Below are positions 1-39,794 of a DNA stretch of 39,794 nt, piece by piece. The stretch is from IMG/VR virus record IMGVR_UViG_3300044712_001626, positions 1 through 39,794 of that record; one strand, 5' to 3'. Each line of letters begins with the position of its first letter. Position 1 is the first letter of the stretch. The stretch is from a virus. The position numbers and the translations under genes are program-made. The notes under the pieces were generated by a model that saw only the letters and a list, made by a program, of their open reading frames with translations, was not told where the DNA came from and ran no database searches.

Positions 1-185
1 AGACGAAGCAGGGCGTGACCGATGAGGACGCGCAGATCGTGACCGATATCAAGGATGGTCCGGTGACGCGCGCGGAATTCCGGTCGCTCCAGGGCGCGCT
101 CGTGAAGTCGCTGATTCGGCTGAAAAACCTCTTGGTCGAACTTGGGGAAGTCAAGGAACGGCTGCACGATCTGGAGAACGTATGA
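1..185 (+). CDS. 3' end of an unidentified early phage protein (partial)
   Basis: An open frame runs in from the left edge (codons from base 3) and stops with TGA at 183-185. About 60 residues are visible, and the last 30 are rich in Leu, Lys and Glu with a heptad-like pattern, so the C-terminus is probably a helical or coiled-coil segment. Its stop overlaps the ATG of the RusA-type gene (ATGA), which is the usual sign of one translationally coupled operon in this phage. The start lies outside the window and no family can be recognised. The codon bias matches its neighbours. Confidence 0.6.
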   Translation, partial: TKQGVTDEDAQIVTDIKDGPVTRAEFRSLQGALVKSLIRLKNLLVELGEVKERLHDLENV

Positions 186-628
186 GCTGGGAACATATCG
201 CTACCTTCGACGTCCAAGGAATCCCCAAAGCACAGCCGCGGCCGCGCGCTTTTTATAATAAGGCCCTCGGGAAAGCCCGCGTCTACGATTCCGGAACCGC
301 TGAGGCCTGGAAATCAGATATTGCCGTGGCGGCTCGCAGTCAGTTAGCGGATAAGCGCATCGATGGTCCGGTCCGCCTTTGCATCTCCTTCTACATGCCG
401 CGCCCTCTGGCGCTCGAAAAGAAAAGTTCTCCATCCGAAAATATCCCGCATATTAAAAAGCCGGACATCGACAACGTAGAGAAGGCCGTCCTAGATGCCC
501 TGACTGGCATAGGGGCATGGGTTGACGATAGCCAGGTTTGTGAAAAATACACGACGAAATACTACGTCGAGAAGGGGAAGCCTTCCGGCGCATTGATTCA
601 ACTTTTCGCGCTAAAGGGGGCAGCATGA
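182..628 (+). CDS. rusA: RusA-type Holliday junction resolvase
   Basis: The 148-residue product matches RusA endodeoxyribonucleases, which are small homodimers that cut four-way DNA junctions during phage recombination and before packaging. The N-terminal GIPKAQPRPR segment is typical. The acidic core is KPDIDN (residues 93-98), DALTG (105-109) and VDDSQV (114-119). By analogy with E. coli RusA, D95, D97 and D115 or D116 would bind the metal. The length is near the family norm of about 120-140. It is coupled by ATGA overlaps to the genes on both sides. Its position among replication and recombination genes fits debranching of replicating DNA. The family call is firm; activity is inferred from motifs. 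Confidence 0.93.
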   Translation: MSWEHIATFDVQGIPKAQPRPRAFYNKALGKARVYDSGTAEAWKSDIAVAARSQLADKRIDGPVRLCISFYMPRPLALEKKSSPSENIPHIKKPDIDNVEKAVLDALTGIGAWVDDSQVCEKYTTKYYVEKGKPSGALIQLFALKGAA

Positions 629-1167
629 ATTTTCAAGGGATCGCTCTAGGGCAGATCATCATTTCCGCGCAGAGCGAAATGCGCAAGGCTCAGGCTCAGC
701 TCGAAGTAGAAGAGAAAGGCCGCGAGGTCGCATCGCTCCAAGGGCATATTGCCGGGTACAAAGAAATCATCGCGAACGACGCCGCGCGGTTCCATCTCTC
801 CGAGTTCATGCTGGAAGATACCGGCGAGGAGCCCTTCAAGATCCCCGACCTGAGCGACGACGACCTGGAGACGATGCGCATGGACGTGGAGACGCTCACG
901 GCGCGCGAGGAATGGAAGGAAGTTCTCTCCAAGGTTGAGCTGAATATCGACAGCATGAAAAACTCTCTTCTCTACTGCGCCGAATCAACGCGCGACCTGG
1001 ACATCTGCCAGGGGAAATACAAGGGCCAAGAGATCTTCAAGTCTTTTTTCAACTCCGTCGAGTCCGAGGTTTCCCGCCGCGCGAAGGAGGCGGAGAAGAA
1101 ACGCAAGGCGCCATCCTTGTTCGACGAGAAGGGGAATGTCGTCGAGTTCGCGAACGCATCGAGCTAG
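625..1167 (+). CDS. Hypothetical early phage protein, helical
   Basis: This 180-residue protein starts at an ATG that overlaps the RusA stop (ATGA). It is highly charged and predicted helical by eye: residues 15-60 are rich in Glu, Lys and Gln, and residues 145-165 form a basic stretch containing RRAKEAEKKRK. There are no Cys clusters, membrane segments or nucleotide-binding motifs. The short coiled-coil-like make-up resembles many accessory replication or recombination proteins of phages, but no named family can be assigned. Context places it in the same early transcript as the resolvase. It is a real gene judging by its overlap, codon bias and length; its role is unknown. Confidence 0.75.
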   Translation: MNFQGIALGQIIISAQSEMRKAQAQLEVEEKGREVASLQGHIAGYKEIIANDAARFHLSEFMLEDTGEEPFKIPDLSDDDLETMRMDVETLTAREEWKEVLSKVELNIDSMKNSLLYCAESTRDLDICQGKYKGQEIFKSFFNSVESEVSRRAKEAEKKRKAPSLFDEKGNVVEFANASS

Positions 1168-1173
1168 GAAGCA

Positions 1174-1614
1174 ATGATCTTCACCGACTCCGACGCCCTG
1201 CGCATCATCGACGCCCGCGACGCGCAAATCTACACCTTGGCGCCTGCCGCGCGCGTCATAGCTGAGCGCTATCGTACGCTTCGGAAACGCTTCGCCCCCT
1301 ACGTCGTCGTCGCCGCGGCCATCTGCGCTGCCTGCATCGCCATGATGATCGGATTCATCGTCGTCCAGGACGCCAAGCCCATCGATGGTTGGCTGTCTCC
1401 CTTCGTCGTCTCCATCCCGGCAGAGGTGACCGTCCTCGGCGCCTATCCCGCGCCAACCGAAGCCGACGCCGACGCGATGGCGGTTTACGAGATCAAGCGG
1501 GTATCCGGTTACTACCTCAAGGCGGGGGAGTACGGCGAAGCATTGCTCGATCTCGGGCGGCCAGCGCTCTGGCAGGCGATCCCGAGGCGCAGGGTCATCG
1601 AGGCGGTGCCGTGA
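1174..1614 (+). CDS. Single-pass membrane protein, unknown function
   Basis: The ATG follows AGGAAG, an acceptable ribosome-binding site, seven bases after the previous stop. The 146-residue product has an N-terminal charged domain (about residues 1-41), one hydrophobic helix at about 43-65 (YVVVAAAICAACIAMMIGFI) and a C-terminal domain of about 80 residues. Arg and Lys are enriched just before the helix, predicting N-in, C-out topology. The TGA stop overlaps the GTG of the next gene. No family is recognised. A membrane protein in an early operon may act in superinfection exclusion or anchor replication, but nothing in the sequence decides this. Confidence 0.7.
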   Translation: MIFTDSDALRIIDARDAQIYTLAPAARVIAERYRTLRKRFAPYVVVAAAICAACIAMMIGFIVVQDAKPIDGWLSPFVVSIPAEVTVLGAYPAPTEADADAMAVYEIKRVSGYYLKAGEYGEALLDLGRPALWQAIPRRRVIEAVP

Positions 1615-1988
1615 AGGCGAAGATCGTTCTTTCCCAAGCCTTCGTCGTCGAAGCGAAAGACGCCGATATGGTCGCCTACGTGACGCGGAAATACGTCGCG
1701 CGATTTCCGACGATGGCCGGAATCGACGCGAAGGCAGGGTCCTGGAAGGCTGAGCCCTTCGATATTCTCGGAATCCATGTTGAGGAGGTCGCCGATGCCG
1801 AAGGACAACCAGGGGCCGTGGTCGAGGGACGAGATCATGGAAATGATCGACCTAGCGAAACAGGCGCGCCTCTCAACAAAAGATCAAATCATGATCGGGT
1901 ACATGCTGGAGAACTATCATTCGGCGGCGATGAGAGCGGAAGACGCGATACATCGGCTAACGAAGTAAAGGCGCTCGAGATTTTCTAG
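1611..1988 (+). CDS. Hypothetical protein; 3' half overlaps another gene
   Basis: A GTG start overlaps the preceding TGA (GTGA). The first 60 or so residues read like a normal protein (KIVLSQAFVVEAKDADMVAY onward, mixed alpha/beta). From about base 1795 the frame is shared with a second gene that has a better ribosome-binding site. In that half this frame gives a low-complexity Gly/Arg/Asp-rich tail that looks like a shadow translation. Either the two genes truly overlap for 174 bases, or a stop or frame was lost by mutation. The N-terminal half is supported by coupling and codon bias; the C-terminal half is doubtful. Confidence 0.5.
   Translation: MKAKIVLSQAFVVEAKDADMVAYVTRKYVARFPTMAGIDAKAGSWKAEPFDILGIHVEEVADAEGQPGAVVEGRDHGNDRPSETGAPLNKRSNHDRVHAGELSFGGDESGRRDTSANEVKALEIF
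1795..1968 (+). CDS. Small helical hypothetical protein (57 aa)
   Basis: ATG 1795 lies eight bases after AGGAGG (1782-1787), the best ribosome-binding site in this stretch, so this start is preferred over an in-frame ATG at 1777. The product is an amphipathic helical protein with the central segment EIMEMIDLAKQARLS and C-terminus AEDAIHRLTK. It overlaps the 3' half of the gene starting at 1611 in a different frame. Of the two frames, this one has the more protein-like composition. The function is unknown. Confidence 0.6.
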   Translation: MPKDNQGPWSRDEIMEMIDLAKQARLSTKDQIMIGYMLENYHSAAMRAEDAIHRLTK

Positions 1989-1991
1989 CGT

Positions 1992-2010
1992 CCGCGCCGC
2001 TTAAGCGCGG
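1992..2010 (+). other. Perfect 6-bp hairpin before the next gene
   Basis: CCGCGC (1992-1997) and GCGCGG (2005-2010) pair perfectly around a seven-base loop. The hairpin ends right before GAAAGGA, the ribosome-binding region of the gene starting at 2025. No T-run follows, so it is not a classical terminator. It could protect mRNA ends or tune translation of the membrane protein that follows. Confidence 0.4.
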
Positions 2011-2024
2011 GAAAGGATTCACGA

Positions 2025-2375
2025 GTGAAGAGGATCATCGGCTTCATGATCGTGTTGGCGTTGCTGATCGTCATCCCGGTCGCCGCGTCCCCGCCCATGG
2101 GACCGTACGTCGAAGGCGTTTCGCTTTCGGCCGTCTCCATGGATACCAGCATCGTCGCTTTCAAGGAGGCCCTCCCGGCCGTCTCAAGCACGTCGACCAA
2201 GGAATTGGCCGTCGCGTTCAAGCCCTACTACCTATACGCCACCGCGGCCACGTTGGCCGGCCTCATGTGCTTCTTCGTCGCCAACCATCTGTTAAGCCCG
2301 AAGAAGAGGGAATACTTGAGCCGGCGCATCGCCCGCATGACCTACAACGCTAGGGACCAGACCGCCGCGGCTTAG
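2025..2375 (+). CDS. Small membrane protein with N-terminal signal/anchor
   Basis: GTG 2025 follows AAAGGA. The 116-residue product begins with a basic pair and a hydrophobic segment (residues 4-21, ending near VAASPP) that reads as a signal peptide or signal anchor. A second hydrophobic helix at about 66-88 (YLYATAATLAGLMCFFVANH) is followed by a basic C-terminus with KKREYLSRRIARM, predicted to be cytoplasmic. The region between is probably extracytoplasmic. No family is recognised. It is the last gene before a 450-base non-coding island, so it may end the first early operon. Confidence 0.7.
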   Translation: MKRIIGFMIVLALLIVIPVAASPPMGPYVEGVSLSAVSMDTSIVAFKEALPAVSSTSTKELAVAFKPYYLYATAATLAGLMCFFVANHLLSPKKREYLSRRIARMTYNARDQTAAA

Positions 2376-2470
2376 GAAGATAAACGAATCGATCGAAAAT
2401 ATGGCCGATGAATCGGCCGGCCCCATAAGGGCATTGAAGCGGCCGTGCCTGTTGGCCTCCGGCCGAACTA

Positions 2471-2552
2471 GGGAGCGATAGCCGGCACGGGCCGGAACTT
2501 GGTGCACGAGTTGATCCGCGAGGATATGACGGTTCAAACCCGTCCGCTTCCA
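2471..2552 (+). ncRNA. tRNA-like element with a long variable arm, non-standard anticodon loop
   Basis: All the arms of a class II tRNA can be drawn in order. The acceptor is GGGAGCG (2471-2477) with CGCTTCC (2545-2551), 7 bp with one G-T. The D-arm is CCGG/CCGG around CACGGG (2482-2495). The anticodon arm is AACTT/GAGTT (2496-2512, one T-G) with loop GGTGCAC. The variable arm is ATCC-GCGA-GGAT (2514-2525). The T-arm is GACGG-TTCAAAC-CCGTC (2528-2544). Oddities are a four-base linker before the D-arm, no standard GG-A D-loop, and G instead of T at position 33. No CCA is encoded. The anticodon would read TGC, but Ala tRNAs are not class II. It is more likely a tRNA mimic or decayed tRNA than a working one. 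Confidence 0.45.
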
Positions 2553-2637
2553 GGTACCTGGTCGAAAGACCTGAGAGCCATGTTCTACCCACATAGCCGG
2601 CTGCGGTTCCCACTTTCGGATCGGGACAAAGAGGTAG

Positions 2638-2723
2638 CTGGCGACGCGATACCCTGGCGCGGGTCCAGGGATCATGGCAGCGTCCCGTATGCGCGAACTC
2701 CATCGCGCGGAGAGGGTAGCCAG
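2638..2723 (+). ncRNA. Three-way junction fold within the non-coding island
   Basis: CTGGC (2638-2642) pairs with GCCAG (2719-2723). Directly stacked on it, GACGC (2643-2647) pairs with GCGTC (2680-2684) and encloses the 6-bp hairpin CCCTGG/CCAGGG (2652-2670). A third helix, GCGCGA/TCGCGC (2691-2708), completes the junction. All helices are perfect Watson-Crick. Ordered nesting of four helices in 86 bases is hard to explain by base composition alone and is the best local evidence that this island makes a folded RNA. Confidence 0.45.
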
Positions 2724-2826
2724 GTAGGCGCCGGACTTCGTCTACCAATGGAGCCCAGAAGGCCGTCGACTCGGCCTCGCTGCAAGATCGGCCCATAGGG
2801 TCGAAATCAATCATGAAGGAGTGACC

Positions 2827-3060
2827 ATGCCGAAGTTGACCGAGAAGGAAAAGAAAGAGAAGGCGAAGGCCGCGAAAGAGCAGAAGGTCCGCAAGATCCT
2901 GGGCGAGGGGATTTTCCCAAGTGGCGCCAAGGACGCGCTCGAAGCGACCATCCAGAACTTCCTGGACGTGAAGCCGATGAAGGAAGCCAGGAAAAACATC
3001 ACGGCCCAGCTCAAAGCGCTCGACAAGGCCATCGCCGTTCTCAGCCCGCCCAAGGTCTAG
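2827..3060 (+). CDS. Small Lys-rich helical protein between two RNA islands
   Basis: ATG 2827 is chosen over a GTG at 2821 because AAGGAG (2815-2820) is correctly spaced only from the ATG. The 77-residue product starts MPKLTEKEKKEKAKAAKEQK, a strongly basic helix, followed by a more neutral helical part ending KALDKAIAVLSPPKV. No family is recognised. The gene is the only convincing CDS between 2376 and 3368 and is flanked by the structured island and the second tRNA-like element. A basic helical protein in this place might bind nucleic acid, possibly the neighbouring RNA; this is inference from position and charge only. Confidence 0.7.
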   Translation: MPKLTEKEKKEKAKAAKEQKVRKILGEGIFPSGAKDALEATIQNFLDVKPMKEARKNITAQLKALDKAIAVLSPPKV

Positions 3061-3084
3061 CATCACGCCGGGGGATCCCGGCAC

Positions 3085-3155
3085 GCCGAGATGGCCGAGC
3101 GGTTAGGCAGCGTGGTCAATGCGCGCTTAGGCGGGTTCGACTCCCGTGATCGGCT
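3085..3155 (+). tRNA. Degenerate tRNA, Leu-like CAA anticodon, variable arm missing
   Basis: The arms are visible in order. The acceptor GCCGA pairs with TCGGC (5 of 7 pairs; pairs 6 and 7 mismatch). The D-stem is GCC/GGC (3094-3096, 3106-3108) with a GG-containing loop of class II type. The anticodon stem is GCGTG/CGCGC (3110-3126) with loop GTCAATG, giving CAA at 3117-3119. The T-arm is GCGGG-TTCGACT-CCCGT (3131-3147). A Leu tRNA should have a long variable arm, but only four bases (3127-3130) sit there. No CCA is encoded. GATCGGC (3148-3154) can instead pair with GCTGATC just downstream. It is probably a decayed or repurposed phage tRNA. Confidence 0.5.
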
Positions 3156-3328
3156 TTAGCTGATCCGCCTTGAGCGGAAACAGTAAAGGGGCCCATTTAT
3201 ATGGACTCCGGCAATAAATGGCTCGCGACGGCGAGATCGTAAAACGGGGACGGGACCGAAGCCAAGCGGCCGCACCATCCCGGCGCATCGTAAGGCGCAG
3301 GCAGACCGGGCGCGGTCGGTAACTCCTT
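3156..3328 (+). ncRNA. Structured leader between tRNA-like element and terminator
   Basis: There is no gene here. Visible helices are TCCGC/GCGGA (3164-3178), CCATTTAT/ATAAATGG (3193-3221, 8 bp, 13-base loop), immediately followed by CTCGC-GACG-GCGAG (3222-3235), and GACCG-GGCG-CGGTC (3304-3317). The AT-rich 8-bp stem is notable because the surrounding sequence is GC-rich. With the tRNA-like element upstream and a T8 terminator downstream, the whole stretch 3085-3355 reads as one short non-coding transcript or a long regulatory leader. Confidence 0.4.
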
Positions 3329-3355
3329 GAGCCCGCGCTCGGCTGCCTTTTTTTT
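3329..3355 (+). terminator. Rho-independent-type terminator with T8
   Basis: GAGC-CCGC-GCTC (3329-3340) is followed by GGCTGCC and eight T residues (3348-3355). CTGCC (3343-3347) can also pair with GGCAG (3300-3304), closing a larger branched stem directly against the T-run, which is the better terminator geometry. It ends the non-coding RNA stretch, 13 bases before the next ATG, so it could also act as an attenuator for the genes from 3369 on. Confidence 0.65.
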
Positions 3356-3368
3356 GCGAAAGGGGATC

Positions 3369-3530
3369 ATGAAAGACATCCTAAATATCGTCCCGAACCC
3401 GCCGAAGCCGTCGCCCTCCTGCGTCGATCTAGTCCGCATCGATGCCCACCTTCACCGGGTGTCCTGTTCGTCGCGGGGCATGGTGACGACGGAGGAATGC
3501 GTCAAGTGCATGCAGAGGCGGAGGGGATGA
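3369..3530 (+). CDS. Small Cys-containing hypothetical protein (53 aa)
   Basis: ATG 3369 follows AAAGGGG at a suitable distance. The longer in-frame ATG at 3327 falls inside the terminator stem and is rejected. The product ends with CVKCMQRRRG and has two more Cys residues upstream (near residues 17 and 33), so a small zinc site is possible. Its TGA overlaps the ATG of the next gene (ATGA). No family is recognised. Confidence 0.55.
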   Translation: MKDILNIVPNPPKPSPSCVDLVRIDAHLHRVSCSSRGMVTTEECVKCMQRRRG

Positions 3531-4171
3531 TCGCGGCCCTTTTCGTCGAAACCAACGGCGCCTATTTTGGCATCCCGAACGTAGACCCATGGGACGAAGC
3601 GCGGGATGCTCGGCTCTACGATGGGCCTTGGCCGGTCGTCGCGCATCCGCCCTGCGCGCGCTGGTGTCGGCTCGCTGGCCTCGTCGAAGCGACCCGAGGG
3701 TACAAGAGAGGCGCCGATGGCGGATGCTTTGCTTCAGCCCTCGCGTCGGTTCGTAAATGGGGCGGCGTTCTCGAGCATCCAGCGTATTCGGCGGCCTTCG
3801 CGGCGCATGGGATAGCGGCTCCGACTGGGCCATGGCAACGGACGATAGAGGGCGGATGGGTTTGTCACATCGAGCAATGGCACTATGGCCATCTAGCGAA
3901 AAAGGCGACATGGCTTTATGCCTACGGGATCTATCCGCCGCCACTAAGATGGGGGATGACGCCGGACAACGCCGTGGTCGCCTATGTTTCGAGCGGCGGG
4001 GCTGATATCCATAGAGAGTTACCGGCCCTAGTTTCATGGTGCGGGAACCATACAAAGGTCGACGATGGGCGCAAGCGCCTAAGCGGAAAGGCCGCATCGG
4101 CTACTCCACAAGCCTTCCGTGACATCCTCATTGCTATGGCCGAATCGGCGCGCGTCGAGGTCGAGGCGTGA
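3527..4171 (+). CDS. Cytosine-methyltransferase-like phage protein
   Basis: The start is ATG 3527, which overlaps the previous stop and follows GGAGGGG. The 214-residue product contains AHPPCARWC (about residues 40-48), similar to motif IV of C5-cytosine methyltransferases, where PC carries the catalytic Cys. GGVLEHPAYS (about 80-89) resembles the ENV-type motif VI, and KKATWLYAYG (about 124-133) comes later. The usual N-terminal AdoMet motif (FxGxG) is missing; the protein begins with FVETNGAYFG instead. Proteins of this kind are common in phages and usually left unnamed. It may be an unusual methyltransferase, a nucleotide-modifying relative or a catalytically inactive paralogue. It is coupled to the helicase by GTGA. 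Confidence 0.6.
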   Translation: MIAALFVETNGAYFGIPNVDPWDEARDARLYDGPWPVVAHPPCARWCRLAGLVEATRGYKRGADGGCFASALASVRKWGGVLEHPAYSAAFAAHGIAAPTGPWQRTIEGGWVCHIEQWHYGHLAKKATWLYAYGIYPPPLRWGMTPDNAVVAYVSSGGADIHRELPALVSWCGNHTKVDDGRKRLSGKAASATPQAFRDILIAMAESARVEVEA

Positions 4172-5745
4172 TCCTCCGCAAGCACCAAGCCGAGATCGAA
4201 GCCCTGGCCTGGAGGATCCATGAGGGCGAGGCGATCACGAAGATCTACGCCGCAGTTACACCTGGCGGCGGGAAAAGCGCGCTTCCTCCGATCCTCTCTG
4301 ACATCCTCATCGGAGGGAATGCTTTCGATTCGATCGTTTGGGTCGTCCCCAGGAATTCCCTTCGCGACCAGGGCGAGGGAGACTTCGCCTCCTGGAGCCA
4401 GCGCGGGTTCAGGATCCGCGCGGCCGGGAACTCGGGCGATCCATTCAGAGGATACGCGGGCTACATCACCACCTACCAGGCCATCGTCGCAGATCCAGGA
4501 TTCCACCGGCGGGCGCTCCGCGGGCGCCGGTTCATTCTCTTCCTCGACGAACCCCATCACCGACTTCAGGGAGGGCCCTGGGATACCGCTATCGCTCCGC
4601 TAGAGGAAGCGGCTGGCCTGGTCGTCTATGCCTCCGGTACCTTCGCGCGTGGTGACGGGCAGGCTATTGCCGGGATCGATTACCAGGTCGGTCGGCCGGT
4701 CTTCTTGTGGCCGAACAAGGCCGCGGTCATCTACTCCCGCGGTGATGCGCTCCGGGAGGGCGCCATCGTCCCGGTGGAATTCCGATACCTGGACGGAAGG
4801 ACCGAATGGGAAGAGGAAGGGGGGCACCGCTCCGCCGGATCCTTGGCCGGGGGCGACTACGCCTCCCAAGCGCTCTTCACCGCGCTCCGGACCGAGTACG
4901 CCCTCGAGCTCCTGGACGAGACCGTCGCCGACTGGCGCCGCCACCGCGCCGCGGTCTATCCGGGGGCGAAGCTTTTGGTCGTCGCGCCGTCTATCGCCCT
5001 GGCCAAGACCTACCAGGACCACCTCCACCGTCGGAAAATAGACGCCTTGATTGCCACCTCTGACGATGACGCGGCGGCGCGCGAGGCGATCGCCCGCTTC
5101 AAGGGGCAGGCCCCGCCTGAAGTAGACGCCCTCGATAGCGTCGGGATGTGCTACGAAGGACTTTCAGTCCCTGCCGTCACCCATATCGCCTGCCTCACCC
5201 ATATCCGCTCGATCCCCTGGCTGGAGCAATGCTTTGCCCGCTCCAACCGCACCGCGCCAGGGAAGGTAGCCGGATTCGTCTATGGGCCTAACGACGAACG
5301 CTTTCGCGCCGCAATCGCCTCCATTGAGGCGGAGCAGGTCCAAGCCCTAAAGGACCGCGCTGAGCGCGAAGGCGGTACAGCCGGCGAGGAATCGGAGGGG
5401 CAGGGCGGGCAGGCCCGGAAGTGGATCCAGCCCTTGCGGTCGGAGGCGATCCGGCTGAGCGGCGGGACGTTCGAGCCGTTCGATGATCCGGAAGCGGCAT
5501 CCTATGAGACGGCCCGCCCCGACGGGGGCCTGACGCCCTCCGCGGCCGAGCACCTCCTCCGGAATCAGATCGCCCGTCATCTCGAGATCGTCCTGGGGCG
5601 GATGCGGCCGGGGTCGAAGGGGCCCATGTCGAAGATCCTTTTTCGGAAGCTCAAGGAGACGGTAGGAGGAAAGTCGCGGGAGGACTGCACGACGGAGGAG
5701 CTGGCCAGGCAGTGGGCCTGGCTTAAGGAGAAGTACCCGGTATGA
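4168..5745 (+). CDS. Superfamily 2 DNA/RNA helicase
   Basis: The GTG start overlaps the preceding TGA. The 525-residue protein shows SF2 motifs in order: Walker A TPGGGKS (31-37), motif Ia VVPRNSLRDQ (about 55-64), DEAH-type box DEPHH (127-131), motif III SGTF (156-159) and motif VI QCFARSNR (354-361) with the arginine fingers. The two RecA-like domains span about residues 1-180 and 235-390. The last 130 residues are an extension rich in Glu and Arg of unknown role. ATP-driven DNA unwinding or remodelling in phage replication or recombination is likely. It is the last gene of its operon, ending five bases before the convergent ribbon-helix-helix gene. Confidence 0.9.
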   Translation: MILRKHQAEIEALAWRIHEGEAITKIYAAVTPGGGKSALPPILSDILIGGNAFDSIVWVVPRNSLRDQGEGDFASWSQRGFRIRAAGNSGDPFRGYAGYITTYQAIVADPGFHRRALRGRRFILFLDEPHHRLQGGPWDTAIAPLEEAAGLVVYASGTFARGDGQAIAGIDYQVGRPVFLWPNKAAVIYSRGDALREGAIVPVEFRYLDGRTEWEEEGGHRSAGSLAGGDYASQALFTALRTEYALELLDETVADWRRHRAAVYPGAKLLVVAPSIALAKTYQDHLHRRKIDALIATSDDDAAAREAIARFKGQAPPEVDALDSVGMCYEGLSVPAVTHIACLTHIRSIPWLEQCFARSNRTAPGKVAGFVYGPNDERFRAAIASIEAEQVQALKDRAEREGGTAGEESEGQGGQARKWIQPLRSEAIRLSGGTFEPFDDPEAASYETARPDGGLTPSAAEHLLRNQIARHLEIVLGRMRPGSKGPMSKILFRKLKETVGGKSREDCTTEELARQWAWLKEKYPV

Positions 5746-5750
5746 AGGGG

Positions 5751-5918
5751 CTATTTAGCCGGGCCGTTCCTTGGCTTCCAGGACGGAACCCTACGCATAA
5801 CAGCCTCGTAGAGAAGCGTCTCGGCCATGTTGGAGCCGTTGCGGTTTTCCTTGGCGGCGAGCTCCTTGATCTTGTCCAGAAGCTCCTCCTCCAACCTGTA
5901 GGCCACCTGCTTAGTCAT
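5751..5918 (-). CDS. Ribbon-helix-helix (Arc/MetJ-like) repressor candidate
   Basis: The 55-residue product begins MTKQVAYRLEEELLDKIKEL, the beta strand plus helix A of a ribbon-helix-helix fold, followed by a turn (NRNGSN) and helix B (MAETLLYEAVMRR). Such proteins bind DNA as dimers through the paired strands. The ATG lies only seven bases after a perfect -10 box, so the mRNA is probably leaderless. An upstream in-frame ATG at 5948 sits inside the promoter and is rejected. It faces the helicase gene and is divergent from the operon starting at 6038. It probably represses itself and that operon. It could instead be an unpaired antitoxin, but no toxin gene is adjacent. Confidence 0.8.
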   Translation of the reverse strand: MTKQVAYRLEEELLDKIKELAAKENRNGSNMAETLLYEAVMRRVPSWKPRNGPAK

Positions 5919-5924
5919 CGGCCC

Positions 5925-5953
5925 ATTATACAGTGTCGTGCATTCCATGACAA
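5925..5953 (-). promoter_or_regulatory. Near-consensus sigma-70-type promoter for the RHH gene
   Basis: On the reverse strand TTGTCA (5953-5948) and TATAAT (5930-5925) are separated by exactly 17 bases. The expected start point falls at or next to the A of the RHH ATG at 5918, so the transcript should have no leader and no ribosome-binding site. Confidence 0.75.
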
Positions 5954-5990
5954 GAAGATAACACGGGGAAAAATAAATGTCAAACGAGCC

Positions 5991-6018
5991 TTGACAATGG
6001 TATACAATGGGATATAGT
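5991..6018 (+). promoter_or_regulatory. Promoter of the second early operon
   Basis: TTGACA (5991-5996) and TATAGT (6013-6018) are separated by 16 bases. The predicted start is near 6025, just before GGAGG (6028-6032) and ATG 6038. It is divergent from the RHH promoter, and the two -35 boxes are about 37 bases apart. Its spacer holds a tandem repeat that is a likely operator. Confidence 0.65.
5994..6013 (+). promoter_or_regulatory. Tandem 10-bp operator candidate
   Basis: ACAATGGTAT (5994-6003) is followed directly by ACAATGGGAT (6004-6013), matching at 9 of 10 positions and in phase with one helical turn. It fills the -35/-10 spacer of the rightward promoter. A related TATAATGGG occurs at the -10 of the RHH promoter on the other strand. 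Ribbon-helix-helix repressors often bind short direct repeats cooperatively, so the adjacent RHH protein is the natural candidate. Confidence 0.5.
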
Positions 6019-6037
6019 ATAAGCCATGGAGGCCAGC

Positions 6038-6220
6038 ATGAGCGCAGATAAGGTCGAAATGGTCAGGGTAAAGCCGTTTAACGAGAACCTCCGCTACAGC
6101 TCCAAGAACTGGTCGGCGAAGTTCGAATGCCCTGATTGTGGCTCGGTCAAATGGATCAACCTCAATTTCCTGGGGCGCAGGAAGGCCTACTGCGTGGGCG
6201 GCAAATTGGTGAAGGAGTAG
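6038..6220 (+). CDS. Small zinc-ribbon-like protein (60 aa)
   Basis: ATG 6038 is chosen because GGAGG lies five bases before it; the ATG at 6026 has no room for a ribosome-binding site after the promoter. The product has CPDCGS near the middle and a further Cys in RRKAYCVGG, giving three of the ligands of a small zinc ribbon. It is the first gene after the regulated promoter. It may be a nucleic-acid-binding accessory protein, but no named family is assigned. Confidence 0.65.
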   Translation: MSADKVEMVRVKPFNENLRYSSKNWSAKFECPDCGSVKWINLNFLGRRKAYCVGGKLVKE

Positions 6221-6223
6221 CGG

Positions 6224-7036
6224 ATGACCGCCCTGGACCGATTCGATGACAATTCCGAGGACCTTCCCCAGGTCCGCCTTGACGTGGCCGGGCTCTGCGC
6301 GATCAAGGCGCGGATCATGGCCAACGCCAAGGCTATGTTCGGGCTCGACGACCTCATCGGGAAGGACTTCGAACTCATCGAGGGCTACCGGTTCTACCGT
6401 TTCGACCATTGCGACGATGCTGAGAAGAGCGTCGACCAGGCGTGCTGGACCTATCTCTCTCGGCTTTTCAGCCTCGAAAAGTACATGCTCTGCACGGACC
6501 ACAAGAAGATGCGCGAGGAAATCGCGCAGTGCCGCACGCCGAAGTTCACCCAGGAGAACGCTGAGGCCTGGCTGGCCTCCTTGAAGGGCCTCATCCAGGA
6601 CAACGTCCGTATCCTCGTGAAGAAGGTCTTCGCGGAGATTACGGAGGGGACCTACCACACCGGAAGCGGGTATAGGGCGCCCGAGAAGAAGCGGAACAAT
6701 AACGGGATCGACGAGCGCTTCATCCTCTCAACGCGCGACTACTCCACGATCTTTGGCTATTCCTACGGCACCCCGACGGTAACGGATGACCTGGAAAAGG
6801 TCTGCTACATCCTCGCGGGAAAGGCCGTCCCGGATAAGACCGCGAAGGATGAGATGCGCCTGAAGAAGATCGACACCTTCAAGTGCGATTGGTTTTCATT
6901 CACGGTTAAAAAGAACGGAAATACCCACTACTGGCTCGCCGACGAGGTCCGGAACAAGTTGAACCTGTACGGGCCCGAGGGAGCGATCATCGGCGAGAAC
7001 ATCAAGATCAAGATCGTCGAAAGGAGCTGTAGATGA
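6224..7036 (+). CDS. DUF4942-like phage protein
   Basis: This 270-residue protein starts four bases after the previous stop. Its C-terminal third contains DTFKCDWFSFTVKKNGNTHY followed by EVRNKLNLYGP, a pattern typical of the DUF4942 domain (a beta strand, KNGN turn and short helix). That domain is found in phage and plasmid proteins, sometimes fused to methyltransferases. Here no methyltransferase motif is present, so it is the domain alone with an N-terminal helical part (about residues 1-150). Its function is unknown. The family assignment rests on pattern memory. Its stop overlaps the next ATG (ATGA). Confidence 0.65.
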   Translation: MTALDRFDDNSEDLPQVRLDVAGLCAIKARIMANAKAMFGLDDLIGKDFELIEGYRFYRFDHCDDAEKSVDQACWTYLSRLFSLEKYMLCTDHKKMREEIAQCRTPKFTQENAEAWLASLKGLIQDNVRILVKKVFAEITEGTYHTGSGYRAPEKKRNNNGIDERFILSTRDYSTIFGYSYGTPTVTDDLEKVCYILAGKAVPDKTAKDEMRLKKIDTFKCDWFSFTVKKNGNTHYWLADEVRNKLNLYGPEGAIIGENIKIKIVERSCR

Positions 7037-7269
7037 TGGACACAAACGCGCTCGCTGAGCGCATCCCCGATCAGGCGAAGGCCGCCTGGCGCGATTTCTT
7101 CAAGGATCCGCCGACGACGATCGCCGAAGTACAGGCGGCGCTCGGGTTCGCTGAGGACGGAAATCCTCTTCTGCCCTGCGAACGCTGCGCGCTCACGGAA
7201 ATCTGCGATGGATCGTATTGCCCGAATGTCGACCCGGGTTCGATGGTCGACGCATTCGATGCGGCTTGA
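7033..7269 (+). CDS. Small Cys-rich hypothetical protein
   Basis: ATG 7033 overlaps the previous stop and has AAGGAG (7021-7026) six bases upstream. The 78-residue product has an N-terminal helical part and a cluster CERCALTEICDGSYC (about residues 49-63) with four Cys residues, which suggests a small metal site. No family is recognised. It lies between the DUF4942-like protein and the annealing-protein candidate in one operon. Confidence 0.65.
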   Translation: MMDTNALAERIPDQAKAAWRDFFKDPPTTIAEVQAALGFAEDGNPLLPCERCALTEICDGSYCPNVDPGSMVDAFDAA

Positions 7270-7288
7270 GGCCGCGAAGGAGAGAATC

Positions 7289-8398
7289 ATGACCCCCGAC
7301 AAGGCCCGCGAGTTCATCGCGAAATTCCCGAACGCGAAGAGCTTCGTGAAGCAATCCCATCTCGAGGAACTCTCGCCGCTCCTCGAGGTTCACATCGAGG
7401 CGATCGAGGTCAGGAAGGACGAGTTCCACGACCTGGCGGGATCGTATATGCCCCGCAAGGAGACCCTCGACAAGTTCGCGGCGGCGGCCGGCGTGTCCTA
7501 TAACCAGGTCTCCGAATCCACCAGGAAAGAGGGGGACGGGTGCTACGTCGGGCGCTCGCAGGGCATGGTCGTCGGGCCCGACGGTAAGCACGTCCTCGGA
7601 GACGTCTGCGAGTACGAGTTCGACGTCGACGTCCGGCTCGAGGAGATGAAGCTCAACGGGAAGGCCGACTGGGAGAACAAGGTCGGAAACCGCCCTGGAT
7701 CGCGACCTTATACCGATGCCGAGCTCGCGAAAGAGCGGATCCAGCTCAAGAAGGTGGCAAGGCAGAGGGCGAACACGGGCGCCAGGAACCGCGCGACGCT
7801 TTCCATCCTCGGCATGCAGACCGGCTTCAAGAACCTGTTCTCGAAGGACGCGGTCGATACCATGACGAAGACCTTCCTCTTCTCCCGGATCATCGTCAAC
7901 GCCAAGAACGAGCTCGTCATGAACCGGATGCTCGACAGCATGGGCGGGAACGTCGCGGCGCTCTACGGCCCGCAGGGCGTCCCGCAGATCCAGGCGCCGA
8001 AAGAACGCGAGCCGGACATGAAGCCGGCCGAGGGAGCCTCGCATAGGACCACGCCGGCAGGCGAAGACGACTTCCACCTCGAGCGCGAGCGGGCGACCCC
8101 GGCGAAGGACGCCGAACTCATCGGCGAGATCCGCAACGCGCTCATGGACTGGACGCTGTCTGAGAACAAGGAAGCGGCCCGGCTCGCCCAAGCGATCATC
8201 GACCGGGACGAGATCGAGGTCACCGTGCTCGAGCCGTCGCTTTCGATCATCAGCGCCGTCGCGTCGGGATACCTCAGGGACGAGGGCCTCAAGTCCTGCA
8301 TCGGCGTACTCGAGAAGACCCCGAAGGATCCGATCATCCTGCGGAGCATGGCGGAAAAGGCGGCGGGAATCATCGCCACCAGAAAGAAGGCATCCTAA
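7289..8398 (+). CDS. Putative single-strand annealing / recombination protein
   Basis: The start at 7289 follows AAGGAG; an upstream extension to 7208 overlaps the previous gene without a ribosome-binding site. The 369-residue protein carries QRANTGARNRATLSILGM (about residues 159-176). This resembles the basic TxARxRAL helix seen in phage annealing-type recombinases of the ERF/Rad52 kind and in their unnamed relatives. The N-terminal 140 residues are mixed alpha/beta, and residues 240-290 form a charged linker. It is directly followed, with TAATG coupling, by the SbcD-SbcC fusion, the usual partnership of an annealing protein with a nuclease. Family membership is inference from one motif and context. 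Confidence 0.5.
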   Translation: MTPDKAREFIAKFPNAKSFVKQSHLEELSPLLEVHIEAIEVRKDEFHDLAGSYMPRKETLDKFAAAAGVSYNQVSESTRKEGDGCYVGRSQGMVVGPDGKHVLGDVCEYEFDVDVRLEEMKLNGKADWENKVGNRPGSRPYTDAELAKERIQLKKVARQRANTGARNRATLSILGMQTGFKNLFSKDAVDTMTKTFLFSRIIVNAKNELVMNRMLDSMGGNVAALYGPQGVPQIQAPKEREPDMKPAEGASHRTTPAGEDDFHLERERATPAKDAELIGEIRNALMDWTLSENKEAARLAQAIIDRDEIEVTVLEPSLSIISAVASGYLRDEGLKSCIGVLEKTPKDPIILRSMAEKAAGIIATRKKAS

Positions 8399-11300
8399 TG
8401 AAGATCATCCACCTAGCAGACGTCCATGCCTGCCGCGAGCATTGGGCAGAGGTCCAGGCCTCACTCGACGTCGTCGAAGCGTCGGCCGCTGGCGTCGATC
8501 TCATCGCGATCTCGGGCGACCTGGCCGACGGGCCGCTCCAGAACACGGAGCGGGATATCTTCGACGCCCTGGCGGGAAGGATCCAGCGCCTGGCGGACCT
8601 CGCGCCGGTAGCGCTCATTTACGGAACCCCTTCGCATGATGCCCCTGGATCGCTCGAAGTCTTTGAGCGGCTTACCTGCTCCTTCGGCATCACGATCCTG
8701 CGGCCGGGGAAGACCTACTATCTCGGTGGCCATGCCGGGGACAAATCGCGGACCATCATCCGAGATTATTCGATCAAGGACCGCGACGTGGCCCTCCTAT
8801 TCGGAGTACCCGAGCCAAATAAAAAGTGGCTCCTGGCGAACCAGGAAGCCACCGGGAAGGACGCGTCCGACGAAGCCGTACGCGCTGCGATGCGAGCCCT
8901 CTTTCTCGGCCTTGGCGGGATGAGAAGAGAGCACGCCGAACTCCCCTGCGTCCTACTCTACCACGGGCAAGTCTCAGGCGCCAGAACCGGGACGGGCTAC
9001 AAGGCCGGCTCCGGGATCGCGGTTTCGCGCGACGACCTTGCGGCCGTCGGGGCCGACTACCTGGCCCTGGGAGACATCCACGAGCCCCAGCAGGTCGGCG
9101 ACCTGCCGGCCTACTACCCGGGGAGCATCTACCCCGCGAGCTGGGGCGAGACGCACAAGGCGGGCTGCAACCTGGTGGAGATCGGGCGGAATATCCTTGA
9201 GCTAAGCCCCTTCGATTCCTCAATGGATAAAGTCGACGGATTCAAATTCAAGCTCTCCCGCATCGACTTCCCCCATCCCCAGCGCGTCAAGGTTGCGATC
9301 AAGACCGGCGACAAGGTTTCCTGGGATCCTCCGTCCGAATCGATCGCGGGCAAGCTGGTCTGGCTCGAATACACGGCGAAGCGCGATGAAGCGGTCGACG
9401 TATCTTTCTGGGAGCGAACCATCGAGCGCGAGGGCGCCCTTCCTGGCTCCCGCGTGACCCTGAACATCCTCCCGACGGAGATGGTCCGCGCGGCGGAGAT
9501 CGCCGAGACCGCCAGCCTCCGGGAGGAGGTCGTGATCTGGGGCGAGAATTCCAGCGTCACCATCCCCGAGAACGCCCTCAAGAAGGCCGACGAACTCATC
9601 CTCGAGCAGGCCCGGGGGACGGCCGGCGCGCATATCCGGATCGACCGCCTCGTACTCCGCGGGGCTGTCGGCACCTGGAAGAAGTCAAAGAAGGACGAGA
9701 TCGACCTCGACCTATCGAGCTACGGACCGGGCGTCCTGGCCCTGGTAGGCGGGAACGGGGCGGGGAAGACCACCCTCCTCGAGAACCTCCACCCCTGGCC
9801 GTGCATGCTCACCCGGGACGGCGTGCTCAAGGAGCACTTCCGCCTCGCGGATTCCTTCCGGGATCTCTACTTCACCGACGAGCGGACGGGCTGGCGCTAC
9901 CATGCCCAGATCTCCATCCGGGCCGAGATCGCCTCGGGCGGCGCCGAGTACTTCCTCTCCGTCGACAAGGGCGCAGGTTTCGAGCCATACCCGGGGACGA
10001 ACGGGAGGAAGGAACCATACGAGGCGGCGATCGCCGATCTTTTCGGCTCGCTCGAGCTCTACCTCCGGACGGCCTTCGCTACCCAGCGCCCGACGAAGTA
10101 CGCCCCCGATCTCTCGGAAGCCACCAAGGGCCAACGGAAAGCCCTTTTCTGCGAGCTCTCCGGCATCGACTACTACGACGAGCTCCGCGGCACGGCTAAG
10201 ACCAAGGGCGATGCCCTGGACCGGGAGATCCAGGGGCTTGATGCGACCATCGCAGCGGCCGCTGACGTGCCGGAGACGATCGCCAGGCTTGAGGCCGAGA
10301 AAGCCGAAGCCGAAACCAAGGCGGAACGCGCCGACCAGGGCGCGGCGCTGGCGACGGAAACCGGGCTCCGGCTCAGGGCTGAGCGGGAAGGCCTGGCCGG
10401 CACGGTATCGACCCTCGAGCAGCAGGCGGCGCGGCGGGCCCAGATCCTCCGCGAGATCACGGACCTGCAGCGGGCGATCGACGCCGAGGACGAGGCGGTC
10501 CAGGGATTCCGAAGCGCGGCCGCGGGGAGGGTGGAAGCCGAAACCCAGCTCGGGAAGATCGGCGAATACGAGACGGAGCTCGCGAGTCTCAAGGCGGAGA
10601 AGGCGGACGTCGAGGGCGAAAACCGGGCAGCGGAGCGGGCCTACCAGGTCGCGGTCTCCGAAGCCCGCGGAAAGCAGGACGAGGCCCGCGCCATCCTGGA
10701 CGCGAAGCGATCGGCGCTGTCCCGCAAGGAAGCCGATCTTGCGAAGGCCGAGGGCAAGCTCTCCGGGCCCATCGTCGAATCGTGCCCTACCTGCGGCCAA
10801 CGGCTCCCCGAGGACAAGCTCTCGGATCTCAGGCGGGCCCAGGAGATCCTATCCGTCGAGGTCGGGAAGCTCAAGCGCGAGGTCCAGGACGCCCGGAAAG
10901 CAGTTTCCGAGGCCGAGGCGGCCGTCGCCGCCGTTCTCTTCCCGGATACGCCGGTTCTCAAGGAGTACGCTCGCGAGGATCGGCTCGAAGAGGTCGAGGA
11001 GGCGCTTGCCTTCCTTGACCGCGCCGGAGCCGAGACGACGATCCGGAAGGCAGACGAGGCCGACGTCAGGATAGAGGAGGCTACCCGCCGGATCGACGAG
11101 TCACATGACCGCCTGGAGCGGCTCGAGTCAGAGGGCCTGAGCATCAAGGCGACCACGGAAGCGGTCCAGAAGGCGAAGGACGAGCTTGCGTTCAAGGATC
11201 GCGAGCTCGACGCGACCAGGGCCAGCCTTTCGAGCCTGATGGCCGAATCGGCTGCAGCCAAGGCTACCGCCGAGAGCGCCGCCCGCGGGATCGAAGCCGC

Positions 11301-11907
11301 AGCGAAGCGCCTTGAGGCGCAGGAGGAGGCGAAACGGAAGAAGGACACGGCCGCGCTTGAACTCGCCGACTGGCGCATCCTCGAACGCGCGTTCGGGCCC
11401 GACGGGATCCCGGCGCTTAAGCTCGACGCCCTCGCGCCGTCCATCTCCGATGAGGCCAACAAGATCCTCTCGGGCGCCTTCGGGAGCCGCTACCAGCTCG
11501 AGTTCAGGACCACAAGGATCGCGGGAAAGGGATCGAAGACCAAGCAGGTCGAGGATTTCGAGATTTTCGTCCTCGATACCGAGACCGGCGACGAGCAAGA
11601 GATCGCAACGCTTTCCGGCGGAGAGGCCGTCTGGATCCGCAAGGCCTTGTACGCGGCCTTCGCCATCATCAGGGCGAGGAACACGGGTACGCGCTTCCAG
11701 ACCGTGTTCCTCGACGAGGCCGACGGAGCCCTGGATCCCGAATCGCGGATGATGTACCTGCGCATGCTCGAAGCCGAACACTCGGCGAGCGGGCGCTTCC
11801 AGACCATCATCGTTACCCATTCGACCGAGTTGCAGGCGATGGTCGAGCAGACGATCGACGTTGCGACGCTGGGGCCGCGCGTTTCACAGAAGGAGAAGGC
11901 GGCGTGA
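8398..11907 (+). CDS. Fused SbcD-SbcC (Mre11-Rad50) nuclease-ATPase
   Basis: One unbroken 1169-residue frame joins two proteins that are normally separate. Residues 1-290 are an SbcD/Mre11 phosphoesterase: D8 and H10 (LADVH), D41 (SGDLAD), GTPSHD ending at D81, H189 (LYHGQV) and LGDIH with D226 and H228. Residues 410-1169 are an SbcC/Rad50 ATPase: Walker A GGNGAGKTT (451-459), long coiled coils, zinc hook CPTC (796-799), signature LSGGE (1072-1076), Walker B with D1106-E1107 and the H-loop T1140-H1141. The usual GNHD Asn is Ser79 and the first His of GHxH is Asp226, so metal binding may be altered. It should process DNA ends or hairpins for the annealing protein encoded upstream. T4 gp46/gp47 are the separate-gene counterpart. 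Confidence 0.92.
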   Translation: MKIIHLADVHACREHWAEVQASLDVVEASAAGVDLIAISGDLADGPLQNTERDIFDALAGRIQRLADLAPVALIYGTPSHDAPGSLEVFERLTCSFGITILRPGKTYYLGGHAGDKSRTIIRDYSIKDRDVALLFGVPEPNKKWLLANQEATGKDASDEAVRAAMRALFLGLGGMRREHAELPCVLLYHGQVSGARTGTGYKAGSGIAVSRDDLAAVGADYLALGDIHEPQQVGDLPAYYPGSIYPASWGETHKAGCNLVEIGRNILELSPFDSSMDKVDGFKFKLSRIDFPHPQRVKVAIKTGDKVSWDPPSESIAGKLVWLEYTAKRDEAVDVSFWERTIEREGALPGSRVTLNILPTEMVRAAEIAETASLREEVVIWGENSSVTIPENALKKADELILEQARGTAGAHIRIDRLVLRGAVGTWKKSKKDEIDLDLSSYGPGVLALVGGNGAGKTTLLENLHPWPCMLTRDGVLKEHFRLADSFRDLYFTDERTGWRYHAQISIRAEIASGGAEYFLSVDKGAGFEPYPGTNGRKEPYEAAIADLFGSLELYLRTAFATQRPTKYAPDLSEATKGQRKALFCELSGIDYYDELRGTAKTKGDALDREIQGLDATIAAAADVPETIARLEAEKAEAETKAERADQGAALATETGLRLRAEREGLAGTVSTLEQQAARRAQILREITDLQRAIDAEDEAVQGFRSAAAGRVEAETQLGKIGEYETELASLKAEKADVEGENRAAERAYQVAVSEARGKQDEARAILDAKRSALSRKEADLAKAEGKLSGPIVESCPTCGQRLPEDKLSDLRRAQEILSVEVGKLKREVQDARKAVSEAEAAVAAVLFPDTPVLKEYAREDRLEEVEEALAFLDRAGAETTIRKADEADVRIEEATRRIDESHDRLERLESEGLSIKATTEAVQKAKDELAFKDRELDATRASLSSLMAESAAAKATAESAARGIEAAAKRLEAQEEAKRKKDTAALELADWRILERAFGPDGIPALKLDALAPSISDEANKILSGAFGSRYQLEFRTTRIAGKGSKTKQVEDFEIFVLDTETGDEQEIATLSGGEAVWIRKALYAAFAIIRARNTGTRFQTVFLDEADGALDPESRMMYLRMLEAEHSASGRFQTIIVTHSTELQAMVEQTIDVATLGPRVSQKEKAA

Positions 11908-12149
11908 AAGTCCCCGGGATCTCCTACTCGCTCCGCCTCGACGAATACCGCGAGGCCTGGATCTACGCCAGGTACAAGCACGTCGGCGGGCGGCATCCCG
12001 AGTCAGCATGGATGAAGCTCGCCGCGTTTGACCTCATGAAGAAATACAAGATCCCCGAGGTCGAACGCGCGAAGCTTGAGAAAATGTTCGACGAGGAAGT
12101 CTTGGGCCCAGGGGCGGTACAGCCTGAGCTATTGGAGAAGGAACCATGA
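11904..12149 (+). CDS. Small hypothetical protein (81 aa)
   Basis: The GTG start overlaps the stop of the SbcD-SbcC gene (GTGA). The product has a middle part with WMKLAAFDLMKKYKIPEVER and an acidic C-terminus. It is probably helical and soluble. There are no motifs or known family. Coupling to the fusion gene on the left and to the 46-residue gene on the right (ATGA) supports it as real. Confidence 0.65.
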   Translation: MKVPGISYSLRLDEYREAWIYARYKHVGGRHPESAWMKLAAFDLMKKYKIPEVERAKLEKMFDEEVLGPGAVQPELLEKEP

Positions 12150-12286
12150 CCCACTACGCCGCCGATCCCGTCGACAAGATCATCAAGGAAATTCTCGACG
12201 AGATCGACGCGCGTATCGTGTACCAGCGAAAGCGGCGGATACGACCGGCGCGACCGGTTAGCAAGCAGAAAAGGAGGGCGGCATGA
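12146..12286 (+). CDS. Very small basic protein (46 aa)
   Basis: The ATG overlaps the previous stop (ATGA) after GGAGAAGG, and the TGA overlaps the next ATG the same way. The product is an acidic-amphipathic helix (DKIIKEILDEIDARI) followed by a very basic tail (RKRRIRPARP and KQKRRAA). Double coupling and a good ribosome-binding site argue that it is translated. The function is unknown; the tail suggests nucleic-acid contact. Confidence 0.55.
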   Translation: MTHYAADPVDKIIKEILDEIDARIVYQRKRRIRPARPVSKQKRRAA

Positions 12287-12630
12287 GCCCTGAGCTTGAG
12301 GCGGCGAAAGTAAGGGTAGAAAAAGCCATGTATTTTTTAAACTATGCCGACGATGGGGATAAAGCCCTCGCACTCCTCGTCTCGGCTATAGAGGAGAGGC
12401 AATGGGTAAATGTCAGCAATAGACTGCCAAAAACGGGTGGCAATGGAAAATCGGAATGGATACTCATATACGACCGGGACGCAAAACGCATACACATTGG
12501 GTATTACAATTCTAATCATAGATGCTTTTATGATTGGATAGGAGTAGAGTCCTTTACATCAAACCCAACCCACTGGATGCCTCTACCAGGCCACCCCGTT
12601 GAGATCGTGGAGGGGTCATGCCCTGGCTAA
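12283..12630 (+). CDS. DUF551-domain phage protein
   Basis: The 115-residue product carries the DUF551 pattern. WVNVSNRLPK (about residues 39-48) opens the domain, a GYYNSNH segment is in the middle, and THWMPLPGHP closes it near the C-terminus. DUF551 proteins are small and common in phages, with no known function. The gene is clearly richer in A and T than its neighbours, a sign of recent acquisition. It overlaps the next gene by 13 bases. Confidence 0.85.
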   Translation: MSPELEAAKVRVEKAMYFLNYADDGDKALALLVSAIEERQWVNVSNRLPKTGGNGKSEWILIYDRDAKRIHIGYYNSNHRCFYDWIGVESFTSNPTHWMPLPGHPVEIVEGSCPG

Positions 12631-13001
12631 TCGTCGCGTGGTATCTCACGCTCGGCATCGTTCCAAAGCAATCTGAGACCATCTACGAGCAGGCAGACGT
12701 CGTCACAGTGAAGCTCCTGGAGACCGCTTACGTAGCCGAACTAGGCGTCAACGCCGAGGCCTTCAAATGCTTACGCCTTTATGGGTCCGCCGAGATCTAC
12801 GAGTATCACGGATCCGGGCTTTCATTCCTTCCCTACCGCGGGGATTTCAAAATAGGGGCGGCGCTTTTCTTTGGGCCCATTGAGATCGGGATCGATCACG
12901 AATGCGATCACGGAATAGTGTTCACGAATCAATGGCTTGATAAGTACGGATCGAGCGAGACGCGGATCACGGTGACGATCAAGGGAAAGACTGAGTTTTA
13001 G
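12618..13001 (+). CDS. Hypothetical protein with hydrophobic N-terminus
   Basis: ATG 12618 follows GGAGGGG. The first 16 residues (MPWLIVAWYLTLGIVP) are hydrophobic and could be a signal or anchor, although there is no leading basic residue. The rest, about 110 residues, is rich in aromatic and beta-prone residues (AEIYEYHG, LSFLPYRGDF, ALFFGPIEIGI), consistent with a small beta-structured domain, possibly outside the cytoplasm. No family is recognised. It lies just before the replication initiator. Confidence 0.65.
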   Translation: MPWLIVAWYLTLGIVPKQSETIYEQADVVTVKLLETAYVAELGVNAEAFKCLRLYGSAEIYEYHGSGLSFLPYRGDFKIGAALFFGPIEIGIDHECDHGIVFTNQWLDKYGSSETRITVTIKGKTEF

Positions 13002-13015
13002 TACTGGGGGAATAC

Positions 13016-13972
13016 ATGGGACGCATCGCAGAAAAAGGCCTCGACTACTTTCCTCTCGATACTGCATGGGATACATCCGTAAAACTTGTGAAGGCGAAGT
13101 TCGGCGCTTGCCGCGGGGCAGGATTTTTGACCGAGCTCTGGTCCTCGATCTACAGGGAAAATTACTACCGCATCTGGAACGAAGAGACCGAGCTTCTTTT
13201 CGCTGACGAGATCAAAGAAGAGGTGGCATGGGTCCATGAAGTGATCGAGTATCTTTTCGATAAAGAGCTCCTCGATAGGGCTATTTTTGAGGCCCATGGA
13301 GTCATCACAGGGAGGGGAATTCAGAAGCGATATTTCAAGATTGCCAGGGATACTTTGAAGCGTACCTGCCTCGATTATCTCCCTGGTATTACCTACCCGA
13401 AATTCATGCCAGAAAATATCCCCCCAGAAAAAGGCGATTTCCTCGGAGGAAAAGCCGATAACCTCCGTGGAAATCCCGATAGACTCCATGGAAATGCCGA
13501 CAAGGGGAAGGGGAAAGGAAGGGGAAAGGAAGGGGAAGGTGAAACTGAAAAGAAAGAGGAGGTTCTCTTTTCTCCGAAATCTCTACGTAAGGGGGGAGGA
13601 GGGGACGCGCGAGAAAGCGAAAATCCCCCTGCTGCCCTTTCAGAGATTTCCCCCTCGGAAGACGACCTCTTCGCCTTCGCCCTGGCTCGAGTGAAGGCCC
13701 GGAAGAAGCAGCCAGGAAATCCCGAGGCCTACGCCAGGAAGATCATGCACGACGAGGACGTGATAGCAGCTTTCAAGGCTCTGAACGCAGAGAAAACACA
13801 GGAACGCCCGAAGGCCTCTATCCCCGATCCGCCGTCCTGCGACTGCGAAAAGCAGGGGAAGATCTCAGAGATGATACCCGGAGGCGGCCGCTGCCTAGCC
13901 TGCGGCGCCCTCTGGGAATACGACGTCCAGTTCGGCGAATGGCTCAAGGAGCGGGCGGAATCCTCGGCCTGA
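13016..13972 (+). CDS. DUF4373-type phage replication initiator
   Basis: The N-terminal 110 residues (GRIAEKGLDYFPLD, VKLVKAKFGACRGAGFLTEL and onward) match the DUF4373 / Lin1244-like domain of phage replication initiators, a winged-helix DNA-binding domain. A low-complexity linker follows (about residues 138-195), with a seven-residue repeat and Gly/Lys/Glu runs. Residues 215-260 are a helical domain resembling the DnaD-like partner domain. The C-terminus has CDC and CLAC (about 276-302), a likely zinc site. The protein should melt the origin and recruit helicase. The DNA of its linker contains iteron-like repeats, so the origin may lie inside the gene as in lambda O. ATG 13016 follows GGGGGAA. 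Confidence 0.8.
   Translation: MGRIAEKGLDYFPLDTAWDTSVKLVKAKFGACRGAGFLTELWSSIYRENYYRIWNEETELLFADEIKEEVAWVHEVIEYLFDKELLDRAIFEAHGVITGRGIQKRYFKIARDTLKRTCLDYLPGITYPKFMPENIPPEKGDFLGGKADNLRGNPDRLHGNADKGKGKGRGKEGEGETEKKEEVLFSPKSLRKGGGGDARESENPPAALSEISPSEDDLFAFALARVKARKKQPGNPEAYARKIMHDEDVIAAFKALNAEKTQERPKASIPDPPSCDCEKQGKISEMIPGGGRCLACGALWEYDVQFGEWLKERAESSA
13427..13510 (+). repeat. Four tandem 21-bp iteron-like repeats, candidate origin
   Basis: Units start at 13427, 13448, 13469 and 13490. Units 2 and 3 begin GGAAAAGCCGATA and GGAAATCCCGATA. Unit 1 begins GAAAAAGGCGATT. Unit 4 begins GGAAATGCCGA and then runs into a purine tract. The shared core is roughly GGAAAnnCCGATnnnCTCC. They lie inside the initiator gene and encode a seven-residue repeat. 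Two helical turns per unit fits protein binding on one face of DNA. Confidence 0.55.
13502..13539 (+). other. 38-base pure purine tract next to the iterons
   Basis: All bases from 13502 to 13539 are A or G, arranged as repeated GGGGAAG/GGGAAAGGA units; purine richness continues with few breaks to about 13563. It encodes a GKGKGRGKEGEGE-like linker. A strand-asymmetric tract beside iterons resembles the organisation of phage origins and could aid unwinding or form triplex DNA. It may also simply be slippage-prone coding DNA. Confidence 0.45.
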
Positions 13973-14059
13973 TGAGAGGTTTCGGGAAGAAAATGCAGAA
14001 AAATGCGAAAATCGTATGGTGAAATATATTGCGGATAGTGTAATTAAATTGCACGTATC

Positions 14060-14115
14060 GCGACGATTGATACATAAAGCGCGCTTGAATTGCGACGATT
14101 GATACATAAAGCGCG
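14060..14115 (+). repeat. Two exact 24-bp direct repeats upstream of terminase
   Basis: The 24 bases at 14060-14083 recur exactly at 14092-14115 (period 32 bp); they start GCGACGATTGATACATAAAG. They lie in a 247-base non-coding, AT-richer gap (13973-14219) between the replication initiator and TerS. Terminase recognition sites (cos or pac) and late-promoter control elements are commonly found here. No clear promoter could be fixed in the gap. Confidence 0.8.
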
Positions 14116-14190
14116 AATAGAGCAAGCAAAAAGGGCTGAAAATAGGGGGCTTGCCAAAATAGTTTCATCGGCGCACCTTCCGAACTGAGA

Positions 14191-14206
14191 GGCTAGGGGA
14201 CTAGCC
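14191..14206 (+). other. Perfect hairpin just before the TerS ribosome-binding site
   Basis: GGCTAG-GGGA-CTAGCC forms a 6-bp stem with a four-base loop, followed directly by AAAGG, the likely ribosome-binding site of the gene at 14220. There is no T-run, so it is not a terminator. It might set translation of TerS or be part of the packaging site. Confidence 0.45.
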
Positions 14207-14219
14207 AAAGGCGGAACTG

Positions 14220-14867
14220 GTGGCCAAGGCTAAGGCGGCAGGAAAGACGAAGGCGAGCGCGCGAAAAGTTGCTACTGGGAAAGTAGCGGCGAAGACGCGC
14301 GCTCGTGCTTCGGCACCCTCTATCGCGCGAACGACGCCAAAGAGCGCGCCGAAGAGGACTGCCGCCGAGAAGCCGAAGGTCGGACGGCCGACCGATTACG
14401 ATCCTGGATTTCATCCTGCGCTTGCCGAAGCCTGGGCTACGGCCGGCCGGACCGATAAGCAGATCGCCGAGAAGCTTGGGGTTGCCGAGTCAACGCTGCA
14501 CCTCTGGAAAAAGCAGCACCCAGAATTTTCGGAGTCCCTAAAGCGAGGGAAGGACGGCCCGGACGATCTTGTCGAGGCAAGTCTTTTCCAGCGGGCAACT
14601 GGTTATAATTACGATTCCGAGAAAATCCTTACGGTCAGCGATGGGCAGGGACTCGGCTCTCACGTTGAGCGATTGGCGACCGTCGAGCATTGCCCGCCAG
14701 ACGTCACGGCCCAGATCTATTGGCTGAACAACCGCCGGCCGGCGCGGTGGCGCAATCGCCACGAAGTGACCGGGCCCGATGGCGGGCCTGTTGACGTTTC
14801 GCTTCTCACCCCGAACGAACGCAAGGCGCGCATCGCTGAGCTGCTCAAGAAAAAGGGCGCCGAATGA
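14220..14867 (+). CDS. terS: Terminase small subunit
   Basis: The 215-residue product has an N-terminal tail of about 55 residues very rich in Lys, Ala and Arg, then GRPTDYDP (about 59-66), a helix-turn-helix (KQIAEKLGVAESTLHLWKK, about residues 81-99) and the EASLFQRATGY segment typical of phage small terminases. The C-terminal part with LTPNERKARIAELLKKK would contact the large subunit. It recognises the packaging site and regulates TerL. The GTG start follows AAAGG; a later start near residue 50 cannot be excluded because the Lys/Ala tail is low complexity. It is directly coupled to TerL (ATGA). Confidence 0.9.
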   Translation: MAKAKAAGKTKASARKVATGKVAAKTRARASAPSIARTTPKSAPKRTAAEKPKVGRPTDYDPGFHPALAEAWATAGRTDKQIAEKLGVAESTLHLWKKQHPEFSESLKRGKDGPDDLVEASLFQRATGYNYDSEKILTVSDGQGLGSHVERLATVEHCPPDVTAQIYWLNNRRPARWRNRHEVTGPDGGPVDVSLLTPNERKARIAELLKKKGAE

Positions 14868-16393
14868 GCCACGTCGCCGAACGCCTTGAAGTTGACGAGG
14901 AGATCGAACTCCTCGCCCTCCTCGAGGAGGAGGCACGCGATACCGCTCGCCTGAGCCATCTAGCGTTCATGGACTACGCCTGGATGAAAAAAGAGCCGTT
15001 CCTTCACGGCTTCCACACGCGCCGCATCTGCGCCGAGATCGACCGCGCCATCGAGCGTTTCCGCCGCGGCGAGTCCACGTACATCCTGATCGCCGTGCAT
15101 CCGAGATCGGGAAAGACCGACCTCGTCAGCCGCTACCTCGGGCCGCATTTCCTGGGCGAGTTCCCCGACAAAGAGGTCCTGCAGGTATCCTACCAGGCCG
15201 ATCTGGCTGCATCATTCTCGACGTTCGGACGCAATATCGCCCGCTCGCCCAGGTATCGCGCTCTTTATCCGAAGGTCCTGCTCTCGAGCGAGACGAACAA
15301 GAAAAACGATTGGGTCCTCGTCGACGATACCGGGCAGCCGACGGGCGGCCGACTCTACGCCTCCGGCCTTCAGTCCGGCCTAACGGGTAACGGGTTCCAC
15401 CTCGGCGTGCTCGATGATTACTGCGCCGGCCGCGCCGATGCCGAGAGCCGCGTCTTCCGCGACAAGACCTGGGCGGCATTCACCGATGACTTCATGACCC
15501 GCCGCGCGCCGGTCTGCATCTGCATCGTGCTCGCAACCCAATGGCATGTTGACGACATCAACGGCCGGATAAAGCGCGAGATGACCGAGAACCCCGACTT
15601 CCCGCAGTTCAGGATCCTCACCTTCCCGGCGCGCGCCGCGGACTACAAGGGCGAGGGATCCTACCCCGGAAAGTACCTGTTCCTCGAGCGATTCGACGAA
15701 GCCTGGTATCGCTCGCAGTATGCGACGCTCGGGCCCTATTCGGCCTCAGCCCTGCTCGACTGCAACCCCATCGTTCGAACAGGAGGCCGGTTCGATCTTT
15801 CGACGATCGACTGGCAGGACGAGATGCGCGTCGATACGACCAAGCGCTGGATGCGCGTATGGGACCTCGCGCACACGGCCAAGCAACGCGCCGGCGACGA
15901 TCCCGACTGGACGAGCGGGACGCTCCTCGCATTCGAGGACGAGCCCGGCGACCACGTGCCGCATCTCTACGTCGCCAACGTCACCCGCACTCGCGAGGGC
16001 GCGGCCCGTCGCGATCCCATCATCGAGGGCGTCGCCAAGGCCGACGGCGTCTACGTCAGGCAGGCCCTCGGGCATTCGCTCGACGCGAAGGACGCCTTCG
16101 AGTACATCCAGAAGGCGCTCCCTGAATTCTCCTGGACGGCGATCATTGAGCAGGGAGACAAGGGCGCGCGGGCAACGCCGCTCGAGCCGATTTTCGCGGC
16201 TCCCGGCCATGTCCATGTCAAGCGCGGCGAGTGGAACAACGACTGGATCGACGAGCTCTTGCGATTTGACGGATCCGGGAAAGACCACGACGACCAAGTC
16301 GACAATCTGTCGGCAGGGTATCAGGTGCAGCGCGGAAGCGCCCCCGCTAATACCGCCGTCGGCTCAGCCCTTGCGAGGAGGTTCAAGTCATGA
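14864..16393 (+). CDS. terL: Terminase large subunit (packaging ATPase-nuclease)
   Basis: The 509-residue protein has the two domains of TerL. The ATPase domain shows Walker A HPRSGKTD (79-86) and Walker B LGVLDD (180-185, acidic pair D184-D185), followed by the coupling region VLATQWHVDD (about 223-232). The nuclease domain (RNase H fold) shows WDLAHT (333-338, D334) and the acidic DHDDQVD (474-480). It pumps DNA into the prohead and cuts it at the start and end of packaging. The overlap with TerS and with the portal gene (ATGA) is typical. No truncation is seen. Confidence 0.96.
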   Translation: MSHVAERLEVDEEIELLALLEEEARDTARLSHLAFMDYAWMKKEPFLHGFHTRRICAEIDRAIERFRRGESTYILIAVHPRSGKTDLVSRYLGPHFLGEFPDKEVLQVSYQADLAASFSTFGRNIARSPRYRALYPKVLLSSETNKKNDWVLVDDTGQPTGGRLYASGLQSGLTGNGFHLGVLDDYCAGRADAESRVFRDKTWAAFTDDFMTRRAPVCICIVLATQWHVDDINGRIKREMTENPDFPQFRILTFPARAADYKGEGSYPGKYLFLERFDEAWYRSQYATLGPYSASALLDCNPIVRTGGRFDLSTIDWQDEMRVDTTKRWMRVWDLAHTAKQRAGDDPDWTSGTLLAFEDEPGDHVPHLYVANVTRTREGAARRDPIIEGVAKADGVYVRQALGHSLDAKDAFEYIQKALPEFSWTAIIEQGDKGARATPLEPIFAAPGHVHVKRGEWNNDWIDELLRFDGSGKDHDDQVDNLSAGYQVQRGSAPANTAVGSALARRFKS

Positions 16394-17823
16394 GCGGATC
16401 GATTGACTGGGGCCGATTCCATTTCTCGTGGGGGCAGGGCAAAGAGCAGAACGAGCCGACGCGTCGGATGCAGCGCGGCGGCAAGCGCGATCTCACGGGC
16501 GGATTCCAGTCGAACGAGGAAATGCTCCGCGGGCTCTACCACGGCAACTTCGCCGGCCTGCAGTTCTCGTCCCCGCTCTGCTTCGTCCCCGTCAACCTCC
16601 TGACCCAGATGATGGGCTACCCCACGCCGCATTCAGAAGACCAGAAAACCCAGGACGCCCTCGACGAGATCATGGCGACGATGGCCGACCGGATCGCCCG
16701 AACCCATCGAGGCGCGCTCGTGGTCGGAAACGCGTGGCGCTGGCCGCGCTACGATTCCAAGTCCGATCGGTTGGTATGGGAATCGATCTCGGATTCATCG
16801 GTATCGGACATCCTCGCCGACGTCGCGAGCGAAGAAGCGACGGCCATTCTCGTCGATGAGATGATCAAGCTTTCAACGGGCGAGAACCAGATCGTCAACG
16901 TCCAGCGGAAGCGTCGCTTCGATCGGTCACAGGTCGACGTGAAATGGTTCGGACAGAAGCCCGCGTCGGTTCAAGATTTCTCGGCCCGCAACGTGTCCGG
17001 GATCCTTCCGATCAATTTTGCGAACGACGCCGACGAGGGCGAGTTCCGCGGATACTCCCTGTTCGCCCGGGTGATCCGATCGATGAAGGACTACCACGAC
17101 ATATCGTTCCGGATCAGCGAGACCCTGGCGAAGTTCAAGGTCAAGCAGATTCAGACCGCAAAGGACCCGGATCGATGGCTGGAAGAGAACGGGCTGGACG
17201 ATAGCGCCCTCGAAAGCGTCGACATATCAGCCCGCGATTTCATCATCAATCGATCCGGCGAGGAAAGCACCACCTACGAGTTCATGGGCAGCGACGCCAC
17301 GTCCGCGATGGAGAAGGCGCTCGAACGCATCTTCCTGACGATCGTGGAAGGCACGGGAGCGCCGGAGCTTTTCTGGGGGCCGCTCGCGACGGGGAACCAT
17401 GCCTCGACCGATACCCAGCTCGAGCAGGCGGTCAAGTACGCGGATACCAAGCGCAAGGAATTCTCCCGGCCCTGGGACGAACTCATCCGCGGGAGCCTCG
17501 CCGTCATGTCCGAGTCGAGGCTCACCTCCTACGCCCCGTACACCATGGGCTGGAACCGGCTCGAGGCTGTATCAGCCGAGACGAAGTCAAAGATCCTTCT
17601 CTCCTTCAGCCAGGCCGCGGGGGCCCTTGTCGCCTCGGGATCCTGCACGCCGAAGCAGCTCTTCACGCTCTGGGAACTCAACTTCCCCGAGACCGAGCCC
17701 GGAAAGTACGAAGAGTTCATCGCGGGGATCTCCGAGATGGCGAAGCATAAGCAGTTCCTCGGGCTTGACCCGTTCACCGCCCTCGAAGTCGGAATGACGA
17801 GCGGCGATGGAGCGACGCCATGA
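16390..17823 (+). CDS. Portal protein
   Basis: The 477-residue product follows TerL with ATGA overlap, the invariant position of portal genes. The sequence has the features of siphoviral portals: a wing region with RGALVVGNAWRWPRYDSKS, the segment GYSLFARVIRSMKDY (helical stem and crown region), and a C-terminal part with ELFWGPLATGNHASTDTQLEQ, a pattern shared with phage proteins of the DUF1073/portal kind. Twelve copies would form the DNA entry ring at one vertex. Function is assigned from pattern and gene order together. Confidence 0.88.
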   Translation: MSGSIDWGRFHFSWGQGKEQNEPTRRMQRGGKRDLTGGFQSNEEMLRGLYHGNFAGLQFSSPLCFVPVNLLTQMMGYPTPHSEDQKTQDALDEIMATMADRIARTHRGALVVGNAWRWPRYDSKSDRLVWESISDSSVSDILADVASEEATAILVDEMIKLSTGENQIVNVQRKRRFDRSQVDVKWFGQKPASVQDFSARNVSGILPINFANDADEGEFRGYSLFARVIRSMKDYHDISFRISETLAKFKVKQIQTAKDPDRWLEENGLDDSALESVDISARDFIINRSGEESTTYEFMGSDATSAMEKALERIFLTIVEGTGAPELFWGPLATGNHASTDTQLEQAVKYADTKRKEFSRPWDELIRGSLAVMSESRLTSYAPYTMGWNRLEAVSAETKSKILLSFSQAAGALVASGSCTPKQLFTLWELNFPETEPGKYEEFIAGISEMAKHKQFLGLDPFTALEVGMTSGDGATP

Positions 17824-18857
17824 GCAACATCATCGCGTTCCCCGGTATGATCATCGCGAACGACGCCACGCTTTCGGCTCGGGAATATGCCCGGAAATAC
17901 ACCGCGGCCCGCCGGCAGGCAGCGCGCATGGATCTCGAGACCAGGCGCAAGATCGCCGCCATCTACCGTGAGGCCGCTGATGAGGCGGCCAATGTCGTCA
18001 AGGATTCGCTCGATCGCGGGCTATCGGAGCTCACGACAGAACGATGGGCGGACATCGCCGCGCGGCTGTCGAGGACGGCCGACGCGCTTGCCTCCGGAAC
18101 CGAGGACTCGACCACCGCTCTCATCGACGGGACGGCCGACCTCCTCCCTGGGGTCGACGCCCAGTACGTTCTCTCCGCGGCATCGAGGGCAGGGGCGGAC
18201 GACATCACGGCCGCCGGAATGTCGCGCCTCATCGCCGGGGTTCACGATCGCGTCATGGCCTCGCTCGTCTCCAGGCTTTGGGGCGACAAGCAGACCTTCA
18301 GCACGCGGATCTGGGGCGGAGACGGCGTCCGGGCGGACTGGCTCGAGCGCATGCGGATCACGATCTCGGCTGGCATCGCCCAGGGCAGGGACCCGCTCAA
18401 GATTGCGAAGGACATCCAGGTCTACGCCGCCGACGGCAAGGTTGCGCTTCTTCAGCGCTGGGGGACTCTCGAGCGAGGCACGGCCGAGTTCGCCAAGCGG
18501 ATCCCGAAGAACGTGGATTGGCGGGCCGTGCGCCTCGTGCGTTCTGAGCTCTACGCGTCCCTCCAAGATTCCGCCGTCCTCGCCGGACGGATGAACCCTG
18601 GATGCGACGGCCTCTTCGATTGGGTGCTTCAGGCCGGACGCCAGGACTGGAACTGCGACTGCCAGGCGCTCGCGGATGGTGGGCCCTACGAGGCCGACCA
18701 GGTCCCTACCTATCCCCATCCGAATTGCTTCTGCGCCATCGTTCCGCATCTCCGCGATCAAAGCGAATTCGTTTCCGACCTCGCGCGCTGGGCTAAGGGC
18801 GAGGACGTGGACTATCTCGACAAATGGTACGCCGGGCAGTACAAGGCCGCGGCATGA
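17820..18857 (+). CDS. Minor head morphogenesis protein (Mu gpF/SPP1 gp7-like)
   Basis: The 345-residue product overlaps the portal stop (ATGA). Its C-terminal quarter has the hallmark of the phage head morphogenesis domain: ARLVRSELY-type helix (here VRLVRSELYASLQD), GCDGLFDWVLQAGRQD, CDCQALADGGPYEADQVP and YPHPNCFCAIVP, with Cys and His residues that would bind zinc. The N-terminal 200 residues are helical. Such proteins sit inside the capsid beside the portal and help assembly or DNA ejection. The gene order portal, head morphogenesis, protease/scaffold is standard. Confidence 0.9.
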   Translation: MSNIIAFPGMIIANDATLSAREYARKYTAARRQAARMDLETRRKIAAIYREAADEAANVVKDSLDRGLSELTTERWADIAARLSRTADALASGTEDSTTALIDGTADLLPGVDAQYVLSAASRAGADDITAAGMSRLIAGVHDRVMASLVSRLWGDKQTFSTRIWGGDGVRADWLERMRITISAGIAQGRDPLKIAKDIQVYAADGKVALLQRWGTLERGTAEFAKRIPKNVDWRAVRLVRSELYASLQDSAVLAGRMNPGCDGLFDWVLQAGRQDWNCDCQALADGGPYEADQVPTYPHPNCFCAIVPHLRDQSEFVSDLARWAKGEDVDYLDKWYAGQYKAAA

Positions 18858-18868
18858 GGAGGATGGCG

Positions 18869-20200
18869 ATGAAACGCATAAAGAACAAGGCGCCCGATGG
18901 CGTGATCGTTTTCAATTACGCCCGGTCGAAGGCGACGCTTCCCTCGTCCGACACGATCCTGACGCTTATCCCGAACAAGGCCTGGGAAGCAATCTCGAAG
19001 GGAGACGCCGATCCCTTTATCAAGGTCGAGGCCATCGACTTCCCGGCTAAGGGATCCGGCGGTGTCTACGACGGCAGCTTCTTCAAGTCGTTCCTAAACG
19101 TCATGAAGGAGCGGCCTATCCCTGGATCGAAGCGCGGCCATGAATACACCTCCCGCCCGGCGAGCGATTTTTACACCATCGGCGGCCGCATCGACGAGAA
19201 CGATGACAAGAAAAGCGGGACCATCTACCTCAAGGTTTACATACCGAAATCCGGAGACTTCACCGACAACGCCGGATTCATCCGCGACGCCGCGGCCGGG
19301 ATCGTCAATTTCTCCCTCGTCACCGCTCCCGACTACAAGGTCGTCACCGAGAGCGACGACAAGGGAAACAAGATCCAGGTCCGCCATTTCACCGCGAGCA
19401 TGGGCTACGAGCGAAACGACGCCGTCGAGTACGGCGCCGGCGCGATGGCCCAGACCGTCAACTCTCACAATCTGCCGTTCGACTTCGATACCGCGAAAGC
19501 GCTTATCGAGGCGGGGCAGTTCGATAGATCAACCAACGTCGTCGGGGATCCCATCCAGAACGACCGCGTCTACCGCACCGCGCTGAGACATCTGTGCTCC
19601 CGCGCTTCGGTCGAAGACCGCTCCGCCCTGGGCGAACTCATCTCCATGATCGACAAATCCAAGAACGGGAGGAAAACCGTGGAAGACAGAGAAGAGGCAG
19701 TAAACCTGCTCTCGAACCTCATCGCCAACGGCAAAGATAAAATCACCGATATCGTGAAAGATCTCGGGATCGAATCCAGCCTGCGGAACGAGGCCGACGA
19801 GAAGAACGCGGAGACCGTGAAGGCGCTGAACGCCAAGCTCGGGGATAAGCCCCTCGAGCGGCTCGAGGCAATCCTGGCCGAGAACAAGGCCAACGCCGAT
19901 GCCACCGTCGAGAACGCGGTCACCGCGGCCTTCGGGGCCAAGGAGATCGAGAACGTGGCGAAGGAGAAGGTGCCGAACTCGCTCCATCTCCGCGCCATGG
20001 AGCTCTGCGCGGGCAAGCGCGGCGAGGATCTCACGGCCGCGATCGAGAACGCGAAGAAGGACCCGATCATGCTGGACATCGCGCGCAACCGCGCCGACGG
20101 CAACTCGGGGTTCAACAGGATCCTGCGCAGCGAGTCTCGCGACGGCGCGCAGACCGAAGCCGGGGACGGGATCGTCACCCACAAGATCGGGAGGAAGTAA
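18869..20200 (+). CDS. Prohead protease fused to scaffold-like region
   Basis: ATG 18869 is preferred because AGGAGG (18857-18862) lies six bases before it; ATG 18863 is too close. The 443-residue product has an N-terminal domain of about 170 residues with RGHEYTSRP (putative catalytic His) and GIVNFSLVTAPDY (putative catalytic Ser), matching the pattern of phage prohead proteases. The C-terminal 230 residues are helical and charged, as in scaffolds, with KTVEDREEAVNLLSNLI and repeated Glu/Asn/Ala stretches. A protease-scaffold fusion just before the decoration and capsid genes fits. The catalytic residues are inferred, not proven. Confidence 0.7.
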   Translation: MKRIKNKAPDGVIVFNYARSKATLPSSDTILTLIPNKAWEAISKGDADPFIKVEAIDFPAKGSGGVYDGSFFKSFLNVMKERPIPGSKRGHEYTSRPASDFYTIGGRIDENDDKKSGTIYLKVYIPKSGDFTDNAGFIRDAAAGIVNFSLVTAPDYKVVTESDDKGNKIQVRHFTASMGYERNDAVEYGAGAMAQTVNSHNLPFDFDTAKALIEAGQFDRSTNVVGDPIQNDRVYRTALRHLCSRASVEDRSALGELISMIDKSKNGRKTVEDREEAVNLLSNLIANGKDKITDIVKDLGIESSLRNEADEKNAETVKALNAKLGDKPLERLEAILAENKANADATVENAVTAAFGAKEIENVAKEKVPNSLHLRAMELCAGKRGEDLTAAIENAKKDPIMLDIARNRADGNSGFNRILRSESRDGAQTEAGDGIVTHKIGRK

Positions 20201-21121
20201 ATGGGCAGCACCGTACACATCGAGCGCGAGGCCGCGACGAGCCTCCGTCTCGTCAACTCGACGGGAGTCGCTCTCGTCGCCGATGAATTCACCGTCATGG
20301 CTGGCCGCGGTCTCGTGGCCCTGGAAGCTATCGCCTCCCTCGCGGAGGGCGGGCTCCAGATCGTCGACGGCTGCAAGGTTCAGGCCGCCGACTTCGTAAA
20401 CGGCAGCGAGGATACCTTCGCCACCCCGGGCCAGGCCGTCTACTGGGACCCGACCACCAAGAAGTTCTCGGACACCTCGACCGCGACCTACTACCTGGTC
20501 GGCCACCTCATCGCCGCGATCTCCGGCGGCGTGATCGACTTCTACGGCTGCGCCCCGATCCTGGTGACGGCCTCCGTCGTCAGCCTCGCGGCCTCCGTCG
20601 CCGCCCAGGACGTGGACGCCAAGACGGCCCAGGCGACCATCGTCGTCCCGCTGGGGTCCATCACCATGGAGGACGGTACCGCCCTCACCAAGCAGGCGAC
20701 GACCGTCACCGGCTTCGCCCAGCTGGCGAACAAGGAAATCGTCATCGCCATCCCCGTGAACTGTTCGTCCGGCGAGGCGCTCCAGTTCACGACCCCCATC
20801 CCGCAGGACCTGGACGATACCGCGGACATCACCGTCCATGCCCTCGTGGGCAAGGACGCGGCCAACGACGCGCTCACGCTGGACTGCGAAGTCTACCCGT
20901 GCGCGGTCGGAGACTTGGCGAACGCGGACATCCAGGACACGGCCGCTACGGCGATCGTCGCCACGAGAACGGAGCTGGTCTTCACCTGCGGCGCCGACGG
21001 CGTTCTCGAGGCCCCCGGCACCCTGTCCGTCGTGCTCACGCTCGGCGGAACCAACGACGGCGACGCCGTGTACATCTACGGCGTCTGGGTGGAGTACACC
21101 CGCAAGCTCATGACGGCGTAA
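20201..21121 (+). CDS. Capsid decoration (cement) protein, DUF2190-like with extra domain
   Basis: It starts directly after the previous stop. The N-terminal 120 residues contain LEAIASLAEGGLQIVDG and the PGQAVYWDPTTKKF strand typical of DUF2190 decoration proteins, which bind outside the shell and stabilise it. The remaining 185 residues are Val/Ala/Thr-rich beta structure ending in YIYGVWVEYTRKLMT, an additional domain not usual for the short members. The gene precedes the major capsid gene, the usual place. The product is probably abundant in virions. Confidence 0.75.
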   Translation: MGSTVHIEREAATSLRLVNSTGVALVADEFTVMAGRGLVALEAIASLAEGGLQIVDGCKVQAADFVNGSEDTFATPGQAVYWDPTTKKFSDTSTATYYLVGHLIAAISGGVIDFYGCAPILVTASVVSLAASVAAQDVDAKTAQATIVVPLGSITMEDGTALTKQATTVTGFAQLANKEIVIAIPVNCSSGEALQFTTPIPQDLDDTADITVHALVGKDAANDALTLDCEVYPCAVGDLANADIQDTAATAIVATRTELVFTCGADGVLEAPGTLSVVLTLGGTNDGDAVYIYGVWVEYTRKLMTA

Positions 21122-21132
21122 GGAGAAAGGAC

Positions 21133-22332
21133 ATGAAAATCTACAACAGCGCCACCCTCGCCGAGGAGCGCAGGGAAATCGCCAAGAAGGTCAACGTGGC
21201 TCTCGCGTTCCGCGGGAACATGCAGGCCAACTTCCACTCGAGGGACCACCGGCTGCTCGCCGAGCGGTTCGAGGTCGCCGAGAACAGCGACGATCTGGAG
21301 CGGCTGCGCTTCAGGATCGTGAACTCGTTCAAGTCGGCGGACGAGGCCGGACGCGTGCTCAACGCCGAGTCCGATCCCGGGTACGCCGCCATCGACGCGT
21401 TCTTCGGGAAGTTCTTCCTGGACATCACGCGCCGCGCCCTCGAGGCGCCGGACCTGACGGGTCTCATCGCCCGCGAGGAAACGAACCTCGACTTCGCCGA
21501 AGTCATCAACCTCCGGGACGTCCTTAAGTTCCGCGGCGAGATGGCGACCATCTCCGGCGAGAACGACGCGGTCCCGCTCATCCAGCAGCACGAGGGCGAC
21601 GTCGACACCCTGACCTTGGCGATCAAGGCCGTGGGCTGGAAGGATTCCTTGGCGAACATGCTCTGGAACCGCTTCTTCACCATGGACAAGGTCGTCCAGG
21701 CCGCCATCGACGCCGACGTCGACGCGCGCAATGCCGCCATCATCGGCTACATCGTGGGCGCCACCTTCGTGGCCAGCCAGAAGCAGGCCGCCGACGCCAC
21801 CTCCGGCCAGACCCTGGACGAGCACACCTACAACACCTTCGTTGACGCGATCAAGGTCTTGCGCGGGCTGAAGGACATCCAGACCCTCAAGAAGATCGTG
21901 GTCCCCTCGATCTCGATCCTCTGCAACAGCGCCGATACCTGGCAGATCGAGAACGTGATCCGCGGGCAGCTCAACGGCAACGGCTCCGGAGTGCGCGCTT
22001 CGAACCGGCCCGGCCTCCCGATCGCCAACATCATCGAGTACGACGGCGGCATCAACGACGGCGTGGTCATCGGCAAGAAGACCCTGTCCTACCCCGGCGT
22101 GACCGCGGGCAAGTGCTACGTCTTCGTCCCCGGCGCCGCGGTCGTCGCGAACAAGCGCCCCCTCACCATGGAGACGGGCATGGGCTCGGTCCTGGAACTC
22201 TCCACCGAGGAGAGGGCCTGGTACCGCGTCCAGGGCACGTACCTGAAGGCGCTCATGGGATCCTCGTACAGCGGTACCGCCCTCGGCGCCGGGTACGGCG
22301 AGATCGTCGAGGTGACCCTCCCGACGTCCTAA
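21133..22332 (+). CDS. Major capsid protein
   Basis: ATG 21133 follows AGGAGAAAGG. The 399-residue product has an N-terminal part (1-110) rich in charged helices, followed by a core with the mixed alpha/beta make-up of HK97-fold capsids: LTLAIKAVGWKDSLANMLWN, GATFVASQKQAADAT and IKVLRGLKDIQTLKKIVVPS, ending GYGEIVEVTLPTS. It is positioned after protease and decoration genes, and a strong terminator follows, as is usual where the most abundant virion protein is made. Similarity is recognised from gene order and overall pattern rather than a single motif. Confidence 0.88.
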   Translation: MKIYNSATLAEERREIAKKVNVALAFRGNMQANFHSRDHRLLAERFEVAENSDDLERLRFRIVNSFKSADEAGRVLNAESDPGYAAIDAFFGKFFLDITRRALEAPDLTGLIAREETNLDFAEVINLRDVLKFRGEMATISGENDAVPLIQQHEGDVDTLTLAIKAVGWKDSLANMLWNRFFTMDKVVQAAIDADVDARNAAIIGYIVGATFVASQKQAADATSGQTLDEHTYNTFVDAIKVLRGLKDIQTLKKIVVPSISILCNSADTWQIENVIRGQLNGNGSGVRASNRPGLPIANIIEYDGGINDGVVIGKKTLSYPGVTAGKCYVFVPGAAVVANKRPLTMETGMGSVLELSTEERAWYRVQGTYLKALMGSSYSGTALGAGYGEIVEVTLPTS

Positions 22333-22357
22333 GCGGGAAGGCCTGAATTGAATCGCG

Positions 22358-22385
22358 CCGGCCCCTGGCAACGGGGGCCGGTTTT
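22358..22385 (+). terminator. Rho-independent terminator after the major capsid gene
   Basis: CCGGCCCC (22358-22365) pairs perfectly with GGGGCCGG (22374-22381) around an eight-base loop and is followed by TTTT. It lies between the capsid gene and the connector genes and probably lowers transcription of downstream tail genes relative to the capsid gene by partial termination. Confidence 0.8.
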
Positions 22386-22402
22386 CGAGGAAGGAGGACG
22401 GC

Positions 22403-22894
22403 GTGGCAGTTTTCGCGGATACGGCTGAGCTCAGGCTCCGCATCAAAGATCCTCTCGGCGCCATCGCCATCCTCTCCGTGGCCACCGAGGCCGCGCGCCT
22501 CGCCATCACCACGCCCGCCCGGCAGACCGCGTACTGCCAGGCCGACACGGGCGTCTACTACGTTTACGACGTCGACCTCGCTGCCTGGGTAGCGAAAGAC
22601 GTTCTCATCTCCGATACCCGTCTCAATACGCTGATCGACCTCTACGGAGTCGCCGGCGCGGCTCCACGCGTGATAAAGGACATCATGGCCGAGCTCGGCC
22701 AACGGCTGTACGTCGCCCGTACCGCAGATGGAGCCGGTTCAACCGACTACCAGAACCTCTCCACGATGAAAGAATTCTACAAGGACCTCGCGGAATCCAT
22801 GGTCGAGGAGGCCAAGGTCGAAGCCGGGAAATCAAGCGGACGCTACCTGCGGATCAGGACGCATCCGCATATTGGCGGAGGGATGCACGGATGA
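22403..22894 (+). CDS. Head-tail connector (adaptor) protein candidate
   Basis: GTG 22403 follows AAGGAGG. The 163-residue product has a beta-rich part with TGVYYVYDVDLAAWVAKDVL (residues about 51-70) and a helical C-terminal half with RVIKDIMAELGQRL and KEFYKDLAESMVEEAK, ending in a basic, His-rich tail. Its place directly after the capsid gene and terminator is that of the adaptor (SPP1 gp15-like) that sits below the portal. No decisive motif is present; assignment is by position and size. Confidence 0.6.
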   Translation: MAVFADTAELRLRIKDPLGAIAILSVATEAARLAITTPARQTAYCQADTGVYYVYDVDLAAWVAKDVLISDTRLNTLIDLYGVAGAAPRVIKDIMAELGQRLYVARTADGAGSTDYQNLSTMKEFYKDLAESMVEEAKVEAGKSSGRYLRIRTHPHIGGGMHG

Positions 22895-23544
22895 ACCCTG
22901 CCCTGCGCCAGCTCCGCGACGGCGTTACCGCCCACATCGCCGAGGATCCGACCGTCATCACGCCCTACCGATGCGCCCTCATCGACGATGGGTTCGGGGG
23001 GTTCGTTAGGAGCGGAACCGCGGCGGCCCAAGCGAAGGCCCGGGTCAGGATCCAGCACGAAAGCGGTGGCGTACAGGCCAACGGCGTCAAGCCGGCCGGC
23101 CTCGATACGAATCTCTCGCTCTACATCCTCACCGACTACCACCTCCCGCTTCTCGAGGGAGATACCTTTTCCTATCTCGGGTTCACCTGGACCGTCGGCC
23201 CCGTGAATTCTTTCTCTCGCCACGGCGGCATCTACAAATCCGAGGCGCCCCTCGTGAAGGGATTGGCCGTTCCCGTATCGATCCCCATAGCATTCACCGC
23301 AACGGCCATCAGCGACACCGCCATCGACCTTACCTGGTCCGATACGGGGGCGGTCGACATGTACGCCGTTGAGCGAAGGGCGGGGGCGGGCGCTTTCACC
23401 ATCATCGGGACGGTGGCCGCGACCGCCTTGGTTTACCACGACACCGGACTTGTCCCCGAGACCGCGTATACCTACCGGCTCAGCACCATCCCGTCGAACT
23501 ATCTCGCGGAAGACGACGCAACCACCGAGGAGACTCCATCATGA
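22891..23544 (+). CDS. Head closure protein with C-terminal fibronectin III domain
   Basis: The 217-residue product overlaps its neighbours on both sides (ATGA). Residues 1-125 are a small beta-barrel-like domain with LSLYILTDYHLPLLEGDTF and FTWTVGPVNSF, fitting a head-closure (stopper) protein. Residues about 127-205 form a fibronectin type III domain: PIAFTATAISDTAIDLTWSD, then YAVERRAG and GLVPETAYTYRLSTI. Fibronectin or Ig-like domains on virion proteins are usually surface exposed and bind cell-surface carbohydrates. The fusion to a neck protein is noteworthy. Confidence 0.7.
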   Translation: MNPALRQLRDGVTAHIAEDPTVITPYRCALIDDGFGGFVRSGTAAAQAKARVRIQHESGGVQANGVKPAGLDTNLSLYILTDYHLPLLEGDTFSYLGFTWTVGPVNSFSRHGGIYKSEAPLVKGLAVPVSIPIAFTATAISDTAIDLTWSDTGAVDMYAVERRAGAGAFTIIGTVAATALVYHDTGLVPETAYTYRLSTIPSNYLAEDDATTEETPS

Positions 23545-24014
23545 TCAAGATCGACTCCCCGCTTGAAATCGGGATCGCTGGAACCATCGCCCTGGCAGCC
23601 CTAGGCCTTCTCCTCCTCTTCCTGCGCTGGTTCCTGGGGCGCGGTGGCCGCCTGAAGGGGAAAGACGGTGAGATCGGCATGGGAGCGGGAGCGTCAGAAC
23701 CTGCGGCGCCCGCTGCCGCGCCTGCCTGCGCGCCCTATGTCGCGGAGCATACCGCCATCCTCACCCGGATCGAGAAGAAGCTCGAGGATATGGACGAGGC
23801 CAGGATGGCAGCGCGCCAAGGCGCGGCCGAGTCGAACAAGGCCATGCTCAAGATGGTCAAGCAGCTCGCCTATTCCCAGGACGCGGTCATCGACGCCATG
23901 CAGGAGGCGCAATTCGGGAACGGTAACCTGAAAAAGGCCCGGGAGGCCCTGGCCGAATGCGGCGACGTCCGGGAGGGGTTCCTCATCGACCAGCTCATGG
24001 TGGCAGGGGGCTGA
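23541..24014 (+). CDS. Membrane-anchored coiled-coil protein in the neck gene cluster
   Basis: The 157-residue product overlaps the previous gene (ATGA). One hydrophobic helix lies at about residues 11-31 (IAGTIALAALGLLLLFLRWF), followed by a basic linker, an Ala/Pro-rich stretch and a coiled-coil part with ILTRIEKKLEDMDEAR (about 74-89) and MLKMVKQLAYSQDAVIDAM. It is unusual to find a membrane protein between neck genes. It may be a moron or a virion component that enters the host membrane at infection. No family is recognised. Confidence 0.65.
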   Translation: MIKIDSPLEIGIAGTIALAALGLLLLFLRWFLGRGGRLKGKDGEIGMGAGASEPAAPAAAPACAPYVAEHTAILTRIEKKLEDMDEARMAARQGAAESNKAMLKMVKQLAYSQDAVIDAMQEAQFGNGNLKKAREALAECGDVREGFLIDQLMVAGG

Positions 24015-24016
24015 CC

Positions 24017-24355
24017 GTGGATATCAAGTCAGACATGGAACAGGGGAACGTCCACCATCCCAGCATCCCAGCTTCCGGAACTGTCGCGGTAGACAGGAGC
24101 CTCGATCAATTCCAGGGGAGTCAGCATCGAATATCCGGAGGCATCGCGCTTCCTGGGTCCGCTTCCGACTTATCCGGAAATGGCATAGGCGGTACAGCCG
24201 GAGGCCAAGGCGCGTACATCCGCAACCCGGTCGCGGATCGGCCCATGCTGACGCATTTCGAAGCCCTGGACGCGATTTCGCGCCTTTCGTCCGTTCTCGT
24301 AGTGGATCTCAAGTACCGGGAGACAGTGGACAATCCGAGGGTCTTCAATGGCTGA
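24017..24355 (+). CDS. Hypothetical protein in the neck cluster
   Basis: GTG 24017 lies two bases after the previous TGA and follows a G-rich stretch. The 112-residue product begins MDIKSDMEQGNVHHPSIP, is Gly/Ser/Ala-rich in the middle and ends with FEALDAISRLSSVLVVDLKY. It overlaps the next ATG. No family is recognised; the composition suggests an extended or flexible N-terminal part. Confidence 0.55.
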   Translation: MDIKSDMEQGNVHHPSIPASGTVAVDRSLDQFQGSQHRISGGIALPGSASDLSGNGIGGTAGGQGAYIRNPVADRPMLTHFEALDAISRLSSVLVVDLKYRETVDNPRVFNG

Positions 24356-24707
24356 AACTGTGGGCCAGAACATCGAAGCCATTTTCGCTCGGAAGCGGGC
24401 GGCCGTGGTCATGCTCTGCCTCAATTACGCCGGGCTCATTCTCGCGGAATTCCGGCAGCGCCAGGGAAACGGACAGGGGCCTGGGGAATTCTGGGACAAC
24501 CAGACGACCGCGGCCGCGCGGACTGTTTTCTCGGACGCTTTTGTTGAGGACGACGAGCTCGGTTTCTTCATCGCCCACATGGTCGAATACGGGGTCTACC
24601 TCGAACTGGCGAACGACCGCGCGCATGAAGCGCTCCGCCCGCTCATCGAGAAATTCTATCCTCCGTTCCGTAAGGACCTCGAGGAAATCTACGGAGCCGC
24701 CACATGA
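24348..24707 (+). CDS. HK97 gp10-like neck/tail protein
   Basis: The 119-residue product has the features of the HK97 gp10 / minor tail completion group: an N-terminal helix with NIEAIFARKRAAVVM, FWDNQTTAAARTVF, and ELGFFIAHMVEYGVYLELAN followed by ALRPLIEKFYPPFRKDLEEI. Such proteins join head and tail or finish the tail. Start and stop overlap both neighbours. Family assignment is from length, order and the hMVxYGxYLE pattern. Confidence 0.75.
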   Translation: MAETVGQNIEAIFARKRAAVVMLCLNYAGLILAEFRQRQGNGQGPGEFWDNQTTAAARTVFSDAFVEDDELGFFIAHMVEYGVYLELANDRAHEALRPLIEKFYPPFRKDLEEIYGAAT

Positions 24708-25060
24708 TCACGAAAATCGTGGCCAAGCTAAAGACGGGGAGCATCAAGAACGTCGTGCCCTTCGGGACGAAGCCGGCCGCCATTCCCTACGTCGTCGTGA
24801 AGCAGGAGCCGGCACGGGGGAACGAGACGCGGTTTCGGATCATTGCGCACATGGTCCAGGGCGCGCAGGTCGCGCTCAATGACTACATCTTTCACGAACT
24901 CTCGCATCTTTTGACCGGGTTCGAGGCGGATGATTCGAACACGAACCATTTCAAAATCGAGGAGCCGAACGAGAAAGAATGGTCGGGTGTTGCCGCTGTA
25001 TCGGACGACAACACGATATCGATGGAGCGGAGTTTTTATGCGCCGCTATTGCTTTTCTAG
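24704..25060 (+). CDS. Tail terminator-like protein
   Basis: The 118-residue alpha/beta product overlaps the gp10-like gene (ATGA) and precedes the tail tube gene by nine bases, the normal position of the tail terminator (lambda gpU-like). It has AIPYVVVKQEP and TRFRIIAHMVQ strands, a helix LNDYIFHELSHLLTGFE and a final strand. Proteins of this group form a hexameric cap that stops tail growth. Identification is by position, length and fold-like pattern. Confidence 0.65.
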   Translation: MITKIVAKLKTGSIKNVVPFGTKPAAIPYVVVKQEPARGNETRFRIIAHMVQGAQVALNDYIFHELSHLLTGFEADDSNTNHFKIEEPNEKEWSGVAAVSDDNTISMERSFYAPLLLF

Positions 25061-25069
25061 GAGGACATC

Positions 25070-25993
25070 ATGGCTCTGAAATCTTCGGCCAAGTATGTGC
25101 GGGGCATATCGCGCGTCCGCTTCATACCTCACAACGGAAACGGGACGTTCCCGGGAGCCACCTCGGCTCTGGGAGGCGTCTGGGGTGGGGCCGGTCCATT
25201 CGACTTCACGGCGGCCCACGCGGTCATCTCGGCGGTCCCGATCAAGCTCAAGCTCGACAACGGCACCGAGATCTCCGACACGATGGATCTGTCGGGAGCC
25301 GACGAAGACGCGGTCACCGCTGCCGATTGGGTAGCCGCGTTCACCGCGGCTACTGTCGGCGGAGGCTGGACGAACTCGGTAGACGGAACCACGGGCAGGA
25401 TCAAGGTCGTGAACTCCTCCGGCGTCTATGCCCAGGTCTACGGCCTGGCCGCTGAACTCGCTGGCTTCGGGCGCGGCATCGGCGCCTCGTTCCTCAAGTC
25501 CGACACCCTCGAGTCAATCACCGTCGTCCCGAACAAGAAGGCGGACGAGACCGACACGGTCACGGATGCCAACGGGAACGACACCGACTGCATCATCGAG
25601 GGATACTTCAAGGGCGCGACCGGTGCGCTCTCCGACACCGTCGAGGACTTCTACTTGATGCGCCTGTTCTCGGGCGGCGCCATCGACACCAATGGGGCCT
25701 TCTCCTTCCCAAATTCCAATTCGGTGAAGCCGTACTTCGCCATCGAGATCTACAATCCCTACTACGGCGAGGGCGAGAACAAATCCGGCGAGATGCTCGG
25801 ATACGTGAAGACGACCGTCTTCAACTGCGTCGGCGACATGGGCGACGACAGCCTGGGCAAGAGCTGGAAAAAGAAAAGCTACACCTACACCGCGACGACC
25901 TACAAGAACGCGGAGGGAGTCGAGCAGACGGCCGTGAAGTACGAGTACCTCACGCTCGCGCAGTACGCCGCCCTGGCGATCGATACGGTGTAG
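25070..25993 (+). CDS. Major tail (tube) protein
   Basis: ATG 25070 follows AGGAGGACATC, one of the strongest ribosome-binding sites in the window, as expected for an abundant structural protein. The 307-residue product is Gly/Thr/Asp-rich beta structure with VKPYFAIEIYNPYYGEGENK and VGDMGDDSLGKSWKKKSYTY; the latter pattern is common to siphoviral tube proteins. An internal region (about residues 60-135) resembles an inserted beta domain. It is followed by chaperone and tape measure genes, confirming the role. Confidence 0.85.
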   Translation: MALKSSAKYVRGISRVRFIPHNGNGTFPGATSALGGVWGGAGPFDFTAAHAVISAVPIKLKLDNGTEISDTMDLSGADEDAVTAADWVAAFTAATVGGGWTNSVDGTTGRIKVVNSSGVYAQVYGLAAELAGFGRGIGASFLKSDTLESITVVPNKKADETDTVTDANGNDTDCIIEGYFKGATGALSDTVEDFYLMRLFSGGAIDTNGAFSFPNSNSVKPYFAIEIYNPYYGEGENKSGEMLGYVKTTVFNCVGDMGDDSLGKSWKKKSYTYTATTYKNAEGVEQTAVKYEYLTLAQYAALAIDTV

Positions 25994-25995
25994 TC

Positions 25996-26709
25996 GTGAT
26001 TGTTGCACGGTGGGCCCGGAAGGGGCGGAAAGAGAAGACCGCGATCGAACAGATCGAGACCGCGGAGAACCATCTCCTCTCTGTGCCCTGGAAGGGCTCG
26101 CCGTGCATGGTCATGGTCCGTGAATTAAGCGACATCCAGATTCAGAGCATTGGGAATATTTCTCTCATTGAAACCGACGAATTCGTGTGGAGCAAGGGAA
26201 AGGTAAAGACGACGTGGGCGGAGCGCCTCGCCTACGCCGACAAGATGGCTCTCGTATGCAGGGCCGCCCTTGTCTCCCCATCCTATGATGAAATCTTTGC
26301 GGCCATAGGGAAGAACGCATTCAACGCTGACGTGAAGGCACAGATCGAACATATCGGAAAGCTCTTGAACGAAATGCCGGCCGGTCCAGCACGCCAGGAG
26401 CTTGAGGCGAGCCGCGACGCGCTCCGATGCGCCTGGGACTTTATCCTCCCCGAAGACTTCATGGCTGGGATCGTCGAGTATTCTCTCGGGATCGGGAAGT
26501 CAGACATCAAGAAGGTGACTGAGGACATGCTTTACTCAGCGGCCGTCCTTGCAGAGCGCGGGCATAAGGCTCCGCATGAATACATACATGGCGCCTTTTC
26601 CATGTTTAACATCCGCGATATTGATTCCCAAGCATGGGTCATCTACGACAAGCGCGTAGCCGAGTACCGCGAAGAAGCGAAGCAAAGGCAGGGCGACGAT
26701 GGCAATTGA
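25996..26709 (+). CDS. Tail assembly chaperone
   Basis: The GTG start lies two bases after the tube gene stop. The 237-residue helical protein sits between the tube and tape measure genes, the position of gpG-type chaperones that bind the tape measure during tail assembly. No programmed frameshift product is evident: the next frame is entered directly by the tape measure ATG at 26699 and there is no slippery run with a gpGT-like extension. Identification is by position and helical make-up. Confidence 0.65.
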   Translation: MIVARWARKGRKEKTAIEQIETAENHLLSVPWKGSPCMVMVRELSDIQIQSIGNISLIETDEFVWSKGKVKTTWAERLAYADKMALVCRAALVSPSYDEIFAAIGKNAFNADVKAQIEHIGKLLNEMPAGPARQELEASRDALRCAWDFILPEDFMAGIVEYSLGIGKSDIKKVTEDMLYSAAVLAERGHKAPHEYIHGAFSMFNIRDIDSQAWVIYDKRVAEYREEAKQRQGDDGN

Positions 26710-29467
26710 TGCTGGTTCGATTGCGAGCGAAGTTCGAATAAAGCTTGATTTACTCCAGAAAGATATATCCGAGGTTAATAAGTCATTCGACAAACTTGGA
26801 AAAGATATAGCGCAAAATTCAAAAACGTATTCAGAAACCACGGGAGCAAAATATAAAACCGCATTGAAGGAAGTCGCACAGGAAACGAATAAGGCATCGG
26901 ACGCGTTCGCAAAACTGAACTCAGTGGCTGGTTCATTCGGAATAGGCGTATCGATCGCGGCGGCGATCAACTACATCAAAGGTGCCGTCGTCGAGTTCTC
27001 GAAAGCCGAGCAGGCAGCTCAGACGCTAGACCGCGCTCTTCAGCTGAAAGGCCTCGATTCAGCAAGAGCCGGCCTTGTCGATCTTGCCGAGAAGCTTCAG
27101 CGCGTCGGCGTAGAAGATGCCGATGTTACGAAGCAACTTGAGGCCCAGCTCATCGCCTCAGGAAGAAGCGAATCGCAGACGAAGGCATTGATCGTTGCCT
27201 CGGCTGGATTATCTTCTGTTACAGGCGACAGCCTTAGCGGAAGCCTTGAGGCTCTCAATAAAACTCTTGAAGGAGTATCTCCTCGAAGCGCCGAGCTGAA
27301 GGCGATCATGGGAGATCTCACCGTTGAAGAATTAAAAAATGGCGAAGGAATCAAGCGTGTCATTGAAAACTATTCCGCATTCATCGGGAAAACTGGTTCA
27401 ACCGCTGTCGCCCTCAAGCAAGTAAAATTCGCGCTTGACGATGTAACCGAAGCCGTCGGCGGAGCGGCATCCGGTGGGGTTAAGAAAGCTGCGCCTCTCA
27501 TCGTAGAAATGGCGCAATCGTTCGAGAAGCTCATTCCTAAGCTCGCGCAGGGATACAAGGACTTCCTTCAGCTCAAGGGAGTGTTCGCCGTTCTCGCGCC
27601 GATCATGGCTCCCGTGGCGGCGGCTATTGCCGGATTCGGCGGGGCATTCCAGGTTATCGCAGCGCTTATTCGCGGAGATATTCCAGGGGCATTGAATAGG
27701 CTCGGGAAAACTGCGCTCGATGTAATCGGGCAGCTACTCACCCCGATCAAGTCTGTCGTCGATATGGCAATCGGTGGAATCAATCTCATCATCGGCGGAT
27801 TGAATAAAATCCCAGGGATGAAAAAGATCGACCTTGTCAAGGAATTCAACTTTTTCGGGTTGACCGATCAGATGAAAAAATGGGGCGATGAACTTGATGC
27901 CTCGTATAGCAAAATCCTGAAGAACGCCGGGATCGCAACGGATGGATTGGATGCAACAAAAAGCGCAGCCGAAAGAGCGGCGGAGGCGTTGCAAAGGCTG
28001 AAGGACCTCCAAAAAGAAAATGCAGAACTTGCCAAGTCCATTATCGATGGTCAGAAATCTGAGGCAGTAAAGCTCTACGAACAATGGTCGAAACTAGCCC
28101 AGACCCCAGCCGCGAATGGCGAGCTTGAAAAAGAGCGGCAAGAAGCGCTCTTAATCCTCACAAAGCTTATTAAAGAGGCGGCAGCTAAGGAAATTGCGGA
28201 CGCGAATAAGGTAGCTCAGGCGAAGATAGACGCCGACAAGAAAGCTGCTGATGCAAAATATGCTGCCTTCACCGATGCCATGGACTCAGAGCTTGAGGCT
28301 TATAGAAAGGCAAAAAAAGCAGAAGTCGACCAGGACGAGGCCGCTAAGGATAAAGAAAAGGAAATCGAAGATGAAGCGTTGAAAAAGAAGATCGACGCCT
28401 GGAATACATATTCTGATTACGCAATGAATATTCTTAATGCCATCGCCGACCTGGTAGTAGAAAATGAAAAACGAATTCTCGATAAAGACTTGGAAATACT
28501 TGAAAAAAGAATAGACGCCGAAGAGGACGCGGCAGACGAAATATACGAGAATCAGACCAAGGCGGCTGAGGAAGCATACCGTGCTCAGACGAAAGCCGCC
28601 GAGAAATCATACCGCGACCAGCAGAAAGCCGCCGACGAAATGTTCTCCGGGCAGATGGATGCCCTCGAGGAATGGTATCAGCTTAGCCAAGATCTGATCG
28701 AATACGATGGCAAAACAAAAATGGAATCTCTCCAAGACCAACTGGATAAGGCCATCGCGGATGGGGATACCGTAAAGGCCTCCGAGATTCAAAAGCAAAT
28801 TGACTCTATCAATTTGCGCGTGGAATACGAGGCGAAGAAGAAGGCGCTTGAAGATGAGCAACGTGCCGCGAAGGAAGCGGCCGAGATAGCCTACGAGCAA
28901 CGCAAGGAAGCGCGCGAAAAAGCATACGATGAAGAAAAGACCGCGCGAGAGAAAGAAAACGAAGCAGCCAGAGAAGCGCGGGAAAAGAAGGCGCTCTACG
29001 ATAAGGCGATGCTTGAATATAAGTACGCGAAAACGAAGTGGGGATGGGATCTCGCTCAGGCTATTTCAAAAACTGGATTGGCCGTTTTGGAAGGGTTCAT
29101 TACTAGCAACTACGCAGGAAGCATTTATGCTGGCATATTAGGGGCGCTTCAAATAGCCTCTGTCGCCGGGGCTCAGCCTCAGCCTCCGGCTATGGCAACC
29201 GGCGGACTCGTCCTACCTTCAGGTGGTGGATCTGGGACGCCCGTCATGGCCGGTGATCGCGGCGGTGGCGATATCATGTTTGGAACGTCCGCGATGGGAT
29301 CTCCGCTTATGGATGCTTTCATTGAGAAGGTAGCTTCTAGGGCGGCAGAGAAGATGGCCTCAGCGACAAATATCACAATACACAACGTGATACCACTCGA
29401 TGGGAAAGTAATCGCGCAGTCAACCGTTCGATTCATCAACAACGGCCAGGTGAAGGTGAACCCATGA
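26699..29467 (+). CDS. Tail tape measure protein
   Basis: At 922 residues it is the longest structural gene. It begins with helical segments (LDLLQKDISEVNKSFDKLGK), has a hydrophobic central part (about residues 290-360, with VFAVLAPIMAPVAAAIAGFG) and a long charged coiled coil (about 400-800). Residues 616-649 are three copies of an 11-residue repeat (YENQTKAAEEA, YRAQTKAAEKS, YRDQQKAADEM). The C-terminus is Gly-rich and then VIPLDGKVIAQSTVRF. It sets tail length and probably passes through the host membrane. The gene is visibly richer in A and T than the head genes. It overlaps the chaperone gene by 11 bases. Confidence 0.92.
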   Translation: MAIDAGSIASEVRIKLDLLQKDISEVNKSFDKLGKDIAQNSKTYSETTGAKYKTALKEVAQETNKASDAFAKLNSVAGSFGIGVSIAAAINYIKGAVVEFSKAEQAAQTLDRALQLKGLDSARAGLVDLAEKLQRVGVEDADVTKQLEAQLIASGRSESQTKALIVASAGLSSVTGDSLSGSLEALNKTLEGVSPRSAELKAIMGDLTVEELKNGEGIKRVIENYSAFIGKTGSTAVALKQVKFALDDVTEAVGGAASGGVKKAAPLIVEMAQSFEKLIPKLAQGYKDFLQLKGVFAVLAPIMAPVAAAIAGFGGAFQVIAALIRGDIPGALNRLGKTALDVIGQLLTPIKSVVDMAIGGINLIIGGLNKIPGMKKIDLVKEFNFFGLTDQMKKWGDELDASYSKILKNAGIATDGLDATKSAAERAAEALQRLKDLQKENAELAKSIIDGQKSEAVKLYEQWSKLAQTPAANGELEKERQEALLILTKLIKEAAAKEIADANKVAQAKIDADKKAADAKYAAFTDAMDSELEAYRKAKKAEVDQDEAAKDKEKEIEDEALKKKIDAWNTYSDYAMNILNAIADLVVENEKRILDKDLEILEKRIDAEEDAADEIYENQTKAAEEAYRAQTKAAEKSYRDQQKAADEMFSGQMDALEEWYQLSQDLIEYDGKTKMESLQDQLDKAIADGDTVKASEIQKQIDSINLRVEYEAKKKALEDEQRAAKEAAEIAYEQRKEAREKAYDEEKTAREKENEAAREAREKKALYDKAMLEYKYAKTKWGWDLAQAISKTGLAVLEGFITSNYAGSIYAGILGALQIASVAGAQPQPPAMATGGLVLPSGGGSGTPVMAGDRGGGDIMFGTSAMGSPLMDAFIEKVASRAAEKMASATNITIHNVIPLDGKVIAQSTVRFINNGQVKVNP

Positions 29468-30255
29468 AAATACTCTTCGAGAACTACGCCTTGACCTCGG
29501 TCATCACCAGCCTCTACGCCTCAGCGAATTATTCACCCTATAACCTCATCCATATTTTCTTGCGGAAGCGGTATCAGAATACGGCGGGCGTGGACACGCT
29601 GACCTTCATGATGCCGGCCGATAAATCGGTCAACTGTTTTTACTTTGGATACCACAACGCCCTCGAAGCGTACCGGCTCACGGAGGACGGCGAAGAGCGC
29701 GTGACCGAGGACGGGTATACGCGGTCGATCTCATCGGCCGGAATGACGATCACGCTGAAGGATTATCTCGGTAATACGCTCTACACCGAGACCATGCTAT
29801 TGATTGAGCAATTTTACGCCCTCCACTTCGCTACCGTTGAGGGCGTGCGATCCATCGAGGTTTCCATCGATTGGACCGGCGTGGGCGCGGGGTACCTGGG
29901 CGGCGTCGGGTTCGGGATGGACTACACGATGCCGGACCCGATCGCCAACTGGCAGGACGGCGCGCTCGATAATTCCATCGTCGGCGAAAGTCTGACGGGC
30001 CAGGTTACGCAGACCCGCATCGAGCCGCTCATCGATCGGACCTTCAACTTCGCGCACGTCACGCGCGAGCAATACGCTGCGATCAAGGATTACATCAACG
30101 CCGTCGGGAACGGGCGCCCGTTCTGGATCGACTGTTTCGAGGGGGCCCCAGATCTCATGATCCCGATGTACGCGCGGATCATGGGCGGGATTCAGAGCCC
30201 TGCGCGCGAGGACAGAAAATATAGTTTCACGCTCAACTTCCGGGAGGCACGGTAA
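29464..30255 (+). CDS. Distal tail protein candidate
   Basis: The 263-residue product overlaps the tape measure stop (ATGA). It is beta-rich, with NLIHIFLRKRYQNTAG near the N-terminus, GVRSIEVSIDWTGVGAGYLG in the middle and a C-terminal domain NGRPFWIDCFEGAPDLMIPM. That last segment is typical of phage tail-tip proteins in which a strand pair packs against the tube end. It is followed by fibre genes. The role as a distal tail or adaptor protein is inferred from place and pattern. Confidence 0.65.
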   Translation: MKILFENYALTSVITSLYASANYSPYNLIHIFLRKRYQNTAGVDTLTFMMPADKSVNCFYFGYHNALEAYRLTEDGEERVTEDGYTRSISSAGMTITLKDYLGNTLYTETMLLIEQFYALHFATVEGVRSIEVSIDWTGVGAGYLGGVGFGMDYTMPDPIANWQDGALDNSIVGESLTGQVTQTRIEPLIDRTFNFAHVTREQYAAIKDYINAVGNGRPFWIDCFEGAPDLMIPMYARIMGGIQSPAREDRKYSFTLNFREAR

Positions 30256-31259
30256 TGGCAATCAATCGAGTACAAGAGCCCGCGAATCCTCCGACCGCGA
30301 TAGGCGACTGGACGAAGATCATCGCGGAGATGCGCGCCGTCGCCCTCGGGATCGAGATGCCCCTGCGCGTCATCGGTTCGAACATCGTGAAGGGCGCCGT
30401 GTTCCAGATCGGCGGGACGCTCTACCTCGCCGACGCCGATACCGCGATCTCGGGCAGCGCGTCGAACTACGTCAAAATCACGCCCTCCGGCGACGGGTCG
30501 GTATGCACCGCGTCTTTCGTCTCCTCGCTCACGGGCGTCGTTTGGAACTCGACCTATTGCGGATGGTACGACACGGGAAGTCCCGCGAGCTTCTACGAGT
30601 TCGATGAGGGCAAGGCGTTCACCGCCGGGCAGATCGCGGCGATCAGGCGTAACCGCGACGTGACGATCCCGATGGGGACGGGATGGCTCGCAGTTCTCGC
30701 GGCCGCGCTCGGGGCGAACTGGTCAAACGCTCTTGCTGCATCTGCTGGCGCTGGAATACTTGCTCAGCTCTTGACTGTTGACGGGGTTGGAAGCGGGCTT
30801 GATGCGGATCTGCTTGAAGGCCAGCATGCTGGTAATTCATCCGGGCAAATACCCATATCAAATGGCACGAGATGCGTGGGGCTTAATGCTGACAAAGTCG
30901 CAGGTATGTTAGTTTCAGGCGAAGCAGCATTAGATGCTTCCTGCTTAGCGGTAGGTTCAACGTTATCGGGAGGACAATCAATTCAAAGTTCTATCAAACC
31001 TAATGGAACTCTGCGCGGAACCAAAACATATTCTGAAATCGTTGCCGCTATATATCCATCAATAAATGCAACTTATAGAAATATCATATTGATCCATGGA
31101 GTTATAAGGCTCTCGGGAGCTTATGACATAGTAGTTGATTCTGTGGTATGGAACGGAGAAAACGCATTGCGGTTTTACGGGTTTAATTCTTCTGGCGGAG
31201 CAGTTACGACCGATATAGGGCTTGGTGGAACTACAGCGGTCGTATCATTGGCGTGGTGA
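30255..31259 (+). CDS. Tail fibre / receptor-binding candidate
   Basis: The ATG overlaps the previous stop (TAATG). The 334-residue product has an N-terminal tail-attachment part, a central domain (about 40-150), and from about residue 176 the fibre motif GLDADLLEGQHAGN, a hallmark of trimeric tail-fibre shafts. The last 150 residues are beta-rich and end in YGFNSSGGAVTTDIGLGG. From about base 30730 the DNA becomes clearly richer in A and T than the first half, suggesting that the tip was exchanged by recombination. It probably helps set host range. Confidence 0.75.
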   Translation: MAINRVQEPANPPTAIGDWTKIIAEMRAVALGIEMPLRVIGSNIVKGAVFQIGGTLYLADADTAISGSASNYVKITPSGDGSVCTASFVSSLTGVVWNSTYCGWYDTGSPASFYEFDEGKAFTAGQIAAIRRNRDVTIPMGTGWLAVLAAALGANWSNALAASAGAGILAQLLTVDGVGSGLDADLLEGQHAGNSSGQIPISNGTRCVGLNADKVAGMLVSGEAALDASCLAVGSTLSGGQSIQSSIKPNGTLRGTKTYSEIVAAIYPSINATYRNIILIHGVIRLSGAYDIVVDSVVWNGENALRFYGFNSSGGAVTTDIGLGGTTAVVSLAW

Positions 31260-31263
31260 TTTA

Positions 31264-33021
31264 ATGATACTATTCGCTTTAACGCAAACAACTGTACTTT
31301 CCCGATTCTACAATGTGCAGCCGTTTGTGTTTTGCGCAAAGCCATCATCGTACACGCTCGCCGCTTTCTGGGTCACGACGTTCGGAGCGCCCGATGAATC
31401 CGATACTTCAACAGTAAACATTTCTCAGATCGTACAGGACTATCTCATCGGGTACGCGGCGCTCCTCAATTCGGCCGATGTGCTCACCACGCCAAAATCA
31501 TTCTACTGGGACAATGCGGCACAACTCCTTTGGCTTCACATCGAGCACGCTTCAAGCCCAGATACGTCGATCATCCAGCAGGGAAGGAGCTACGGTTTCT
31601 GCGACACCCAATTGATCTACCTCGACGGGATCGAGTTCAAGCCGCTCTTGAAGTCGGTACCGGCGATCGCGCAGTGCCAGGATTTCCTCGGGTATAGCAA
31701 GCTCGCACTCATCAACGGAGATGCCGTCCTCAACAACGTCGGCGGAGAGCTTGACTATCTCATCGATATTCCGATCTACGGCAACGACGCGAATACATTC
31801 TACCTCCAGGAGCGCGCGGGCGTCTCCGATTATTCCTTCGAGGAAGTCATCCGCATCTCGTCTCTCTACGTTGACGATTTCGAAATGAGCCAGCAGGAAA
31901 TGGTCCTCCACCTCATGGACAAGCGGAACGCCGGCGGCGCGAAGATCCCGACGGAGACGTTCACGGCTTCTGCCTATCCCTATCTCGCGGACACCTACGT
32001 CAATCAGGTGATCCCTCTTGCCTTCGGAACGATCAGGATTTCGAAAGCGATTCCGACGAATACGAATACCACGGGAACAACGACCTTTCGGCAAGCGCTT
32101 TCGCTTACCTCGCTCGGTACTGTCCAGGTGAAGATCGCCGACGTGTGGACGACGAAGACGCCAACGGCGACGGATCTTGCGAACGGAAGCTTCACGCTAT
32201 CATCTGCTGATTCAAGAAGCGGGACGACGGTTTACGAGTGCCGTGTCTTGGGATCGGTGGGGATCGACATCGACACCGCGGCCGACGTTATCGTCTATCT
32301 GAACAATCGATACCTAGACCTTGCCTTCAACGAATCGAACTATAACGTCGCAGAATGGTCGGCTGCGGACGCGATGCTCTCAGAAGTCGGAGTCGTGTTC
32401 GATAGCCAGATCGAAATCGCGGAAGCGATCCTCCAGCTTCAGGGCGGGGCAAATGTCGGCTTCCGCTACGAGATCGACCCAGATGGGCGCCGAACGATCC
32501 GCATCGACGATCCCGACCGAGCCGAATCGTTCACGATCCATAACGAAGATATCATGGACATCGAGGACCTCGGCTTCAAAACAGATCGCTCGCTTCTCGC
32601 CGCGAGCGTGAAGGTCGAATACGCAAAAGACTTCAACCAAGGCGAGTCGCTCATCAGCCGGTCGATTGCGAATTACGATTACGTGAAAGAAACCTACCGG
32701 CTGATTCCTGAGCTTGAATTCAAGACGCTTCTTCCGAACTCGACGCTTGCTGATGCGCGGGCCCTCGCCGAGGCGAATAAATACATGGACGTTCCGAAGT
32801 TCTTGACGGTCAAACCATGGGGGAGCGATTTCCTACGCCTTCGCATTTTCGACGTAGGGACGGCCGAATTGACGATGGGGTTCGTTGACCTTGATTCCGA
32901 AGTAGTGACCGCGGTACGGCCATGGCTTGGCGTGTGGAAGGTACAAGTGCTCGATGTCGCGCCCGATCTACAGGCGCTTAGCAATACCGTGCGGCTCGCG
33001 CTACTTGAGAAGAAATTCTAG
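31264..33021 (+). CDS. Tail hub / baseplate-like protein
   Basis: ATG 31264 is chosen because the longer frame to 31222 overlaps the fibre gene. The 585-residue product is beta-rich: N-terminal ILFALTQTTVLSRFYNVQPF, a central region with DYLIDIPIYGNDANTFYLQE, VIPLAFGTIRISKAIPTN, and a C-terminal part with IDPDGRRTIRIDDPDRAESF and FLRLRIFDVGTAELTMGFVD. Late tail genes of this size just before the collar fibre usually encode the hub or a tip protein. No enzyme motif is visible. It could equally be a second adhesion protein. Confidence 0.55.
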   Translation: MILFALTQTTVLSRFYNVQPFVFCAKPSSYTLAAFWVTTFGAPDESDTSTVNISQIVQDYLIGYAALLNSADVLTTPKSFYWDNAAQLLWLHIEHASSPDTSIIQQGRSYGFCDTQLIYLDGIEFKPLLKSVPAIAQCQDFLGYSKLALINGDAVLNNVGGELDYLIDIPIYGNDANTFYLQERAGVSDYSFEEVIRISSLYVDDFEMSQQEMVLHLMDKRNAGGAKIPTETFTASAYPYLADTYVNQVIPLAFGTIRISKAIPTNTNTTGTTTFRQALSLTSLGTVQVKIADVWTTKTPTATDLANGSFTLSSADSRSGTTVYECRVLGSVGIDIDTAADVIVYLNNRYLDLAFNESNYNVAEWSAADAMLSEVGVVFDSQIEIAEAILQLQGGANVGFRYEIDPDGRRTIRIDDPDRAESFTIHNEDIMDIEDLGFKTDRSLLAASVKVEYAKDFNQGESLISRSIANYDYVKETYRLIPELEFKTLLPNSTLADARALAEANKYMDVPKFLTVKPWGSDFLRLRIFDVGTAELTMGFVDLDSEVVTAVRPWLGVWKVQVLDVAPDLQALSNTVRLALLEKKF

Positions 33022-33032
33022 GGGAGGATTAT

Positions 33033-33947
33033 ATGGCTGGTAAACGGATTTCCGAACTTGCGGCTGCCGCGGCGCTCGATGGCTCTGAGCTGATAGAACT
33101 CGTCCAGGGCGGGGCGAACGTGAAAGGAGCGCTATCATCGCTCATCCGCGCGAATCAGCTCGGGGCGGGATGGGTTACGGCGCTTGCAGAAGCTTTCGCC
33201 ACGATCATGGATACCTATATCCCCATCGGGATCATCAAACCCTGGCCAGGGATCGCGGTTCCGAACGCAACGAATTGGGCCTTCGCCCAGGGCGGGGCGC
33301 TTTCGCGCGCTACCTACGCCACGCTCTATGGACGGCTTACCTCGTCTTTAGGGGCGGTCGAAATATCAATCGCCACGCCCGGAGTCGTCACGCTCGCCGC
33401 CCATGGGCTCGCAACTGGCGACCGCATCGAGCTGACGACGACCGGGGCATTGCCCACTGGCTTGGCCGCGAATACCAACTACTGGGTCATCTACGTCAAC
33501 GCGAGCACCTTCAGCCTCGCGACGACGCTTGCGAACGCGCTCGCCGGGACGAAGATCAACACCTCTGGATCGCAGTCGGGCGTTCATACGCTTCGCTATT
33601 GCCCGTGGGGTACGTCGGGCGCGACGGATTTCCTCCTTCCCGACTCGCGCGAGGCTGCGTTCTACGGCATCGGAACGCGCGCAGCTGAGGTAACGGCGCA
33701 TGACGCGGCGGTGCTCGGACAGTTCAAGGACGACCAGCTGCAGGGGCATTTCCACAGAATAGGATACCGCGGTGGTGCATATACAAATGGTACAGCAGGT
33801 ATAGGTGGATCAAGTAATGTCGGAGATTCTTCCGGAGATCCATTTATTCAAATACCAGTAGCGGATGGAACTAATGGAACGCCGCGCACCGGGACGGTAA
33901 CCCGCGGCAAGATCCTCGGCGTCAACTACATCATCAGGATCGCATAA
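33033..33947 (+). CDS. Tail-collar-domain fibre protein
   Basis: ATG 33033 follows GGGGAGGA. In the 304-residue product, IPIGIIKPWPGIAVPNATNW (about residues 64-83) is the phage tail collar signature, and the final GKILGVNYIIRI is its closing strand. Between them lies an inserted beta domain (about 110-190) of a kind seen in other fibres (VTLAAHGLATGDRIEL, YWVIYVNASTFSL). The N-terminus (KRISELAAAAALDGSELIEL) is a tail-attachment motif. A short stretch at 33770-33880 is much richer in A and T than the rest and encodes a Gly/Asn/Ser-rich loop, probably the exposed tip. Confidence 0.82.
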   Translation: MAGKRISELAAAAALDGSELIELVQGGANVKGALSSLIRANQLGAGWVTALAEAFATIMDTYIPIGIIKPWPGIAVPNATNWAFAQGGALSRATYATLYGRLTSSLGAVEISIATPGVVTLAAHGLATGDRIELTTTGALPTGLAANTNYWVIYVNASTFSLATTLANALAGTKINTSGSQSGVHTLRYCPWGTSGATDFLLPDSREAAFYGIGTRAAEVTAHDAAVLGQFKDDQLQGHFHRIGYRGGAYTNGTAGIGGSSNVGDSSGDPFIQIPVADGTNGTPRTGTVTRGKILGVNYIIRIA

Positions 33948-34591
33948 TGACGCGCATAATCCACGGAGAAGGGGCGCCCTACTACTCGCAACGGAACAAC
34001 GTCATCGATCCGGGAACGTCATGCGGAACCACGGCCGCGATCAATGCCCTGGCCGCGCTCGGCTATCAATTCCCGAGCGGAGTAGGGCAGCCGGAGGATC
34101 GCCTCATCAAGTTCATCCGCTCTGATTCGGTATGCCTCGAGCGGTACAACGAACTCGATCCGCGTCATCAGTACCCGGTGAACCAATGGCAGGAAATCCT
34201 CGCCATCGGGATCTCGCGCTGGATCGGGATCCCCGACCTCGCGCATTTCTCAGAGTATGCGACGACGAAACAGATTTTCGACCATGTCGTTTCCGGTGGA
34301 GCAGTCCTGGTGACCGGAGCATTCCCGGCGGGAAACGGGAAGACGCTCCACCATACCGTCGCGCTGATAGGCGTTGAGGTGGATGGTGGGCGAGGGCTGG
34401 AAGACGTCGCCCGGTGGTTTATCCGCGATCCCTGGGGCGATCATCGGACGCTTTACCGCGACGTGAACGGTTCGCTGGTCGATCTTCTGCCCGAGGAATT
34501 CGCGGGCATCCTGAAGACGACCGGGGCGAATTTGAAGTGGGCGGTCTTCATTCAGCCCCCAGCTATCGGCGGAAAGCGTGAAGCGCCCTAG
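33947..34591 (+). CDS. C39-like cysteine peptidase, probable endolysin or tail lysin
   Basis: The 214-residue product has PYYSQRNNVIDPGTSCGTTA near the N-terminus, with the catalytic Cys (C26) in the SCGTTAAINAL helix, and HHTVALIGVEV (about residues 134-144) supplying the His, followed by IRDPWGDH with the Asp. This Cys-His-Asp order is that of peptidase C39-like papain-fold enzymes. It lies between the tail genes and the holin candidates, the usual place of the endolysin. It has no signal peptide, so release would need a holin. It could also be a virion-associated murein peptidase. Confidence 0.75.
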   Translation: MTRIIHGEGAPYYSQRNNVIDPGTSCGTTAAINALAALGYQFPSGVGQPEDRLIKFIRSDSVCLERYNELDPRHQYPVNQWQEILAIGISRWIGIPDLAHFSEYATTKQIFDHVVSGGAVLVTGAFPAGNGKTLHHTVALIGVEVDGGRGLEDVARWFIRDPWGDHRTLYRDVNGSLVDLLPEEFAGILKTTGANLKWAVFIQPPAIGGKREAP

Positions 34592-34829
34592 CCTCTACCA
34601 GGTCGCCTTTGCGATCTGCCTATCCATCGCGGTCGTCCTGGTCGGCGTGTCCATCGCGACGGTGATTCCGTTCTACGCGGACAAGTCGCTGCGCTGGGGC
34701 GGATTCCTAGGGCCGCTGATCGTCCTGGACATCGCGATGGTGACGGCGACGGTTTTGGTTGAGCTCGTGCGGATGAGGACGGAGCGCCCCAAGCGAGGGG
34801 CGGAAACAATAGGGGAGGTGGAATCATGA
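34578..34829 (+). CDS. Small two-helix membrane protein, holin candidate
   Basis: GTG 34578 overlaps the peptidase gene. The 83-residue product has hydrophobic helices at about residues 8-31 (QVAFAICLSIAVVLVGVSIA) and 42-62 (GFLGPLIVLDIAMVTATVLV) and a charged C-terminus. Size, two helices and position beside the lysin fit a class II-type holin. It could instead be the anti-holin of the next gene. Confidence 0.6.
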   Translation: MKRPSLYQVAFAICLSIAVVLVGVSIATVIPFYADKSLRWGGFLGPLIVLDIAMVTATVLVELVRMRTERPKRGAETIGEVES

Positions 34830-35110
34830 GCGATCAATCACAGGTCGTGGAGCTTCAGGCGACGGAAGTAGCGGCGTCCGGCGGGCTCTTTAAGGGCAAG
34901 GACGGGAAGACCTCGGGGCGAAAGGTCCTCGGATTCATCGGCTTCTTCGCAGGCATCTGCCTCGGGGCCCTGGCGATAATCCTCGGGAAGCCCTGGGCCG
35001 TCGTCGCCGTAGGGGCAGGCCTCCCTATGGGCTTCTCCCTCGTAATGTACGGCTTCCTGACCGCCCAAAACGGGAAGGAAATCATCGCGGCGGTGAAGGG
35101 CACCCCGTGA
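34826..35110 (+). CDS. Second holin-like membrane protein
   Basis: The ATG overlaps the previous stop and has GGGGAGG upstream. The 94-residue product has a polar N-terminus of about 30 residues and two helices (about 33-52, VLGFIGFFAGICLGALAIIL, and about 55-76) with only a short turn between, then a basic end. Two adjacent small two-helix proteins in a lysis cassette often form a holin/antiholin pair. Confidence 0.6.
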   Translation: MSDQSQVVELQATEVAASGGLFKGKDGKTSGRKVLGFIGFFAGICLGALAIILGKPWAVVAVGAGLPMGFSLVMYGFLTAQNGKEIIAAVKGTP

Positions 35111-35415
35111 CGACGCAAGGGCGCCGGATCGAACACCTCGACCATACGACCGAGGACGGGATCGAGCCCGGCGACTACTGGAAGGACGACAGCGGACATT
35201 GGAACGTAGCTGCCCCCGTTGAAAGGGACGATGCCGGATTCCTCTTGACCGCCGACGTATCGACCTGGGCGGTAACCGAACACGAGGACGGCACGATCAC
35301 GGTCAGCCCGTCTATTTTCTGGGGATCGGGAGGCTATCCAAATTCGCCGCGCGAGTGGGCCGCCAAGCATACCTGGCACGGATTCCTCGAGCGCGGCATC
35401 TGGAGGTCAGTATGA
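35107..35415 (+). CDS. Small hypothetical protein in the lysis cassette
   Basis: The GTG start overlaps the previous stop (GTGA). The 102-residue acidic product has several Trp residues (GDYWKDDSGHWNVAAPVE, SIFWGSGGYPNSPREW, HTWHGFLERGIW) and is probably a small beta-structured soluble protein. No family is recognised. Trp-rich beta proteins sometimes bind sugars, but this is only a guess. It is coupled to the next gene. Confidence 0.6.
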   Translation: MTTQGRRIEHLDHTTEDGIEPGDYWKDDSGHWNVAAPVERDDAGFLLTADVSTWAVTEHEDGTITVSPSIFWGSGGYPNSPREWAAKHTWHGFLERGIWRSV

Positions 35416-35789
35416 AAGCCTGGTTCGCCGCCCAATGGGCCAAGCTCCGGCCCGGACTCATCGCCGCCGGCGGGCTCATCCTCGGCATCCTCGCTCTCAT
35501 CGGGTTCGCCAAGGTCCGCCAAGGAGTGGCCGCCAAGCTCTCGGGCGTCAAATCACTAGGGGTAGGCGGATCGGACTTGCCTATGCCCCAGGGCGGTACA
35601 GCCGCCGATGAAAAAGCCAAGGAGGCTGCCGTTGAAAGTACTATGGCTCGCGATCCTAATGATGTCGTGCACGATCTCGACGCCGATACTCGCGCAGGTA
35701 TCGACGCCGCCGACCGCGCCGGCCGGAAAGCCGGCCACGACGCCGGATGCGCCGCTCTACACGGAAGCGCAGGCTCTGGCGGCGGTTGA
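35412..35789 (+). CDS. Single-pass membrane protein, lysis cassette
   Basis: ATG 35412 overlaps the previous TGA and has TGGAGG upstream. The 125-residue product has one hydrophobic helix (about residues 15-33, LIAAGGLILGILALIGFAKV) and then a helical, charged region with ADEKAKEAAVESTMARDPND and TRAGIDAADRAGRKA. Its last 158 bases are also used in another frame by the spanin-like gene. N-in topology with a periplasmic helical domain would suit an i-spanin. It may also be an unrelated lysis accessory. Confidence 0.6.
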   Translation: MKAWFAAQWAKLRPGLIAAGGLILGILALIGFAKVRQGVAAKLSGVKSLGVGGSDLPMPQGGTAADEKAKEAAVESTMARDPNDVVHDLDADTRAGIDAADRAGRKAGHDAGCAALHGSAGSGGG

Positions 35790-36057
35790 CGCAGGAGTCG
35801 CTGCGGCGCTCAAGGAAGCCATCCCTCTAGCCGTTCAGGCCGCGGTGGCGCAGAAGGAAGGGGAGGCGGCCGTCCTTCAGGTCAGGATCGACGGGCTTAC
35901 CTCATCCCTATCCGACTCTATCGCCCGGGCCGCCGTGGATGCCAAGCGGGCCCGGATGCTCGAGGACGGGCTCGTCTGGGGCGCCGTGGGCGCGGCCGTC
36001 TTCACGGCGGGGGCCTTCATCTTCGGGGCCTGGGCGGGGATGACTCTAGGTCGTTGA
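35632..36057 (+). CDS. Unimolecular spanin candidate (lipoprotein plus C-terminal TM)
   Basis: TTG 35632 is chosen because AAGGAGG (35619-35625) lies six bases upstream; an in-frame ATG at 35608 has none. The product then begins MKVLWLAILMMSC, a signal sequence with a lipobox-like MMSC (Cys13), followed by a Pro/Thr-rich linker (about 22-42), an Ala/Glu-rich helical region with AAVLQVRIDGLTSSL and a C-terminal helix (GAVGAAVFTAGAFIFGAWAG, about 117-136). Outer-membrane lipid anchor plus inner-membrane C-terminal helix is the layout of u-spanins such as phage T1 gp11. It fuses inner and outer membranes at lysis. Met at the usual Leu position of the lipobox is a weak point. Confidence 0.6.
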   Translation: MKVLWLAILMMSCTISTPILAQVSTPPTAPAGKPATTPDAPLYTEAQALAAVDAGVAAALKEAIPLAVQAAVAQKEGEAAVLQVRIDGLTSSLSDSIARAAVDAKRARMLEDGLVWGAVGAAVFTAGAFIFGAWAGMTLGR

Positions 36058-36252
36058 TCGATTCAGGGTACGGTCAATTCTTACTGTCCCGCATGATGGG
36101 CAAGCAAAGGCCTTGACTGGAATCCCCTTCCTTTTGGTTATGCCTTCTATGTTTCCAGCCACGTAGAAAGGCCCATCTTCGAGGCCAACGACCTCAATGA
36201 ATTCTTGGGTTTCATTCTGCCCGTCGCCATATCCACAAGCCCTACACGTCAT
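36046..36252 (-). CDS. Small zinc-ribbon protein
   Basis: The 68-residue product has CRAC near the N-terminus (residues 3-6) and CPSC (51-54), the two knuckles of a zinc ribbon. ATG 36252 follows GGAG and overlaps the HTH gene. It is the last gene of a reverse-strand cassette and converges on the spanin gene with a 12-base overlap. It probably binds nucleic acid or protein. Confidence 0.7.
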   Translation of the reverse strand: MTCRACGYGDGQNETQEFIEVVGLEDGPFYVAGNIEGITKRKGIPVKAFACPSCGTVRIDRTLNRSTT

Positions 36253-36490
36253 GATCTCCGCCTTTCTCGACTTCCGCCTGGATTTCTTTCAGCGTCGCAT
36301 CCTTCGTCATGAGTCGCAGAAGGGCCCAGGCGCTCCACGGTATCGCCCGGAATGACGCGGAGTCCGGGGGGCTCGTCCAGCGGCGCGCGGCACGCGCCTC
36401 GACTCCGGCGAACCTCCCTGCTTGAGCGACGGTTAGGCCCTTCTCGCTTATCCATGCGCGTAGCTCCACGGGTCCGGGTACGCTAGGCAT
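36242..36490 (-). CDS. Helix-turn-helix regulator
   Basis: The 82-residue product has LRAWISEKGLTVAQAGRFAG then VEARAARRW, a clear helix-turn-helix of the phage Cro/antiterminator-like kind in which the recognition helix carries RAARRW. IPWSAWALLRLM closes a third helix. ATG 36490 follows GGAG and lies eight bases inside the preceding gene. It is probably a transcription regulator of this phage; the target is unknown, although the palindrome at 37114-37128 in the same cassette is a candidate. Confidence 0.75.
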   Translation of the reverse strand: MPSVPGPVELRAWISEKGLTVAQAGRFAGVEARAARRWTSPPDSASFRAIPWSAWALLRLMTKDATLKEIQAEVEKGGDHDV

Positions 36491-36695
36491 ATGTCTGCTC
36501 CACCATGGACTCGATCACGGTAACGTCCTCCTGGATCTCCTTGCCTCCGGTATCGAATGACCCGAGGGTCGCCGGGAATTCTAGATACTGGAACCCGGCC
36601 GCGAGGATCCGGCGCCGCGCTTCCTTCTTCTTCTCGTCTACCACATCCGCGGGGATCCGCTCGCCATGGCTGCTCGATCGTATCACGATACGCAT
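36483..36695 (-). CDS. Small hypothetical protein (70 aa)
   Basis: ATG 36695 has AAGGAGGG upstream, just after the terminator hairpin. The product has RIVIRSSSHGERIPADVVDE, a basic helix KKKEARRRIL and an acidic end. It looks like a small alpha/beta domain. No family is recognised. It overlaps the HTH gene. Confidence 0.6.
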   Translation of the reverse strand: MRIVIRSSSHGERIPADVVDEKKKEARRRILAAGFQYLEFPATLGSFDTGGKEIQEDVTVIESMVEQTYA

Positions 36696-36712
36696 ATATC
36701 CCTCCTTGGGGG

Positions 36713-36736
36713 AAAAGGGGCCCCCTTCGGGGCCCC
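36713..36736 (-). terminator. Terminator-like hairpin between two reverse-strand genes
   Basis: GGGGCCCC (36717-36724) and GGGGCCCC (36729-36736) form a perfect 8-bp stem with a four-base loop. On the reverse strand it is followed by TTTT and then by the ribosome-binding site of the gene at 36695. It probably reduces but does not abolish transcription of the downstream regulators. On the forward strand there is no T-run. Confidence 0.65.
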
Positions 36737-36743
36737 GGGTCGG

Positions 36744-37055
36744 TTAGAAGAAGCGGGCCGCCCCGTCCTTCTTGATCATGACCGACTCCTGGCTGAGCTC
36801 GGCCTTGATCCGGCCGGCGAGCCGCTCGATCAGCTCATCGTCCGGGGTTTCGTAGCAGGCCTCGATCAGGTAGACCCGCTCTTCGATCCTCTCGCCAGAA
36901 TCGGCCAGGTAACCGCCGGTCCCGACGACTTCGGTATAGCCGCCGAAAGCCTGGGCCAGGGCGGCCTTCACGTCGGCGCGGATGGCGTCGACCACGGCGG
37001 TCGGGGCGATCCGGTTGAAAACGGTGGTCGGAATCACGATCAGGTAGCTCTGCAT
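36744..37055 (-). CDS. Small alpha/beta hypothetical protein (103 aa)
   Basis: Start 37055 is chosen over 37121 because AAGGAGACGAAA lies just upstream, while 37121 falls inside the promoter. The product begins MQSYLIVIPTTVFN and has GGYTEVVGTGGYLADSGERI and ERVYLIEACYETPDDELIER, a strand-helix-strand pattern resembling a small ferredoxin-like fold. It is the first gene after a strong regulated promoter, so it is likely made in quantity in some phase, perhaps lysogeny. No family is assigned. Confidence 0.65.
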   Translation of the reverse strand: MQSYLIVIPTTVFNRIAPTAVVDAIRADVKAALAQAFGGYTEVVGTGGYLADSGERIEERVYLIEACYETPDDELIERLAGRIKAELSQESVMIKKDGAARFF

Positions 37056-37108
37056 TTTCGTCTCCTTGCGGGAGGGGTAGCCATGCCCTACGGCCGGCTG
37101 ATGTTTAG

Positions 37109-37138
37109 AGTATAGGGCCAATGGCCCTAAATTGTCAA
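37109..37138 (-). promoter_or_regulatory. Near-consensus sigma-70-type promoter of the reverse-strand cassette
   Basis: On the reverse strand TTGACA (37138-37133) and TATACT (37114-37109) are 18 bases apart. Transcription should start near 37102, giving a 47-base leader before the ATG at 37055. The spacer contains a perfect palindrome, so it is probably repressible. Confidence 0.8.
37114..37128. promoter_or_regulatory. Perfect 15-bp palindromic operator candidate
   Basis: AGGGCCA and TGGCCCT are exact reverse complements around one central base. The palindrome fills most of the -35/-10 spacer and touches the -10 box, a classical repressor position. A dimeric HTH protein, such as the one encoded at 36242-36490, would be the natural ligand. 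Confidence 0.6.
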
Positions 37139-37215
37139 GGGGGTATCGGCGAGAAAATGAAAATATTTTTCTGGGGTGATTGAAGCTCCTTGGGTATTTC
37201 GGGCGATACTAGGAT

Positions 37216-37419
37216 ATGATCTACTTTCAGCGCGCCGACCGCTTAGGGCGTATCCTTGGCGCCGACCTGGGGGCCGGCATCATCATGGTCGACCTCCGCG
37301 GAGCGCCGGCTGCCGCCGCCTTTGACCGGCTTATCGACTCCCTTGCCGCGGGCCTGACTATTTCATCGCCAGTTGTGTACGAAACCGGAGAAGGAATCGT
37401 TATCCCCAGTCTACTTTAG
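37216..37419 (+). CDS. Small hypothetical protein (67 aa)
   Basis: ATG 37216 follows TAGGAT. The product is MIYFQRADRLGRILGADLG and then a hydrophobic-rich stretch with IIMVDLRGAPAAAAFDRLID and a final VIPSLL. It looks like a small alpha/beta protein. It is divergent from the reverse-strand cassette and ends 71 bases before a terminator. No family is recognised; a real gene is likely but not certain. Confidence 0.5.
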   Translation: MIYFQRADRLGRILGADLGAGIIMVDLRGAPAAAAFDRLIDSLAAGLTISSPVVYETGEGIVIPSLL

Positions 37420-37490
37420 GCATAAAAGTCGGCGCTAGATAAGAAATCATTATCCACATCTTCTATAGTACGGCCCTAGGAGATGCTAAC

Positions 37491-37536
37491 GGCCCCGGCT
37501 TGACTTCCTAAGTCTTTATCCGGGGCCATTTTATTT
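37491..37536 (+). terminator. Terminator with nested hairpin upstream of the integrase
   Basis: GGCCCCGG (37491-37498) pairs perfectly with CCGGGGCC (37520-37527). The loop itself holds GACTT-CCT-AAGTC, and ATTTTATTTT follows. It separates the gene at 37216 from the integrase. It lies in the 181-base gap 37420-37600, which otherwise shows no gene and could hold attP, although no att core can be recognised without the flanks. Confidence 0.75.
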
Positions 37537-37600
37537 TCAGGCGCCGAATCATGTTGATGAAACGTAGACGAAAACAGCGGAGCCGGGCAGGATAGCGACC

Positions 37601-38758
37601 ATGGGCAGGCCTAAAAAAGCGATCCGGGCGACGATCCGGGGCGACGTAGGGCGCTGGCAAATCCGCTTCGCCGAGCACCCCCATTGGATCCTAACGGAAT
37701 TCCCGGGATCGAAGGCCGAGGAAGACGTCCTGGCCTGGGCGCGCCGGAACCGCGGCAGCCTTATCCGCCGGACCTCGCCGACGATCGCCGACGCGGCCAA
37801 GGGCTTTTTCCTCCCCTCCGGCCCATGGGCGACGCGGATGCGCGAGAAGGGCCACCATTACGTGGACAAGTACCTCGCCGTCCGCCAGGGCCACCTCGAG
37901 AACTACATCATCCCCATGTTCGGCCGCCTTCAGGCGCGAGATCTCCGCCGCCGGCAGATTGATGACGCCTTCCTCGGCATGGACCGGGCACACGGGGACA
38001 AGCCGCTTGCCGGCGCGACGAAGAACAAGATCCTGTATTCATTCCACATTCTGCTCGAAGATCTCGTTGACGTTGGCGTCCTGGAGAAGAACCCCTTGGA
38101 CGGCATAGCGCCCTACTCCAAGGCCCCCGTTGAGCCCCGGGACGCCTTGCCGCGCGATACCATGGATAAGCTCTTCCCGGCCGGCCATGGGCCCCTGGTG
38201 CGCGTATGGGGCGGGTCTATGTGGGCGGCGATGATGCTCCTTTTTCAGGACACAGGGATGCGGCCGGGAGAGGCGCGGGCGCTGCGGTGGGCGGAAATAT
38301 ACGACGCGCTCAAGTTCATCGCGATTCGGCACGGCATCGAAGCGGGGACCGCGGCGAAGGTGAAGGGAACCAAGACCGGCATCGTCAAGGCGGGATACCT
38401 CTCCGCCCGGACGGTCCAAGAACTCGCAATCTGGCGGGATGAGTCGCGGTTTTCAGCCGATGCCGATTTCGTCTTTACCCTCGAAGGGGCGGCGCCGGTC
38501 ACCAATGCCGGAATCGTGGCGGCTTTCAGGCGCGGCCTCAAGGAAGTTGGCATCGATTCTCCGCATTGGACGCCGTACTACTTGCGCCATTCGTTCGTGA
38601 CCTACCAGGCCGAAATCTTGAGCCGGGAAGAGTTACGCGCCCTGGCCGGGCATACGAATGAAGCGACGAACAGGATATACCAGCACCTGGACGACCTCGG
38701 AGTCTACCGGCAGAATCTATCAGCCAAGGAAAAACTGGACAAGGCGCGGGGGGATTAA
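37601..38758 (+). CDS. int: Tyrosine-family phage integrase
   Basis: The 385-residue product has an N-terminal arm-binding/SAM-like part (to about 170) and the tyrosine recombinase catalytic domain: R221 in TGMRPGEARAL, R329-H330 in YYLRHSF, H351 in LAGHTNEAT and the nucleophile Y360 in NRIYQH. The first His of the usual HxxR box is Tyr326, a variant known in several phage integrases. It inserts and excises the phage. It starts at ATG 37601 after AGGAT and ends six bases before a convergent gene. Confidence 0.93.
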   Translation: MGRPKKAIRATIRGDVGRWQIRFAEHPHWILTEFPGSKAEEDVLAWARRNRGSLIRRTSPTIADAAKGFFLPSGPWATRMREKGHHYVDKYLAVRQGHLENYIIPMFGRLQARDLRRRQIDDAFLGMDRAHGDKPLAGATKNKILYSFHILLEDLVDVGVLEKNPLDGIAPYSKAPVEPRDALPRDTMDKLFPAGHGPLVRVWGGSMWAAMMLLFQDTGMRPGEARALRWAEIYDALKFIAIRHGIEAGTAAKVKGTKTGIVKAGYLSARTVQELAIWRDESRFSADADFVFTLEGAAPVTNAGIVAAFRRGLKEVGIDSPHWTPYYLRHSFVTYQAEILSREELRALAGHTNEATNRIYQHLDDLGVYRQNLSAKEKLDKARGD

Positions 38759-38764
38759 GTTCTT

Positions 38765-39658
38765 TTACGCTTCGCTCTCTTCAAGCTCAAGCCATTTTTG
38801 TTCACCGATCATTGGATATACTCTCGTTAAAGCTCTGTTAAATTGGGACCAGTCGATGCACGATTTCATTAGAACGGTGACTCCATAAATATGTTGAGTA
38901 AGCGCTGGATGGCCAACGTCATCAGTTAGCCATTGATGATGCCTGACTTTTCTCTGTCCACTTTCAAGAAGCGGATTTCTGCTTTCAAGCTCTTCGAGAA
39001 TTCCTGGTGCCAACCTTTTATAGACTATATCCTTCGTGTAGGTACCTACCACGCTCGGACGGTTCACCTTCATCCCGCGCCATTCCCATCCCTTGAGCCT
39101 AAACAATTCTTTATAGAATTCATCCGGGAATCTCTTCGCCCATTCTGCCCATTCTTTTCGGAGGTACTTATCAAGGATTTTCTGGAGCGCATCTTTATCC
39201 CTGACCTCTTGATATCCGGTGGCCTCATCGATGAGGGCTATGAGGCCAACTTTAGCAAAACTAGTCATGAGCATTCGGCTGCGCTTCGCCGCGTCCCTCA
39301 TATTTTCAGGGAGCCATCGATCGGTCTGCATCTTCAATACCGCATCGCACATTGCAGGCAGCAGTTCTGCCAAATATCCATTTGTAGGTATTCCCCCGCG
39401 TCCACTTCTAGTAAATTTTATCGGTATAGTTAGTGGGCTTGTCAAGTCATTATTTCCTAGAGAATTAACCTTGATTTTATGAAGGAAACTAGCCAAAATG
39501 CGCGGTTGGCTTTTTTGGTCAATTTGGAGATTAAAGACTTTTAATAGGTCGCCAGTAGAGAATATCCGACGGCTATCTTCAAGTACGTGGCACTCCAATT
39601 CAAGATCGCCTATTTTTAATATTCCCGTATGCGTTGAACGAAGGATAACATTCGGCAT
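38765..39658 (-). CDS. P63C-domain protein, AT-rich accessory gene
   Basis: The product begins MPNVILRSTHTGILKIGDLE, an N-terminal domain typical of P63C proteins, with CHVLEDSRRIFST following. The C-terminal P63C domain contains RFPDEFYKELFRLKGWEW, RPSVVGTYTKDIVYKRLAPG and HHQWLTDDVGHPALTQHI. ATG 39658 is preferred because AAGG lies just upstream; 39673 is an alternative adding five residues. The function of P63C proteins is unknown; they occur in phages and plasmids. The gene is convergent with the integrase and much richer in A and T than the rest, so it looks like a late-acquired moron. Confidence 0.9.
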   Translation of the reverse strand: MPNVILRSTHTGILKIGDLELECHVLEDSRRIFSTGDLLKVFNLQIDQKSQPRILASFLHKIKVNSLGNNDLTSPLTIPIKFTRSGRGGIPTNGYLAELLPAMCDAVLKMQTDRWLPENMRDAAKRSRMLMTSFAKVGLIALIDEATGYQEVRDKDALQKILDKYLRKEWAEWAKRFPDEFYKELFRLKGWEWRGMKVNRPSVVGTYTKDIVYKRLAPGILEELESRNPLLESGQRKVRHHQWLTDDVGHPALTQHIYGVTVLMKSCIDWSQFNRALTRVYPMIGEQKWLELEESEA

Positions 39659-39673
39659 TGCCTTACTCTCCAT

Positions 39674-39794
39674 TTATAAAATTATTGTTTTGTAACCGTA
39701 ATTGTATAGTAATCCTCAGCTGTCCCGGATTGAATACATAATAAAATTATAACACTTGGTGAATTGATGGGATTCATCATCCATCCAGATCCAT
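39674..39794. other. Right-hand non-coding edge
   Basis: No gene, tRNA or convincing att sequence is visible in these 121 AT-rich bases. They must hold the promoter of the P63C gene; TATACAAT on the reverse strand (about 39697-39704) is a possible -10, but no matching -35 was found. Confidence 0.4.

What the first reader, a model, noticed from the sequence alone, without database searches (positions are those of the whole stretch)
2376..2820. 445-base non-coding island filled with nested hairpins
Elsewhere the phage wastes almost no sequence, but this stretch has no gene and is tiled by perfect short helices, including a GNRA tetraloop and a three-way junction. It may be an uncharacterised large phage RNA, placed next to tRNA-like elements as are GOLLD and ROOL RNAs. 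The possible long-range helix 2443-2449 with 2484-2490 suggests alternative folds.
Basis: partly seen in the sequence, partly recalled or inferred. Interest (0 to 1): 0.75.

Follow-up and report, generated by a model that had tools for sequence, protein, structure and literature searches.

The report
Phage array of anticodon-defective tRNA mimics
The gene-free stretch is not one big RNA but a string of swappable RNA units that keep the outer half of a transfer RNA and have lost or replaced the part that reads the genetic code, a kind of phage RNA that gene finders mostly overlook and whose purpose is unknown.

Summary
The 445-nt non-coding island (2376-2820) is real. It lies between genes on the same strand and has no conserved reading frame. 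Its folding energy is only moderately unusual: the left half is exceptional, the right half is not. The GOLLD/ROOL-type large-RNA reading is not supported. Rfam gives no match, the proposed long-range helix is lost in a close relative, and the GNRA-capped 'junction' is a tRNA-like cloverleaf.

The island carries two tRNA-like units (2471-2552 and about 2676-2784); a third lies at 3085-3155. Each keeps an acceptor stem and a T arm but lacks a normal anticodon arm. In the nearest relative (genes mostly 90-98% identical) both island units are replaced by unrelated sequence, while spacers stay 94-95% identical; the replacements also have acceptor stem, T arm and a defective anticodon domain. The third unit differs only in its anticodon arm.

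At least ten related phages or prophages carry similar units in the same neighbourhood and strand. T4's stable RNA rnaC also has a T arm.

Best reading: tRNA mimics released by host tRNA-processing enzymes, perhaps acting as decoys. The identity is fairly secure; the function is inferred. A separate discovery, intron-like ~42-nt inserts in phage tRNA genes, is listed in passing.

The parts
2403..2465 (+). leader with three hairpins H1 (2403-2418), H2 (2420-2432), H3 (2440-2465)
   Evidence: Predicted folds; 95% identical in L038; recognisable in L040 with changed but still paired H1 and H2 (GCCC/GGGC in the window, GCCGCT/AGCGGC in L040)
2471..2552 (+). tRNA-like unit 1: acceptor 2471-2477/2545-2551, anticodon-like arm 2496-2512 with loop GGTGCAC (G where U33 belongs), variable arm 2514-2525 with GCGA loop, T arm 2528-2544, A2552, no CCA
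2553..2675 (+). conserved non-coding spacer with GAAA-tetraloop hairpin 2560-2571
   Evidence: 94% identical in L038, one compensatory pair among 29 predicted
2676..2784 (+). tRNA-like unit 2, enlarged: acceptor GCAGCG 2677-2682/CGCTGC 2778-2783, T-arm-like hairpin 2760-2777 with a shortened loop
   Evidence: Fold and coordinates; 46% identity to the L038 occupant of the same slot, which is a tRNA-like unit found by ARAGORN and RF00005. The weakest of the three units.
2827..3060 (+). small ORF (77 aa from ATG, lysine-rich), RBS-like AGGAG at 2817-2821, between units 2 and 3
   Evidence: ORF list; 52% identity in L038, with conserved N-terminal and divergent C-terminal part; no Pfam or PHROG match
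3085..3155 (+). tRNA-like unit 3 (ARAGORN tRNA-Leu caa): Ser/Leu-type D arm, no long variable arm, two mismatches in the acceptor; anticodon arm altered in L038
   Evidence: 51 of 51 nt identical to L038 outside 3109-3128, and 13 of 17 plus a 3-nt gap inside; not over RF00005 cut-off
3300..3355 (+). intrinsic terminator that ends the unit
   Evidence: Terminator-like stem and T run; 91% identical in L038

Best explanation
The island is an array of non-decoding tRNA-like RNAs carried in a small transcription unit that ends at the terminator at about 3355. Shown by sequence: each unit has an acceptor stem and a T arm (degenerate in unit 2) and no normal anticodon arm; units 1 and 2 are exchanged as whole cassettes between close relatives while spacers stay fixed; in the retained unit 3 only the anticodon region changes. 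Inferred: host RNase P and RNase Z cut the units out of the transcript, CCA is added, and the products persist as tRNA mimics. Their most likely role is as decoys or sponges for host factors that recognise the elbow and acceptor part of tRNA, such as tRNA-cleaving defence toxins, rather than as decoding tRNAs.
For: Strict acceptor+T-arm scan over 18 family loci: 9 hits on the gene strand, 0 on the other, 0 in 20 shuffled sets; relaxed scan 30 against 3. ARAGORN with introns allowed finds unit 1 at exactly 2471-2552 and similar units in relatives. Cassette pattern against L038: spacers 94-95% identical, units 46-52%, yet the replacements are again tRNA-like with defective anticodon domains. Unit 3 changes confined to 20 of 71 nt; I estimate p about 0.002 for five events falling there by chance. 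Same kind of units in at least ten related records, some over the RF00005 cut-off despite replaced anticodon arms: L042 41.1 bits, L050 44.8 bits. Anticodon changes in phage tRNAs are linked to evasion of tRNA-cleaving defences (PMC10264068; PMC12409363).
Against: The window units score below RF00005 (0 matches at E<=1); unit 2 has a short T loop and unit 3 two acceptor mismatches. No RNA data. The decoy role is inference only; no target is known. Only one close relative was available, so decay is not excluded for single units.
Confidence: 0.45

Rival explanations
1. Processing punctuation or natural tRNA scaffold: the tRNA-like units serve mainly as cut sites and stable ends, so that RNase P/Z release and protect the spacer RNAs, the small ORF message, or RNA carried in place of the anticodon arm.
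For: Spacer 2553-2676 is as conserved as coding sequence (94%); the small ORF lies between units 2 and 3; L131 and L044 also have a small ORF next to tRNA or tRNA-like genes.
Against: It does not by itself explain turnover of whole units, or why the anticodon arm is the part that varies in unit 3.
Confidence: 0.22
2. Decaying phage tRNA genes (pseudogenes) with no function.
For: Ordinary tRNAs occur in the same places in relatives; window units score below RF00005; unit 3 has acceptor mismatches.
Against: Replacement sequences in the same slots keep acceptor stem and T arm; unit 3 is 51/51 identical outside the anticodon arm; enlarged units with perfect 7-bp acceptor stems recur in distant relatives.
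Confidence: 0.16
3. Intron-bearing tRNA genes that are spliced into ordinary decoding tRNAs.
For: Intron-like inserts do exist in other phage tRNA genes (62 of 88 give a perfect anticodon arm when the insert is taken out, 0.72 expected); ARAGORN fits 'introns' to several family units.
Against: Window units lack the conserved insert; unit 1 is of ordinary length with G33; the unit-3 counterpart in L038 lacks a 7-nt loop.
Confidence: 0.07
4. One large structured RNA of GOLLD/ROOL type spanning the island.
For: Non-coding, structured, phage-borne, near tRNA-like genes; GOLLD and ROOL often lie near tRNA islands, and tRNAs occur in some GOLLD linkers (PMC12286853).
Against: No Rfam match in the window or at E<=5 to these families in the region; island shorter than GOLLD RNAs, many of which exceed 800 nt; mosaic between close relatives; long-range helix not conserved; right half folds no better than chance.
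Confidence: 0.05

Closest known systems
Phage T4 rnaC (species 1 RNA, 139-nt small stable RNA in the T4 tRNA cluster)
   Same: Phage-encoded non-tRNA RNA next to tRNA genes with a perfect canonical T arm (CCGGGTTCGAATCCCGG) at its 3' end and an unusual body
   Different: Single RNA beside a run of ordinary tRNA genes; its ends pair less well than unit 1; no sequence similarity searched or claimed
Phage-encoded tRNAs with anticodon-loop changes (mycobacteriophage C1 cluster; T5 tRNA-Lys against PARIS)
   Same: tRNA-shaped phage RNA whose anticodon region differs from host tRNAs, proposed or shown to counter tRNA-cleaving defences (PMC10264068, PMC12409363)
   Different: Those are decoding tRNAs with small changes; here the anticodon arm is defective or replaced
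Bacterial Y RNA YrlA (RF02553)
   Same: Known non-decoding bacterial RNA that mimics tRNA (from general knowledge)
   Different: No YrlA match and no TROVE/Ro gene in the window or relatives
GOLLD and ROOL RNAs
   Same: Non-coding structured phage RNAs often near tRNA islands
   Different: Single large RNAs that assemble into cages; no Rfam match here and mosaic rather than unitary evolution
Engineered tRNA scaffolds for recombinant RNA
   Same: A tRNA body holding a foreign element in place of the anticodon arm, as in relatives L042 and L050 (general knowledge)
   Different: Artificial; no natural phage family of this kind found in the held literature

Membership tests
tRNA (RF00005), decoding | covariance-model score at or above the gathering score | tested here: not met
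   Window: no match at the gathering score and none at E<=1. Several relatives' units do pass, e.g. L042 41.1 and L050 44.8 bits
tRNA (RF00005), decoding | 5-bp anticodon stem with 7-nt loop, U33 and purine 37 | tested here: not met
   Unit 1 loop GGTGCAC has G33; unit 3 loop GTCAATG has U33 but U37 and is lost in L038; no such arm identified in unit 2
tRNA-like RNA (acceptor stem + T arm) | 7-bp acceptor stem closing a canonical T arm | tested here: met
   Unit 1 fully; unit 2 only 6 bp with an altered T loop; unit 3 with two acceptor mismatches
GOLLD / ROOL | Rfam covariance-model match | tested here: not met
   No match at gathering score nor to these families at E<=5 in 2300-3450
GOLLD / ROOL | homo-oligomeric RNA cage | not testable with these tools
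   Needs purified RNA and cryo-EM
YrlA (bacterial Y RNA) | RF02553 match and a TROVE/Ro partner | tested here: not met
   0 of 13 genomes or records for each
T4 rnaC-like stable tRNA-like RNA | canonical T arm in a non-tRNA body | tested here: met
   T4 rnaC and unit 1 both have it; resemblance, not shown homology
T4 rnaC-like stable tRNA-like RNA | stable processed RNA in infected cells | not testable with these tools
   No RNA data
phage tRNA with ACAGCAA mini-insert | 37-60-nt insert at tRNA position 28-30 with hairpin and ACAGCAA | tested here: not met
   Motif absent from the window units (sequence); present in about a hundred other phage loci

The most novel reading that the evidence does not exclude
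Phages of several bacterial phyla maintain a class of natural tRNA-scaffold RNAs (acceptor stem, T arm and often D arm, with the anticodon domain removed or replaced) as exchangeable counter-defence decoys. The window's island is a multi-unit array of this class, and T4's long-unexplained rnaC belongs to it.
Probability: 0.3. Interest if true: 0.8.

Novelty: new variant of a known kind. Interest (0 to 1): 0.6.

Why it matters
tRNA finders and Rfam report almost nothing here, yet the sequence holds a repeated, swappable tRNA-like design that recurs in related phages and prophages, including ones in Spirochaetota. If these RNAs are processed and stable, phages carry tRNA mimics that cannot decode, which makes the old question of why phages carry tRNA-like RNAs, T4 rnaC included, testable with defined constructs. 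It also warns that 'non-coding islands' in phages may hide whole arrays of unannotated tRNA-like genes.

Tried and rejected
Large single RNA (GOLLD/ROOL): no Rfam match, mosaic evolution. Hidden protein gene on either strand: frames broken by indels in L038. Alternative fold through 2443-2449/2484-2490: not conserved. Y RNA: no YrlA or TROVE. Archaeal-type tRNA introns: the named hosts of close relatives are bacterial, and the window units show no clean intron. DNA-level search of annotated phages: no match. The 77-aa neighbour as bait found no relatives; the 116-aa neighbour found one contig, the one already called L003/L038. Helicase searches of 393 genomes of the phylum of the Spirochaetales MAG and 341 of the phylum of the Elusimicrobia MAG gave no further matches beyond those MAGs. 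No sigma-70-type promoter in 1900-3500. Literature searches for phage tRNA decoys, phage tRNA introns or natural tRNA scaffolds found no description of these units in the held library; most subscription papers are not held, so this is weak evidence of novelty.

Full report
WHAT IS THERE. The window is an IMG/VR virus record with phage genes: RusA, a ResIII-type helicase and a Rad50-like protein, terminase subunits and a portal. Between the 116-aa ORF ending at 2375 and the small ORF starting at 2827 no credible gene exists. The two GNRA loops are the GAAA hairpin at 2560-2571 and the GCGA loop of a variable-arm-like hairpin at 2514-2525.

THE ISLAND IS BUILT OF tRNA-LIKE UNITS. 2471-2552 folds as a cloverleaf: a 7-bp acceptor stem (one G-U), a D-like hairpin, an anticodon-like arm, a variable arm and a canonical T arm (GACGG-TTCAAAC-CCGTC), with A at the discriminator position and no encoded CCA. 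ARAGORN at default misses it but calls exactly these ends when introns are allowed. Its anticodon-like loop GGTGCAC has G in place of the nearly invariant U33. A second, larger unit at about 2676-2784 has a 6-bp acceptor stem and a T-arm-like hairpin; it is the weakest of the three. A third, at 3085-3155, is what ARAGORN calls tRNA-Leu. A strict search for acceptor plus T arm in 18 family loci gives 9 on the gene strand, 0 on the other strand and 0 in 20 shuffled sets.

EVOLUTION. The nearest relative, IMGVR_UViG_3300042876_000717 (loci L003 and L038), is 90-98% identical over most flanking genes. Across the island the identities are: leader 2406-2470, 95.4%; unit 1, 51.5%; spacer 2553-2676, 94.1%; unit 2, 46.1%. 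The sequences that replace units 1 and 2 in L038 again have acceptor stem, T arm and a defective anticodon domain; the second is found by ARAGORN and RF00005. Unit 3 is identical over 51 of 51 nt outside its anticodon arm and differs only inside it. The slot after the three leader hairpins is occupied by a third, unrelated tRNA-like unit in L040, whose leader hairpins keep pairing with changed bases. Whole-unit exchange with preserved acceptor and T arms is hard to reconcile with simple decay and does not fit one integrated large RNA.

THE WIDER FAMILY. Helicase-based searches brought related phages and prophages, some in MAGs labelled Spirochaetales, Treponema and Elusimicrobia. The Elusimicrobia contig is only 4 kb and I saw no island in it, so the host range of the island itself is not settled beyond the Spirochaetales MAG (L052). 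At least ten records besides the window (L038-L042, L044, L045, L050, L052/L132, L137) carry tRNA-like units in the same neighbourhood, on the same strand as the genes. Examples are L042 8585-8700 (normal D and T arms, replaced anticodon arm; RF00005 41.1 bits), L050 5203-5296 (44.8 bits) and 4726-4843, L045 5880-6007, L041 5793-5893, L039 7161-7299 and L052 6257-6357. Ordinary tRNAs (Met in several phages, also Thr, Gly, Tyr) occur in the same places. Outside this family, T4 rnaC also has a perfect T arm in a non-tRNA body.

HOW IT PROBABLY WORKS. Shown: architecture, strand, cassette exchange, anticodon-arm turnover. Inferred: the units are excised from a transcript ending at the terminator near 3355 by RNase P and RNase Z, receive CCA, and act as tRNA mimics. 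Phages are reported to alter anticodon regions of their tRNAs in ways that evade tRNA-cleaving defences (PMC10264068, PMC12409363), which makes a decoy or sponge role the leading guess. Processing punctuation or scaffolding is the main rival. I put the tRNA-like-array identity at roughly 0.85 and the decoy function at roughly 0.35. The window units themselves fall below RF00005 thresholds, so their identity rests on the arms, on ARAGORN and on the evolutionary pattern, not on a family score.

KNOWN OR NEW. By the tests listed it is not a decoding tRNA, not GOLLD/ROOL and not YrlA. What it works like, and is nearest to, is phage-encoded stable tRNA-like RNA such as T4 rnaC, here in a multi-unit, cassette form. 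Hence 'new variant of a known kind'.

SIDE FINDING. Searching IMG/VR for expanded tRNAs showed something different and widespread: inserts of 37-60 nt (most often 42-43) at tRNA position 28-30, with a hairpin followed by ACAGCAA. Taking the insert out in a script gives a perfect anticodon arm in 62 of 88 cases against 0.72 expected from shuffled inserts. Similar elements occur in Aeromonas phages Aeh1, PX29, Ah1, phiAS5 and phiWae14 and in a 735-kb phage. The window units do not contain this insert.

Noticed in passing
IMG/VR loci L158, L165, L188, L224, L275-L344 and others: Phage tRNA genes with a 37-60-nt intron-like insert at tRNA position 28-30: a hairpin (5-9 bp in 61 of 62) followed by ACAGCAA. 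In 62 of 88 loci taking it out gives a perfect anticodon arm (0.72 expected from shuffles); anticodons include Lys UUU, Thr UGU, Asn GUU, Pro UGG.
   Followed up: partly
L265 2710-3175 (Aeromonas phage Aeh1) and the same region in L266-L268 and L270: Three tandem expanded tRNA-like units in a non-coding stretch of about 450 nt in Aeromonas phages; deposited annotations disagree or are missing (tRNA-Val, tRNA-Leu in two pieces, tRNA-OTHER, tRNA-Ala, none).
   Followed up: partly
L385 1409-1547 (T4 rnaC, minus strand): T4 species 1 RNA carries a perfect canonical T arm, CCGGGTTCGAATCCCGG.
   Followed up: partly
window 14248-14310: A very stable hairpin at the start of the predicted terminase small-subunit ORF: z = -5.2 for 14201-14422, the most negative of the windows sampled, and -4.2 for 14150-14430.
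   Followed up: partly
window 2827-3060: The small lysine-rich ORF is itself chimeric against L038: the first ~94 nt are 87% identical, the remaining ~140 nt 54%.
   Followed up: no
L042 6368-6439, L052 5839-5910, L131 7234-7305, L134 3870-3943, L137 4067-4141: tRNA-Met genes recur in the phages of this family, with initiator-like D arms.
   Followed up: no
window 3156-3298: A second non-coding stretch after unit 3, only 44% identical to L038 and possibly another replaced unit; it holds GGCAATAAATGG after a hairpin, loosely like a motif in the Aeromonas units.
   Followed up: no
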